This document shows positions 1-64,000 of a stretch of DNA of 64,000 bases, one piece after another (position 1 is the stretch's first letter; each line of letters opens with the position of its first letter). Made by a program: the position numbers and the translations under genes. Source of the DNA: an uncultured Pirellulaceae bacterium (lineage in GTDB: Bacteria; Planctomycetota; Planctomycetia; Pirellulales; Pirellulaceae); contig CALLUY010000083.1 in the NCBI GenBank assembly GCA_938010615.1, positions 1-64,000 on the forward strand. The letters are read 5' to 3'. The notes beneath the pieces were generated by a model that did no database searches, was not told the DNA's origin, and saw only the letters and a program-made list of their open reading frames with translations.

Positions 1-53
1 ACCACTCGCTTGCGCTTCGGGCTTGTACTTCATGCAAACTGGCTTACTAAACC

Positions 54-1049
54 ATGAGCAATTCAACGACCAATCCGAAACCGAACAGCGAGAGTTCAAT
101 CACATCCTCGCCACGGAATTCGTACGTCGACACCGAAGCCATTTTGAAGCTCAAGGATCTGGAACTTCGAGCCAAATTGATCGTGGAAGGATTCATGTCG
201 GGGCTTCATCGAAGTCCTTATCATGGTTTTTCCGTTGAGTTCACCGATTACCGTGAATACACGCCGGGAGACGACTTACGACATCTCGACTGGAAACTGC
301 TCGCCCGTCGCGATCGAAAATACATCAAACGTTTTGAAGATGAAACCAATTTACGTTGCCATCTTCTCGTCGACTTGAGTCGCTCCATGAGCTTCACCTC
401 CACTGGAATTGAGAAATCTGAGTACGCGAAAACGATTGCTGCCTCGCTTGCTTGGTTCCTGTTTCGACAACGCGATGCGGTCGGATTAATCACTTTCGAT
501 GAATTCATCGACGAGGTTCTACCAGCTCGATTTCGCCCGGGCCACCTCCGGCGTTTATTGGGAGCTCTGGAACGATCGACCGGCGGATCCGAATCCAACA
601 TCAGCAAGCCACTCGAACAAGTCGCCGCAACGGTGCAAAAACGCGGGCTGATCGTGCTCATCTCTGATCTGCTAGTTCCAATCGATTCGATCACCAAACA
701 GTTGGGCTATCTGCGGGCGATTGGCCACGATGTTGTTTTGCTTCGCGTGCTCGATCCGAATGAAGTCGATTTCTCTTTCGACAAAGCGTCAATCTTTGTC
801 GACCTCGAAACCGGACGGGAGCTCTATGTTGATCCGGGTTCCATCGCGAAAGAGTACCAAACCAAATTCAACGAACATCGCGAAGAATTAAAAACGTTCT
901 GTGACGAAAATGGAATCAACTTCTTTGAAGCATTGACCTCCGACCCCGTGCAAACGTCGTTGTTCAATTTCCTGCAAGCCCGAGCCCATCAGGCTCAGCG
1001 CGGACAGCTCACGGCAGCCAACCCGAATCGACGCGGGGGGCCCCAATGA
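54..1049 (+). CDS. DUF58 domain-containing protein
   Basis: 331 aa; YREYTPGDDLRHLDWKLLARRDRKYIKRFEDE...LLVDLSRSMSF is the DUF58 signature; ATGA overlap with next gene. Confidence 0.93.
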   Translation: MSNSTTNPKPNSESSITSSPRNSYVDTEAILKLKDLELRAKLIVEGFMSGLHRSPYHGFSVEFTDYREYTPGDDLRHLDWKLLARRDRKYIKRFEDETNLRCHLLVDLSRSMSFTSTGIEKSEYAKTIAASLAWFLFRQRDAVGLITFDEFIDEVLPARFRPGHLRRLLGALERSTGGSESNISKPLEQVAATVQKRGLIVLISDLLVPIDSITKQLGYLRAIGHDVVLLRVLDPNEVDFSFDKASIFVDLETGRELYVDPGSIAKEYQTKFNEHREELKTFCDENGINFFEALTSDPVQTSLFNFLQARAHQAQRGQLTAANPNRRGGPQ

Positions 1050-3166
1050 GTGCACTCGCATGGCTTTTCGGCCTAGGGTTCCTCGCCTTAGCCGGCCCAT
1101 TCCTGTTTCACCTGATTCGTCGAACTCCAAAAGGCGAAACACTTTTCAGCTCGCTAATGTTCCTGCGTCCGTCGCCGCCAACATTGACGCGTCGCAGTCG
1201 CTTGGACAATCTGTTGCTGATGGCAATCCGTATGGCGGCGGTGGCTTTGATCGCGACTGCCTTTATGCGGCCATTTCTCAACAGCAATGTGAAACTCGAT
1301 TTCGCCAACGTGCCAGGCAGGAAAACCGCCGTGCTGCTCGACACCAGCGCCAGCATGAAACGTGTTGACCTCTGGGATCAAGCGACCAAAAAATTGGAGC
1401 AGGTCATCGAAGACGCTGATGCCAACGACGAAATCGCCGTCTTCACTTTCGACGCTCAGCTGAAAAAGCAAATTGAGTTCACAAAGAAGTCAAATGCCGC
1501 AACTTTGATGCAGAAATTTGGCGCACTAGAACTTGAGCCGACGTGGAACGCCTCCAATCTTGGCGATGCGTTAGTAGACGTTGCAAACCGTTTGCTCGAG
1601 GGCCAACAAAACGGCCAGGACTCCGAAGCAGAAGAAGAGGGAATCCAATCGCTTGCATCCAAGCTTCAAGTCATTCTGATCTCTGACATGCAATCGGGAT
1701 CGTCGACTTCGGCGTTGCAGAGTTTTCGCTGGCCGGACACAGTGAAAGTGCAATTCGCACAAGTCTCCACTGAATCGGAAACCAACGCGACGCTGGAACT
1801 TTTACCGGTCGACGAAAATGATCTACAGCAACTTCGGGAAAACGTGTTGGTGCGGAACGCCAAAGATTCTGGCTCGGATGAATTTTCCGTTTCGTGGGAG
1901 AACAGTTCTACAGCATCCATCCCTTTTCAGGTTCCAGCAGGATCCAGCAAAATACTGACGGTCAAGCGAGACTCGACTTCGCAATCGTCCAACAAGCTCA
2001 TCCTTAACGGCGACGATGCCGAATTCGACAATCAGTTCTTTGCGATTCCACCACTTAAGAAAACCATTTCCGTTCGTTATGTCGGCGACGAATCACCCAA
2101 TGATCCAGAGGGAATGCTTTATTACTTAAAGCGATCGCTAATTGAAACGCCGACAGCGACTTACAACCTTCAGCAGTCTTCTTCAGTGGCCGACAAAATG
2201 GAATTCGGCTTGAATTTTGACACGATCGATTTCATGGTCGTGACGCGTCCCGTATCTGCACATGAAAACAAAGCGATCGACAACCTTCTTGAGCGTGGCG
2301 TGACGTTGCTGGTAGTTCTCCACGATCAATCGATGCTCAAATCCACAGGCGACTGGACGGGAGTCGAGACGAATCAAGAATCCGAAAACGATAAAGGCGA
2401 CAACTACGCCATGCTGGGAAACATTGACTTTTCCCACCCGGTTTTCACGCCGTTTTCGGGACCGCGATTCAACGATTTCACTCAGATTCGGTTTTGGAAA
2501 TTCCTTCGTCCGGACTTGCCAGATAACGTCCAAGTCTTGGCTCGGTTCGACGACGACACGCCCGCGTTTTGGCATCAACTCGCTCACAACAAAAGCAACA
2601 TCTACGCGATGGGTTTCGGCTGGCAACCGGCCAACAGTCAACTCGCGTTGTCGAGCAAATTCCTTCCTCTGATGCTGCGGATGATCGAACTGTCAACCAG
2701 AACAGAACCGGTAGCAGCCAACAGTATCGTCGGCGAAACGATCCAGTCACCTAAAGGCTATGACCGTTTCATTTCACCCGACGGCGATGTTGAATTCATC
2801 GAAGACTCATCGACGCAAACACTTCATTCGCCAGGAATCTATTCTTTCATGAGCTCTTCTGATTCGGAGCTCGCGGACTTACAAATCGCCGTCAATCTCG
2901 ATCCTTCGGAAAGCCAAACGGCCACGATGCCAGTCGATCAAGTTTCGGCATTGGGCGTAGAAGTCGGCACTCACAGCACAACAGATCAGGAAGTCGAACA
3001 ACAGCGACAACTGCTTGACTTCGAACTCGAAAATCGGCAGAAGCTTTGGAAGTGGCTCATCCTCGGAGCAATTGGGTTGATCATGGCCGAATCGTGGTTG
3101 GCCGGAAGAACGGATCGAATGAGCCGCAAACAGGAAACCGTTGAGCAAGGGATCGCAAATGAGTAA
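1046..3166 (+). CDS. BatA-like vWA-domain membrane protein
   Basis: N-terminal ALAGPFLFHLIRRTPKGETLFSSLMFL (BatA N-term) and VLLDTSASM vWA MIDAS; C-terminal TM. Confidence 0.88.
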   Translation: MSALAWLFGLGFLALAGPFLFHLIRRTPKGETLFSSLMFLRPSPPTLTRRSRLDNLLLMAIRMAAVALIATAFMRPFLNSNVKLDFANVPGRKTAVLLDTSASMKRVDLWDQATKKLEQVIEDADANDEIAVFTFDAQLKKQIEFTKKSNAATLMQKFGALELEPTWNASNLGDALVDVANRLLEGQQNGQDSEAEEEGIQSLASKLQVILISDMQSGSSTSALQSFRWPDTVKVQFAQVSTESETNATLELLPVDENDLQQLRENVLVRNAKDSGSDEFSVSWENSSTASIPFQVPAGSSKILTVKRDSTSQSSNKLILNGDDAEFDNQFFAIPPLKKTISVRYVGDESPNDPEGMLYYLKRSLIETPTATYNLQQSSSVADKMEFGLNFDTIDFMVVTRPVSAHENKAIDNLLERGVTLLVVLHDQSMLKSTGDWTGVETNQESENDKGDNYAMLGNIDFSHPVFTPFSGPRFNDFTQIRFWKFLRPDLPDNVQVLARFDDDTPAFWHQLAHNKSNIYAMGFGWQPANSQLALSSKFLPLMLRMIELSTRTEPVAANSIVGETIQSPKGYDRFISPDGDVEFIEDSSTQTLHSPGIYSFMSSSDSELADLQIAVNLDPSESQTATMPVDQVSALGVEVGTHSTTDQEVEQQRQLLDFELENRQKLWKWLILGAIGLIMAESWLAGRTDRMSRKQETVEQGIANE

Positions 3167-6100
3167 CACCACCCAGCAAATAAATCCAGCTTTGCTTGAC
3201 CAACTTCGCCCTGTTGTGTGTCGTGAACGGTGGCGGCTTGCGTTTTCCTTTTTGGCAATCACGTGGATCGCCTTGGCGATTATTGGAATCCTTGTTTACG
3301 CCCTCAATCGATCCGCAGAATCGGCTCTCGACGCCTATTTGCCGTCGGCTTGGATATGGATGGCTGCCGTCGGCGGAATCAGCACAATTGCTGCGATTGC
3401 GTGCGCGATCTTTTCGATGCCAAGCGTGGAGTCAATCGCTCATCGAGTCGAAGCAGGCTTTCCAGAGCTGGACTCCGTTTTGCTAACGGCAATCGAACAG
3501 AAGCCACACCAAACCGAAGGCCTGAGCTTTTTCCAACACGACGTTATTCAAAAAGCGATGCATCACAGCTTTCAGAAAAAATGGGCTTCTGTCATTCCCG
3601 GATGGAAACTGTTCTCCACGACCTTCGGAGCACTCTTTGGTCTGGCCAGCGCCAGCGCCCTTTGCTTCATGTTGTGGAGTTTACCGACTCCCGAGTTTGA
3701 CAACTCGATCCACCTGTTTGACGACATCGAAGAACCGCTTAAGCTCGATTTGACGTGCAAAGTCCAGCCCGGCCATACCGAAATCGAACGTGGGACAAAT
3801 CTGCTTGTCCTGGCTGAGTTCGCAAAAGACTCGCCTTCGAAATCTGAATTGCACTATACGGACGAATCCGGCGAAGAGCGTATCGTTGCGATGACCAAGA
3901 GTCTGGACGACCCAGTTTTTGCATCACGAATCATGCAAGTCGATCATCCGTTGAAATATCGCGTTGAATTCGCTGACGAAACGTCGGAAGAATTCTCCGT
4001 CAGCGTTTTTGACTTTCCTCGACTTGTTCGTTCGGACGTCGAACTGAACTATCCCAAGTACACCGAACTGCCTCAGAAAACGTTGCAGGATACTCGCCGA
4101 TTTTCCGCAGTCATCGGAACCGATGCGAAGCTGCAATTCCATGTGAACAAAGAAATCACCACCGCAACGCTTCGCCCCGACAGCAAAGACGGGCAGTTGC
4201 TACAGCTTTCGCAGTCGGCATCGAATCCATTGTTGTGGCAAACCGAGATCGTCATCAAGCATTCAGAAAAATACCGATTACACCTGACCGACGCAGAAGA
4301 ACGCGAAAACAAATCGCCGCCTCTACTGACAATCAAAGCTCTGGAGAATTTACCGCCGGAGTTAAAACTTCTCGAACCCGCTCGCGACATTGCAGTCTCT
4401 GCGATCGAGGAAGTCTCAATGAGTGCTTCGGTTTGGGATGACTTTGGGATTGCCCGGACCGGATTGGCTTGGTCGATCGGCGGCGGCGAGATGCGTGAAC
4501 TTGAACTTGCCAGCGATCAAAGCGCGAAAAAGAAACATGTTGTGGACCACTTGCTGGAACTTGAGTCGCTCAATGCAGAACCTGATCAGCTCGTGGCTTG
4601 GCATTTCTGGGCGGAAGACATTGGACCCAATGGCGATTCTCGCCGCACCGAGAGCGACATGTTTTTCGCTGAAGTTCGTCGCTTCGAAGAAATATTCTTT
4701 GAAGCTCAGGGACAACAAGATCAACAGCAGCAACAGCAAGGCCAACAGGGACCGAGTGCACAACAAGCGATGGAACTTGCGGAATTGCAAAAGGAAATCA
4801 TCAACGCGACGTGGCGAGTTATCCGCCGCGAAAAAGGACCAACCTTGACCAGCGCGTTTGACGGTGACGTAAAGCTACTGGCTGAGTCCCAACGGTCTGC
4901 GATCACCAAAGTCGACGAACTGGCCGAAGAATTGAATGACGACTTGGCGAAATCTCTGGTTGATGAACTCAAGTCGATCATGAATGACGCCGTCGATAAA
5001 TTGGCAACCGCTCGAGAAACGCCCGCCGCGAAACCGCTACCCAAAGCCCTCAGCAGCCAACAATTGGCTTGGCAAACACTGCTCAGGATGCGGGCACGTG
5101 AAACTCAAATCCAGCAGTCGAAGCAACAAAGCTCCCAATCCAGCAGCTCGCAATCTTCTCGACAGCAACAGCTGCAGCAAATGGAGTTAACCGAAAAGGA
5201 AGACCGCTACGAACAGGAACGATTGGCTCAGCAAGAAAGCGAACAAGATCAGCAACAGCAGGAGAATCGACAAATCCTCAGTCGACTTCGGGAACTTGCC
5301 CAACGCCAGAACGATCTCAACAAACGAGTCAAAGAACTTCAATCGGCCCTCGAAGAAGCCGAAACGGAACAGGAGCGGGAAGATCTTGAGAAGCAACTCA
5401 AGCGGCTCGAGGAAGAACAGCAACAGTTGCTCCGGGACACGGATGAGCTTCAGGAACGGATGGAAGAATCGCAGAACCAACAGAATGATCAAATGGAACA
5501 GCTGGAACAGGCTCGTGAAAACGTACAACGATCTTCCGAAGCACTTCAAAAGGGTGACCTCTCAAAAGCCGCAACCGAAGGCACACGAGCTGAACGTGAG
5601 CTGAAAGAGCTTCGTGACGAATTCCAAAAGCAAACTGCCGGCCAATTCAATGAACAAATGCGACAGATGCGAAATCAGGCTCAGGACCTGCAAGCCGAAC
5701 AGCAAGCTCAATCGGAGAAGCTTCGCGACGAAGAACAAAACGAAGCGTCAAACAACCGACTTGATGGCACCGACAAACGCAAGGAATTGGTCGATGGAAT
5801 CATGAAGGGACAACAACAAGTCGAAGACCTTCGCAAGCAGATAAAGCAAACCATCGAAGAGGCCGAAGAGGCTGAACCACTTCTCGCAGATGAACTTTAC
5901 GATACTTTTCGCGAAACCGAACAGTCGCGACCGGATCGAGCGTTGCGAAATTCAGCAGAAGCGATCGAACGCGGCTTCGATGAAGATGCCAAACAGATTC
6001 ACGATTCCGCAATGCAGGGCATCGAGGAACTCGTCGAAGGGATTGATCGCGCGGCCGAACGCGTACTCGGTGATGAAACGGAAGCCTTGAAAGCGGCTCG

Positions 6101-6857
6101 TGACACAATCAGAGATCTTTCAAATGAACTCGACGATGAGATCGAGCGAAATAATCCTGAAGCGGAGGGCAACGCTGAAAGGGAAGAGCAGGGTGGTGAG
6201 CGCGGCGAACAACAGCAAGAGGATGAACAACAGCGAACGGGTGAATCTGGTGATGGAGAACAAAACGCCGAGACACCGCAACGAGGCTCCGGTCAAGGAA
6301 AGGGCGAAGCTCAGGAAAACGAAGACAATGAACGTCAAAGAGGCCATCGCGAAAATCAGGGCGAAGACAAACCGACTGAAGGACAACAAGCCGAAGGCCA
6401 GCGCGGTGAAAGAAATCAACAATCGCCAAACCGTCGCGGCGGAAATCGACTTGATGGCGAACCAACTGACACCGGCCGGCTTGGTGGACTTGCAAACCCT
6501 CACAACATTCGCAACTCTGCTCCAATCACGGGTGAAGATTTCCGTGAATGGTCCGATCGGCTTCGTGATGTCGAAGAGATGATAGCTGACCCTGACCTGC
6601 GTGCTGACGCGGCGCGAATTCGCGATCAAGCAAAAGCGATTCGCAAAGATCTCAAACGTCACTCGCCCGAACCCGATTGGAAAAAGATCAAACTCGAATT
6701 GGCAGAACCGTTGGCCGAACTGCAAAGCCGCGTCTCACAGGAAATCCTTCGTCGTGATCCGAAGAACGTTTTGGTGCCGCTCAACAAAGAACCCGTACCA
6801 ACAAAATACGAAAATGCCGTTCGCAAATACTATGAGACGCTGGGGACCGGCCAGTGA
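3159..6857 (+). CDS. DUF4175-like membrane protein with long Gln/Glu/Arg-rich coiled coil
   Basis: Two N-terminal TM segments, long Q/E/R coiled coil; ATG at 3159 overlaps upstream stop; the ORF track extends to a TTG at 3141. Confidence 0.75.
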   Translation: MSNTTQQINPALLDQLRPVVCRERWRLAFSFLAITWIALAIIGILVYALNRSAESALDAYLPSAWIWMAAVGGISTIAAIACAIFSMPSVESIAHRVEAGFPELDSVLLTAIEQKPHQTEGLSFFQHDVIQKAMHHSFQKKWASVIPGWKLFSTTFGALFGLASASALCFMLWSLPTPEFDNSIHLFDDIEEPLKLDLTCKVQPGHTEIERGTNLLVLAEFAKDSPSKSELHYTDESGEERIVAMTKSLDDPVFASRIMQVDHPLKYRVEFADETSEEFSVSVFDFPRLVRSDVELNYPKYTELPQKTLQDTRRFSAVIGTDAKLQFHVNKEITTATLRPDSKDGQLLQLSQSASNPLLWQTEIVIKHSEKYRLHLTDAEERENKSPPLLTIKALENLPPELKLLEPARDIAVSAIEEVSMSASVWDDFGIARTGLAWSIGGGEMRELELASDQSAKKKHVVDHLLELESLNAEPDQLVAWHFWAEDIGPNGDSRRTESDMFFAEVRRFEEIFFEAQGQQDQQQQQQGQQGPSAQQAMELAELQKEIINATWRVIRREKGPTLTSAFDGDVKLLAESQRSAITKVDELAEELNDDLAKSLVDELKSIMNDAVDKLATARETPAAKPLPKALSSQQLAWQTLLRMRARETQIQQSKQQSSQSSSSQSSRQQQLQQMELTEKEDRYEQERLAQQESEQDQQQQENRQILSRLRELAQRQNDLNKRVKELQSALEEAETEQEREDLEKQLKRLEEEQQQLLRDTDELQERMEESQNQQNDQMEQLEQARENVQRSSEALQKGDLSKAATEGTRAERELKELRDEFQKQTAGQFNEQMRQMRNQAQDLQAEQQAQSEKLRDEEQNEASNNRLDGTDKRKELVDGIMKGQQQVEDLRKQIKQTIEEAEEAEPLLADELYDTFRETEQSRPDRALRNSAEAIERGFDEDAKQIHDSAMQGIEELVEGIDRAAERVLGDETEALKAARDTIRDLSNELDDEIERNNPEAEGNAEREEQGGERGEQQQEDEQQRTGESGDGEQNAETPQRGSGQGKGEAQENEDNERQRGHRENQGEDKPTEGQQAEGQRGERNQQSPNRRGGNRLDGEPTDTGRLGGLANPHNIRNSAPITGEDFREWSDRLRDVEEMIADPDLRADAARIRDQAKAIRKDLKRHSPEPDWKKIKLELAEPLAELQSRVSQEILRRDPKNVLVPLNKEPVPTKYENAVRKYYETLGTGQ

Positions 6858-9208
6858 TAGAAATCTTTTCGTCAATCATGCCAGACGCTTGGAACTCGTT
6901 GCAGTGGTGGATTCCCGCGCTGGTCGCGTCACTGCTGGCCATTCCCGTCGTGCTCTGGTCAAACTTCTCCAGGCAAATCAGCCCACAACGCGGCATCACC
7001 CTGTCCGCAATGAAGAGCATTGCGATTGGCTTGTTGGTTCTCTGTTTGCTGGAACCAGTGAATCAATTTGAACTGGCCAAACCGGGAGCAAACTCGCTGA
7101 TTGTGTTGGCCGACACGAGCCAAAGTCTCAACGTTAAAAATGAGGGAAACGCGAATTCAAGCGCCCAAACACTTGCCAAGTTGCTAGACAAAGATGCGGC
7201 TTGGCTGAATCAACTGGAGCGTAATTTCGAACTACGTCGTTACACATTCGACGAACGCGCCACCAACGTCGTTGACTTTCAGGATTTCTCGGCTGATGGA
7301 CGAGCAAGTGAAATTTTGAACGCAGTGACCAACGTCGGCAGGCGTATCGAAGGAAAACCTACTGCCGGCATCGTGCTATTAACCGACGGAAACGAGTCAA
7401 CGAATCCCGATTTATCGGAGTTCGATTGGACAACGCTTCCGCCAGTCTATCCTGTCGTCATTGGAGACAGCCAACCGCTGCGAGACCTTACCATCACGAA
7501 CGTCACGACTTCGCAAACCAATTTCGAATCGGCACCGGTGACCATCAAAGCAGAACTGATCGCTCAACAGTTTGCAGGAAAAACAGTCACCGTTGAACTG
7601 GTGGGTGAAAACGAAAAAGTCATCGAATCACAGGAAGTCCGTCGTCTGGAAAATGGAAAACCGTTCGCGGTCCGCTTCAAGCTGAAGCCCGAAAATCGCG
7701 GAGTCAACGTTTTTGAGATTCGCGCTTTCGAAAAAGACACCTCATTGGATGATGACGGCGACGAGGCAACCCTGATCAACAATCGGCGTTTGGTCATCGT
7801 CGACCGCGGCAAAGGGCCTTTCAGAATTCTGTATGTCGCAGGACGGCCAAACTGGGAGTACAAATTCATGCGTCGCGCGTTGGCGGATGACAATGAACTT
7901 GATCTTGTTGGGTTACTGCGAGTCGCAAAAAAAGAACCCAAGTTCACGTTTCGTAGTCGTGATGGGGAAACAACGAATCCGCTGTTTCGCGGTTTCGGCA
8001 ACCAGAAAGATGACACGGCCGAACAGTATGACGAATCGGTCTTGATTCGTTTGGACACCCGCGACGAAGCAGAACTTCGCGATGGATTTCCAAAAGATGC
8101 GGCAGGGCTGTTCCAATACGACGCAATCATTATCGACGACCTAGAAGCGTCATTCTTCACGCAAGACCAAAAGACATTGCTCTCACAATTCGTCAGCCTA
8201 CGAGGCGGCGGACTGATGATGCTCGGTGGATTCAGCACTTTTGCTCGCGGCGGTTACGACCGAACTCCGATTGGCGAATCGCTTCCGGTGTACCTCGATC
8301 AGCGTTCTACTCCGGATACCGATTTGGAATATCGACTGGCACTCACCCGTGAAGGATGGGTTCAACCCTGGATTCGAATCGAGCCGACTCGCGACGGGGA
8401 ACTCAAACGACTCGAGACCATGCCGTCATTCCAAACCCTTAGTCGTTCGCGATCGATCAAGCCGGGTGCCACCATTCTTGCCAACGCGACAGGTTCCGAT
8501 GACAAATCACATCCAGCACTCGTTGTCCAACGATTTGGCAACGGACGAACTGCCGCAATGCTGATCGGTGACCTCTGGCGATGGAAGCTCCAATCCGAAG
8601 ACGAAAACGAAGACCTAAACAAAGCTTGGCGTCAAACGATGCGTTGGTTAGTTTCGGAGACGCCGCGGAGAGTCGAGATTCTTGCAGAGCCTCATGCCAC
8701 GCAATCGCAGTTGACTGAAATTCGCGTTGACCTTCGCGATGAAGAATTCAAACCGCAACTCAACGCAGAGCTGGAACTAAAAGTCATCTCGCCGTCAGGG
8801 AAAGAGATTGTGATCGCTTCAAAGCAAGACACTAAGAAAGTTGGGCGATACATCGCTGAATTTTCATCGCGAGAACCGGGAGCTTATCGAGTCGTCGCAA
8901 CCGCGAAATCTCCTGACGGAGAACTTATCGAAACAAGAGAAACTGGCTGGGTTTCCGATCCCGCCATCGACGAGTTCGAATCGCTCCAACCGAACCGCGA
9001 CTTCCTGAAGCAGATCGCCGAGAAGACTGGCGGTGAATTGATAGAAGTCACCAGTCTCGATTCGTTTGCCGCCGAATTCGACACAAAAAAGGTTCCCATA
9101 TCGGAAACAAAAACGGTCCCTTGGTGGCATCGCTGGTCCATTTTTGGCGCCGCAGTCGGACTACTGATCGCAGAATGGGGCGCGCGAAGAATGTGGGGAT
9201 TGGCTTGA
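6854..9208 (+). CDS. vWA/glutamine-amidotransferase-like membrane protein of DUF58 operon
   Basis: 784 aa; LIVLADTSQSL vWA-like motif, FRILYVAGRPNWEYKFMRRAL, terminal TM; overlaps neighbours. Confidence 0.85.
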   Translation: MIEIFSSIMPDAWNSLQWWIPALVASLLAIPVVLWSNFSRQISPQRGITLSAMKSIAIGLLVLCLLEPVNQFELAKPGANSLIVLADTSQSLNVKNEGNANSSAQTLAKLLDKDAAWLNQLERNFELRRYTFDERATNVVDFQDFSADGRASEILNAVTNVGRRIEGKPTAGIVLLTDGNESTNPDLSEFDWTTLPPVYPVVIGDSQPLRDLTITNVTTSQTNFESAPVTIKAELIAQQFAGKTVTVELVGENEKVIESQEVRRLENGKPFAVRFKLKPENRGVNVFEIRAFEKDTSLDDDGDEATLINNRRLVIVDRGKGPFRILYVAGRPNWEYKFMRRALADDNELDLVGLLRVAKKEPKFTFRSRDGETTNPLFRGFGNQKDDTAEQYDESVLIRLDTRDEAELRDGFPKDAAGLFQYDAIIIDDLEASFFTQDQKTLLSQFVSLRGGGLMMLGGFSTFARGGYDRTPIGESLPVYLDQRSTPDTDLEYRLALTREGWVQPWIRIEPTRDGELKRLETMPSFQTLSRSRSIKPGATILANATGSDDKSHPALVVQRFGNGRTAAMLIGDLWRWKLQSEDENEDLNKAWRQTMRWLVSETPRRVEILAEPHATQSQLTEIRVDLRDEEFKPQLNAELELKVISPSGKEIVIASKQDTKKVGRYIAEFSSREPGAYRVVATAKSPDGELIETRETGWVSDPAIDEFESLQPNRDFLKQIAEKTGGELIEVTSLDSFAAEFDTKKVPISETKTVPWWHRWSIFGAAVGLLIAEWGARRMWGLA

Positions 9209-10287
9209 TGTCGAATTTTCTGAACGGTTCCAATACAAGCCCGAAGCGCAAGCGAGTGAATACAAGCCCGAAGCGCAAGCGAGTGAATCGTTTGTGGTAT
9301 TCAATCGCTTGTGCTTCGGGATTGTATTGCTTGCTGTTCCCAACTCAATCACTCGCACAAGAAGTTGCTACCAAGTCCAGTCAGGCTGTCATCCTTATTG
9401 TCGGCGCTGAAGGCAGTGAAGAGTACGCAACGCAATTCAAACTGTGGGCTGAAACTTGGAAGAAAGCCGCCAGCCACACACAACTAACGGTAATCGGCTT
9501 AGACGACGATAAAGACAAATCGAAATCTCTGCTGGAAAATGCCGTTCTTGAATCTGCAGATGACGAAACACTACAGGAAGTTTGGTTGGTCATGATTGGT
9601 CATGGAACGTTTGACGGCAAACGAGCCAAATTCAATCTTCACGGACCAGATGTTCAGTCGGATGAATTGAGTTCGTGGTTAGAACCGATGGAGCATCGAT
9701 TGGTCGTCCTGAACTGTGCGTCCAGTAGCAGCCCATTCATAAACGCGTTAAGCGGGAAGAATCGAATCATCGTCTCGGCCAGTCGTAGCGGTTTCGAATT
9801 CAATTTCGCTCGTTTTGGGCAATATCTTTCTGAATCGATCGACGATCCCGCCATTGATTTGGACAAGGACGGTCAAACTTCAGTGCTGGAAGCATTTTGT
9901 GCTGCCAGTCGTGGCGTCAACGATTTCTATCAAAAGGAAAACCGAATCGCTACCGAACATGCTTTGCTTGATGACAACGGCGATTCAAAAGGAACACCAT
10001 CGGATTGGTTCGACGGAGTTCGTGCCAACAGGAAGCCCAAACAAGGATTGCCAGACGGTTTCATTGCCAACCAAGTATTTCTAAATCGGCGCGGTGTCGA
10101 AAATTCACTCTCTGCTGACGACCGGAAAATGCGTGACCAACTCGAATCGCAGTTGGAAAAGATTCGTTTACAAAAAGGGAAAATGGACGAGTCTGAATTC
10201 CTGCTGAAAATTGAACCGGTGCTGGTAAAGCTTGCGGAGCTATATGAGAGAGCGGGCGATCAGATCAAACCCAATGCCACCAAGTAA
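9208..10287 (+). CDS. Secreted caspase-like/C13-type cysteine peptidase homologue
   Basis: VMIGHGTFDGKRAKFNLHGPDV plus RLVVLNCASSSSPF (His/Cys dyad); signal peptide ...GLYCLLFPTQSLAQ; ATG overlaps upstream TGA. Confidence 0.75.
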   Translation: MSNFLNGSNTSPKRKRVNTSPKRKRVNRLWYSIACASGLYCLLFPTQSLAQEVATKSSQAVILIVGAEGSEEYATQFKLWAETWKKAASHTQLTVIGLDDDKDKSKSLLENAVLESADDETLQEVWLVMIGHGTFDGKRAKFNLHGPDVQSDELSSWLEPMEHRLVVLNCASSSSPFINALSGKNRIIVSASRSGFEFNFARFGQYLSESIDDPAIDLDKDGQTSVLEAFCAASRGVNDFYQKENRIATEHALLDDNGDSKGTPSDWFDGVRANRKPKQGLPDGFIANQVFLNRRGVENSLSADDRKMRDQLESQLEKIRLQKGKMDESEFLLKIEPVLVKLAELYERAGDQIKPNATK

Positions 10288-10404
10288 TTTTGGACCGCGA
10301 ATCACACGAATTTCCACGAGTACAGGATGGAGTTTTTGCATTTCAATTCGTGAGGATTTGTCTGATTCGTGGGCAATTCTACGACTTTCGGATACGATGG
10401 TCCG

Positions 10405-10884
10405 ATGGAAAAAATCGCGATACTCGTTGATGTTCAAAACATCTACTACACGACTCGGCAAGCATTCAGTCGCAAGTTCAACTACCGTGCGTTCTGGTCA
10501 GCGGTGACCGAAGGTCGTGAAGTCGTCGCTGCCATTGCATATGCGATCGAAAGTCGCGACGGTGGAAAACAAGCCGGCTTTCAGCAAATTCTTCGCGACA
10601 TTGGTTTCGAAGTAAAACTCAAACCCTTCATCCAACGCAGCGACGGCAGTGCGAAAGGCGATTGGGACGTCGGCATCGTGCTCGACATGATCGAACTGGC
10701 AGAGAAAATCGACACCGTTATTTTGGCGTCCGGAGACGGCGACTTTGATTTGGCGCTTAAACGAATCAAAGAACGGTTCGACACTAAATCCGAAGTCTAT
10801 GGCGTGGAGCGACTAACAGCCGGGTCGTTGATTCGAGCAGCAACCGAGTACTTTCCAATCGAAGACGATCTACTGATGCCTTGA
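10405..10884 (+). CDS. NYN domain protein (LabA/DUF88-like)
   Basis: AILVDVQNIYYTT...KGDWDVGIVLDMIELAEKIDTVILASGDGDFDLALKRI; alternative start 10369. Confidence 0.9.
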   Translation: MEKIAILVDVQNIYYTTRQAFSRKFNYRAFWSAVTEGREVVAAIAYAIESRDGGKQAGFQQILRDIGFEVKLKPFIQRSDGSAKGDWDVGIVLDMIELAEKIDTVILASGDGDFDLALKRIKERFDTKSEVYGVERLTAGSLIRAATEYFPIEDDLLMP

Positions 10885-10892
10885 AACGTCGC

Positions 10893-11792
10893 CTAAGCGG
10901 CCGCTCTAACTTTCGTAGCCGGCTCAGACAGATCCCAATAGTCAGCAGGCTTGCCGGCGAACTCAAGAAACTGCGACGCATCGTCAGCAAGTTTCTCTAA
11001 CGTGAAGTTTCGTGCGGCCGCAGACCACTGAATTTTCTGCTTAAACGGTTTGCGGAAAAAGTCCTTCGACTCAAGCGCCATTCGCTTCTTCACAGGAAGC
11101 ATGCCCCAAGCTGACGACGCCATCTTCGACGTTCGAATTCGCCGCATGATCGCGGTGTCGTATCGTTTTCGACTGCCTGGATTCAACTGACGAGTAGGAT
11201 TTTCGACCGTTACGTCAGCATCGACGCCAAGAAATTCAAAACACTTTCGCAGCTCAAGTTCCTGATTCGCTAACAGGTCCTCGAAAAACAAGATGTGAAT
11301 CTGCTGATCGTCAATTTGTTTTCGATAGGCACTCAACCGAGACCAATAACTTGTGTCGTCGATGATATTTGGAAAATCGCGAAGCGTCTGCTCGAGGTCA
11401 TGCGGAACATGAACGCCATACTTGTGCCCGCTGTGATGGTGCTCTCGATAGCTCGATTCAATTCGCGTGAATGGATTTCTGGCGATGAAAATAATTTTCG
11501 AATCCGCATAGTGTTCGGCAATGTTCTCAACCGCCGAATTTTCAAAATTTTTCGCCGTGTAGAAAGTACTGCCTTCACCGCTACAACGTCCGTCGGCTTC
11601 TTCAAACAGATCGGTGTACCAGTCCCACCCTCGATGGAACGCCATTGCGAAGAAGTTGGGTTCTTTGCATGCGGGAATAAAGATCTCCGGATGGTCTCCC
11701 AGCAGCGAGCAAAGTGTTGTGGTCCCGCATTTACTGAATCCGGGGACGAAAAAATTGACGTTTGGCTTGCGCATATTTCTTCCTGTTTTCAA
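10893..11792 (-). CDS. Sulfotransferase
   Basis: VNFFVPGFSKCGTTTLCSLLGDHPEIFIPACKEPNFF 5'-PSB loop; IIFIARNPFTRIESSYREH 3'-PB motif. Confidence 0.9.
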   Translation of the reverse strand: MKTGRNMRKPNVNFFVPGFSKCGTTTLCSLLGDHPEIFIPACKEPNFFAMAFHRGWDWYTDLFEEADGRCSGEGSTFYTAKNFENSAVENIAEHYADSKIIFIARNPFTRIESSYREHHHSGHKYGVHVPHDLEQTLRDFPNIIDDTSYWSRLSAYRKQIDDQQIHILFFEDLLANQELELRKCFEFLGVDADVTVENPTRQLNPGSRKRYDTAIMRRIRTSKMASSAWGMLPVKKRMALESKDFFRKPFKQKIQWSAAARNFTLEKLADDASQFLEFAGKPADYWDLSEPATKVRAAA

Positions 11793-11972
11793 TGTTTCTA
11801 GTTTGGTTTCGTCCTCCTGCGCCTTTGTTGATGAGCGAATTAGATCTAAACGCGTTGAGTTTGCCGAAAAAAAAGAGCTCTCTGACTACTGAATTCTTGC
11901 AAATTATTTCAGTCGTATGGGTGATTTGCCGATGAGACAGCAATCGGTACCTATATACAGAGAGTCAAGCAC

Positions 11973-12791
11973 ATGCGCACTGCCCTCGCAAAACTCGCGA
12001 AAAAGACGTTACGGAAAACGCCATTAACGAACTGTTCCCGACCATCATCCAACATTGTGCAGCAGAAAGACGCTCGCATGTCGGGGATTTTTCTGGCCGA
12101 GAAAGGCCAATTGTACGACGGCTTCACGATTGAAGCTGAAGATACCGTTATCGACATTGGTTGCGGAGACGGATGTGTTGCCAAGTTCTGCGCTAATCGA
12201 GGCGCAAAAATTATTGCGACGGACATCTGCCCGAACAGCATCGAAACGACCCGAGCAAAATTGAAGAAGTCAAAAGCACGCGAATTCGAAGTTCACGTCA
12301 GCGACTCGACGCCGCTGCCGTTGGAAGATAACGTCGCGACGAAGATCATCTGCAGAGAAGTCCTCGAGCACGTTGATGATCCAGCGGCCGTGATGAGCGA
12401 ATTGGTTCGAGTCGCGAAACCCGGGGCACAATTTTTGATCACCGTTCCGGATCCGCTGGGTGAATCAGTTCAGAAAAAGATTGCTCCCAAAGAGTATTGG
12501 ATGCCACCAAATCACGTTCGAATCTTCGAGCGAGAAGAATTTGCTGAGCTTCTCGAAAACAGTGGTCTCGAGATTGAGAAACGTGATTCTCACGGTTTCT
12601 ATTGGTCGATTTGGTGGATTCTGTTTTGGGCTGCCGGCCAGGAACTCGGCGAACCAGAGAAGCCAATTTTGAGCCATTGGACTGCAACATGGAATGAGTT
12701 GATCGACAAACCTGACAGCAGGCACATCAAACAAGCGCTGGAAGAATTTATGCCGAAGAGTCAAATCCTGATCGCCAAAAAGGCTGCTTGA
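11973..12791 (+). CDS. Class I SAM-dependent methyltransferase
   Basis: VIDIGCGDGCVAKFCANRGAKIIATDICPNSIETTRAKL. Confidence 0.9.
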   Translation: MRTALAKLAKKTLRKTPLTNCSRPSSNIVQQKDARMSGIFLAEKGQLYDGFTIEAEDTVIDIGCGDGCVAKFCANRGAKIIATDICPNSIETTRAKLKKSKAREFEVHVSDSTPLPLEDNVATKIICREVLEHVDDPAAVMSELVRVAKPGAQFLITVPDPLGESVQKKIAPKEYWMPPNHVRIFEREEFAELLENSGLEIEKRDSHGFYWSIWWILFWAAGQELGEPEKPILSHWTATWNELIDKPDSRHIKQALEEFMPKSQILIAKKAA

Positions 12792-12867
12792 TCTCAACAC
12801 TTCATCGCCTGCGAGCTGTTCCATCGGCTCGCTTTCATTTGAACGGTACGAAAAACGAACGGTAGCT

Positions 12868-14415
12868 TTGGCAGACACAATGAATGCTCCTGAGGAAAAA
12901 CAAGGTCTCAGAATTTATGACGAATCTCGGCATAACGGATCTGGGCATAACGAATCCCGGAAAGCGATCCTGTTAAGCTCCTACGGAACAGGAGCTCAAA
13001 ATGGAAAGAACTTGGGCGTTCCCGGATATTCGCATGACATCGTGATGCAGCTCTATGCACCGCTTCTTGAATCGTGGGGAGAGGTCATTCCGGTCTCAGA
13101 TCCTTGGACCAATCTTGAGTCAGCAATCGTCGATGCTCGTAAAAGAGGACTGGATCCGGTTCACTTGTCCGTCATCCCTTGCCAGGACGCCTATCTTTCA
13201 CCGAACGTTCCAAATGTTTTGATGCCTGCGTGGGAGTTCCCTGATATTCCCGATCATGAATTTAATTCCAATCCACAGAACGATTGGACAAAAGTTGCAA
13301 GTATGTGTGACGCTCTGATCGTGAGCGGTCCATTTACTTCCGACGCGTTCCGGAAGTCTGGCGTTGAGGTCCCAATCCACCATGTCCAAGTCCCAACGCC
13401 GGAAGGCTACGATGAATTGCCGACGTGGCAAGCTGATCACGTGCGATCAATTGATTGCTCCGCGTACAGTTTCCAGTTTGAGGAACAGGAAACGGTAGCC
13501 ATTCCGTTTCCGATCGTCGCTCCTCATAGAAAACGTAAAGGTCCAATCAAAAAGGCTGGTCGGAAAATCGAGCAAGCGACTCGAGGCCTCCTTCGTTCAG
13601 TGGTCAATGAAAACCTCTATCGGAAAATTTCTGACCGACTCAAACGGAGCAAAAAGGCGAACATATTGCCTGTCGATTTTGAAGTCGAGTCGCTTGACTT
13701 GAGTGGCGTTGTCTACACCAGCATTTTCAACCCCAAAGACGGCCGAAAAAACTGGCAGGATCTGATCACTTCTTTCTTGGTAGCTCTGGGCGACAAGGAA
13801 GATGCGACTTTGGTGGTGAAGCTGGTGACAAGTGACCCTCTCGCGCTGGCGAAATTCATTGCATTTTATCGAGGAAGAGACATCGATCATCGATGCCGCG
13901 TGGTGATAACATCGCAGTACCTAACCGACCAACAATTGGTTCAGCTGACCGATGCGTCGACGTATTACATTCAGACAACAAAGGCTGAAGGAAATTGTTT
14001 GCCGCTGATGAATTTCTTGGCTGGAGGCAAACCTGGCGTTTCGCCATGTCACTCCGCGATCTCAGACTACTTTGACAACGAAGTTGGATTCATTGCGGAA
14101 TCCAATCCGGAACCAGCCGCTTGGCCTCACGATCCATATTTGAGAACGCGATCGACTTGGGGTCGACTCGTTTGGACTTCGATGGTGGAGCAAATTCGCG
14201 AAAGCTACAAGGTTGCGAAAGAATATCCAGAAACTTATGCCGAAATCAGCGAACGATCTCGCGAAAAAATGACAGACTGGGCGGGACCTGAAAACGTTCA
14301 AGCTCGATTGATTGGCGCCTTGGAAGACGTTTACGAAAATCGCGCAAAAGCTCAACAGAGACGGCACGAAAACGAAGCTTGGATTCCGAACGAAGGTTTG
14401 AAGCGAGCTGCTTGA
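12868..14415 (+). CDS. Glycosyltransferase (family 4-like)
   Basis: TSIFNPKDGRKNWQDLITSF...TTKAEGNCLPLMNFLAGGKPGVSP glycosyltransferase C-terminal pattern. Confidence 0.8.
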   Translation: MADTMNAPEEKQGLRIYDESRHNGSGHNESRKAILLSSYGTGAQNGKNLGVPGYSHDIVMQLYAPLLESWGEVIPVSDPWTNLESAIVDARKRGLDPVHLSVIPCQDAYLSPNVPNVLMPAWEFPDIPDHEFNSNPQNDWTKVASMCDALIVSGPFTSDAFRKSGVEVPIHHVQVPTPEGYDELPTWQADHVRSIDCSAYSFQFEEQETVAIPFPIVAPHRKRKGPIKKAGRKIEQATRGLLRSVVNENLYRKISDRLKRSKKANILPVDFEVESLDLSGVVYTSIFNPKDGRKNWQDLITSFLVALGDKEDATLVVKLVTSDPLALAKFIAFYRGRDIDHRCRVVITSQYLTDQQLVQLTDASTYYIQTTKAEGNCLPLMNFLAGGKPGVSPCHSAISDYFDNEVGFIAESNPEPAAWPHDPYLRTRSTWGRLVWTSMVEQIRESYKVAKEYPETYAEISERSREKMTDWAGPENVQARLIGALEDVYENRAKAQQRRHENEAWIPNEGLKRAA

Positions 14416-14480
14416 GCAACAACACGGCAAACTGAAGATCCGATAACAAGAAGCAGCAGCCGCTTATCCCGAAACCGCAA

Positions 14481-16454
14481 ATGATCCATTTCCTCAGAGT
14501 CATAAAATTATCGTTGGTGAACAGGTGGAAAATTGCCGCTCTGTTAATCAATTCGCTGCTCATTGGTTTGCTGTGGGGGTGCAGCATTTCCGCCATCTAT
14601 CCTTTCGTCGAAGTAGTTCTTTCGGACAACACGATCGAGACCTGGCTCGTCGCTGAGATCGAGAAAACGGATGAGAAGATTGCCGAGCTACAAATCTCGA
14701 TTGGTGATGTCGAGTCTCAAATACGCGCTTCTGGAGATTCCCGCGAACTAAGGGGGCAGCTCGACAATCAGACGCATCGATTAGCCGCCGAGGAAAAAGC
14801 GAATCAACTCTATCGGACCGTAATGCCCTGGGTTGAAGGGCGCGTCCCAAAAACGCCATTTGGAACGCTCGCATTTGTCCTGAGCATTCTGATTGTAATC
14901 ACGATCATCAAAGGCGTCTGTTTAGTATTGAACTCGGTTCTGGTGGCTCAAATTGCGCAGCGGACTGCGCTCGTGATGCGTCGGGAATTTTATGCTTCTG
15001 CGGTGAAGATGGATCAATTGGTGATCGACCAAAAGGGTACCTCTGCCATGCAGACGATGCTGATTTACAACCTCAATTTGGTCACCGCTGGATTAACGAG
15101 TTTGTACGGAAAAGGAACTCGGGAACCAATCAAGATGCTGGTTTGTTTGGTGTTTGCCGCCTGCATTTCGTGGAAGCTACTTCTACTAACAATGATTGTC
15201 GCTCCGTTTGCTGGAATCGTGATCAATCGCGTTTCGCAGCACATGCGAATTGCAGCAACTCGTGAACTGGGCGGAATCGCCGGAGTCCTCCAATCAACCA
15301 TGGAGTCACTCAGTGCCCTGCGGACAGTCCGAATCTTCAATCGCGAACGCACAGAGAAAGCTCGATTCAACAAGTTCTCAAAAGCACTCTACAACCTTGG
15401 AGTCAAACAGCGATTCTTTGATTCACTGCTCCGCCCGACGACAGAACTTGCCGGGATGATTTGCATCACGATTGCTTTATTGGCCAGCGGATACCTTGTC
15501 CTAAACGACACAACGCACCTGTTGGGTGTGCGGATGAGCGACAGACCGATGTCCAAGAGCACCGTGTTTCTGTTTTTTGCAATGTTGGCAGGTATCAGCG
15601 ATCCTGCAAGAAAGATGAGCGAAATTTATAACACGCTCGTTCGCGCGGATGTCTCATCGAAAGGACTCTATGACTTCTTCGAAATCCAACCGAAAATTGG
15701 AACTCCAGAAAATCCGAACCGTCTACCGCCTCACTCAAAAGGAATCAGATTCAGAAACGTAAACTTTGCGTACAACCTGAAGCAGATTACGCTCAAGCAA
15801 CTTGACTTGGTCATCCCTTTTGGACAAACGGTTGCTTTGATCGGCCCCAACGGATCCGGCAAATCAACTTTGATCAATTTGCTGGCCCGCTTTTACGATC
15901 CTCAATGGGGTGCCGTCCTCATTGACGGCATCGACTTGAAAACGGTCAACCCGCGCCATGTTCGAAAGCAAATGGCCATGGTGACTCAGGATCCTGTCCT
16001 TTTTAAAGGAACGGTCCTGGAAAACATTCAGTACGGCAACATCAACGCGACAACAGACGACGTTTTCCGCGCCGCAAAAATGGCCCGTGTGACTGACTTT
16101 CTGGACGTTCTTCCGAAAGGACTCGACACGATGGTCGGTGATCGCGGCAACACGCTCTCCGGTGGGCAGCGTCAACGCATCGCACTAGCTCGTGCGATCG
16201 TTGCCGACCCGAAAATCCTGTTCCTTGACGAAGCCACCAGCCAGGTCGATGTTTCTTCGGAACAACTGATTCACGATTCTCTGAAGGAATTTTTGAAGCA
16301 GCGAACGACGATCATCATCTCCCACCGACCCGCAACGCTGGAGATCGCCGATCGAATCATCATGCTTGAGCAGGGGCAGATCGAACAGGATTTAACCTCG
16401 GAAGAGTACTTCAAACTTTACGGCAGCACCCTTCACAAAAAGGGAGCAGCCTGA
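14481..16454 (+). CDS. ABC transporter, permease/ATP-binding fusion (MsbA-like)
   Basis: VALIGPNGSGKST Walker A, LSGGQRQRIALARAIVADPKILFLDEATSQVD signature/Walker B; N-terminal TM region. Confidence 0.95.
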   Translation: MIHFLRVIKLSLVNRWKIAALLINSLLIGLLWGCSISAIYPFVEVVLSDNTIETWLVAEIEKTDEKIAELQISIGDVESQIRASGDSRELRGQLDNQTHRLAAEEKANQLYRTVMPWVEGRVPKTPFGTLAFVLSILIVITIIKGVCLVLNSVLVAQIAQRTALVMRREFYASAVKMDQLVIDQKGTSAMQTMLIYNLNLVTAGLTSLYGKGTREPIKMLVCLVFAACISWKLLLLTMIVAPFAGIVINRVSQHMRIAATRELGGIAGVLQSTMESLSALRTVRIFNRERTEKARFNKFSKALYNLGVKQRFFDSLLRPTTELAGMICITIALLASGYLVLNDTTHLLGVRMSDRPMSKSTVFLFFAMLAGISDPARKMSEIYNTLVRADVSSKGLYDFFEIQPKIGTPENPNRLPPHSKGIRFRNVNFAYNLKQITLKQLDLVIPFGQTVALIGPNGSGKSTLINLLARFYDPQWGAVLIDGIDLKTVNPRHVRKQMAMVTQDPVLFKGTVLENIQYGNINATTDDVFRAAKMARVTDFLDVLPKGLDTMVGDRGNTLSGGQRQRIALARAIVADPKILFLDEATSQVDVSSEQLIHDSLKEFLKQRTTIIISHRPATLEIADRIIMLEQGQIEQDLTSEEYFKLYGSTLHKKGAA

Positions 16455-17671
16455 TGTCAGAATACTCTGCTCACTCACGTCGATCACCTCAGTTCAAAGT
16501 GCTCTACGACGGCATGATTTTTCATCGCCAAGAAGCTGGAGGCATCAATCGATACTTTGAAAAGCTGATCGACTACCTTCCGGAGGGTGTTGATCCAGCA
16601 ATCACTCTTTCGAAATGTCCCACGAACAACTTTCCAAAAAGCGAACGGCTTCAGATGTTCGTCAAGAGCTTCAATTTGCCTCGCCCGTTTCGCAAAGTTT
16701 CCAGTGCGATTCGAGCGACTCGGCTTGAATCCGTGCAGAAGCTTATCGCTCCGGACCTGATTCATGCCACCTACTACGACACCCTTGGTGGCTTTGAGAA
16801 AATCAGCAGTGGTCCGCCGTTTGTCGTCACCGTTCACGATATGACGCACGAAAAGTTTCCACACTTGTTGGATCGTCATGGCAAGCACGCCGAACTGAAA
16901 AGGCGAGCCATCAAAAGAGCCAACGCGATCATCTGTGTCTCTCAGCACACCAGAAATGACCTCCTTGAACTGTATCCTGAATGCGAGTCTCGCACGAGAG
17001 TTATCTATCACGCGACTGAATTGGGTGATGTCGTGCCAACGGATACAATCCAAACTCCGCTTCGGCCCTACATTCTTTATGTTGGAAGTCGTTCGCGATA
17101 CAAAAATTTCCGCGGCCTATTAGACGCGTTCCGAACGGTTGTTTCTCGTGACGACGATCTTCAACTGCGAACCGTTGGAAGTGAATTCTCAAAAAACGAG
17201 ATGAAGAACATCGACGAACTGGGACTTTCGAAACACGTCATCAATCAGGGAATTGTGAATGATGCCCGATTGGCGGAACTTTATCGCAAAAGCCTCTGCT
17301 TCGTTTACCCATCACTCTACGAGGGGTTTGGATTGCCATTGCTCGAAGCAATGAGCTGCGACACGCCCGTACTGGCTGCCAACAACTCTTGTATTCCGGA
17401 AGTTGTTCGCGATGCCGCGTTGCTCTTTGACCCAAAATCCAAAACAGACTTGGCCGACGCGTTGACATTTCTGCTGCACAACCCATGTGTTCGCGATCAG
17501 TTGGTTATCGAAGGTCGTATGCGTTGCAGAGAGTTCAGTTGGGAAAAATCGGCCAGGCAAACGTTTGAAACTTACGAAACTGCAATGGCTGCTGCCCGGA
17601 TCCAAACTGGATATCGATTGTCCATGAACCACTTCGCGGATTTCAATTCGCAGGTTCACCCGACGTGGTGA
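16454..17671 (+). CDS. Glycosyltransferase family 4
   Basis: HDMTHEKFP..., YVGSRSRYKNFRGLLDAF..., PSLYEGFGLPLLEAMSCDTPVLAAN. Confidence 0.94.
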   Translation: MSEYSAHSRRSPQFKVLYDGMIFHRQEAGGINRYFEKLIDYLPEGVDPAITLSKCPTNNFPKSERLQMFVKSFNLPRPFRKVSSAIRATRLESVQKLIAPDLIHATYYDTLGGFEKISSGPPFVVTVHDMTHEKFPHLLDRHGKHAELKRRAIKRANAIICVSQHTRNDLLELYPECESRTRVIYHATELGDVVPTDTIQTPLRPYILYVGSRSRYKNFRGLLDAFRTVVSRDDDLQLRTVGSEFSKNEMKNIDELGLSKHVINQGIVNDARLAELYRKSLCFVYPSLYEGFGLPLLEAMSCDTPVLAANNSCIPEVVRDAALLFDPKSKTDLADALTFLLHNPCVRDQLVIEGRMRCREFSWEKSARQTFETYETAMAAARIQTGYRLSMNHFADFNSQVHPTW

Positions 17672-17709
17672 TCAACTTTCTAGTGCAGAGTTCTTTCTCA
17701 AATTAAGGA

Positions 17710-17772
17710 TTGCTTGTCAAAGTAGCACGTCTCTCCGAGACGTTAAAAATCGCCTCGGAGAGGCGAGCTACG
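17710..17772. repeat. REP-like inverted repeat (tagcacgtctctccgagacg...cgcctcggagaggcgagctacg)
   Basis: Close relative at 47102-47164, sharing ttgcttgtcaaagtagcacgtctctccgagacgttaa. Confidence 0.8.
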
Positions 17773-17808
17773 TAATTGCCAACCCCAATTCTTAGCAGTA
17801 TCGTTGCG

Positions 17809-20562
17809 CTAACCAACGTTTTGCAAACCAGCAGCGATGCCGTTAATCGAGAGAACAATCGACCGCTGCAGCTCTTCCAATTGCGGGTGCTCCAAGTTTG
17901 AACGCAGCTCTTTCAACAACGCGACCTGAATGTAGTTCATCGGATCGACGTAGGGATTGCGGACTTTAATGCTGTGCTGCAACCACGGCTCAGCCTCTAG
18001 AATCTCGGTCGACTCGGTCACCTTCAACAGCATTTCGCGACTCAATTCAAACTCAGCTTTGATGTCGTTGAAAATCACAGCACCAATTTTCGGATCGGCC
18101 AGCTCCGCATACATGCCCGCGATCTCCATGTCCGCTCGCCCCATCCCAAGATGCACATTCGAAAGCATTGTCCTGAAAAACGGCCACTCTCGATTCATCG
18201 TCTGCAACATTTCCAATCGCTGGCCATCCGAACCATCACCCAGCCATTCAGAAAACGCGGTTCCGATTCCATACCAACTGGGCACGTTCGCTCGAGACTG
18301 AGTCCAAGCAAACACCCACGGAATCGCTCGCAAATCGTCCAACGATTTCGTGACGCGGCGATGCGATGGACGTGAACCAATATTCAGCCGATCAATCTGA
18401 TCAATTGGCGTCGCCGTTTGAAAATAGCTCAGGAAATCCGGATGATCGATCAAGCTGCGATACTTCTTCCACGCCGTTGTGCTCAACCCGTCCATTGCTT
18501 CTGACCACTGCGCCAAAGCATCGAACTCCGGACGCTTACCTGTCGAACAGAGCACGGCATGAAGCACTTGCTCAAGATGGCGTCGCGCGATTCCGGGAAC
18601 GCTATAGCGTGAGCTTACAACTTCTCCCTGTTCCGTGATTCGAATTCGACCGCGAACCGATTCAGTTGGTTGCGCAAGAATCGCCCGGTTCGTTGGACCA
18701 CCGCCGCGACCAAGTGATCCACCTCGACCATGAAACAGTGTCATTCGAATATTGCAATCGGCACAGGCCTGAGCCATGTTTCGCTGAGCCGTGAACAGCA
18801 TCCAGTTGGCTCGCATGAAGCCGCCATCTTTATTGCTGTCGCTGTAGCCGATCATGATCTGTTGCTGATCGCCACGCATCTTTAAATGTTGTGCGTAGAC
18901 GGGATTCGCAAACAGCGCCTTCATGATTTCCGGAGCCGCCATCAAATCATCAACCGTTTCGAACAGAGGCACGATGTCCAGCTTGCCCAACAGACCCGCA
19001 TCTTTCCCGAACAGCAAGATCTCCAGCAGGTTACTCACACCTTCAGTCATACTGATGATGTAAGTCGTCATACTAGATTCGCCGATGACGTTGTGAGCCT
19101 TCTTGATGGTCGCGAACAGGTCCAGCAACTTCGCCGTGCCAACCTTTTGATCGTCGGACACCGAAGAGAATTCTTGGTCGCCATCAGTCGCGAATTTCGT
19201 CAGCGTTTCAATCCGCTGCGGCTCTTTAAGCTCAAGGTAATTTTCGCAGTAGCCAAGCGAACGCAACAAGTCATCCATCGCAGTGCGGTGAGTTTTCGCA
19301 TGCTGACGAACGTCCATGGATGCAAGGTGAAAGCCGAAAACATGGGTCGCACGAATCAAACGCTCCAACCGTCCGCGAGCCAAACGCCATCCACGATTCT
19401 CCATCAAACTATCGCGAATCAACTCAAGATCATGCCGATAAGCTTCGACGTTTGCATAAGCGCGGCGCGGCGCGGGAGTTCCGGACCAAGCAACGTCGGC
19501 TGCGTCCCGAGTCGCACGTAAGCGACGGAACATCATCACCAACTTTTTGCGATACGGCTCGTCATCGAATCGATCCAGCACTTCATATTCCGAAGGATCA
19601 ACCAGTTCACGATCAGCCGCAAGGCTGTCCGTCAGTGACTGACTGATATCGGTGCGTGATTCGCTGCAGCTTAGTAGCTCGTAGAGTCCATCGACCTCTT
19701 TCAAATACATCGTCAACACGAGATTCTGCTGTGCCTTCAAAGCTTCAATCGTTGTGTCGATGGTAACAAAGGGATTGCCGTCGCGGTCGCCTCCGATCCA
19801 CGTACCGTAGCGAAGGAAACTGGGTACATCGAATTCTTCATCCGGCCACGTCTCTTTGAGAGACTGTTCAAGGTCTTCGTAGATGCGAGGCACCAGATCG
19901 AACAAAGTGTGCTCGAAAAAATAGAGCCCTGTGTTTCGAACTTCGTCCATAACCGTCGGTCGGCGTTGGCGAGTCTCCGCCGATTGCCACAGCAGCGTAA
20001 TGTAGTCGTGCAACAATTCTCGCAAACTTGCCCGTTCTTTCGAAAGCACATTTCCATCGTTGACTTTCGCGATCAGCTCGGTGACTTGACGCAAGATCTC
20101 ACGAATCGTCTGTCGCTTTGACTCCGTCGGATGCGCCGTGAAGACCGGAACGATTTCCATCGTTTGGAAAATGTCCTTCAGCTGCGCAGGAGAAACTCCT
20201 TCTCGCTTCAATGTCTCGAGAGCCGCTGCAACGGTTTCGTCCATCGGCTGACCGGATTCAAAAGCTTTCTCGGATCGTTGACTCAGAATCTCGACGCGCT
20301 GATGTTCTTCAGCAAGATTGACCAGCTGGAAATAAGTCAAAAATGCTTTCAATGTCGATTCGGACAGGTCAAGATTCTCGACCAGCCGAGGCATCAATTC
20401 GGCCAGACGCTTCTGAGCCGACTCGTCGCCGGAACGCCATTGCTTGGCCAAGGAGCGAATTTCTTCCTCGAGTTCGAACGCAGCTTCGCCTTCTTGGTAG
20501 ACGATCGTTTCGCCAAGCAGATCGCCAAGCAGTCGAATGTTAGAGCTAATGTCGTTTTTCAT
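17809..20562 (-). CDS. ppc: Phosphoenolpyruvate carboxylase
   Basis: 917 aa; VFTAHPTESKRQTI, GYSDSNKDGGFMRANW, FHGRGGSLGRGGGP. Confidence 0.97.
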   Translation of the reverse strand: MKNDISSNIRLLGDLLGETIVYQEGEAAFELEEEIRSLAKQWRSGDESAQKRLAELMPRLVENLDLSESTLKAFLTYFQLVNLAEEHQRVEILSQRSEKAFESGQPMDETVAAALETLKREGVSPAQLKDIFQTMEIVPVFTAHPTESKRQTIREILRQVTELIAKVNDGNVLSKERASLRELLHDYITLLWQSAETRQRRPTVMDEVRNTGLYFFEHTLFDLVPRIYEDLEQSLKETWPDEEFDVPSFLRYGTWIGGDRDGNPFVTIDTTIEALKAQQNLVLTMYLKEVDGLYELLSCSESRTDISQSLTDSLAADRELVDPSEYEVLDRFDDEPYRKKLVMMFRRLRATRDAADVAWSGTPAPRRAYANVEAYRHDLELIRDSLMENRGWRLARGRLERLIRATHVFGFHLASMDVRQHAKTHRTAMDDLLRSLGYCENYLELKEPQRIETLTKFATDGDQEFSSVSDDQKVGTAKLLDLFATIKKAHNVIGESSMTTYIISMTEGVSNLLEILLFGKDAGLLGKLDIVPLFETVDDLMAAPEIMKALFANPVYAQHLKMRGDQQQIMIGYSDSNKDGGFMRANWMLFTAQRNMAQACADCNIRMTLFHGRGGSLGRGGGPTNRAILAQPTESVRGRIRITEQGEVVSSRYSVPGIARRHLEQVLHAVLCSTGKRPEFDALAQWSEAMDGLSTTAWKKYRSLIDHPDFLSYFQTATPIDQIDRLNIGSRPSHRRVTKSLDDLRAIPWVFAWTQSRANVPSWYGIGTAFSEWLGDGSDGQRLEMLQTMNREWPFFRTMLSNVHLGMGRADMEIAGMYAELADPKIGAVIFNDIKAEFELSREMLLKVTESTEILEAEPWLQHSIKVRNPYVDPMNYIQVALLKELRSNLEHPQLEELQRSIVLSINGIAAGLQNVG

Positions 20563-20697
20563 TGCGTAAAGTTCGTTGATGGTCTGCGTTTCAGATAATT
20601 CTCACACGACATAATGTACCGCAGTACCAATTCTACGATGAGGGGGCAGATCCGCATCACACCTGACAGTTCGCCGCTGGCTTGCTATCCTGAAGCT

Positions 20698-21078
20698 ATG
20701 GCAAAAAAGAAACCAATCAAGAAAAAAGCGGCGCCCAAGGATGCCGTTCCGTTCGAAACATCGCTCGAGGAGCTGCGTCAAATCCTGGGCGATCTTGAAG
20801 AAGGCAATTTGCCGCTGAGTGAATCGCTTGAAAAATACGAAGCCGGAATTGCTCATCTTCGCAACTGTCATGTTTCTCTCAACGAGGCGAAAGCTCGAAT
20901 CAAATTGCTGGTTCGCGTGGACAAAGACGGCAAAGCCATCACCAAACCGTACGATCACTCGGCAACGGTCGCGGAGAAGTCACCTGATAGCGTGTCCGAA
21001 AATGAAAAAGAATCTCTCCAAGAAGAACTTGATCATGAGACCGAAGAGGATGGTGATTGGGATGGCGGATTGTTTTAG
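20698..21078 (+). CDS. xseB: Exodeoxyribonuclease VII small subunit
   Basis: FETSLEELRQILGDLEEGNLPLSESLEKYEAGIAHLRNC. Confidence 0.9.
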   Translation: MAKKKPIKKKAAPKDAVPFETSLEELRQILGDLEEGNLPLSESLEKYEAGIAHLRNCHVSLNEAKARIKLLVRVDKDGKAITKPYDHSATVAEKSPDSVSENEKESLQEELDHETEEDGDWDGGLF

Positions 21079-21160
21079 TCAACGCTCTCGCAGCATCAAT
21101 ACAAGCTCGAAACGCAAGCGAGTGAATCACCACGCCGGCATATTCACTCGCTTGCGCTTT

Positions 21161-21355
21161 TTGATGTTGCGCAAATACCAGCCCGACGCGCAAGCGAGGG
21201 AATATTTCCGAGAATTTCCCGATCCCTCGCTTGCGCGTCGGGCTTGTATTGCAACGCTTCGTATTTTTCAATTTCCACGTGTATTGTCATGTAAAACAAG
21301 AAATCCCAACTTAAATGCGCAACATCAAAACTTGCGCTTCGGGCTTGCATTGGCT
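21161..21355 (-). repeat. ~190-bp MITE-like interspersed element, copy 1
   Basis: Reverse complement of copies at 27999-28190 and 35571-35760; palindromic ends cgcgcaagcgaggg/ccctcgcttgcgcg. Confidence 0.8.
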
Positions 21356-22501
21356 CTCTGTTTGCTAACGCTCCCTTCATCCGCTGTCGCTGACGAACCC
21401 GACCCGCAAATCCTCGCCCACTACATGCCGTGGTACGAAGCCGCACCAGAAACCAAAAAGTGGGGCTGGCACTGGACGATGAATCACTTCGATCCGGACA
21501 AGGTTGGAGCCAACGGCCGTCGCGAAATCGCTGGCTTTCACTACCCGTCAATCGGTCCCTACGATTCTGGCGATCCACACGTCCTCGAGTACCACGTTTT
21601 GTTGATGAAGCTCAGTGGCATCGATGGCGTCATCATCGACTGGTATGGTTCGCGTGACTTTCGCGACTACCCGATGATCGATCGTAACACTCGAGCACTG
21701 ATTCCATGGCTTAAAAAAGCCGGCCTCTCTTTCACGTTTTGCTATGAAGACCAAACGATCAAGCACATGGTTGCAGACAAAGTGATCGCTGCATCAGATG
21801 ACGTCGCGGAGTTCGTCGGAGAGCTAAACAAACTTGCCGACGAATTCTTCTCTGATGAATCGTGGATCAAATCCGGCGACAAACCGGTGCTGCTAACCTT
21901 TGGACCTCAGCACTTCAGGGCCGATGCGTGGAAACAAGCTTTAAAACAATGCAAACTGGCTCCCAAAGTTTTCGGCATGCCGCACGCAGACAAACATTTT
22001 GAACTGGAAGGATCGTTTGCTTGGCCGCCGGTTCATGATCGCGGCATCGTCGCACCCGAAACATGGAGAAGTTTCCTCACCAGAATTTACAAAGATAGCA
22101 AAAAGGAAATGATCCCCGTCGTGTTCCCTGGCTTTCGTGACATCTACTCGGATGCCAAAGTCCAGAAAAGCCATGGCGTTATCGATGAGCGTGACGGTCT
22201 AACGTTCGCCGAATCACTGAAACTGGCACGGGAGACAAAAGCCAACCTGATTCAAATCGCCACATGGAACGATTTCGGAGAAGGCACCATCATCGAACCG
22301 ACTCGCGAGTGTGGGCTTCGTTATCTGGAACATTTGATCGAAACCGATAACAACGCTCAATTCCAGAAAGCCGATTTGATCCTTCCATTGCAACTCTATC
22401 GTCTTCGCAAGTCCAACGCGGAACTGGCTGACGAAGTCGCCAAAGCGATGTTTGATGGCGACTGCAAACTTGCCAGAAAACTTTTGGCGCAGCCGAGGTA
22501 G
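21164..22501 (+). CDS. Secreted glycoside hydrolase family 99-like protein
   Basis: ILAHYMPWYEA...GWHWTMNHFDPDKVGANGRREIAGFHYPSIGPYDSGDPHVLEYHVLLMKLSGIDGVIIDWYG; signal peptide LRFGLALALCLLTLPSSAVADE; true start uncertain because the 5' end lies in a repeat. Confidence 0.8.
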   Translation: MLRKYQPDAQAREYFREFPDPSLARRACIATLRIFQFPRVLSCKTRNPNLNAQHQNLRFGLALALCLLTLPSSAVADEPDPQILAHYMPWYEAAPETKKWGWHWTMNHFDPDKVGANGRREIAGFHYPSIGPYDSGDPHVLEYHVLLMKLSGIDGVIIDWYGSRDFRDYPMIDRNTRALIPWLKKAGLSFTFCYEDQTIKHMVADKVIAASDDVAEFVGELNKLADEFFSDESWIKSGDKPVLLTFGPQHFRADAWKQALKQCKLAPKVFGMPHADKHFELEGSFAWPPVHDRGIVAPETWRSFLTRIYKDSKKEMIPVVFPGFRDIYSDAKVQKSHGVIDERDGLTFAESLKLARETKANLIQIATWNDFGEGTIIEPTRECGLRYLEHLIETDNNAQFQKADLILPLQLYRLRKSNAELADEVAKAMFDGDCKLARKLLAQPR

Positions 22502-22504
22502 CTG

Positions 22505-23395
22505 ATGAAAGTCATTGCCTCAACGTCGCTGCAATCCAGAACGGTTGACCCGAAAGTTCAATCGCTACTCGAAACAGTCGATCCATCGTGGCTTCGGGAG
22601 ATCGTCGTACAGATCTCGAAACCGCGTCAATGGACAAAACAGCGCGAACAGAACCGCGCAACCGCGGACTTCATCGAAACTCAACTTCAAAGTTTCGGCT
22701 ACAAGACGTTTCGACAGAGCCAATACGACAACATTGTGACCGAATTCGATCGCAGTCATCCCGTGACGATCATCGGCGCTCATTACGACAGCGTGCCGCA
22801 GACTCCCGGCGCCGACGACAACGGAAGCGCCGTCGCGGCGATGCTTGGCTGCGCAAAGGCTATTGCCGGATTGAATCTGCCGGTTTGCTTCGCCGCTTTC
22901 AATCTTGAAGAAGAAGGACTCGAAGGCAGTAAGTCTTTCGTCAACGACTTCATTAAGCCTGAGAAGGTCAGCGTTAAGGTCGCCCACATTCTGGAAATGG
23001 TTGGCTACTGCGACCACACCGAAGGATCGCAGAACTTACCCAAGGGCTTGCCCGTGAAGCTTGCTCGATCAGCGGGTGACTTTCTGGCGATCGTTGCGAA
23101 TCGGAATTCGAACCGAATCCTGAAACCGACGGTTCAGACGGCCAAGACTTATGTTGAAGACCTACCTGTTCTTGGCCTTCAAGTGTTCATGGGCATGGAA
23201 CGCATCTTTAAAGATCTTCGCCGCAGTGATCACGCACCGTTTTGGGACGCTGGATATCCCGCGTTCATGTGGACGGACACTTCGGAGTTTCGAAACCCGC
23301 ACTATCATCAACCGACAGATACGCCAGAGACGTTGGACTATGAGTTTTTGAAACGCGTGACACAGATGTTGGTGGCAGCAGTGAGTCGAAAGTAA
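22505..23395 (+). CDS. M28 family metallopeptidase
   Basis: TIIGAHYDSVPQTPGADDNGSAVAAML; FNLEEEGLEGS; RRSDHAPFWDAGYPAFMWTDT. Confidence 0.94.
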   Translation: MKVIASTSLQSRTVDPKVQSLLETVDPSWLREIVVQISKPRQWTKQREQNRATADFIETQLQSFGYKTFRQSQYDNIVTEFDRSHPVTIIGAHYDSVPQTPGADDNGSAVAAMLGCAKAIAGLNLPVCFAAFNLEEEGLEGSKSFVNDFIKPEKVSVKVAHILEMVGYCDHTEGSQNLPKGLPVKLARSAGDFLAIVANRNSNRILKPTVQTAKTYVEDLPVLGLQVFMGMERIFKDLRRSDHAPFWDAGYPAFMWTDTSEFRNPHYHQPTDTPETLDYEFLKRVTQMLVAAVSRK

Positions 23396-23572
23396 TTGAC
23401 AGAGCTTTTTGCGCCAGCAAGCAGATTCGAGAACATGCCATCACAGTCCAGAGGCCTATGCCACCCTTCTATGCTCGCTCCCCTCTCCCCGCGAATCCGG
23501 AGCCTGAGGCATCGCCGTGAAGATTTTTCCAATGCCAAAATTCCATCTTGCGCATCGTTTTCTGGCTGGACA

Positions 23573-23650
23573 CCCGGACGCTCACGCGTCTCGGCTCACT
23601 TTTCAATTCGAAGCAGGCAAGTGAGCCGTTGGCCGTAAGGCCTCGGGTAG
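23573..23650. repeat. Interspersed inverted repeat (cccggacgctcacgcgtctcggctcac...gtgagccgttggccgtaaggcctcggg)
   Basis: Arms ctcggctcac/gtgagcc...; abuts bioA 3' end. Confidence 0.55.
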
Positions 23651-23696
23651 CCACTGCGAGAAATGCAGGCCTTGCTTTTTGCTGTCTGGAAACTCT

Positions 23697-25034
23697 TCAC
23701 GGCGTTGGGGCTGGGGGTGAGGGGCTTGAGCATTCCCCCCTTGAGTCCAACTTCACGTACTGGCAAACCGCATCGCAGAGCTTCACCAAATCCTCCTCGC
23801 CAATCGTAAACGCAGGTGCCAAATATACCGTGTCGCGAATTGGACGGATCCAAAGGCCTTCTTCCACAAAGCCTGAAACTGCAACCCCAACATCCAAATC
23901 AGCTTTCAACCGAACAGCACCAACCGCCCCCAACACATTGACTTCAACCACATTCTCGCAATCAACCAGCGACTCCAAACCATCACGCATCACGCGTTCG
24001 ATCGCAGAGACCTGTTCAAACCGAGGATCCGATTCGAACAGATCCAGCGACGCGTTCGCCGCAGCACAAGCAATCGGGTTCCCCATAAACGTTGGACCAT
24101 GCATTAAAGCTGCCTCCCAACGATCTGAATGAAAAGGCTCGTAAACTTTCGCCGTCGCGATCGTCGCCGCCAAACCGACACTGCAACCAGTCAATCCTTT
24201 GCCGACGCACATAATATCAGGATGGATATCGGCTTGCTGATACGCAAACATACTTCCAGTTCGACCGAAACCGGTAGCAACTTCGTCTGCAATCAGAAGC
24301 ACATCGTGCTTCCTGCAAACACGCTCAATCCGCCGAAGCGCTGCAGACGAATGGAATCGCATTCCGGCTGCCATCTGAACAAGCGGCTCGATAATCACAG
24401 CCGCCAACTGATCCTTTCTCTGATCAACAAATGAATCGAACGCGGCTTCCAGTTCATCATTCTCAGGAATCGGTTGCGGAAACTGCTCAAGCAAAAACCC
24501 CTTGAAATTCGCGTGCATGCTGTCGTCAGGATCACAGACGCTCATCGCTCCCGTCGTGTCGCCATGATATGCGTTTTGAAAACTAATGAATTTATTGCGA
24601 GCCGTTCTTCCGGTCGACGAACGGTTTGCCCAATGCTGCATCGCAATTTTCATCGCGACTTCAACGGCGACCGAACCTGAGTCACTCAGGAAGACTCGAT
24701 TGCCTTCACCTTCTAGGCACTTCGCCAATCGACTGGCCAGACGCACCGCTTGATCGTGAACGATGCCGCCCATCATGACATGAGGCATCGTTTTCGCCTG
24801 TTCGATCATCGCTTCGACAATTTTTGGATGGTTGTATCCGTGACAGGCAGTCCACCACGACGAAATCCCATCAATCAATTTTCGACCATCCTTTAACCGC
24901 AAAATGACGCCGTCGGTCGATTCAACCTCAACCGGCGGCGATGCCGTTTTCATTTGGCAATAGGGACGCCAAAGGGATTCGAATGCGGAATGCGGATTGT
25001 GGAATGCAGAATTCATGTCCAACCGATATGGCAT
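23697..25034 (-). CDS. bioA: Adenosylmethionine-8-amino-7-oxononanoate aminotransferase
   Basis: LWRPYCQM, GISSWWTACHGYNHP, SDSGSVAVEVAMKIAMQHW, YHGDTTGAMSVCDPD, LIADEVATGFGRTG, MHGPTFMGNPIACAAANASL; likely start 25016. Confidence 0.95.
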   Translation of the reverse strand: MPYRLDMNSAFHNPHSAFESLWRPYCQMKTASPPVEVESTDGVILRLKDGRKLIDGISSWWTACHGYNHPKIVEAMIEQAKTMPHVMMGGIVHDQAVRLASRLAKCLEGEGNRVFLSDSGSVAVEVAMKIAMQHWANRSSTGRTARNKFISFQNAYHGDTTGAMSVCDPDDSMHANFKGFLLEQFPQPIPENDELEAAFDSFVDQRKDQLAAVIIEPLVQMAAGMRFHSSAALRRIERVCRKHDVLLIADEVATGFGRTGSMFAYQQADIHPDIMCVGKGLTGCSVGLAATIATAKVYEPFHSDRWEAALMHGPTFMGNPIACAAANASLDLFESDPRFEQVSAIERVMRDGLESLVDCENVVEVNVLGAVGAVRLKADLDVGVAVSGFVEEGLWIRPIRDTVYLAPAFTIGEEDLVKLCDAVCQYVKLDSRGECSSPSPPAPTP

Positions 25035-25123
25035 CGTTGCGAAACAGTCGTGATAATGTTTGGGTACATACGATAGACGATATTATACATTTCGCATTCC
25101 GCATTCCGCATTCCGCATTTCCA
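24986..25123. repeat. Inverted repeat of gcggaatgcggaatgc units
   Basis: gaatgcggaatgcggattgtggaatgc ... gcattccgcattccgcattccgc flanking bioA/pqiA divergent starts. Confidence 0.75.
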
Positions 25124-25126
25124 AAC

Positions 25127-25708
25127 ATGCTCAAAGCCTGCCATTGCTGTGGCCTGATCCACGAAATACCCTCGCTCGAACCGGAGCAGACTGCGGCCTG
25201 TACGCGTTGCGGCAGCCAGTTCACGGAGCCAGCCAACAAGGAGAGCTCAGCCAGCCGAACGGCAGCTGCGGCAATCGGAGCGTTTATCCTGTTCTGGCCC
25301 GCAATTCTGATGCCCATCCTGCGCATCGATCAGCTTGGGCTGACGCATCAAAGTAGCATCCTTGGTGGAACGATTGAGCTGTTCCAACATGGCAGCTGGT
25401 TTGTCGGCTCGGTTGTCCTGCTGTTCTCCGTCATCTTTCCACTCACGAAAATTGTCTTGCTGATTGAGCTCAGTTGGCTCGAGATCCTGCATCGCAAACA
25501 CAAAGCGTTCACACTTCGAATGATGGAACACCTGGGGAAGTGGAGCATGATGGATGTCATGCTGCTTGCCTTTCTAGTGATGCTGGTGAAGCTCGGCGAC
25601 ATGGTCGAATTTCATTTCGGACCAGCGATTATTGCGTTTACTTTTTGCGTCGCGATGAGCATGTTGGCATCGCTAAGTTTTGATCCACATGCGATTTGGG
25701 AAGATTAG
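25127..25708 (+). CDS. Paraquat-inducible protein A family
   Basis: CHCCGLIHEIP...CTRCGSQF zinc-ribbon, ...FPLTKIVLLIELSW; followed by MCE protein. Confidence 0.88.
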   Translation: MLKACHCCGLIHEIPSLEPEQTAACTRCGSQFTEPANKESSASRTAAAAIGAFILFWPAILMPILRIDQLGLTHQSSILGGTIELFQHGSWFVGSVVLLFSVIFPLTKIVLLIELSWLEILHRKHKAFTLRMMEHLGKWSMMDVMLLAFLVMLVKLGDMVEFHFGPAIIAFTFCVAMSMLASLSFDPHAIWED

Positions 25709-25712
25709 ATTA

Positions 25713-25833
25713 CGTGGTTGTGGCTTCCAGCCGCAGTCGTTTGCATACCGTAACGACGGCTTAGCCGTCACTTCAAACAACACAGGCCAGAGGCCTATGC
25801 CACCAACGATTGCGGCTGGAAGCCACAACCACG
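25713..25833. repeat. 121-bp inverted-repeat element (cgtggttgtggcttccagccgca...tgcggctggaagccacaaccacg)
   Basis: Near-perfect terminal inverted repeats of about 23 bp; contains ggccagaggcctatgccacc motif seen at other loci in the window. Confidence 0.85.
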
Positions 25834-25841
25834 AAAGAAAC

Positions 25842-27323
25842 ATGAACACTCCACCCGTTGCAGAAATTCGACCGCGCACATCAGCCGCTCACAAACTCTT
25901 CGGAGGATCGAGACTGTGGCTGCTTACGTTGCTGTGCCTATTGATCGCCGCCGGCCTGCTGTGGTGGTCCACGCCACAAAAAGGAACAACGATTTACATT
26001 CAGTTCCCCGAAGGGCACGGCCTGAAACACGAAGACACCGTTCGCTATCGCGGCATCGAAGTTGGAACCGTCGAATCCGTTCATCTCGATGATTCGCTCG
26101 ACGGTGTCGAAGTCGAAGTGTTGCTTAAACCATCCGCGTCGCAACTGGCGACGGAAGGAACCCGTTTCTGGATCGTTCGTCCTGAACTTAGTCTGACTCG
26201 AATTTCAGGTCTTGAGACTGCGATCGGCCACAAATATATCGGCGTTTCACCCAATCCAAATTCGAAAGATGCGAGCCTCCAACCTGAGCACAAATTTCAA
26301 GGGCTTGCCGACGTTCCCGTTGATACGCTTTCGGATTCCGGCATCGAACTGATTCTTCGCGGTGACAAACGGTATAGCGTCAGCAAAGGTTCCGCGGTGA
26401 CCTTCCGTGGCGTCGACGTCGGAACCGTCCTTGACGTTGCCCTTTCACAGGAAGCTCGCCACGTTGACGTTCGAGTTCGAATCTTTGACCAACACGCTTC
26501 ACTGCTGACCTCACAGTCAAAATTTTGGGTGAGTGCGGGACTCGATTTTGATTTCAAGTTCGGCCTCAATGGCGGCGGATTTGATCTGGATACTGAATCG
26601 TTGGAAACGCTTGCTCGTGGCGGAGTGTCAATGATCACGACGGGGCAGGGCAATGAAGTTTCGCCAGGAGACGTTTTCACACTGCACGCGGCTGCGAATG
26701 ACGATTGGTTCAAGAGTGCCGCGAATTTCCAAACAACGGACGTTGCCTTGCGTGGCGCGGTTCCATTCAAAGCTTCTTGGGAATCCCGGGGGCTCTTCGG
26801 CCGCAAAGAGAAAGTGGCTCAGTTTAACGGCATCGCCATAAGCAGAGATGGCGTGGAAGAAATTGTTGTGCCGGCACAGCTTCTTGAACAAGCGGATGTA
26901 GATGAGTCATTCAAGCTTTCCGTTGGCGGCGTCGAACTCGAGAGAAGTGTTTTCACATCCGCAAGCGACATGGGCAGCTCGCGAACTCGGTCGCTCAAAC
27001 TCGAAGGAAGTTTCGATCCGTTCGTGATGCCAGAAGATGGCGTCTCGCTGGAAGAGCCAGTCGACTGCTTGGCCGTTAGACGGTCCAGTGATCAAAATAC
27101 CAGCTTTCATGTAGCGATCCGCGGCGACCTAATTAAGCCAAATGCTGAACATGCGGAATTGTGGGACGTAATCGATTTCAATGGCGACCCAAACGTATGG
27201 CACGGCTCTCCTGTCGTGACGGCCAACGACGGAAAACTGATTGGCATGCTACTGATCTATGGACGAAAGACACATATCGCCCCAATGGGATTCGAGGCAA
27301 CGAAACCGGGAATGGGCGAGTAA
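25842..27323 (+). CDS. PqiB-like MCE domain protein
   Basis: GTTIYIQFPEGHGLKHEDTVRYRGIEVGTVESV and repeat ITFRGVDVGTV-like; adjacent to pqiA-like gene. Confidence 0.88.
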   Translation: MNTPPVAEIRPRTSAAHKLFGGSRLWLLTLLCLLIAAGLLWWSTPQKGTTIYIQFPEGHGLKHEDTVRYRGIEVGTVESVHLDDSLDGVEVEVLLKPSASQLATEGTRFWIVRPELSLTRISGLETAIGHKYIGVSPNPNSKDASLQPEHKFQGLADVPVDTLSDSGIELILRGDKRYSVSKGSAVTFRGVDVGTVLDVALSQEARHVDVRVRIFDQHASLLTSQSKFWVSAGLDFDFKFGLNGGGFDLDTESLETLARGGVSMITTGQGNEVSPGDVFTLHAAANDDWFKSAANFQTTDVALRGAVPFKASWESRGLFGRKEKVAQFNGIAISRDGVEEIVVPAQLLEQADVDESFKLSVGGVELERSVFTSASDMGSSRTRSLKLEGSFDPFVMPEDGVSLEEPVDCLAVRRSSDQNTSFHVAIRGDLIKPNAEHAELWDVIDFNGDPNVWHGSPVVTANDGKLIGMLLIYGRKTHIAPMGFEATKPGMGE

Positions 27324-27492
27324 CACTGACGGCCATGAAGCCCTGACTGGTAAACCATCGAACACTTCACGACGCCGCTTGTGTCCTAACGTACACCCCT
27401 GACTGCAGCTCATTGAAAAACCGAACTGAATGCTCGTAGGATCCGAACATTCAATCAACCTTGGTTTTTCCCAATTACTTTCAGGCTCAATT

Positions 27493-27987
27493 ATGATCTC
27501 CAAATCTGCCATTTTCTTCGTTGCCGCAATCGCCTCACTTTGCATGTTGGCAACAAGCCATGCTCAAAGTGGATCTCGAAATGCAGCTCCATCCTTTTCA
27601 CCGGCTCCGATGAACATCTCACCCCCAGCGCCGTCGACCTACGCTCCTGCTGCTACTCCACTGCAAACGATCACGGGACAGTCACGTTCGGTCGCGCCGG
27701 CACCGCAACCGTTTGGAGGCAGTTGCCCGAACTGTCAGGTTCGCGCAGCGGCCTCGCAATCGTACGCGACTCCGCAGCAGTACTCTGCTCCAGCACCGAT
27801 CCAATACGCACCGCGTTCGGTGAACTACACGCCGACTTATTCCGCGCCGACTTACCGCGCACCGCAGTACTCTCCAGTTCAGACCTACCGCCCGGTTCAA
27901 AACTACCGCCCGGTTCAAAACTACCAACCAACTTTCCGCAATTACGCTCCGGTAAGAGGTTACTCAGGAGGATGTGGCGGCTACTAG
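27493..27987 (+). CDS. Secreted Pro/Gln/Tyr-rich low-complexity protein
   Basis: Signal peptide MISKSAIFFVAAIASLCMLATSHAQ; tandem NYRPVQ repeats. Confidence 0.6.
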   Translation: MISKSAIFFVAAIASLCMLATSHAQSGSRNAAPSFSPAPMNISPPAPSTYAPAATPLQTITGQSRSVAPAPQPFGGSCPNCQVRAAASQSYATPQQYSAPAPIQYAPRSVNYTPTYSAPTYRAPQYSPVQTYRPVQNYRPVQNYQPTFRNYAPVRGYSGGCGGY

Positions 27988-27998
27988 GTTCTGTTGAT

Positions 27999-28190
27999 CA
28001 ATACAAGCACGAAGCGCAAGTTTTGATGTTGCGCATTTAAGATGGAATTTCTTGTTTTACTTAACAAAACAAGTGAAAATTGAAGAATACGAAGCGTTGC
28101 AATACAAGCCCGACGCGCAAGCGAGGGATCGGGAAATCCTCGGAAATATTCCCTCGCTTGCATGTCGGTCTTAGTATTTGCGCAACATCA
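27999..28190 (+). repeat. ~190-bp MITE-like interspersed element, copy 2
   Basis: caatacaagcacgaagcgcaagttttgatgttgcgcatttaagatggaatttcttgttttacttaacaaaacaagtgaaaattga...; near identical to 35571-35760. Confidence 0.85.
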
Positions 28191-28270
28191 AAGAGCGCAA
28201 GCGAGTGAGTTTTCTCGCAGTTTCTTGACTCACTCGCTCACGCGTTTTGAAGTTGCGCAATTTTTCTTTA

Positions 28271-28415
28271 GGGGCAAAGCCCCGGTCATTTGCCTAGCCC
28301 AGCCCATCGGGCTGGGAACTCGTTTTCCCGAACAACCGTAGGGCCGAAGGTCCGGCCAGCTTCAAAACCCAGCCCCATCGGGCTGGGCTAGGTAAATTGC
28401 TGGGCCGTTGGCCCG
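28271..28415. repeat. Palindrome-rich interspersed repeat
   Basis: cccagcccatcgggctggg, ccgtagggccgaaggtccggcc, tgggccgttggccc palindromes. Confidence 0.7.
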
Positions 28416-28482
28416 AATCGATGCAAAGAGCGCAACATCAAAACTCGCGCGGCGTGCTTGTATTGGCTTTAATCCACAGGCC

Positions 28483-29352
28483 CTAACGTTGAAACAACAG
28501 CAAGTCAGCGGCTAGCGTGACATTCATTCGATCGACGCCTTCGAGTCGTGCGTTTTGCGAATTTCGCACGGCTCGATACGTCATCGCCAGTGCATCGGCG
28601 ATCTCTTCGGAGTCCAGCTCGATTTGCTGGCTCCATTTCTTGTGCGTCGAGAGCTCCAGACCAACCGCTTTCATCTCATCGACGACTAGCTCCCAACGAC
28701 TGCGACGGTGACCTTCTTTCTGCGTCTGTTCGCGAAGCTCAATCAAATCATCTTCGCCTGGTATTGCAATGATGCAGATTCCATCATCCGACAACACTCT
28801 CTCGATTTCTTTCACGGGCCGACGTCCAAACAGCGAAACGACGGCTCCAACGCTTCGATCTACAACGGGCAAACCACGATCGGCATTGGCCAAAACCCAC
28901 GTCGCTTCCGGCCAATTACGTGCCGCAAGCTTGATCGCTCGACGAGAAAGATCGATTCCGCAGTAACCAGCCGCGTTATCCGAAAAGAGCGCAGGCCCAA
29001 AAGTTCCTTCGCCGCAGCCAAGATCTAAAATCGAGTGCGGACCAGACTCGCTTTTGACCGACGTCCATTCTCGCAACGATTCAATCAGCCCGGCTGCGTG
29101 TCCACGTTTGAGCCAGCGATGTCGCGCGAGCACCGCATCATCAGAGTCACCTGGATTCGCTGACTTCTTGTCTTGCGGTTGCGTCAGATTCCAATACCCC
29201 TCTCTGGCCTGATCAAAGCTGTGACCATTCTCACAGCGCATTGACTTTCCTTGCCGCTGAAGCGTCTCGCAACATCCGCGAACGGTGCAACTAAGTTCGA
29301 TCATGCAATTTTCCAAAGGGGCCAAGATCGGCACCAAAACATCTCGTGGCAT
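28483..29352 (-). CDS. rRNA (guanine-N1)-methyltransferase-like (RlmA family)
   Basis: C-x-C-x(n) zinc site at N-term, MRCENGHSFDQAREGYWNLTQPQ..., ILDLGCGEGTFGPAL. Confidence 0.85.
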   Translation of the reverse strand: MPRDVLVPILAPLENCMIELSCTVRGCCETLQRQGKSMRCENGHSFDQAREGYWNLTQPQDKKSANPGDSDDAVLARHRWLKRGHAAGLIESLREWTSVKSESGPHSILDLGCGEGTFGPALFSDNAAGYCGIDLSRRAIKLAARNWPEATWVLANADRGLPVVDRSVGAVVSLFGRRPVKEIERVLSDDGICIIAIPGEDDLIELREQTQKEGHRRSRWELVVDEMKAVGLELSTHKKWSQQIELDSEEIADALAMTYRAVRNSQNARLEGVDRMNVTLAADLLLFQR

Positions 29353-29415
29353 CGGTTAGCCGAAAATCACATTTGACCCTTCTTCACCTGCTTTGGGGAG
29401 GACACCAGACGTGTG

Positions 29416-30048
29416 TTATCTAGCTCGCCGCCGCACAATTCCGACGCATAAGAAAGCAAGAAGTGTACCTGCACATGGCTCGGGCACTTGGGAAACGATT
29501 GTTAAATCAAACGTTTCAACTCCACCGGCACCAAAAATGGACTCATCCAAAACCGTTGCATCGGGAGTTAACCAATTCGCGTTTGCCGCCCCCGTACCTG
29601 GTTGAATGTCGGCAAAAGAAAAAATGGTCGTTCCATCAGCAACGGTCGTTACGTCGAAGGAACCCAAGTAGATTTCTACTGCCATTGGAGTCGGGTTGGA
29701 GACAGCTGCTGCATTCCAGTCGAAAGAATCCGCATCGAACTGATCCGTCGTAACAAAATCAAAAACTGGATTCGGTGTCGCACTCGTGATACTGGCTGCC
29801 GTCGTAGAAGGCGTTGTCGCAGTGAGCCCCATACTGAACAGGCCGACAGTAGACAATTCTGTGTTGGCTCCGTTTTGGCCAAGGAACACATCAACTGTCT
29901 GCGTGTTGCCCGTCACGACAACATAAGAATTGGAGAATGTTGCACCGCCATCGTCAGAGAAGAGCGGAAAGAGATCGGCATTGGCAGTCTCTGCGAAACA
30001 GAACAGAAACGCCACCATGACAAGCCAGTTACGATTCAATGCAAACAT
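29416..30048 (-). CDS. PEP-CTERM sorting-domain protein
   Basis: Signal peptide; C-terminal QVPEPCAGTLLAFLCVGIVRRRAR. Confidence 0.75.
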   Translation of the reverse strand: MFALNRNWLVMVAFLFCFAETANADLFPLFSDDGGATFSNSYVVVTGNTQTVDVFLGQNGANTELSTVGLFSMGLTATTPSTTAASITSATPNPVFDFVTTDQFDADSFDWNAAAVSNPTPMAVEIYLGSFDVTTVADGTTIFSFADIQPGTGAANANWLTPDATVLDESIFGAGGVETFDLTIVSQVPEPCAGTLLAFLCVGIVRRRAR

Positions 30049-30278
30049 ATCTTTACCTCTTGATGCAGTATCTACAGGGAACTTCGACCATTCCCCTTGT
30101 GCTTCGACACGGGATTTTGCGACTGCCCTTCAGTTGTTCGAATTTCGGCCTTTTTGCTTGCACGTAGCGTCTTTTCGTTAGCTATCTGAGCCCCAGAATT
30201 GCCGCGAACCAGAATTTGATTTGGCAGTCTTAAGCGGTATCGATCGTGACGCGAAAGCGGATGCGCGATCGGTGCGCG

Positions 30279-30346
30279 GTGGCATAGGCCTCTGGCCTGT
30301 GTTCTGCATGCTCACAGGCAAGAGGCGCCAGAGGCCTATGCCACCA
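30279..30346. repeat. Inverted repeat ggtggcataggcctctggc...gccagaggcctatgccacc
   Basis: Long complementary arms; same motif in 25713-25833 element and near 23450 and 36215. Confidence 0.8.
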
Positions 30347-30498
30347 GAACTTTCGGAAGTGTATCAACATCACGATGCAACATGGATCCGTCCTACGCCT
30401 GGCAAGCGAACGTCGGATCCGCAACGTGATGTTTTTATAGCTTGTTCCCGGCAGCAATTTCGCTGCCACATTTTTTTAACTCTTTGAAAGGAGAAATA

Positions 30499-31722
30499 AT
30501 GGCCAAGGAAATCAAGCAGAACGTTGTCGACAATGGCAACACAAAACTGAACGTCAATGTGGGCACGATCGGTCACATTGATCACGGCAAGACAACTTTG
30601 ACGGCTGCGCTTTTGCGTGTGCAGTCCGAAAAGGGACTCGCCAACTACAAACCGTATGACCAAATCGCAAAAGGAGGCATCGTCCGTGACAAATCGAAAA
30701 CCGTTACCATCACTGCGGCTCACGTCGAGTACCAAACGGCTGCGCGAACGTATGCCCATATCGACTGCCCCGGTCACGCGGACTACATCAAGAACATGAT
30801 CACCGGTGCGGCTCAGATGGACGGAGCAATCCTCCTGACTTCTGCTGCCGCCGGACCTCAACCACAAACTCGCGAGCACATTTTGCTTGCGCGTCAGGTT
30901 GGAGTTCCGCATCTGGTTGTGTTTCTCAACAAGTGCGATTTGGTCGACGATCCCGAGTTGATCGAATTGGTGGAAATGGAGATTCGTGATTTGCTGACGC
31001 AGTACGGGTTTGACGAAAGTCAGGTTCCGTTCATTCGCGGCAGCGCCATGTTGGCTCACGACAATCCAACCGACGCCGATTCGATTCGCTGCATCGAGGA
31101 ACTTCTCGATGCGCTCGATTCGTCCATTCCTAATCCGAAGCGTGACATCGACAAGCCTTTCAATATGCCGGTCGAGAATGTTTTCATGATCGAAGGCAGA
31201 GGCACGGTCGTCACGGGCAAGATCGAAGCGGGCAAAGTGCGTACTGGCGATCGCGTCGACATTGTCGGCCAGTCAAGTCATGGCAGCGACATCATTTCGT
31301 CAACTGTGACTCAGGTCGAAACTTTTGGCCGGATCCTTGACGAAGGTATCGCTGGTCAGAACGTGGCCTGCTTGCTTCGTGGCATTCAGCGCGAAGAAGT
31401 TCAGCGTGGACAGGTTTTGGCAGCTGTTGGTTCCGTTGTTCCACACAGCAACATCGAAACCGAGGTCTACGTTTTGGACAAGGCAGAAGGCGGACGTCAC
31501 ACTCCGTTTGGCACTGGCTACCAGCCCCAGTTTTTCTTCGGCACGACCAACGTAACCGGTCGCGTCGAAGTTCTGGACGCTGACATGGCGATGCCCGGCG
31601 ACGGAGTTCGTTTGTCTGTGAGCCTGATGCGGCCAGTGGCTTGCGAAGAGGGCTCGCGATTCGCGATCCGTGAAGGAAACCGGACCGTCGGATCCGGTGT
31701 TGTCACTAGGGTGATTGACTGA
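30499..31722 (+). CDS. tuf: Elongation factor Tu (divergent switch I)
   Basis: [86 protein letters not shown] aaaggag upstream. Confidence 0.96.
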
Positions 31723-31733
31723 TTTTCGTTTCG

Positions 31734-31777
31734 GAAGTCATCAACCGCCTTTCGGTCGGCGGTTGTTGAAAGACTTC
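31734..31777 (+). terminator. tuf intrinsic terminator-like hairpin
   Basis: gaagtc atcaaccgcc tttcggtc ggcggttgtt gaaagacttc. Confidence 0.75.
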
Positions 31778-31919
31778 CGCCGACTGTTTTGGGCTTTATC
31801 AGCCACGAGATTTAATCGTTATACGCCATACGTGGGTACAACTCCCCAAAGCTCATTTTTCACGATTGCAGTTGTGGGAAAAAAGTGCTATTTTTTCCCA
31901 CAAATCAACCGAGTGAAAA

Positions 31920-32528
31920 ATGACAAAAAGCAATGAAAAACAGGCACTTTCAAGGATTTACGGCAACGGAAGGGGTTGGGCGTTTTCCCCAAAGGATTTT
32001 GCCGATCTAGGACGCATCGACATGGCTCTGAATCGCTTAATCAAAAAGGGTACGATTCGACGAGTCATCCGTGGAATCTACGACTATCCGCGATACAGCG
32101 AACTGCTGCAGCAGGAACTTGGCCCCGACATCCACCAAGTTGCAAAAGCACTTGCTCGCAAATTTGGTTGGCGAATTGAGGCCAGCGGACAATCTGCCGC
32201 CAACCTGATTGGCATCACCACGCAGATTCCCAGCCAGTACATTTATCAGTCGGACGGGCCGAATCGCAACTATCAGATCGACAAGACAACGCTTCAGTTC
32301 AAGCATATCAATTTCAAAGAGATTGGCTTTAAGACAGACGAAAGTGCACTCATCGTCCACGCCATACGGTCACTCGGTGAATCGAATATCACCCCCAAGA
32401 TAGTTTCGCAAATTCGCACTTGGCTGCCTGCCAAAAAACGAAAGCGAGTCCTGAAAGATACCGAGCGTGTTACGGGTTGGGTATTTTCGGCAATCAAGAA
32501 AATATGCCGCGAGGACCGCGATGGATAG
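31920..32528 (+). CDS. AbiEi-type antitoxin (DUF6088 family)
   Basis: GWAFSPKDFADLGRIDMALNRLIKKGTIRRVIRGIYDYPRYSELL...QVAKALARKFGWRIEASGQSAANLIG; overlaps AbiEii gene. Confidence 0.9.
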   Translation: MTKSNEKQALSRIYGNGRGWAFSPKDFADLGRIDMALNRLIKKGTIRRVIRGIYDYPRYSELLQQELGPDIHQVAKALARKFGWRIEASGQSAANLIGITTQIPSQYIYQSDGPNRNYQIDKTTLQFKHINFKEIGFKTDESALIVHAIRSLGESNITPKIVSQIRTWLPAKKRKRVLKDTERVTGWVFSAIKKICREDRDG

Positions 32529-33516
32529 CGTTGCCTCACTGAGCAATCAGGAACGTCGCGAACTGTTTGAACAGACAGCTCAACAGATGGGCGTAAATCC
32601 TGCCATCGCCGAAAAAGACTTCTGGGTTTGTTGGGTGCTGAAGAAGCTTTTTGAATCAGAACTTCAATCTCAACTGGTATTCAAAGGCGGTACTTCCCTT
32701 TCCAAAGTCTACGGTCTGATCAATCGTTTTTCTGAAGACATTGATCTGGTTTTGAACTGGGAACTTCTGGGCTATGAAAAGGACAGTCTTGATCCATGGA
32801 TGAAGCAACCATCCAACAACCAGCAGCACAAGTTCAACCAGCAGTTCAATGATCGAGCCCAAGCGTACATCGAGGAAACCCTACAACCATTGGTCACCAA
32901 GTTGTTAGCCAGTTGTCCCGGTGCAAAAGCCGAGGTTTCCCAACACGAACCTCAAGTCATTAACGTGACGTATCCAGCCGCGTTTAGTTTGGCGGCTCTG
33001 CGACCAGAAGTGAAACTTGAGATCGGCGCGTTGGCATCGTGGGTTCCCTCAGCACGCCACACCATTCGGCCTTACGCGGCGGAACGATTCCCTCAGGTTT
33101 TTGAAAATCCTGACTGTGAGATCGTCGCGATCACTGCAGAACGAACGTTTTGGGAGAAAGCAACAATCCTGCACCAGCAGGCTCATCGAACGTCGCCAAT
33201 GCCGCCGGGCTATTCGCGACATTATTTTGACATGTTTCACATGGCCAATAGCCCGGTAAAGCAGAATGCCTTGTCGGACCTGCCATTGTTGGCGAAAGTC
33301 GTCGAATTCAAGAATCGATTCTATCGCAGTCCTTGGGCCAAACACGATTTGGCCGTGCCCGGAACGATACGATTGCTGCCAACGGAGCAGGGCAACATTG
33401 AATTGCAGAAGGACTACATCAACATGCAAGCAATGATTTTCGATTCGCCTCCGGATTGGTCTGCAATCATCGACTCGCTTAGATCGCTCGAGTTCGAGAT
33501 CAACGCACTGGCTTAG
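32521..33516 (+). CDS. AbiEii/AbiGii-type nucleotidyltransferase toxin
   Basis: AIAEKDFWVCWVLKKLF...LVFKGGTSLSKVYGLINRFSEDIDLVL; ERTFWEKATILHQQAHR. Confidence 0.93.
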   Translation: MDSVASLSNQERRELFEQTAQQMGVNPAIAEKDFWVCWVLKKLFESELQSQLVFKGGTSLSKVYGLINRFSEDIDLVLNWELLGYEKDSLDPWMKQPSNNQQHKFNQQFNDRAQAYIEETLQPLVTKLLASCPGAKAEVSQHEPQVINVTYPAAFSLAALRPEVKLEIGALASWVPSARHTIRPYAAERFPQVFENPDCEIVAITAERTFWEKATILHQQAHRTSPMPPGYSRHYFDMFHMANSPVKQNALSDLPLLAKVVEFKNRFYRSPWAKHDLAVPGTIRLLPTEQGNIELQKDYINMQAMIFDSPPDWSAIIDSLRSLEFEINALA

Positions 33517-33558
33517 GTCACCAAGCTATTCGCGAATCATCTCGATAATTTTCGCAAC

Positions 33559-33805
33559 GAAGGTGGGCGTCACACGGCGTTTGGCACCGGCAACCAGCCT
33601 CAGTTTTTCTTCGGCACGACCAACGTAGCTTGCGGCCAGTGGCTTGCGAAGAGGGCTCGCGAAGAGGGCTCGCGATTTGCGATCCGCGAAGGAAACCGGA
33701 CCGTTGGATCCGGTGTTGTCACCAGGGTGATTGACTGACTTTCGTTTAGGAAGTCATCAACCGCCTTTTCGGTCGGCGGTTGTTGAAAGACTTCCGCCGA
33801 CTTTT
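33559..33805 (+). pseudogene. Displaced tuf 3'-end fragment plus tuf terminator
   Basis: Matches 31490-31790: cagtttttcttcggcacgaccaacgta, ...cggccagtggcttgcgaagagggctcgcga..., ggaaaccggaccgt.ggatccggtgttgtcac.agggtgattgactga, aagtcatcaaccgcc... Confidence 0.95.
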
Positions 33806-33817
33806 TATCCAAGCCAT

Positions 33818-34402
33818 CTATTCTCGATCCGCGTTGCCACTTTCGAGTTTTGCAACCAGTGCCACGAGATCAATGTCAAGCGCTGCTTGAAGCTGGCTCG
33901 CCATTGAGTGACAGTATCGCCAGTCAATTGAATCGCGACTAATTGCTACGATCCCATCAACATCCTGAATATCCTGATGTCTTCCCGCCATAAGCTTCAT
34001 CAGCAACAAATCTTCAGCGGTAGCAACAGGAATTGAATGTTCTGGCACCGGCGAAGCCCGTTGCACGACGATTTTTTCAAACCCGGACTCTCCCACTGCC
34101 AAATCGATTCGTACTTGCGTTTGAGAATCACTGATCGGCAGTAAAAAACACTGACGGAGAACCAATTCTGGATCCGGCAAAAAAGGACGAAACACTTTGG
34201 GGTCCAGTGAATCTAACATCTCGACTGCGCGAGCAACATCGCAGTCCACGATAACATCAATGTCTTCCGTTACGCGAACGCGACCTCGTATTGATGCGGC
34301 AAGCCCGCCAATCAATGCGAAATCAAGATCCTGCTGGTCAAGCATTTCTATCAATCGTTGAAGCGTCTCTTCAATCTGCTGATTCACAACGATCTTCACC
34401 AA
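33818..34402 (-). CDS. Nucleotidyltransferase-fold protein (AbiEii/DUF6036-like)
   Basis: FALIGGLAASIRGRVRVTEDIDVIVDCDVARAVEML...ATAEDLLLMKLMAGRHQDIQDVDGIV. Confidence 0.85.
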   Translation of the reverse strand: MVKIVVNQQIEETLQRLIEMLDQQDLDFALIGGLAASIRGRVRVTEDIDVIVDCDVARAVEMLDSLDPKVFRPFLPDPELVLRQCFLLPISDSQTQVRIDLAVGESGFEKIVVQRASPVPEHSIPVATAEDLLLMKLMAGRHQDIQDVDGIVAISRDSIDWRYCHSMASQLQAALDIDLVALVAKLESGNADRE

Positions 34403-34634
34403 CTAACACGAAGGCTTTTCGGAGCTTCTTACGAAGTACTATTTTTTCTTCGTTGCGACTGATTTCAGCAGCATGTCCCATCGGTCGCGCCGGCCTCATC
34501 GACCAAACCTGATTGAACAGGGCAGCGTATCGCCGAAATTTTTCATCAGGAGACTGCTTCTTATCCACGTCAAGCTGCATTGGCTCGACGATCAAGCGGT
34601 ACGAATCCCAGTTTTGTTTTGGCGCGAAAGACAT
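34371..34634 (-). CDS. Small uncharacterised protein, probable partner of the nucleotidyltransferase
   Basis: 87 aa ORF overlapping the downstream NTase gene by 32 bp in the same orientation. Confidence 0.55.
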   Translation of the reverse strand: MSFAPKQNWDSYRLIVEPMQLDVDKKQSPDEKFRRYAALFNQVWSMRPARPMGHAAEISRNEEKIVLRKKLRKAFVLVGEDRCESAD

Positions 34635-34699
34635 GCTCTAATTCTATAGACCGATTGAATCTGAGGGAACCGATTTCGTCTCAAATTGCCGCCATTCAG

Positions 34700-34779
34700 T
34701 CTCAGTTTTTCTTCGGCACGACCAACGTCACTGGTCGCGTCGAGATTCTATCGCGCTGACATGGCGATGCTTGGCGACA
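34700..34779 (+). pseudogene. Second displaced tuf fragment (internal, frameshifted)
   Basis: cagtttttcttcggcacgaccaacgtcactggtcgcgtcgagattctatcgcgctgacatggcgatgcttggcgac vs tuf 31529-31602. Confidence 0.9.
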
Positions 34780-34891
34780 GTAAAACACTCCATCCAATTG
34801 AACTTGCAATAAGTTGGCTGGTGCAAGTAAGAATGTTCTTTCGCCAGCGTCCAAGACGACCAGCTCAAATTCGAATTCCCCTGCGGAGATC

Positions 34892-35545
34892 ATGATGACG
34901 TTGAAAGCAAGAATCGACGAGTACAAACAAAAGTCAGCCGGTAAGGCGACGCCAGAAATGGTCGAAATTATGACGCGATGCAAAGCTGAACTTCAAGAAA
35001 CCATTTCGTCCCGCAGCATTCCGCAAGTCGGCGATGCGATGCCTAGTTTCAGCTTGCCCGATTCCAATGGAAACAACGTCTCTTCGCAAACGTTGCTCGA
35101 ATCGGGCCCGTTGGTGGTTTCCTTTTTTCGTGGCATGTGGTGACCGTATTGCAATTTTGAGCTGGAAGCTCTCAACAACGCGGTCGCGGAGTTCAAGAAT
35201 CTCAACACAACACTCGTCGCTGTTTCGCCTCAGACAACTGAACATAACCAAAAATTGATCGCCAAGCTAAAACTGGATTTTGAAATCCTCTTCGATGAAG
35301 ACAACGCTTACGCAGATTCGATCGGATTGAAACACGGATTCGCTGACGACCTAAAAGATGTCTATGGAAAATTTGGATTGAACCTGGACGACTTCAACGG
35401 GAACTCGAAATGGGAACTTCCTATCGCTTCCCGATTCGTTGTCGATCGGACAGGGATCATTCGCGCGGCTGACATCAACGCAGATTACACGCAACGTCCT
35501 GAACCGACTGAAACCGTCGAAGTTCTTCGCTCGGTCGCATCGTAA
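34892..35545 (+). CDS. Peroxiredoxin-like (AhpC/TSA) protein with in-frame TGA at the catalytic Cys (candidate selenoprotein)
   Basis: Two same-frame ORFs joined at TGA 35141-35143: ...GPLVVSFFRGMW[TGA]PYCNFELEALNNAV...LVAVSPQTTEHNQKL...ELPIASRFVVDRTGIIRAADINADYTQRPEP; SD ggag before ATG. Confidence 0.85.
35141..35171 (+). promoter_or_regulatory. Candidate bacterial SECIS element
   Basis: TGA, then hairpin gagct-GGA-agctc; apical loop begins 20 nt after the TGA and starts with GG. Confidence 0.65.
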
Positions 35546-35570
35546 TGCATTTCTGACAATCCATCGTTGA

Positions 35571-35760
35571 CAATACCAGCCCGACGCGCAAGTTTTGATG
35601 TTGCGCGTTTAAGATGGAATTTCTTGTTTTACTTAACAAAACAAGTGAAAATTGAAAAATACGAAGCGTTGAAATACAAGCCCGACGCGCAAGCGAGGGA
35701 TCGGGAAATCCTCGGAAATATCCCCTCGCTTGCGCGTCGGGCTTGTATTTGCGCAACATG
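35571..35760 (+). repeat. ~190-bp MITE-like interspersed element, copy 3, followed by a partial copy to about 35860
   Basis: Near identical to 27999-28190, including ttttgatgttgcgc.tttaagatggaatttcttgttttacttaacaaaacaagtgaaaattga. Confidence 0.85.
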
Positions 35761-35798
35761 AAAACGCGCAAGCGCGCAAGCGAGGGATACAGTAATCC

Positions 35799-36179
35799 TT
35801 GGAAATATTCCCTCGCTTGCGCGTCGGGCTTATATTTGCGCAACATCAAAACTCGCGCGTCGACTTGCCCAACACCGACGAAGTCGTGTTTGAAGCCGTT
35901 CTGTCGATGGATGATTTGACTCGTGTTGCCACAGGAGAAACGTGGAGCGATCAGAGCCCGGAACGCGAGGTCTTTGAGTTCACAACTGACGTCGAAATCA
36001 ACCTGGAAGGTGGCCGGAAGCATTGGTTCTCTATCTATCAGGATTTGCAAGTCGGGCAATCAGAAACGTCCTTTGCGGAATACGACAATCCTTTCTTTTG
36101 GCTTGCGAGCACCAGTAATACGCCTCGAAAAGGGTCTTACTATTGGTCCGATGATATTGGTCCGATGATGGTTTTCTGA
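35799..36179 (+). pseudogene. Truncated ORF, 5' part replaced by repeat sequence
   Basis: Reading frame enters directly from the repeat; residues DLPNTDEVVFEAVLSMDDLTRVATGETWSD... lack an independent start or signal. Confidence 0.4.
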
Positions 36180-36257
36180 CTTCGGGGGAGATACGCGTTT
36201 CCGGGTTCGATTACAGACCAGAGGCTTATGCCACCTTCTTTGCACGGCATTTTCGTT

Positions 36258-36367
36258 CCCGATCGGTAGTTTTTTAGGCTCTATGCCCCAAACAAGTGCT
36301 AAATTATCCCGATCGGTACAATTCAATGCCGATTTAGCGGACCAACCTGCAATATTCCCGATCGGTA
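36258..36367. promoter_or_regulatory. Three operator-like repeats cccgatcggta upstream of hipB
   Basis: 36258-36268, 36308-36318, 36357-36367, spaced 50 and 49 bp; palindromic core ccgatcgg. Confidence 0.75.
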
Positions 36368-36372
36368 ACATC

Positions 36373-36588
36373 GTGAGCACATCTATCAAAACATCGGAAG
36401 ACCTCGGCAAGGTCATTCGCCAACGTCGCAAGGCCGCCAAGCTGACGCAAAAGAAGGCGGCTGCGCTGGCGGGAATCGGTGTGCGATTCCTGTCGGAACT
36501 CGAACGAGGCAAACCGACGGCCCAGATTGGCAAGACCTTAAAAGTTGCACGACTGCTTGGCTTGGAGATTCAAATCAATGAGCGATGA
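36373..36588 (+). CDS. hipB: HipB-like HTH (XRE) antitoxin
   Basis: LGKVIRQRRKAAKLTQKKAAALAGIGVRFLSELERGKPTAQIGKTLKVARLLGLEIQI; GTG start; overlaps hipA. Confidence 0.85.
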   Translation: MSTSIKTSEDLGKVIRQRRKAAKLTQKKAAALAGIGVRFLSELERGKPTAQIGKTLKVARLLGLEIQINER

Positions 36589-37861
36589 ACAGCCCAGCTC
36601 AAGTGATCAGAAACTGGCTGTCTACTTCGAAACGCAGTTGGTCGGAACGATCACTTCCGACGACGGCTTCGGCATGCAGTTTTCATACAACGATGCTTGG
36701 CGAAACAGCAAGACATCCTTCCCGATTTCAACCTCCATTCCGCTCGACGCAAGCTCGATCGAAAACGAGGTTGCCAACAACTTTTTCGTCAATCTGTTAC
36801 CTGAAGAACGCGTCCGCATTCGAACTTGCAAAAAGCTCGGCATCTCGGAAGGCAATCACTTCGAACTGCTAAAACGAATCGGCGGCGATTGCGCCGGTGC
36901 GCTGACGATTGTTGACGAAGGTGCGAAACCGCCGACGCAACAGGATGAGTACGAACTGATTTCTGAAACGCAACTTGCGGCCTGGTCGGAAGGTGACCAA
37001 TACGCATTTGCCGAAGTCGCCGGAAATGATGACGTGCGACTGTCGCTTGCGGGAGCACAGGACAAACTTCCGGTCAAGGTTGTCGACGGAAAACAGTTCT
37101 ATCTCCCGAAAGGCAACTCTCCTTCCACACAGATCCTCAAGTTCGCGTCTCATTTTTCACACCTGCCAGAGAACGAAACCTTCACGACGATGCTGGGCCG
37201 TGCGGCGGGAGTCGAAACGGTGAATATCTCGCTTTACCAGACCAGCGAATCTCGAATCGCAGTTATTGAACGCTACGACCGAATCGCCAACGGCGAAACG
37301 TTCACTCGAATTCACCAGGAAGACTTTTGCCAGGCACTCGGCGTCCATCCGCAGCGCAAGTACCAACAGGAAGGTGGCCCTAATCTTCAGGACTGCGTTG
37401 AACTGATCAAGAACGTGTGCTCGTTGCCGATCGTGGAGCTGGAGAAACTGATCCGCTGGACGATGTTCAATTGGCTGGCCTACAACACCGATGCTCACGC
37501 GAAAAATATTTCGCTGCTGTTTGTTGACGGGCAGACCAAACTGGCTCCATTCTACGACCTCGTATGCACCAACAACTATCCGCAGCTCAGCAAGCGGCTG
37601 GCGATGAGCATCGGAGGCGAATTTATGCCAGGAGCGGTTCATCCACAGCATTTGGAGCAGTTTGCAAGCGAACTGGATATCGGTTCTTCGTACGTCAACG
37701 AGCTGGCCATTGAAACGGTGGATCGGCTGCAAGCTTCGATGAATGAAACGATCGTCGAGTTCAGAGACCTGTTCGGCGATTCGCCGATCTTGCAGCAAAT
37801 TCCTGTCGTCGTTCAGAAGCGCTGCAAGCGAGCCCTAAAAGATTCCCTTTTCAATAGATGA
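36578..37861 (+). CDS. hipA: HipA-like kinase toxin
   Basis: LLPEERVR...FELLKRIGGDCAGAL, RLSLAGAQDKLPV, HQEDFCQALG, FNWLAYNTDAHAKNISLLF. Confidence 0.93.
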   Translation: MSDEQPSSSDQKLAVYFETQLVGTITSDDGFGMQFSYNDAWRNSKTSFPISTSIPLDASSIENEVANNFFVNLLPEERVRIRTCKKLGISEGNHFELLKRIGGDCAGALTIVDEGAKPPTQQDEYELISETQLAAWSEGDQYAFAEVAGNDDVRLSLAGAQDKLPVKVVDGKQFYLPKGNSPSTQILKFASHFSHLPENETFTTMLGRAAGVETVNISLYQTSESRIAVIERYDRIANGETFTRIHQEDFCQALGVHPQRKYQQEGGPNLQDCVELIKNVCSLPIVELEKLIRWTMFNWLAYNTDAHAKNISLLFVDGQTKLAPFYDLVCTNNYPQLSKRLAMSIGGEFMPGAVHPQHLEQFASELDIGSSYVNELAIETVDRLQASMNETIVEFRDLFGDSPILQQIPVVVQKRCKRALKDSLFNR

Positions 37862-37900
37862 CAGGGATTTTCAGGTTAACCAAAATAGGCTCGATGGAGT

Positions 37901-38104
37901 TTAGTCGGAAACGACAACGATATTGCTTGAATTTGTATCGCTGTCGAAGTGCAACTCGACGCGCCCGTCCTTTAGTTGTTCCAAAACGTCGATCACGCGT
38001 TGATCAATCTGGCTGTGATCGGTGCCGTCTCGAGTCACGAACTCTTCGACCATCTGACGCAGTGCAATCGGTGATACATGTGAGTGGGGTATCTTCATCG
38101 TCAA
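37901..38104 (-). CDS. YheU (UPF0270) family protein
   Basis: MTMKIPHSHVSPIALRQMVEEFVTRDGTDHSQIDQRVIDVLEQLKDGRVELHFD. Confidence 0.8.
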   Translation of the reverse strand: MTMKIPHSHVSPIALRQMVEEFVTRDGTDHSQIDQRVIDVLEQLKDGRVELHFDSDTNSSNIVVVSD

Positions 38105-38106
38105 CT

Positions 38107-39144
38107 CTACGCGCTGGACTGCGAACCGGGAAACCGCAAAATTGAATCAGGATCGGCGGGTTCGACATCGTCAGGATGAAACAAGCCGTCCCTAAAAGCC
38201 TGTGCCAATGCCGACTGAACTTCCGATTCAGCCAGGATAACACTCGCTTTTTTCTCTGCAACAAGTGCCACCATTTCAGCACGCAACGCCAGTGCTTCAG
38301 CGCGACGCATTTCAGCACCGGCGCGGGCAACCCGCGTGTCGGCTTCAGCCTGTTCTGTTTGAAGCCTTGCTCCGATGTTTCGTCCTACGTCGATCGAAGC
38401 AACGTCAATCGACACGATCTCGTAAGCTGTATTTTCCTGAATGCCCTTTTCAAAAACTTCTTTTGAAATCAGATTCGGGGACGCCAGAGCTTCTTCATGC
38501 GAGTCCATCGAACCGACTGTCGACACAATGCCCTGTCCGACACGTGCGATGATCGTTTCTTCGGTTGCACCGCCGATCAGTTGATCCAGATCCGTTCGCA
38601 CGGTAACTCGGACTCGAATTAGCAACTCGACCCCATTCTTTGCCACCGCGCTCAAGCTACGTGCCGATTCCGCCGCATTGGGATCCGGACAGTCGATCAC
38701 TTTTGGAAAGATGCTGGTCTTGACGGCTTCGGAAAGGTCTCTTCCGGACAAGTCAATCGCCGCTGCTCGGTCGAAATCCAAATCAAGGCCCGCACGGTTG
38801 GCAGCGATGATCGCCAGAATCACGCGATTGACGTCGCCGCCAGCAAGATAATGTGCCTCCAACGCAGACGTACTCGAACCGCGCCCGGTCGAGATGGTAA
38901 CACCTGCCTGATTCGCCATGACTTGCGAATTGACGATTGTGTATGGGCTGACATTTCGCAGGCTCATGCCGACAAGGCCACTGAGACTTACATCGGTTCC
39001 CGACGCCTTCGCCTGCAGCCATAGGCCTCCGCAGATTACGGCCAACAACACGGCGACCAGCAAAAGAACAGTCGCGCCTATTGCGAGAGTCGCCGTCGCC
39101 CAAAATGGCAATCCAAGGAATGCGAGTAGAGAATACGAAATCAA
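38107..39144 (-). CDS. floA: Flotillin-like protein FloA
   Basis: DVSLSGLVGMSLRNVSPYTIVNSQVMANQAGVTIST...LEAHYLAGGDVNRVILAIIAANRAGLDLDFDRAAAIDLSGRD. Confidence 0.93.
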   Translation of the reverse strand: MISYSLLAFLGLPFWATATLAIGATVLLLVAVLLAVICGGLWLQAKASGTDVSLSGLVGMSLRNVSPYTIVNSQVMANQAGVTISTGRGSSTSALEAHYLAGGDVNRVILAIIAANRAGLDLDFDRAAAIDLSGRDLSEAVKTSIFPKVIDCPDPNAAESARSLSAVAKNGVELLIRVRVTVRTDLDQLIGGATEETIIARVGQGIVSTVGSMDSHEEALASPNLISKEVFEKGIQENTAYEIVSIDVASIDVGRNIGARLQTEQAEADTRVARAGAEMRRAEALALRAEMVALVAEKKASVILAESEVQSALAQAFRDGLFHPDDVEPADPDSILRFPGSQSSA

Positions 39145-39527
39145 CGACCACCGCCAGAATCCGTCGACGGAGCAGCAGCTCCTTCACGGGACGGCTGACT
39201 CTCACGCACAATTTTTCTTTTCATTCGTACAAGCTTGTCACTGGCAGATTTTTTGATTTGCGTCATCGATTCCGGCATCGCGATAATCGCCTTCAAGTCT
39301 TGCTCCGCCTCTTTTGGTTTGTCGATAGCCGTAAAAGCCAACGCTCGGTTAAACATGGCCATCGCTACCACATCGCGGGGTGTCTCAGACGAATCGATGA
39401 CTTTCGAATAGAGCGTTACCGCTTTGCCGGATTCGTTTTTCTTTGCCAACGCCATCCCTTGCTCAACGAGCGCCAAGACTCTTCCTCTGGCCGTAAAACG
39501 ATCAGTAAATCGCTTAATAAAATTCAT
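39141..39527 (-). CDS. Small TPR-like protein of floA operon
   Basis: LALVEQGMALAKKNESGKAVTLYSKVIDSSETPRDVVAMAMFNRALAFTAIDKPKEAEQDL; overlaps floA. Confidence 0.65.
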   Translation of the reverse strand: MNFIKRFTDRFTARGRVLALVEQGMALAKKNESGKAVTLYSKVIDSSETPRDVVAMAMFNRALAFTAIDKPKEAEQDLKAIIAMPESMTQIKKSASDKLVRMKRKIVRESQPSREGAAAPSTDSGGGR

Positions 39528-39530
39528 CGC

Positions 39531-39812
39531 TCATCCCCACTTCCAGCTAATTGAAACGAATTGTTCGAGTGCCAGTAACGGACTCGACATCGTTTGCGCG
39601 TTACTTCTCAAACCCGCAAATGCGATTGCCAAAAAAGAGCCGGCAATCAATGCAATGCTCAGCCTCACAATTGGCTGGCTATACAAAAAAAGCAAAAAAG
39701 CACGTAGAAGGACCCGGACCGGCGTCCGAAAAAGAAACAGACAGCATTTGCCTGCTGTGTCCGCGAGTTGAGATCTTAGCAGTTGTTCGAACCCAATATC
39801 GCTCAAAGTCAC
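39531..39812 (-). CDS. Small membrane protein, hypothetical
   Basis: 93 aa with TM segment, spaced 4 bp from the downstream gene. Confidence 0.4.
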   Translation of the reverse strand: MTLSDIGFEQLLRSQLADTAGKCCLFLFRTPVRVLLRAFLLFLYSQPIVRLSIALIAGSFLAIAFAGLRSNAQTMSSPLLALEQFVSISWKWG

Positions 39813-40085
39813 AAATGTTTCACTTTGATCTGCACTTTAAGTTACCCTCACGCCATTGACTCATCGTCGTGCTGAGATAGACTTCGCATCGAAGCTCACC
39901 ACGGCGCTGGTTCTCGCCGACTCAACTCTCTTCACTCACACGCTTCGAATTCTCTGTTTACTGGCTGTTCGCATCTCTGACCGCCAAACGACCGAAACCA
40001 GCAAGACGACGCCTCTCATGCAGCTCTCCAGGCGATTGCTTGCGAGTCAATGCTGACAACCATTCTCACGAACAAGGCTGACTGA

Positions 40086-40484
40086 ATGACTCTTGGAACA
40101 GCTTTTGCGAGCACCCCCTGCTACGTTTTGAAAAACGGGAGCCAACCAATTTCGGCAACGACACACCCAGACAACAAAAAATGCACTTGTGTGTATGGGT
40201 TTTCGGACAAACCAGTCTATGACCAATTCATTAAGAACGCTGATGAATTGCTAACGCCATATCCGCTTGTCATCGGGTACCTCTCAAATCAAATCGAAGC
40301 CTCGGAATCTGCAGACGATGACCTGCTACTTGTGATCCTCGATGCACGCGGGGCAAAACAGCCCGTATTGGCCGCTGCGACGATGGAGACTGTCTTGGCA
40401 GCGAAGAAAAACAAAGAAGAGCAAGTTTCAGTTGAATTCGAATTGACCTTCGATCCCGGAACGAACAGTTACCGACTTGGATAA
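40086..40484 (+). CDS. Hypothetical protein
   Basis: 132 aa ORF with Cys-rich N-terminus. Confidence 0.45.
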   Translation: MTLGTAFASTPCYVLKNGSQPISATTHPDNKKCTCVYGFSDKPVYDQFIKNADELLTPYPLVIGYLSNQIEASESADDDLLLVILDARGAKQPVLAAATMETVLAAKKNKEEQVSVEFELTFDPGTNSYRLG

Positions 40485-40530
40485 CGCGAACGACTCAACA
40501 TTTACTACCACAGAATTTTGGAGTGATACC

Positions 40531-40665
40531 ATGGGCGACAAAGGTGGAAGCAAAGACAAGGGTAAAAAAGAAAAGCAAAAGAAGGCAAAGCTGAGCCCGA
40601 AGGAAAAAAGGAAAGCTCAGAAAGAGAAGAAAAACAAATCGTCAGGCAGCCCAGGAATGCCTTGA
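40531..40665 (+). CDS. 44-aa Lys-rich protein
   Basis: MGDKGGSKDKGKKEKQKKAKLSPKEKRKAQKEKKNKSSGSPGMP. Confidence 0.45.
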   Translation: MGDKGGSKDKGKKEKQKKAKLSPKEKRKAQKEKKNKSSGSPGMP

Positions 40666-40951
40666 TCATTCCTGAACGATGAACGTCAAGGCTCGAACTT
40701 TATTCGGAATGCGTAAGCGGACTGTTCGCGTCTTTGCCGTACATCCATCGGCATATTTGTCGTTGCCGACTTGGGGAACCGAAGCCGGTCCCCAAAACAC
40801 AAAATGCCGAACTTGGCATCGCGAAATCATTCAGGACATTTGTAACGACTACGGATCGAATCCTAGGTCAGCTTCATAGCGAAGGTCGTCTTGGGCGAGA
40901 AGTTGCCCAACGAACAGAGCGAAGCAAAACGCAATCAATGGCAAGAGTCGT

Positions 40952-41317
40952 TTGATCACATTTAACGCTGACCCCGGATTCGAAGTTGGACTATTCGGTT
41001 TCGACATGGCCATTTTCGGGGGTGTCGATTCAACTTTACCCGGCGTCGAAATCCTCGACGGTGGCAACAATGTACTCTGGTCCGCTGGCCCAACAGTCAT
41101 CGACAGCACAACAGTCACTTCGTTCGACTCGGGTGGCGTCTTTGCTGACTCGTTGACGATCGCAATTGATTTAACACGTCTTGGTGGTGCCTCTGACAAC
41201 TTCGGCATCGACAACGTCCATTTTTCTCAACGTGTAAGTTCAGTTCCAGAACCCGTTGGAGCATGTGTCATTCTCGTTGCAATGCTTGGCTTGTGTGGCA
41301 GACGCAACCGACGCTAG
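40952..41317 (+). pseudogene. 5'-truncated PEP-CTERM protein
   Basis: C-term SSVPEPVGACVILVAMLGLCGRRNRR; no signal peptide, TTG-only start. Confidence 0.5.
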
Positions 41318-41335
41318 TAGCTCGAACAAAAAGAA

Positions 41336-41362
41336 CGGCCCTGAGAAACGTTCTCAGGGCCG
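41336..41362. terminator. Bidirectional intrinsic terminator
   Basis: cggccctgagaa-acg-ttctcagggccg, 12-bp perfect stem, A/T tracts both sides, between convergent genes. Confidence 0.85.
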
Positions 41363-41379
41363 CGTTTTCGTCACTGCGA

Positions 41380-41802
41380 TTAAGCGAGAGACTTGACAAA
41401 TTCCATCACGACCGAGTAGTCAAAACCGTTGGCTTCTCGGGCGACGTCAACCATCTTCATTACGATTGCCATGTCCAGCAAACCGAATGAGTATGGAATC
41501 TTTCGTCCCTTGAGCCGCTTCAACTTTTTCCCCTGCGCAACACGCTTGTCCAACTTCTTCTTCGAAGTCATCCAGCGTTGCTTCGCTGACTCAAGCTTTT
41601 CAAAAAGCTTCATCAGTTTCAGCTGTGCCGAGTACGCGGCTGGTCGACCGACCGCAACTTCGTCGTTCTTACAGTCACGCTCGAGCAGACGAAACGCTTT
41701 GTCTGTCGCTTCATAACGCGATTTTAGCCGGTTGTGCTTCCACGAAGCGAACTTGCGAAGAACCACAATCCAGCCAGTCAACATTGCAAAAATCAATGCC
41801 AT
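41380..41802 (-). CDS. Hypothetical membrane-anchored coiled-coil protein
   Basis: MALIFAMLTGWIVVLRKFASW + K/R coiled coil; SD aaaggga upstream. Confidence 0.6.
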   Translation of the reverse strand: MALIFAMLTGWIVVLRKFASWKHNRLKSRYEATDKAFRLLERDCKNDEVAVGRPAAYSAQLKLMKLFEKLESAKQRWMTSKKKLDKRVAQGKKLKRLKGRKIPYSFGLLDMAIVMKMVDVAREANGFDYSVVMEFVKSLA

Positions 41803-42157
41803 TTGGAGTCCCTTTCTGGATTCAGGTTTTAATTCAAGCGCTCGACACAGGCGCAGTTCCAGCACAGAAGCATTGAAAACTGAACTTGCGATCGAGCTGA
41901 CTCTAAGCAACTCGGCGTCATAATCAGCCCGGGCTGACTACGATAGATAGCACTTCCTGTGCGCTGGCTTTCAATGAATTGAAAGCTTGTGAATTAGAAA
42001 TTCACTCTCACCTTGGATAGATAGAACCGATTGCATCAGTTTGGTTCGCGTGATGAGAAACATTTTTAGACAGAACACAACAAAGAGATTCTGCAACCGT
42101 ATCAACGGAGCTCAAAAAAAGGGACATCCGTGTCCCATCAAATTGTACATCACTCAA

Positions 42158-43735
42158 CTAGCTTCGCCGACGAAGCTCAAATCCATTGTCCATTGTGAAG
42201 ATCGAATCAGGATTAAATTCAGCGAAAAACGAATCGACTTCACCGTTCTCGCCTTCCAGATCGATGAAGCAAACTTCCATTTCTTCGTCGATCAGATCAT
42301 CGATCGAGTCACCCTCAGCAACGTCACCCAACTCAGATGACTCGTCAACCGGATCAACGACAACCAAGTCCTCGACTGGTTCCGTGTCATCGGTCGTCTC
42401 AACTTCATCGACTGAATCAACTGCTGGGCTGGCTTCCGTTTCGGTCAGCGAAAGAGTCAATTCATAAGTTGCCGGAATGTCGTTGATTGAGTCAACTCGG
42501 ACTTGATACGAATCACCCTCAACGATATCGAAGAGCACCCCAACGTCATCGTTGGTTGTCCCTTCAACAACTGGTGTGCTGCCGGAACCCAAGACTTCGA
42601 CAGATGCATCTGCTGCGGTGTCTTGGCTCTCTGCTGCCAACTCAAGCTCTGTCGTTGCATCGACAACTTCATCGACAACAACTTCATCAACAGGCTGGTC
42701 GACTACAACTTCCGGCTCAGCCTCGACAACGTCCGCTTCCAAATTCATATCGAGCTGGTACGAACCGGTTTGATTTTCACCAGCACTGACCGCGAGAAAA
42801 TACTGCCCGTCGCATTCAACGTCGAACGAAATCCCAACGGTTTCGTTGGTGATTCCGCGAGTGATCGCTTCGCCAGCGCCGTCGAACACCTGAACCTGCA
42901 GTTCTGTTGCGTTTTCAGCATTCAGTTCAGCCAACCCAAGCGAAATTTTCCCATTTGAATCTGCTGTGAAGCGGAACGTATCGATATCGCCTGCCAGTTC
43001 CAATTCGCCACCCAACTCAGACGCACCGTCATTGAACAGAATCTCCGTCGAATCTTCACCGATTGAATCGGCATGAAGATCAACTGGCTCAGCGATTTCA
43101 TTGTGCTCGACCGTAACCTGGAAGAGACCTTCACCGCCGTCTTCCGAAGAAACATCCAACTGATATGTTTCGCCTGCTTCGGCTTCGAATGAAAGCATCT
43201 GGAAACCAGAGAGCTCTTCCGCCATCGTCGAAGCAACGACGCCGCCGTTTGAATTCGTCACATCCATACGCGTTTCAGAGTCACCGAACGAAGATGCAAC
43301 AACGATGTCAATCATGCCGGCTTCCGATGGTGTGATCGTGAAAGACTGGCTGGGATTTTCGGCATCGATTGAGCCAAAGAATCCATCGGTCCCATCAACA
43401 GGATCACCGAGGTCATGAGCAGGAGACTCAACATCCACTTCGACCTCAACTTCATCCTCCGTCCCAGTCTCAACTTCAGCGTCCGCTTCGACAACCGGCT
43501 GAAGATCAGCTTCATCTCCGTCAATCACATCAACAGGAATTTCGGTCGAATCGAGATCAAGCACTTCCGCTTGATCCTCAACATCAGATTGAACTTCAAT
43601 TTCTGCGACCTGACACATTTCCGGTTCTGAAATTTCGGTCGGCGCCAGTTCGATGACCGCAAAGTCCGCTGCCAAAAGTCGACGATCTTCCAACCGCTGA
43701 ACCCGAAAACCTCTTTTCAAATTCCTTCTTTTCAT
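42158..43735 (-). CDS. LEPR-type, acidic repeat-containing secreted protein (pre-peptidase-like domains)
   Basis: N-term RVQRLEDRRLLAADF; repeated DTFRFTADSNG / YQLDVSSEDGGEGLFQVTVEHNE-like units; Asp/Glu/Val-rich linkers. Confidence 0.75.
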   Translation of the reverse strand: MKRRNLKRGFRVQRLEDRRLLAADFAVIELAPTEISEPEMCQVAEIEVQSDVEDQAEVLDLDSTEIPVDVIDGDEADLQPVVEADAEVETGTEDEVEVEVDVESPAHDLGDPVDGTDGFFGSIDAENPSQSFTITPSEAGMIDIVVASSFGDSETRMDVTNSNGGVVASTMAEELSGFQMLSFEAEAGETYQLDVSSEDGGEGLFQVTVEHNEIAEPVDLHADSIGEDSTEILFNDGASELGGELELAGDIDTFRFTADSNGKISLGLAELNAENATELQVQVFDGAGEAITRGITNETVGISFDVECDGQYFLAVSAGENQTGSYQLDMNLEADVVEAEPEVVVDQPVDEVVVDEVVDATTELELAAESQDTAADASVEVLGSGSTPVVEGTTNDDVGVLFDIVEGDSYQVRVDSINDIPATYELTLSLTETEASPAVDSVDEVETTDDTEPVEDLVVVDPVDESSELGDVAEGDSIDDLIDEEMEVCFIDLEGENGEVDSFFAEFNPDSIFTMDNGFELRRRS

Positions 43736-43999
43736 TTTCCCACAGCCTTTTGGCCGCTCCCTAACATGGTGAGTAAAACACAGCCATGAGGTAAGGCAAC
43801 CAACATGCCAAGGAGCTAAAGGAACCCGTTTGAATCGGAAATTCGCGTGTTAAAACGTAACAGCAAGCATATTGTCGACGACGCGAAATGTAAAAACGAC
43901 ACGCTTGCGAGGAGGTATTACGTGCTGCAAAGGCAAAAACTCACTTCGCTTTCGATTCGGGTATCATTTGGAATACGCCAAACAGAAACAAGGAATCCA

Positions 44000-45610
44000 A
44001 TGAGATATTCTGCCCTTTGCTTTTTAATCGTCTGCTTAGCTTTCACAACGAAAGACTCGGTTGCTGAGGACGCGGCTGTTGGAAGCCCAAACATCGTCTT
44101 CATCTTCAGCGACGATCATGCTCAACACGCAATCGGGGCCTACGGCGGGATTTTGAAAGAAGTCAATCCGACGCCCAACATCGACGCGCTCGCTCGCCGA
44201 GGACTGATGTTTCAAAACAGCTTCTGCACCAACTCAATTTGCGGGCCGAGTCGTGCTGTGATCTTGACGGGATTGCACAGCCACAAAAATGGCTTCATGA
44301 CCAACCGTGATGATTTCGACGGATCGCAGACCACGTTTCCAAAACTGCTACGCAAAAGCGGTTACCAAACGGCAGTCATCGGAAAGTGGCATCTCAAGAG
44401 CGAACCGCAAGGTTTCGACTACTGGGACGTACTTCGCGGGCAAGGTGACTACTACAATCCGGTCTTTCTTTCGGCCAAAGGAAAGGAAACTGTCGAAGGT
44501 CACTGCACCGATGTAGTGACCGACAAAGCGATCGATTGGCTTTCGAAATCGCGGGACAACGGAAAGCCATTCATGCTGATGTGCCAACACAAGGCTCCAC
44601 ATCGAACGTGGATGCCGGCAATTCGACATCTCGATCTTTATGCCGACAAAGATCTGCCAGAACCTGACACGCTTTTCGACAAATGGGAAGACAACGCTCC
44701 AGGTGCCAAACATCAAGAAATGGAAATTGATCGGCATATGCACATGAACTACGACTTGCATTTGCCATTGCCAGAAGGCTTTGACCCGAAAACGGCTCCA
44801 CCGAGTCTGTCGAAAGCCGCGTTCCGGAATATGAACAAGTTCACCGACGCTCAACGAAAACTTTGGGATGCGAAATGGAAAAGCCGCAACGATTCGTTTG
44901 CCAACGCCGACCTTACAGGACAAGACTTGGTCCGCTGGAAGTATCAACGTTACGTCAAGAACTACCTTCGCTGCATCAAAGGAGTCGACGAATCGGTTGG
45001 CCGAATCGTAGAATGGCTGGATGAGAACAACCTGAGCGAAAACACGATTGTGATTTACGCATCAGACCAGGGCTTTTATCTGGGTGATCACGGTTGGTAT
45101 GACAAACGTTGGATGTACGACGAATCAATGAAGATGCCTTTGATCGTCTCATGGCCCGGAGTCACAAAGCCCGGATCTGTTTCGAATGATCTGGTTCAAA
45201 ACCTAGACTATGCTCAAACGTTTCTGGAGATCGCGAACTCGGAAGCTCCCGAATCGATGCAAGGTCGTTCTTTGGTTTCACTACTCAAAGGAGAAACACC
45301 AGAGGACTGGCGCGATAGCGTTTACTATCACTACCACGAATATCCCGGAGCTCACTCCGTACCGAAACACTGCGGCGTTCGCACGAAAGACTTGAAGCTG
45401 ATTCAATTTTACGAGTTTGGCGAGTGGGAGTTTTACGATTTGAATTCGGATCCGGACGAGCAAAACAATATCTATACCGATCCAAAGTACGCAGATCGAA
45501 TAGCGGCGATGAAAGTAGAGTTAAACCGGCTTCGGAATCACTACGAAGACGATTCGGACTTCAGCGAGAAGCCCGAATCATGGCAGAAAGAAAAGCGAGC
45601 AGATCAGTAG
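44000..45610 (+). CDS. Secreted sulfatase
   Basis: PNIVFIFSDDHAQHAIGAYGG, formylglycine motif SICGPSRAVILTG, GKWHL. Confidence 0.95.
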   Translation: MRYSALCFLIVCLAFTTKDSVAEDAAVGSPNIVFIFSDDHAQHAIGAYGGILKEVNPTPNIDALARRGLMFQNSFCTNSICGPSRAVILTGLHSHKNGFMTNRDDFDGSQTTFPKLLRKSGYQTAVIGKWHLKSEPQGFDYWDVLRGQGDYYNPVFLSAKGKETVEGHCTDVVTDKAIDWLSKSRDNGKPFMLMCQHKAPHRTWMPAIRHLDLYADKDLPEPDTLFDKWEDNAPGAKHQEMEIDRHMHMNYDLHLPLPEGFDPKTAPPSLSKAAFRNMNKFTDAQRKLWDAKWKSRNDSFANADLTGQDLVRWKYQRYVKNYLRCIKGVDESVGRIVEWLDENNLSENTIVIYASDQGFYLGDHGWYDKRWMYDESMKMPLIVSWPGVTKPGSVSNDLVQNLDYAQTFLEIANSEAPESMQGRSLVSLLKGETPEDWRDSVYYHYHEYPGAHSVPKHCGVRTKDLKLIQFYEFGEWEFYDLNSDPDEQNNIYTDPKYADRIAAMKVELNRLRNHYEDDSDFSEKPESWQKEKRADQ

Positions 45611-45632
45611 CAAGTAGCGGGCTGCGGCAACT

Positions 45633-47060
45633 CTATTTCTGCAAATACACCCAAACATGACCCGTCATTGTACTATTGCTGAAGAGCTTTTCTTTCTCCT
45701 GCAACGCCATCATTTTCTCGCTAAGCTCCTCCGTTTCTTCTTCAACTTTCTCTCTCAATTCAGTGGCCGCATCCTCGTTTCTGGTTCCTTGAATTTCCTT
45801 CATTTCCTTCATTTCCTTTTCGTACTTTTCGTAGATCTTTTGCATCTCCGCTTGAATGGGCTGCATTTCCGCTTCGTATTCTTTCCTCAAACGAGCGGCT
45901 TTTTCCGCAGATAAACCCGGAACCTTTCTTTCGATCGTCGTTGCATCTCCGGCGATCAAATCCAATTTTCCATCGCGATTGAAATCCGTCACGCAAACAC
46001 GAACGCCGTGACATGGCTTGAGTTCTGTGTCGTCATCGACCGATTGCGACCAGCCACCATCACCTTCAATCAGACACTCGAAATCAGCCCACTTTGGTTT
46101 GGTTGCAGATCCTTCATTGGTAGAAAGATAAATGCTTCCCGATGAGCTACCTGAAAGGAGATCCAGATCTCCATCACCGTCCCAATCAACGAGGTGAGGA
46201 CCGCTGTGTTGGTCAGGCAATTTAACATCCAACAATTTCGGCTTGTCCGCAAAGACTGGTGCGGACGCGGAACTTTTCGCTGAATTTAGATGCAAGTAAA
46301 ACTTGCTGCCGAATTCTCCGACGACGAGGTCTAGGTCACCATCGCCGTCGTAGTCAGCTGCGAATTGAGCGGTGCAAATGTTTGCGAACTCAATATTGTC
46401 GGTATCGTAATTTTCGAGCCGTTCGCGTGACAGTGGAACGTTGGTCAGCGGTTTCTCTTCTGCAGTGAGAACAGGTTTTGCTTCCGAGAAGCTGCCATCT
46501 TCGTTTCCGGCAAGGACATAGATGTAGCCGGCTTGAGCATTTCCCTCAGGGCAATCGGGATCATCAGACCAATAACAACCTGAAAGAATGTCTGTTATGC
46601 CATCGCCAGTGAAGTCCACAAACTGTGGAGTTGAACTGGTACATCAGGACACGCCTGGCACTTCAGCAGGATCATCTCCGGAGTTAATCCATTCTCCTGC
46701 GGCGTACTTCGGAGTTTCACCGGGGCTTGAAAGGTTTCGATACCATTTCATCTTCCCTTCGTTGAACTGGCCAACGATCAAATCTTCGGATCCATCTTTG
46801 TCAAAATCGAAAAGCGTTGGGCAAGCATACCCGGGCTCTTCGACATCAATTTTCTCTCCTGCTGCCATAACCAACATCGCTGGCTCAAACTCGAAACTTG
46901 AAGGTTGCGTTTTCGGAACGAGTCGCTTGGCCAGATCCGAATCAGCAGGGGAAGCCCCATCCCGGCTTGACTCCATTTTCACGTCGCTACAACCAAGCAG
47001 CAACAATGCCGGAAACACAAAACAACACCACTTGATTCGTCTCAAAAAACACGTTGACAT
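45633..47060 (-). CDS. FG-GAP/VCBS-repeat lipoprotein with one in-frame TGA (candidate selenoprotein)
   Basis: Two same-frame ORFs (46644..47060 and 45633..46619) separated by one TGA (46646-46644): ...DDPAEVPGVS[TGA]CTSSTPQFVDFTGDGITDILSG; lipobox LLLLGC; DFDKDGSEDLIVGQF and DYDGDGDLDLVVGEF repeats. Confidence 0.75.
46615..46646 (-). promoter_or_regulatory. Candidate bacterial SECIS element
   Basis: Perfect hairpin tccaca-GTT-tgtgga; apical loop starts 20 nt after TGA. Confidence 0.6.
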
Positions 47061-47101
47061 TTTGGTTTCCTTGCTGTGCAGCGTTACGTCTTAAATTTAG
47101 A

Positions 47102-47164
47102 GTTGCTTGTCAAAGTAGCACGTCTCTCCGAGACGTTAACAATCGTCTCGGAGAGTTGAGCTGC
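47102..47164. repeat. REP-like inverted repeat, second copy
   Basis: Matches 17710-17772. Confidence 0.8.
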
Positions 47165-47509
47165 TTAGTTTACAATCCATCGTTCACCAGAGAGTCAAAA
47201 AAATTGTATGAATTACAAACCATCGCCTCGAATTCTTCAAAATTTCGACCGAACGAACTCAACTTAACGCTCATTTTCAGTCGCCGTGCAAATTGTTGTT
47301 TCTGACCCAGTCGCAAACATGCAGATGATCACGAGGATTAGTTTCAGCACGGCGGAGCCCAAAGCTCTGGCAAACTCCGCATAAAACCGTGATTTATTGG
47401 GTTTTGAATCCGTTTTGCTAGCGGAACATCTCTAGGGTTGGTCGCCGTAAAAATCTACTATTCGCGGTCCTCTCCCGTCCGCCTCAATTGCCCAGTTCAC
47501 TGCTGATTC

Positions 47510-50500
47510 GTGTCTCTCTATCGACCCCAACTATATAAGCGCACATCGCGCTCGAACGAAGGTTCGTCGCTCGCGCGCGGAGTATGGGCAACAGTAAAAC
47601 TGAGCGTGTTCCTTGCGGTCGTTGGAGTTGCCGGATGGCTCTTTTTTCATGACCAAGTTAAATCGAAACTCTGTTCAACACTCCAAGGAAAATGCAACTG
47701 TTTGCTCGACGGTACCGGAATCGAAAGTACGATCGGAAACGCTCAGTTCTTCGACCAGCAAGGCATGTTGCTTTCGAACTTGCAAGTTCAGGCTCCCAAC
47801 GTTTCGTTGACGGCGTACGAAACGTTTCTTGCGATGAGCTCCAACACGACTGACCTTGTTACCGGCAACTGCGACGTCGACGGAATCGAAATGCGACGAG
47901 TTCTATTTGAGATCGTCCGTTCTCCAGACGAATCCTTTGACCTGACATCGTTGACAAAGCTTATCGAAGCAATTGAAAACGCAACGAAGGGAACACGAAA
48001 ACGATTGATTCCAGTTGCCATCATTGATTCACGAATTCACGTAATCGACCAGGCGACAGGCTTTGAGAAAACAATCTCTGACATCAATCTAAAATTGATT
48101 CCGATGGAGCATCAGGGCCGCAACATTTTGAAAGTCACTGCTTCGGCCGCGACCACCGAAGTGCAACACGTTGAACTGACAGGATACGTTGACCCTGAAA
48201 CGGGCCAGTGGAGCAGCAATCTGACGCTCGACGGCGCCACCGTGAGCAGTGACCTTTTCGCGATCCTGCCAAGAAACATTCAGCAACAATTGAGCTCCAT
48301 CGAATCAGTGTCGAGTCGAGTCGACGGTTCGGTGCATGGAAAGGGCAACTGGAAAACGAACGAGCTAAACTGGTTTGAAGGGCAAGGCATTGTCAGTCAA
48401 TTGAACGTAGAGCATCATCGACTGCCAGCGGCGATTCGAAATGGATTCGCAAAATTTCAGTTCAATCCAAAAGGAACTACGGTTCAAGAGATCACAGGAT
48501 TGTTGGGATCTTCTCCGTTCAAAGCACACTACCAACAAACAAAATTGCTCAATCCGACTGCTTGGCGGCTCAACGGAAAGCTGGACAAATTTCACTTTGA
48601 TGGCTCAGAAAAAATATTGAACGCGATGCCGCCCGCCACCAAGCGACTGGCAAACGATTTCCAGCCTCGTGGAAATTTTGATTGTCAGTTCGATGTTCAC
48701 TTCGATGGAAAACGGATCAGGAAATCAGCCGACATTCAGATCAGCGATTTCGAATTCAACTTTAACAAGTTCCCTTATCCGGTTGCGGATTGCTTTGGCG
48801 AAGCGCGATGGATCGATGACCAAATCACTTACGAACTGTACAAACGATCCCGCGACCAAGAATTGTCCGCAAAAGGATTCGTCAACAATCCTGGCCCCAA
48901 CGCAACCTGGAAATGCATTCTTAAAACGGAACGCGGACAGCTGCGATTCGACGATACGCTGCAGACTGCGATCGATGCAAATCCACCGTTGGCGAAAACC
49001 GTTCGAGCATTCAATGCTCATGGCTGGGTTGCTGGAACGGGAACGCTAGAGAAGTTCGTTGCAGGCGGTGAAGTTCGAAAGACATTCGACATTGATTTGA
49101 TCGACCTGACGATGCAGCATGAGCGATTTCCATATTTCATCAACAGCGTAAACGGCAAAATTCGCTCCGTCGACAGATCATTTCGATTCGAGCAGATAAC
49201 CGGCAGCAACGGCAGCGGAAAAATCCTCTGCAATGGAACGTGGAATCCTCGAGACGGACTCAACGCACGCTACGTCTGCAACAACATTCAACTCGACGAA
49301 CGTCTCAGGAAAGCACTTCGCCCTGAATTGAAAGAAGTCTGGGACGGGTTTCGACCTCGCGGAACTGCCACGATGACAACGGTCGACATGACGCTTCCAA
49401 TCGGCGCAGATGACTGCAACGTCGTCGTCAATGCGACACTCAACGGTGAAAAGGACGGCGTTCGACACAGTGACCTTTCTATCTATCCGACTTGGTTCCC
49501 CTACGAGCTGAATGATCTGGCGGGAACGTTGATTGTTGGCGACGGGAAAGTTCAGCTGCGTGATTTCCGAGGTCGTCATGGACAAAACACCGTGGTCACG
49601 TGCAATGGTGACGGCGCGTATTCTCCTGATGGCTGGGACGTGCGATTGTCCAATTTGCTGACGCAGTCACTTCGTGCGGACGAACCGCTGATGCGAGCGT
49701 TGCCAGATTCACTCGCGCAAACGATTCAGTACATGAAGTTCGATGGGCTACTGAACGTTCATGGGACGATGACGCTGGCGGGACAATATCGAAAGCCAGT
49801 ACCATTGCTGGTCAACCAGATTCGTCGCCTACCTTTGAATCAAGTTCCAGAATCGTACGTGCAGCAAGCTTCTTTCACGCGACAAGCCCCAACCGTTCAG
49901 CCTCTGCAACGCGGATCAAACACTCCCGACGTTTCAATGGGATGGGATTTGCAATTGAACATGAATCAAGCAGAAATGTTCCTTGGCATTCCAGTCAAAA
50001 ACGTGTTCGGCGATTTCAAACTGATCGGGCAATACGATGGAGAGAACGTTGAATGCCGCGGAAGTGTGGATCTCGATTCACTGACGATCTATGATGCCCA
50101 AATCACGAATATTCGTGGCCCTGTCTGGTTCGACAACGTTCAGGCGCTGGCAGGCGGAATGATCAACCAGCTTTCAACGGGTCAATCTCCAACGCCATCG
50201 ATAACAGGTGAAATGTTTGGCGGTGTTGTCAGACTTGACGCCGCAATCAGCTCCGATCAGGAAGGGCGATTCGTCATCCAAACGACGTTGGCCGATGGAA
50301 ACCTGAAACAGCTCGCCCAAGAGTTTTCTCCTCAACTGGAAAACGTTCAAGGAAGAACAATTGCCGGATTGACAATGCAGGGCGACGCCAGAGGATCTCA
50401 CACGTGTCGAGGAAATGGTCAGATCCATCTTCGGGATGCGAAAATTTATGAGCTACCGCCAGTGATGCGATTGCTCAAGATGCTCCATGTAAAAAGAGTT

Positions 50501-50833
50501 GATGACACCGCGTTCGATAGTGGCGACATTTTCTTCTCCGTCAATGGCGAAGACGTTGACATCAACCGAATGGAGTTTAACGGAGACGCCATCTCATTGA
50601 TCGGGAACGGACGGCTCAACATGAATCAGGATCTTGATCTCGATTTCTACTCCGTCGTGGGACGAAACCGAATCAACATTCCATTGATCAGCGAACTTTA
50701 TCGACGCAGCAGTCAGAAGTTCATGTGGATCAACGTGGGCGGCACATTCACCAATCCACAAATCAAACGAGAAATCATGCCCGAGCTAAACGATTCGATT
50801 CGACAACTTTTTCAACAATCCGAGGCCCAATAG
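47510..50833 (+). CDS. AsmA-like C-terminal domain protein (inner-membrane anchored)
   Basis: 1107 aa, N-terminal TM, repeated beta-rich AsmA-like segments, C-term FNGDAISLIGNGRLNMNQDLDLDFYSVVGRNR; GTG start. Confidence 0.75.
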   Translation: MSLYRPQLYKRTSRSNEGSSLARGVWATVKLSVFLAVVGVAGWLFFHDQVKSKLCSTLQGKCNCLLDGTGIESTIGNAQFFDQQGMLLSNLQVQAPNVSLTAYETFLAMSSNTTDLVTGNCDVDGIEMRRVLFEIVRSPDESFDLTSLTKLIEAIENATKGTRKRLIPVAIIDSRIHVIDQATGFEKTISDINLKLIPMEHQGRNILKVTASAATTEVQHVELTGYVDPETGQWSSNLTLDGATVSSDLFAILPRNIQQQLSSIESVSSRVDGSVHGKGNWKTNELNWFEGQGIVSQLNVEHHRLPAAIRNGFAKFQFNPKGTTVQEITGLLGSSPFKAHYQQTKLLNPTAWRLNGKLDKFHFDGSEKILNAMPPATKRLANDFQPRGNFDCQFDVHFDGKRIRKSADIQISDFEFNFNKFPYPVADCFGEARWIDDQITYELYKRSRDQELSAKGFVNNPGPNATWKCILKTERGQLRFDDTLQTAIDANPPLAKTVRAFNAHGWVAGTGTLEKFVAGGEVRKTFDIDLIDLTMQHERFPYFINSVNGKIRSVDRSFRFEQITGSNGSGKILCNGTWNPRDGLNARYVCNNIQLDERLRKALRPELKEVWDGFRPRGTATMTTVDMTLPIGADDCNVVVNATLNGEKDGVRHSDLSIYPTWFPYELNDLAGTLIVGDGKVQLRDFRGRHGQNTVVTCNGDGAYSPDGWDVRLSNLLTQSLRADEPLMRALPDSLAQTIQYMKFDGLLNVHGTMTLAGQYRKPVPLLVNQIRRLPLNQVPESYVQQASFTRQAPTVQPLQRGSNTPDVSMGWDLQLNMNQAEMFLGIPVKNVFGDFKLIGQYDGENVECRGSVDLDSLTIYDAQITNIRGPVWFDNVQALAGGMINQLSTGQSPTPSITGEMFGGVVRLDAAISSDQEGRFVIQTTLADGNLKQLAQEFSPQLENVQGRTIAGLTMQGDARGSHTCRGNGQIHLRDAKIYELPPVMRLLKMLHVKRVDDTAFDSGDIFFSVNGEDVDINRMEFNGDAISLIGNGRLNMNQDLDLDFYSVVGRNRINIPLISELYRRSSQKFMWINVGGTFTNPQIKREIMPELNDSIRQLFQQSEAQ

Positions 50834-50960
50834 TTGGATCGACCGAGCGAAAACTCGGGAATCAATAACTGACACAGAACTCCTTCCGTTGCGATGTGTC
50901 ACTCATTAGAATTTAGAAACAAACCACACCCAGTTCAAACTTGACCATGTTTTCAATGAC

Positions 50961-51791
50961 ATGGACGGCTTTGAAAACAATAAGTTGCTTAGAAAGGAAC
51001 GCGTGGAAAAGGATTTCGACGTACCACTGAAATTGCGAATGATGGGTCAGGCAACCGCACTGATTCTTCCGCGAGCCATTAGTTGCTTGGACACAAAGAT
51101 CGTTCACTACGATCGCAGCGCTGACCCTGCGCGACCCGAGTACAACGAACACATGGTGTTTTCGTTTTGGCATGAGTTCATTGGAGTCATCCTGCCTCGA
51201 TGGGGACATACTCCGTTGAGCATTCTTGCGTCGCAGCATCGCGACGGCGAATGGGTTAGCCAAACAGCTCTGGCGTTGGGCTTGCGAATTGTTCGAGGCA
51301 GTTCGACGCGTGGCGGAGCGTCTGCGATTCGTCAGCTAAAGAAACATTGCCAGGAAACCAGCTTGGCGATCACGCCCGATGGTCCGCGTGGTCCAAGACG
51401 CAAAATGGCGATTGGCCCGATCTTCATGGCGTCGCGGTTGGGTATGCCGTTTGTTCCGCTCGGGATTGGCGTCAACGATGCATGGAGACTCAAGACATGG
51501 GACTCGTTCGCGATCCCCAAACCACTCTCACGAGTGCGGATTATCTTTGGGCCAAAAATTGATGTGCCCCGAAAAGCAAAACGTGATGAACTTGAATCGA
51601 TTCGCCAATCAACTGAAGACTTGATGAACGATCTGAGCGATGAAGCCGAATCGTGGGCGTGCTCGGGGCAGAAAATGATCGGCGAGCAACCGTTCACTCG
51701 AGTGCGTAGAAGCAAAGTGATCTTCGAATCCAAGCCTGTCCGCGAAAAAGTGCAGCCTGAGCTACGAGTCATTTCCAGCGATGTTGCGTAG
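50961..51791 (+). CDS. DUF374 lysophospholipid acyltransferase-like protein
   Basis: VFSFWHEFIGVILP...LASQHRDGEWVSQTALALGLRIVRGSSTRGGASAIRQL...LAITPDGPRGPRRK. Confidence 0.92.
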   Translation: MDGFENNKLLRKERVEKDFDVPLKLRMMGQATALILPRAISCLDTKIVHYDRSADPARPEYNEHMVFSFWHEFIGVILPRWGHTPLSILASQHRDGEWVSQTALALGLRIVRGSSTRGGASAIRQLKKHCQETSLAITPDGPRGPRRKMAIGPIFMASRLGMPFVPLGIGVNDAWRLKTWDSFAIPKPLSRVRIIFGPKIDVPRKAKRDELESIRQSTEDLMNDLSDEAESWACSGQKMIGEQPFTRVRRSKVIFESKPVREKVQPELRVISSDVA

Positions 51792-51809
51792 CGTGATTGC
51801 GGGGGTCGG

Positions 51810-52988
51810 CTACTTCGGCAACGTCACGATCTTTTTTGAACGATCGCCTGTAATCGGATGCGACTGGCCAAATTCGAACAACTCTGCCGAATCCAACAGC
51901 TCGTTGTCTCGCAGCCACTGAATCGCGATCGATTTCTGAACTCGACCTTGCGGATAGATCGGCGCTCCCAGTGAATCCAGCGACCAACGATCGAGCGAAA
52001 ATTGCTTGCTTCCAAAACGTGTTTCTGATTCAACAAGATACTTGCGAATCGACTCCTCTAGGCGGTCACCAGACGAATCGGAAACGAAGACTTCGACACG
52101 TGAATTGCTTGGTGAATAGAGTCCCCAAGCGAGCCAATGATCCCACAGCTGCACGGGGCGAAGTAGAGGCCCAGCCAGAACAACGACCGCGAAAACCATC
52201 GCGAACTTTTTGACAATGGTTGATTCTTGCTCCACCAGACCAACCGTCGGACGCGGCAACAAGAATATCCAAACAACTAACAAAATGGAGAGGCCGTTCC
52301 ATATCACCACCGGCCAACGATGTTCCAACCCCAGCGGCGAAAGAACCAACATCAGCACCACATGCAATAGAATCGCAAACCAGGCAGTCAGCTTTTTGGT
52401 CTTGCGAATCATCAGCCCAATCGCGATCAGCAGTTCACCAACCGGGAACAGCAACGTCAACCTCGACTTCGCCAACTCGGAAATTGAATCCGATTGGCCA
52501 AACCACGAAAGAACAACTTCGAGAAATTCCTGTCCGGTAGAATGGATGAACTGATAGTCAAACTTTCCAATCGCCGAATAAAGGTAGATTGAAATCAGAA
52601 CTCGTGCGATCCACGTTTTCGCTTCATTGATCGGCAAGCATACCAACAACACTGCGACGATGAAGGTTTGCCAAGCCCAAGGTTGTAAGCAATGTTGATT
52701 GCAACAAAACAATACTGAAAGCGAAATCGCGACTCCACCCGCACACCAACGATACCGCTTGATCCCCAACACCAACGCCAGCAATGCCACCATCAGCAAT
52801 AAAGTTGCCGCACAGTGCACTGTTATCAGCGGTCCAGCACCCAAAGTCTCGAACAATGGAGCTCGCGGGAACGCTGTGAATCCAGGCAGCCACAACTTCC
52901 ACGTAAAACCCAACAGCGCAATACAAAAGCCTGCCCAAACTCGAATGCAGACCTGATCGGCGTCGATTGTAGAATTCTGCTTTTCCAT
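51810..52988 (-). CDS. Polytopic membrane protein (DoxX/MauE-like)
   Basis: Multiple TM; SIYLYSAIGKFDYQFIHSTGQEFLEVVLSWFG. Confidence 0.65.
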   Translation of the reverse strand: MEKQNSTIDADQVCIRVWAGFCIALLGFTWKLWLPGFTAFPRAPLFETLGAGPLITVHCAATLLLMVALLALVLGIKRYRWCAGGVAISLSVLFCCNQHCLQPWAWQTFIVAVLLVCLPINEAKTWIARVLISIYLYSAIGKFDYQFIHSTGQEFLEVVLSWFGQSDSISELAKSRLTLLFPVGELLIAIGLMIRKTKKLTAWFAILLHVVLMLVLSPLGLEHRWPVVIWNGLSILLVVWIFLLPRPTVGLVEQESTIVKKFAMVFAVVVLAGPLLRPVQLWDHWLAWGLYSPSNSRVEVFVSDSSGDRLEESIRKYLVESETRFGSKQFSLDRWSLDSLGAPIYPQGRVQKSIAIQWLRDNELLDSAELFEFGQSHPITGDRSKKIVTLPK

Positions 52989-53732
52989 TCAGGCCTGTTC
53001 ATTTTTCTGTATCGAGTGTTGAGCTAATTGAGCCAACGCGTATTCGAATTCCGGTCCGATACTGGCTTCGACTTCGACAGCCTGTCCATTGATCGGGTGT
53101 AAAAAACAAAGCCGTTTGGCCACCAGCAACAGCCGACTAACGCCGAACTGTTCTCGGAAAAGACGATTGTGTCTCCGGTCTCCGTAAGTCGTATCTCCAA
53201 CGATCGGATGAGCCATGTGATTGAAGTGCCGTCGGAGTTGATGTTTACGACCGGTCAAAGGTTTGGCTTCGATCAATGAATATCGACTCTCAGGATACTT
53301 ACCAGCCGAAAACGGAACCGTCCAAGAATCCAAAGATACGAATTCAGTGACCGCGTCCTGGGCGGGTTTGTCTTTTCGAGCCTTCCGATCGGTAGCTTGA
53401 TCCTGCTTCTCAATCAAAGGTTCGTCCCACCGCTTTGACTCGGGAGTCTTGCCGCGAACGATCGCGAGGTAGGACTTCGAAACAGTTCGATCAGCGAACT
53501 GACTGGAAAGTTCCCGAGCACATTCTTTGTTTAATGCGAACAGTAAAACGCCAGAGGTTGGTCGGTCAATGCGGTGAACCGGAAAGACCAGCTTGCCGAT
53601 TTGATCGCGAAGCATCTGCAACGCAAACTCTTGAGCGTGCACGTCGACTCGGCTTCGATGGACCAGAAGTCCGGCTGGTTTATTGATCGCGACAAGGTGA
53701 TCGTCCTGAAGAAGAATTTGGAGCGCTTCCAT
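52989..53732 (-). CDS. RluA-family pseudouridine synthase
   Basis: VAINKPAGLLVHRS, VHRIDRPTSGVLLFALN, PLTGRKHQLRRHFNHMAHPIVGDTTYGDRRHN. Confidence 0.95.
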   Translation of the reverse strand: MEALQILLQDDHLVAINKPAGLLVHRSRVDVHAQEFALQMLRDQIGKLVFPVHRIDRPTSGVLLFALNKECARELSSQFADRTVSKSYLAIVRGKTPESKRWDEPLIEKQDQATDRKARKDKPAQDAVTEFVSLDSWTVPFSAGKYPESRYSLIEAKPLTGRKHQLRRHFNHMAHPIVGDTTYGDRRHNRLFREQFGVSRLLLVAKRLCFLHPINGQAVEVEASIGPEFEYALAQLAQHSIQKNEQA

Positions 53733-53741
53733 CGGTAGCGT

Positions 53742-54569
53742 TCAATCCTTTACCGCAGGCAGAAAAACATCGAGTCGAGCTTTGAGCAATTCCGCCCATT
53801 TCTTGTAACCTTGTTCGTTCAAATGCAATTTGTCATCCACGAAGTATTCCGACTTCGGAGCCCCGTCGGCATTAAGGTAATGTTCTGCCGTTGTGATGAA
53901 CGAAGTGTTGTTGGACGTCAACGCGATCTCTCGAAGCGTCGCGTTGATCGCGCGAGTCTGTTCCCAAACAGCAAACCGAGATTCCGTTGGCGTAATTTCG
54001 ACAATGAAGATCGGGGCATCTGGAAGGTGAGCTTTCGAAACGCGAATTATTTCGCGAACGGCGCAGGCGACTTCTTCCGGCGACGAATCGTTACCTTTCC
54101 CTTGCACGTCGTTGGCCGCAAAAAGCATAAGCGACCGGTACTGATGCGGCTTAAACATTCGTTCGGCGAACAAAACCATATCGACATACTTCGCCCCACC
54201 GTACCCTCGATTGATCGCAGGGTAGGGCACCATGTCCGCGTTCATCGTTTCCCAGCGCCGAAAACTGCTGCTGCCGAAAAACAAAAGCGAACCTTCAGGC
54301 CAAGCACCTTCGTCGACGTTCCGCTGTTCCAGCTTTTGAATATGCGACTCCCATTTCTCTTCACCGGATTCGCGATACTTCTCCAGCAATGAATCGAGAG
54401 TCACTACGGAATCACCAGCCTGTGATTCAACAACGTCTGTTCGCTGCGCCGCCTTCTCAACCGATTGCTGAGCCACGAGTTCGCAGTGGAACAGAAAAAC
54501 AAACGCCAAAGCCGCGACCATTTGGCTGCATGCTTTAGCGCTGTTGAATTTTCGAGATCGAATACTCAC
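53742..54569 (-). CDS. SGNH/GDSL hydrolase, secreted
   Basis: LLFFGSSSFRRWETM, NRGYGGA, LMLFAANDVQGKGN, DKLHLNEQGYKKWAE. Confidence 0.9.
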   Translation of the reverse strand: MSIRSRKFNSAKACSQMVAALAFVFLFHCELVAQQSVEKAAQRTDVVESQAGDSVVTLDSLLEKYRESGEEKWESHIQKLEQRNVDEGAWPEGSLLFFGSSSFRRWETMNADMVPYPAINRGYGGAKYVDMVLFAERMFKPHQYRSLMLFAANDVQGKGNDSSPEEVACAVREIIRVSKAHLPDAPIFIVEITPTESRFAVWEQTRAINATLREIALTSNNTSFITTAEHYLNADGAPKSEYFVDDKLHLNEQGYKKWAELLKARLDVFLPAVKD

Positions 54570-55519
54570 TACGAAAGACCGTTAAGGTGTTTGATGCTTT
54601 GGGCCATGCTCCAAAGCGGACCAGGTGATCGATCTTGCTCGACGTGACACTGTTCAGCACCGACTTCTTCAGCAACTTTCATGATCTCTGCCATGTCGAT
54701 CGAACCATCACCACACTCTTCATAGGCATCTGGAGGAACAGCACCTTCGTCAAAGTTGACGGCAACGTTCTCCTTCAGATCCTTCAAGTGAACCTGCGTG
54801 ATTCGACCGTCAAGTTTACGTAGCGTTTCAACCGGATCCCAACCACCAAGCTTGGCCCAGAAAACGTCCAATTCGAACTTGCACTTATCGTTGTCAAATT
54901 CGTTCATCAGAATATCAAAGCCAGTCGTCTCGCCATCAACCGGCTTGAATTCGAACGAGTGGTTGTGGTAGCAAAGCTTGATGCCGGCGTCGTTACACAT
55001 CTCGCCGAACGCGTTTGCTTTGGCAGCTGTCTTTTTCACATGCTCAACCGTTTCGCGATGCCCTTTACCGATGTAGCCGAACACAAGATGCTCCAAGCCC
55101 CATTCCTTCGCCGTAGCGACGATCGTTTTCAGTTCCGGGAAGTCACCTTTGTTGCCAAGGACACTGTTCCATTCGACGAACGCCGATGTCACTTTCATGC
55201 CCAAGTCTCGGGCGTCTTTGACGAGGCTATCTGCTCCGACGACTCGTCCGAGTTCAACCTGCTTGTATCCAGCATCCGCAACGGCCTTGAGTGTGCCTTT
55301 CTGGTCTTCTTCAAGTTGATTGCGAACGGTCCAAAGTTGGAGGCCGAGCGTATCGAGATACTTTGACTTGGGAGCTTTTTTATGCATCGCTTGAAGGTTT
55401 CCGGAAAGAGTAAGTGACAGGGTTGCTGCGGCTGTTGTGCCGGCGATAAATTTTCTGCGATTCACTTCGAAGGCCTCGGGTTGGATTGCTGAGTCGTTGG
55501 TTGTTGTTCCGTTCGTCAT
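54569..55519 (-). CDS. Sugar phosphate isomerase/epimerase, twin-arginine type signal
   Basis: NRRKFIAGTTAAATLSLTL; LGLQLWTVRNQLEEDQKGTLKAVADAGYKQVELG; CYHNHSFEF. Confidence 0.92.
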   Translation of the reverse strand: MTNGTTTNDSAIQPEAFEVNRRKFIAGTTAAATLSLTLSGNLQAMHKKAPKSKYLDTLGLQLWTVRNQLEEDQKGTLKAVADAGYKQVELGRVVGADSLVKDARDLGMKVTSAFVEWNSVLGNKGDFPELKTIVATAKEWGLEHLVFGYIGKGHRETVEHVKKTAAKANAFGEMCNDAGIKLCYHNHSFEFKPVDGETTGFDILMNEFDNDKCKFELDVFWAKLGGWDPVETLRKLDGRITQVHLKDLKENVAVNFDEGAVPPDAYEECGDGSIDMAEIMKVAEEVGAEQCHVEQDRSPGPLWSMAQSIKHLNGLS

Positions 55520-55570
55520 TGTATCAACGGGACCAGTTCCGGTCGAGGATTTAACATCCCCCTCAGGCTG

Positions 55571-55774
55571 CTATCCATCCTTCTTAACCCCAGCCTTTTT
55601 CACAACCTCTTCCGGCGACAGCAATCTTCCGCTTGGTGACATGAATATCAGCTCAGAGGCGGACGAATCTTCTACGTTAGCCTCAAACTTTCCCAACAAT
55701 CCATCGAGATCCACCATGCAGCCGCTGGCTGCGCGAATGTGCTTCACAAGCTTGACTAATTCTTCTTCACTCAT
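55571..55774 (-). CDS. Bacteriocin (colicin E/pyocin) immunity-like small protein
   Basis: SEEELVKLVKHI...SSASELIFMSPSGRLLSPEEVV resembles Im-family ELVKLV.H...SGSDLI..P..G...SP..IV. Confidence 0.6.
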   Translation of the reverse strand: MSEEELVKLVKHIRAASGCMVDLDGLLGKFEANVEDSSASELIFMSPSGRLLSPEEVVKKAGVKKDG

Positions 55775-55937
55775 CTTTATTCGCCCGATTTGGTGCTTGT
55801 CGGATCGCCGGTTTCGGCTAACCTAAGGACAGGGATTTGATGCCGCTTGCAGCCTTTATCTGCTAAAGAGCACTTCGACGCCAGCCATGCAATTCGTTTG
55901 CGGCCCGTGTTGTTGATCTTGCCAAACACTACGGCAT

Positions 55938-55963
55938 TAACTCCTGTTTCTATATAGGAGTTA
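55938..55963 (+). promoter_or_regulatory. SD-sequestering hairpin
   Basis: taactcct-gtttctatat-aggagtta, 8-bp perfect stem containing the AGGAG SD of the next gene. Confidence 0.65.
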
Positions 55964-55967
55964 CGGA

Positions 55968-57176
55968 ATGTCTACAGTGTCAAAAACCCAACCCAAACAA
56001 TCCACGCAACCTGGCCTTTCTACCACCGCCATCCACGCTGGTGAAGCACGTCAAAAAGCGCTCGATTCGATCACCGATCCGATCGTGATGGCTTCCACGT
56101 TTACGTTTGAGAACACTCAGTCGATCATCGACTACGTTGAGCAAAAACAGGAACGGGGCGAGTACGGTCGCTACGGTGTGCCTGGCGAACGAGTCGTCGA
56201 AAAGAAACTTGCGGCACTCGAAGGAGCCGAAGAAGGCGTCCTATTCAGCACCGGCATGGCAGCCTTCGTCGGATTGCTCAACGCGAAACTTTCCAGCGGT
56301 GACGAGATCGTATTTTTCGACGAGTGTTACCATCGCTCGCGAGACTACTGTCGTACTTACCTTTCTCGTTTCGGCGTTGTCACTCGGGAAGTGAAGACCG
56401 GCGACTACGATGCGATGGAAGCCGCTATCAACTCGAACACGAAATTGTTGGTCAGCGAATCGCCAACCAATCCGCACTTGAGCATCGTCGATCTTGAACG
56501 ATTTGCTGCGATTGGAAAAGCTCACAACGTTGAAACGATCATCGACGCGACGCTGGCGACGCCTTACAACCTTCAACCGATTTCCTACGGTGTCGACTAC
56601 GTCATGCACAGCGCGACAAAGTATCTTGGCGGCCACAATGATTTGCTTGCGGGCGTCGTGCTTGGTTCGAAAGAACAGCTTGCCGATGTTGTTAAGCTTC
56701 GCGGCATCATGGGATCGATCAATTCACCCCATAACTGCTACTTGCTGGCACGCGGTTTGAAGACGTTTGAGCTTCGCATGCAGCGACACAATGAAAATGG
56801 TTTGGCGATCGCCCGATTCCTAGAGAATCACCCGCGTGTTGAGCGAGTCTTCTATCCGGGACTCGAATCGCATCCGTACTATGAAACCGCTCGTTCGCAG
56901 ATGCGTGGTTATGGAGGATTGGTGACGTTCGAAGTCAAAGACGCAGATTGGAAGGAAACCTCGGCCATCGTTGACGCGGCAGGCCTTTGCCGAATCGCAC
57001 CGAGCCTTGGCGGAGTCGAATCGCTGATCGAGCAGCCGCTTGTGATGAGCTACTGGGAGCGAACTCCAGAACAGCGAGTTGAGTTTGGAATCACCGACAA
57101 CATGATTCGCTTGGCCTTGGGGATCGAGAACACGGAAGACATCATTGCTGACCTGAGCCAGTGTTTGGATACATAG
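55968..57176 (+). CDS. Cys/Met metabolism PLP-dependent enzyme (cystathionine gamma-synthase-like)
   Basis: TTAIHAGEARQKALDSITDPIVMASTFTFEN, GEYGRYGVPGERVVEKKLAALEGAE, DYVMHSATKYLGGHNDLLAGVV. Confidence 0.92.
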   Translation: MSTVSKTQPKQSTQPGLSTTAIHAGEARQKALDSITDPIVMASTFTFENTQSIIDYVEQKQERGEYGRYGVPGERVVEKKLAALEGAEEGVLFSTGMAAFVGLLNAKLSSGDEIVFFDECYHRSRDYCRTYLSRFGVVTREVKTGDYDAMEAAINSNTKLLVSESPTNPHLSIVDLERFAAIGKAHNVETIIDATLATPYNLQPISYGVDYVMHSATKYLGGHNDLLAGVVLGSKEQLADVVKLRGIMGSINSPHNCYLLARGLKTFELRMQRHNENGLAIARFLENHPRVERVFYPGLESHPYYETARSQMRGYGGLVTFEVKDADWKETSAIVDAAGLCRIAPSLGGVESLIEQPLVMSYWERTPEQRVEFGITDNMIRLALGIENTEDIIADLSQCLDT

Positions 57177-57526
57177 TCTTTGGAGTAACCAAGTCTCCTT
57201 GAGTTCCGATCCTCATCGAAAACGTTTTTCACGGACTCCTGTTCCAGTTTCACGACGTCACCGCGAAATCACATGTTCCTGTGTTTTGTTGGCTTAGAAG
57301 CAAGCCGTTGAGTTGAACTCACATTTGCCGCACAGAAGTTGTTTGAAGCGGCACGCTATCGATTGCAATAATGAGCATCTTTCTACCCTTTGGTTTGGGT
57401 TGGAACATTGTGACCTTCGCAAACACGAGCAAGGGTTCATCACCAGCATACAATCGCAAACGATGAAGCCCCAAACCAAGGACTTACATAGATTCTTAAT
57501 CAGCTCAAACAGTTAGAGGACAATGC

Positions 57527-58426
57527 ATGCTTAACGAGGACAACGCCGCCTACCTCCGGTACACAGGACCGCAGCGGATCGACCGCTCGATGCATACGCT
57601 TGAGGGTCTCGTAGCTGGGATCGCCATTGACTCGAAGATCAATGACAAAGAGCTTGGGGCACTCACTGGCTGGATTGCGAGCCATAGCGAATACGCCGAC
57701 CGGCACCCATTCAATGAAGTTATCGGCAGGCTCAACGAGATACTTGCTGATGGTGTTATCGACGATGACGAGAAGGCTGACATTCTTTGGCTTTGCAACA
57801 AATTCTCCACAGAGAATTCTTTCTTCTCTCAAGTTTCTTCCGACATGCAACGACTGCAAGGCATCATGGGCGGCATCGCCGCAGACAATAAGATTACCGT
57901 CGAAGAGCTCGAAAACCTAAACGAATGGCTTTACGAACATGAACACCTAAAGACCTGCTGGCCGTATGACGAGCTCGAAGCCCTAATCATTGCTGTACTT
58001 AAGGACGGGGTAATCGACGACATAGAACACAGGCAATTGCTCGCATTTTTTCGTGAGTTCACAGATCGTCCCGGGCACAAAGCCGTAACATTGCCCGCCA
58101 ATAAAGATGATCTTTCGATCGGTGGCGTTTGTGCTGTTTGTCCTGAAATTCAATTCCTAAAGCAAAAATTCTGTTTTACTGGTAGCTCCACCCGTATGAC
58201 ACGAGATGAACTCGCACAGCAAGTTGCCAACTTTGGAGGAACATTTTCGCGAGGAATGACACAAACTGTCAACTATCTGATTGTGGGCGCCGCCGGTAAT
58301 CCCTGCTGGGCATATGCGTGCTACGGACGCAAGGTTGAACAAGCCGTTTCATTCCGCAAAAAAGGATTGCCGGTTGCGATTGTGCACGAAAACGACTACT
58401 GGGACGCTGTCTCAGATTACACATAG
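57527..58426 (+). CDS. BRCT-domain protein with duplicated N-terminal helical domain
   Basis: Two internal repeats ending DGVIDDDEKADILWLCNKF / DGVIDDIEHRQLLAFFREF; C-term KFCFTGSSTRMTRDELAQQVANFGGTFSRGMTQTVNYLIVGAAGNPCWAYACYGRKVEQA. Confidence 0.82.
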   Translation: MLNEDNAAYLRYTGPQRIDRSMHTLEGLVAGIAIDSKINDKELGALTGWIASHSEYADRHPFNEVIGRLNEILADGVIDDDEKADILWLCNKFSTENSFFSQVSSDMQRLQGIMGGIAADNKITVEELENLNEWLYEHEHLKTCWPYDELEALIIAVLKDGVIDDIEHRQLLAFFREFTDRPGHKAVTLPANKDDLSIGGVCAVCPEIQFLKQKFCFTGSSTRMTRDELAQQVANFGGTFSRGMTQTVNYLIVGAAGNPCWAYACYGRKVEQAVSFRKKGLPVAIVHENDYWDAVSDYT

Positions 58427-58540
58427 TCGCGTTATAGAAATGGGTTGCACACTGAACCGCGGGCCGCGCGGCTTTTGAACTCAATGCTGTTCACCGCGGC
58501 CCGGTGAACGTTGACGCTATTCGCCTACACTTGAATATTT

Positions 58541-59119
58541 ATGAATGACTCAAAACTCGTAGTCGTGGGCGGCCCTAACGGGGCAGGCAAATCAACTTTC
58601 GCCATTCACCATGCTGCGAAGACAGGGATGCGTTATGTCGGGGCTGATCAGATTGCTTCAGATATCTCACCATTAGATCCTCATTCCGCACGTTTCGAGG
58701 CCGCGCGGCAATTCATTGTCCGAATTGGCCAAGCAATCTCAAACGGAGAATCGCTTGTGATCGAATCGACTTTGGCGGGTAAATCTCTTCGAAACTTAAT
58801 CAACAAGGCAAAGAAAGCCGGCTACCACATTACCATACTTTTCGTTTTTCTGGACTCGGAAGATACGTGCGTCGATCGCGTAACTCAGCGAGTCAAACTC
58901 GGTGGTCACAGTGTTCCTGAACACGACATACGACGGCGTTTCGCTCGGGCAACTTCGAATTTCTGGAATCTCTATCGTCAATTGGCCGATTTTTGGTTAC
59001 TTGTCTATAATTCAGGTGATTCACCTGAGAACGTCGCTATTGGAACTTCCAATCAGACGATCGTACGAATCGACGAATTGTTCGAAATCTTCCAATCAAT
59101 ACTGGATTCAAATGATTGA
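58541..59119 (+). CDS. Zeta-toxin-like P-loop kinase
   Basis: LVVVGGPNGAGKSTFAIHHAAKTGMRYVGADQIASDISP...GESLVIESTLAGKSLRNLINKAKKAGYHITILFVFLDS. Confidence 0.88.
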   Translation: MNDSKLVVVGGPNGAGKSTFAIHHAAKTGMRYVGADQIASDISPLDPHSARFEAARQFIVRIGQAISNGESLVIESTLAGKSLRNLINKAKKAGYHITILFVFLDSEDTCVDRVTQRVKLGGHSVPEHDIRRRFARATSNFWNLYRQLADFWLLVYNSGDSPENVAIGTSNQTIVRIDELFEIFQSILDSND

Positions 59120-59309
59120 GAAATCTCCCGACGTAAAACTTTACGAACAGGCTGACTTGCTTGTTGACGGTTTTCGCGATGCTGTCCGGAACGCACAAAA
59201 ACAGGCGCAGCTGGCAGGCATTGATTATGTCTTCGTCGTCAACGGGCGCAAGTACGTCGCCAGACCAGATGGAGCAATCTCTCAACAGAATCCAAAAAAC
59301 GACGAATAA
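59112..59309 (+). CDS. Small protein, probable partner of the zeta-like kinase
   Basis: 65 aa, ATG overlaps end of kinase ORF; VRNAQKQAQLAGIDYVFVVNGRKYVARPDGAI. Confidence 0.6.
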   Translation: MIEKSPDVKLYEQADLLVDGFRDAVRNAQKQAQLAGIDYVFVVNGRKYVARPDGAISQQNPKNDE

Positions 59310-59403
59310 CAATTTGATTCAAGCGAAGCCGGGCTTGCACGCGGGCCTTTCCGCTTGCACGCACATCACTTGGAACGAAGGAAAATGACGTTGAATTTTC
59401 TCG

Positions 59404-59682
59404 CTACCGATCTGAGTGACCCAAATCTTTCTCGGGCGAGATCACATCGCGGACTCGGCGTTTGAGTTCCTTCGCCTGTGGAAAGCCGCCATCAACTTTG
59501 CGATCCCAAACTGTCTGCCCAGCGGCAATCACTTGAAAGACTCCTGATTCAGCCGGAGAAATCGCGACTTCACCGATATCGCTTTCAAAAGTTGACAACA
59601 ACTCCTGAGCGAGCCAACCCGCACGCAGCAGCCATTTGCATTTGGTGCAGTACCGAATCTGAATGCGAGGTCCATCGTTCAT
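59404..59682 (-). CDS. SelT/SelW/SelH (Rdx) family protein, Cys form
   Basis: IRYCTKCKWLLRAGWLAQELLSTF...VAISPAESGVFQVIAAGQTVWDRKVDGGFPQAKELKRRVRDVI. Confidence 0.88.
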   Translation of the reverse strand: MNDGPRIQIRYCTKCKWLLRAGWLAQELLSTFESDIGEVAISPAESGVFQVIAAGQTVWDRKVDGGFPQAKELKRRVRDVISPEKDLGHSDR

Positions 59683-61043
59683 AGACTTAGTCTTTCTGGA
59701 ACATTTTTTCCATCGACAATGTCTTGCTCAGAGATTCCAGTCTCCAAGCTAAGGGCAGCCACGATGTTTTGAGTATCAACGACACCGAATATTGTATTTT
59801 CGGAAAGATCTGCCGGAAGCGTTTTCGGACCAAGCCGCGCGCTTGCTTCGTCAATCAAGTTGATTGCTTTCTCTGGCAAGACAGCATTCGGAAGATAGAT
59901 GTCGCTAAACTCCACCGCCGCCTGAATTGCTTCATTGCGAATTTCGACATGATGAAATTTCTCATAGACCGATTTGATCCCCGTGAGAATTTCCAACGTC
60001 TCAGCTTTGGACGAAGGGATAACGGGAATCATCTGAAAGAGTCGCTGCAAATCCGAATCGTGGGAAATAAACTCTTCGTACTCGGCATCAGTACACGTAC
60101 CGACACATTTGATTTGATTTTCCTTCATGGCGAATTTCAACAGGTCAAACGCCGAAAGGCCAGTTTCGTCGTCGACGCCCAAACGGACAAGTAAATGAAC
60201 CTGAGGCACAAACAAAACAACATTCTTTGCACGACGCATCTCGTTGATCATTGCAGTGATTCGTTCTTCAAATTGACCTCGGTATTTCGTTCCAGCGACG
60301 ATCAGTCCCTGCTGCAATGAAACGATGCGGTGCTCAGCAATGAGTTGCTTGACCGAACCTTCAACAATCTGTTGCGCCAAACCGTGAACAATCGATCGCC
60401 TTCCAGATCCCGATTCGCCAACGAGAATTGCGCCGTTACGGTCCCGTCGACAGAGAACAGTCGTCAGCCTATCGATTTCCTTTTCGCGACCAATCACCGG
60501 CGTAAGACTTTTTTCCCGGGCCTGCTCGTTGATATCTCGGGTAAAGGAATCAAGTGCCGGCGTCTTTGACTTTTTCGGCGCACTCCGTTCTCTATTCACG
60601 TATTCATTAGTCCCCGCTAGGTCGACAATCTCATTCCTCAGTTGTTTGACTTCCAAACCGAGTTCGGTCAGAACTTCGGCAGCGACGCCTTCCTTCTCTC
60701 GCAAAAGGCCCAGCAGCAAATGTTCCGTTCCAACGAAACTGTGACAGAGATTGCGAGCCTCCTCCATCGAGTACTCAAGGGTCTTCTTTGCGCGAGGTGT
60801 TTGAGGAAGCTTGCCCATCGTGATCATCTCGGGTCCACTTTGCACCAACTTCTCAACTTCAAGCCGGACCTTGCGCAATAGTATGTCGTGGTTTTTCAAA
60901 ACCGATGCAGCAACGCCAGTTCCTTCCTTCACAAGTCCCAACAAAATATGCTCGGTTCCGATGTACTCGTGATTGAAACGCATCGCTTCCTGGTTGGCGA
61001 GCTGCATCACTTTCCTTGCACGGTCAGTGAATCTTTCGTACAT
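59679..61043 (-). CDS. ClpC-like protein, N-domain plus degenerate D1 only
   Basis: Clp_N repeats (TEHILLGLVKEG, TEHLLLGLLREKEGVAAEVL) and D1 homology (VAGTKYRGQFEERI) but GESGSGRRS and VVLFVPQVH. Confidence 0.88.
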   Translation of the reverse strand: MYERFTDRARKVMQLANQEAMRFNHEYIGTEHILLGLVKEGTGVAASVLKNHDILLRKVRLEVEKLVQSGPEMITMGKLPQTPRAKKTLEYSMEEARNLCHSFVGTEHLLLGLLREKEGVAAEVLTELGLEVKQLRNEIVDLAGTNEYVNRERSAPKKSKTPALDSFTRDINEQAREKSLTPVIGREKEIDRLTTVLCRRDRNGAILVGESGSGRRSIVHGLAQQIVEGSVKQLIAEHRIVSLQQGLIVAGTKYRGQFEERITAMINEMRRAKNVVLFVPQVHLLVRLGVDDETGLSAFDLLKFAMKENQIKCVGTCTDAEYEEFISHDSDLQRLFQMIPVIPSSKAETLEILTGIKSVYEKFHHVEIRNEAIQAAVEFSDIYLPNAVLPEKAINLIDEASARLGPKTLPADLSENTIFGVVDTQNIVAALSLETGISEQDIVDGKNVPERLSL

Positions 61044-61150
61044 ACTTCAGATCCTTGCGGTAAAACCTGCGAACAGTGCCACATCGATAAACTCCCCAGT
61101 CGGGATGTTCGTCGGCATTCTATGTCATCGCTACCCAGCAGCCAAGAAAA

Positions 61151-61176
61151 AAGGCCGATCGAAATCGAACGGCCTT
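61151..61176 (-). terminator. katG intrinsic terminator
   Basis: aaggccgatcgaaatcgaacggcctt with T tract on minus strand. Confidence 0.75.
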
Positions 61177-61210
61177 CTTGAATGAGAATTTTCGAGTCGA
61201 TCCGCAACTG

Positions 61211-63403
<2,193 letters not shown>

Positions 63404-63483
63404 TTAGTAAGGACAACTGTTGAATTGACCTGTATACCGCAGCGGAATGTCCCTGTGAAGCGGTCAGATTGACGCGTCAGCGT

Positions 63484-63575
63484 TGTGCGTAGCTCTCTGA
63501 GCTGATGGTGGACCCGAAATGTCGCTCAGAGAACCGAGAGTCGCCCAGCTCTCCGAGCTGGTAGCGAGACGGGAA
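63484..63575. repeat. REP-like inverted repeat (gtagctctctgagctg...cagctctccgagctggtagcg)
   Basis: Two related palindromic units in tandem. Confidence 0.55.
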
Positions 63576-63620
63576 AATGCGTTCTCTCTCAAACGCAGCT
63601 ACGGCAATGGTTAAACGTCT

Positions 63621-63690
63621 CAACCCGCACGCCTTCGGTTCGGAGAACCGAGCGACAACCCGCACGCCTTCGGTTCGGAGAACTAATCGA
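63621..63690. repeat. 35-bp tandem duplication (caacccgcacgccttcggttcggagaac...)
   Basis: 63621-63655 and 63656-63690 nearly identical; contains cggttc-gga-gaaccg hairpin. Confidence 0.85.
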
Positions 63691-63695
63691 AAAAA

Positions 63696-63722
63696 AAGGC
63701 CGCCCGAAATTCGAGCGGCCTT
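63696..63722. terminator. Intrinsic terminator-like hairpin
   Basis: aaggccgcccgaaattcgagcggcctt with A tract. Confidence 0.7.
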
Positions 63723-63747
63723 CTCCGATCAACACAATTGAGGAGAG

Positions 63748-63984
63748 TCAATTGTTCAGGTTGGGTATCTCAATCTCAACGCCGGTAGGCGATGATGTAA
63801 TTCGATCGAGCACCTCTCTGTTCGCTTTGTAGATTTCAAGATAGTAGTCCGCTGATCCATAAAACCGCATCGAAATGCTCTGCAGCGTATCGCCGGGTTG
63901 AATTTCATAAGTGTTCGTAAACTGCGACTGGATGTTTGACTGCCGATTCCAGTTTGACGACACACCAGATTGAATCGGCTGCAT
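63748..63984 (-). CDS. LysM-domain protein (may extend past window edge)
   Basis: YEIQPGDTLQSISMRFYGSADYYLEIYKANREVLDRITSSPTGVEIEIPNL. Confidence 0.8.
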   Translation of the reverse strand: MQPIQSGVSSNWNRQSNIQSQFTNTYEIQPGDTLQSISMRFYGSADYYLEIYKANREVLDRITSSPTGVEIEIPNLNN

Positions 63985-64000
63985 CCGACGGTTGGCTCGT

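Follow-up and report, generated by a model that had tools for sequence, protein, structure and literature searches.

Known selenoproteins resembling the predicted product

Peroxiredoxin-like (Prx-like) selenoproteins with a UxxC active site have been known since 2005 (PMC1088965, PMC2398784, PMC13188914). They were reported from the Sargasso Sea in 2005 as 'Prx-like protein' (22 sequences; PMC1088965) and in the GOS study of 2008 as 'Prx-like 1', pfam00578 (225 sequences; PMC2398784), and they are regarded as high-confidence predictions (PMC13188914). The structure and mechanism of the PRX-like subfamily have been called unclear (PMC3514251). Selenoproteins of planctomycetes were described earlier (PMC4807772), and searching the text of the Sargasso and GOS papers for planctomycete hosts returned no mention. 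An earlier note on the DNA analyzed here, a stretch of 64,000 nt that we call the window, stated that peroxiredoxin-like families include known Sec/Cys replacements.

The window carries a Prx-like gene interrupted by a single in-frame TGA. Like the described Prx-like UxxC selenoproteins (including the 'Prx-like thiol:disulfide oxidoreductase'), its predicted product combines a PF00578 domain with a UxxC motif in place of TxxC, Sec being the first residue of the motif. Both also have many Cys homologs, a likeness drawn from published descriptions rather than from assignment to a GOS subfamily. Relatives approximately 40–44% identical to the window protein are annotated as 'peroxiredoxin-like family protein', the name of cd02970 (PRX_like2), which shares the CxxC after RGxW and the Prx-like fold; membership is suggested indirectly by the annotation of these relatives. 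The Sec form of cd02970 given in a 2026 review is UxxS (PMC13188914), whereas the window protein is UxxC. The Sec-peroxiredoxins of the PrxU type (TxxU) are also selenoproteins with a Prx fold, but their Sec is the peroxidatic residue; in the window protein the peroxidatic position holds a Cys, with Sec three residues before it. The match to the profile of SelL and SelL-related redox proteins (NF040769) is weak, and its 39.5 bits fall below the curated cut-off of 120.

The window gene is a well-supported further example of a kind of selenoprotein known from marine bacteria. What is new are these genomes, the apparent occurrence of several Cys/Sec switches within one family, and SECIS hairpins at +16, +19/20, +24, and +36. 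Gene callers split or truncate such genes and would thereby miss a probable antioxidant selenoenzyme, which this genome encodes twice and for which the assembled part contains no Cys version as a backup. Where Sec sits also hints, in a way open to testing, at which atom is catalytic, and the differently placed hairpins make the 22 Sec genes a compact set for studies of Cys-to-Sec conversion.

A Prx-like gene with one in-frame TGA

From ATG 34892/34895 to the TAA ending at 35545, the TGA is the sole internal stop and it splits the ORF (Table 1). The conceptual protein reads SFFRGMW-U-PYCNFELEAL around it, placing the TGA in the column of the first Cys of the motif RGxW[C/U]PYC. The AhpC-TSA profile (PF00578) matches across the TGA, from residue 46 to 192 (4e-25, 88.5 bits; cut-off of 26 bits), so that the PF00578 domain with an active-site UxxC that characterizes Prx-like UxxC selenoproteins is found here. 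The earlier note had described two ORFs in the same frame parted by one TGA at the first Cys of the family motif, with no other stop and unbroken homology, and this description holds. Its start at 34892 does open an in-frame ORF to 35545, but ATG 34895 is the more likely start since GGAG lies 6 nt upstream and homologs begin with MTLK or MSLK. The residues U84 and C87 are nevertheless numbered from ATG 34892 (216/217-aa protein) throughout.

Table 1. Features of the Prx-like gene in window coordinates
Feature	Position	Strand	Remarks
Shine-Dalgarno-like GGAG	34885..34888	+	6 nt before ATG 34895; read directly, putative function
Prx-like selenoprotein CDS (predicted)	34895..35545	+	216 aa; Sec is residue 83 (84 counted from ATG 34892)
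In-frame TGA read as selenocysteine (predicted), first position of UPYC	35141..35143	+	frame and homolog alignment
Extended SECIS fold with lower stem GACCGU/GCGGUC (predicted)	35142..35185	+	RNA folding
TGC codon of C87, UxxC partner	35150..35152	+	in the column of the classical Prx peroxidatic Cys
bSECIS apical hairpin GAGCU-GGA-AGCUC (candidate)	35159..35171	+	GAGCU 35159-35163, GGA loop 35164-35166, AGCUC 35167-35171; loop starts 20 nt after TGA

Coding constraint carries on past the TGA. Amino acid identity to the homolog of one congener (G312) is 0.66 before the TGA and 0.68 after it, and the nucleotide changes after the TGA are concentrated at third codon positions (28/20/83 for the three positions). 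Because dS is saturated, dN/dS was not used beyond these counts. When we inspected the other TGA-interrupted frames of the window by eye (34 in total, with one TGA and at least 60 codons on each side), no obvious context of Cys homologs was seen.

Sec and Cys forms among homologs

We found the same TGA, aligned to the same column, in 21 further homologs, which makes 22 TGA genes with that of the window; of the 21, four belong to congeners, one is a second copy in the genome of the window, and the rest are spread across the phylum. Approximately 115 Cys homologs present TGC or TGT there. In a search of 398 genomes from the same order, one TGA each is present in the three best relatives outside the window's own genome, in the gene of a fourth congener (G361), and in the second copy of the own genome; all TGA genes of this order set show the placement RGxW-TGA-PYC. 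Further TGA forms were found in several families among 395 genomes of the phylum. The motif varies in two of the 22 genes (RGKW-TGA-LYC in L170 and RGPW-TGA-PMC in L172), and the TGA still takes the place of the first Cys, as it does in every TGA form among the homologs read at this column. The homolog alignment that the earlier note had proposed as a check puts the TGA in the Cys column of CPYC in every case. A scan of contigs with the CPYC pattern finds Cys forms only, by construction; the Sec forms come from the homology search of the genomes.

In the own genome both matches are TGA forms, and no Cys form was found in its 84%-complete assembly. The second copy (L050; G000:C93:13256-13885, minus strand) is 34% identical to the window gene and has its TGA at the same codon; its hairpin has the full 7 pairs, or 8 bp in the scan with published constraints. 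A further copy in G312 is truncated near a contig end. No synteny with the genes of congeners was found, so the operon context is uninformative on function.

A SECIS-like hairpin downstream of the TGA

Bacterial SECIS elements are described by a loop of 3–9 nt on a stem of 4–16 bp, a loop 16–37 nt after the UGA, a G in the first two loop positions, and a minimum free energy of −7.5 kcal/mol or less (PMC13188914). The earlier note had pointed to a gagct-GGA-agctc hairpin with its loop 20 nt after the TGA as fitting such a description. The hairpin is indeed present and conforms to these constraints: folding of 35141-35190, the 50 nt from the TGA that the note had singled out, yielded a structure of −15.7 kcal/mol (z = −1.85) that includes a further, lower stem, although the apical hairpin alone reaches −4.1 kcal/mol. 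A search of the window against Rfam returned no match at gathering scores and gives no support for a SECIS element.

The published constraints on loop, stem, G, and distance identify a qualifying hairpin in all 22 Sec genes. Its distance from the TGA is +19/20 in the group of the window gene, +16 in G361, +24 in L171 and L172, and +36 in L157, L162, and L169, where it reads CCGGCAG-GUC-CUGCCGG. The median hairpin energy is −7.8 kcal/mol in Sec genes, compared with −2.3 and −0.7 kcal/mol in Cys genes. The four core pairs and the loop G are complete in 14/22 Sec genes vs 1/117 Cys genes (P = 8e-13; Fisher test). Against synonymous-codon shuffles, which keep the protein sequence, the mean z-score of the hairpin is −1.88 in Sec genes, −0.27 in Cys genes of the same phylum, and +0.10 in Cys genes of other phyla (P = 4e-6 and 7e-9 for Sec against the two Cys sets); these set P-values are too small, since they count related genes as independent and shared ancestry inflates set statistics. 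The hairpin of the window gene alone yields P = 0.055–0.08 against such shuffles, so the significance comes from the gene set.

Pairing and covariation were computed in a gapless codon register. The +19/20 hairpin shows 77.8% standard pairs vs 28.6–50% in slid controls. The covariation score and the number of cells with both sides changed exceed all 500 shuffles, whereas the counts of pairs and of pair types do not; some of the covariation measures also fail to surpass the shuffle or slide controls. A SECIS-like hairpin is conserved and compensated in the Sec forms and not in the Cys forms.

Selenocysteine machinery

The earlier note had made its case depend on a search for sel genes, and this search found all of them above curated cut-offs in the window's own genome: selB (contig C121; 349.8 bits, cut-off 242), selA (C95; 552 bits, cut-off 268), selD (C68; 262.6 bits, cut-off 125), and tRNA-Sec (C123; 65.9 bits, cut-off 47), which ARAGORN calls SeC with anticodon TCA. 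The only SelD that we found above the cut-off (L010:331-2523) carries an NADH-dehydrogenase-like domain fused to its N-terminus. It retains the CLGCGGK motif and scores below the cut-off of the NCBI 'fusion_not_SelD' model. Ndh-SelD fusions containing CxxC were described in the GOS study (PMC2398784). We found tRNA-Sec in 12/12 members of the genus examined, and several genomes of the order with Cys forms present no tRNA-Sec at E = 1e-7.

Proposed decoding of the UGA and catalytic mechanism

The conserved TGA column, the Sec machinery, and the SECIS-fitting hairpins make it almost certain that the gene encodes a U-x-x-C selenoprotein, in which Sec84 and C87 would form a redox pair. The translation as a U-x-x-C selenoprotein that the earlier note had suggested is supported by the homologous TGAs, the sel genes, and the conserved hairpin alike. 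The product would be a 216-aa protein of the Prx/thioredoxin fold, probably of the 'peroxiredoxin-like family' (RGxWCPYC). SelB and Sec-tRNA(TCA) would decode the UGA as Sec under the direction of the hairpin, and the pair U84-P-Y-C87 would lie at the N-terminus of the first active-site helix.

The AlphaFold2 model (pLDDT of 94.1) places U84 immediately before a helix spanning residues 85–96, and its best matches among solved structures are BCP/AhpE peroxiredoxins, followed by ResA. In the alignment to solved Prx, C87 corresponds to the classical peroxidatic Cys and Sec84 falls in the column of the catalytic Thr; three residues before the peroxidatic Cys/Sec, where classical Prx and Sec-Prx have a Thr, this family presents Sec or Cys. 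Judging from its sequence, the protein is a thioredoxin-type UxxC on a Prx-like fold and not of the PrxU type (TxxU). The earlier note had placed the UGA at the catalytic cysteine: the TGA does replace the first Cys of the CxxC, but the classical peroxidatic Cys is the second one, C87.

Sec is normally placed at the attacking atom. Based on such established selenoprotein chemistry, Sec84 is most likely the attacking nucleophile and C87 would resolve it as a selenenylsulfide, which a thioredoxin-type reductant may then reduce. The reported UxxS member of cd02970, which has no second Cys, supports this role of Sec84 (PMC13188914). The outcome would be a fast thiol-disulfide oxidoreductase or a peroxidase, and on the sequence thiol-disulfide-type chemistry seems as likely as peroxidase activity.

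It is possible, if rather doubtful, that the selenoprotein is instead a true Prx-type peroxidase in which C87 is peroxidatic and Sec84 resolving. In BCP/PrxQ (2ywn, 2cx3, 5epf) the peroxidatic Cys occupies the column of C87, the best fold matches are Prx, and an Arg (R202 here) is invariant; against this, the catalytic Thr of PxxxTxxC is itself replaced by Sec/Cys, the usual placement of Sec speaks for position 84 as the attacking one, and the UxxS form suggests that it is the first position that cannot be dispensed with (PMC13188914).

Two alternatives deny that a full-length selenoprotein is the main product. Read-through of the UGA is not known to be complete in any bacterial selenoprotein gene. 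This incompleteness, together with a second TGA copy and no Cys copy found in the genome, could point to a selenium-dependent switch, in which the UGA mostly acts as a stop yielding a short domain of 82 aa. We consider this very improbable: the 5' piece has neither the second redox residue nor most of the fold and is unlikely to function alone, and neither a start nor a regulatory element could be found for it. The stop that splits the ORF might also reflect a pseudogene with a premature stop, or a TGC/TGT miscalled in a fragmented, MAG-like draft assembly (84% complete, 221 contigs), but 21 other genes, most of them taken from independent assemblies, have the identical TGA at this very codon, and none has another stop within the matched region. 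The protein is conserved equally before and after the TGA, and the hairpin is conserved alongside a complete Sec machinery, which leaves this reading refuted in practice and exceedingly improbable. A global reassignment of UGA to an amino acid has practically no chance of being correct and is refuted in practice, as nothing beyond the single in-frame TGA favors it, TGA works as a normal stop in neighboring genes (e.g., EF-Tu at 31720-31722), the other interrupted frames of the window show no obvious Cys-homolog context by eye, and dedicated SelB and tRNA-Sec are present.

Evolution of Sec and Cys forms

In a tree of 84 rows, about 6 changes of the Sec label are needed, at least 3 of them forced by starred branches. 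Three Sec genes of congeners group with the window gene, as do, with support of 95/89, Sec genes of other families. The Sec gene of G361 (L031; G361:C27:58935-59564, minus strand) is nested in a well-supported Cys clade, and the f80 Sec group stands apart. The tree thus hints at repeated Cys/Sec switching, or at transfer, within the limits set by rooting and long branches; the differing hairpin distances agree with this.

We lean, with modest confidence, toward a scenario in which the widespread RGxWCPYC family has repeatedly exchanged Cys and Sec within one phylum, with a SECIS distance that differs per Sec group (+16 for G361, +19/20 for the group of the window gene, +36 for an f80 group), and in which Sec always takes the first Cys and this Cys is the nucleophile. 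If true, this peroxiredoxin-like family would constitute a natural experiment in the origin of SECIS elements inside coding sequence, and the placement of Sec would mark the first Cys, not the Prx-peroxidatic Cys, as the nucleophile of the family. The +16 hairpin of L031 reads CCUGC-AGUU-GCAGG, and some Cys relatives (L027 and L028) carry a similar CUGCAGCUGCAG there, possibly a pre-existing hairpin.

Neighboring features of the window

The 3' end of the EF-Tu gene (30442-31722) and its terminator-like hairpin are repeated downstream (90–94% identical, with a third partial copy at 85%); the segments concerned are 31486-31789, 33559-33806, and 34697-34778. These copies flank a DUF6088/AbiEi-like and AbiEii pair (31920-33516) as well as a DUF6036 nucleotidyltransferase (33818-34402, minus strand), and the tuf 3' end looks like an insertion hot spot. 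Both EF-Tu proteins of the genome (window 30499-31722; L003:1465-2661) present the switch I sequence 'VRDxxKTVTI' where 'ERxRGITI' is usual, possibly a lineage trait; the window copy still scores above the EF-Tu profile cut-off. A HipB-like antitoxin and HipA-like toxin pair lies at 36283-37861. Short repeats around 'agcccgacgcgcaagcgaggga' are dispersed on both strands of the window at 35570-35860, 21170-21350, 27990-28130, and 9232-9286.
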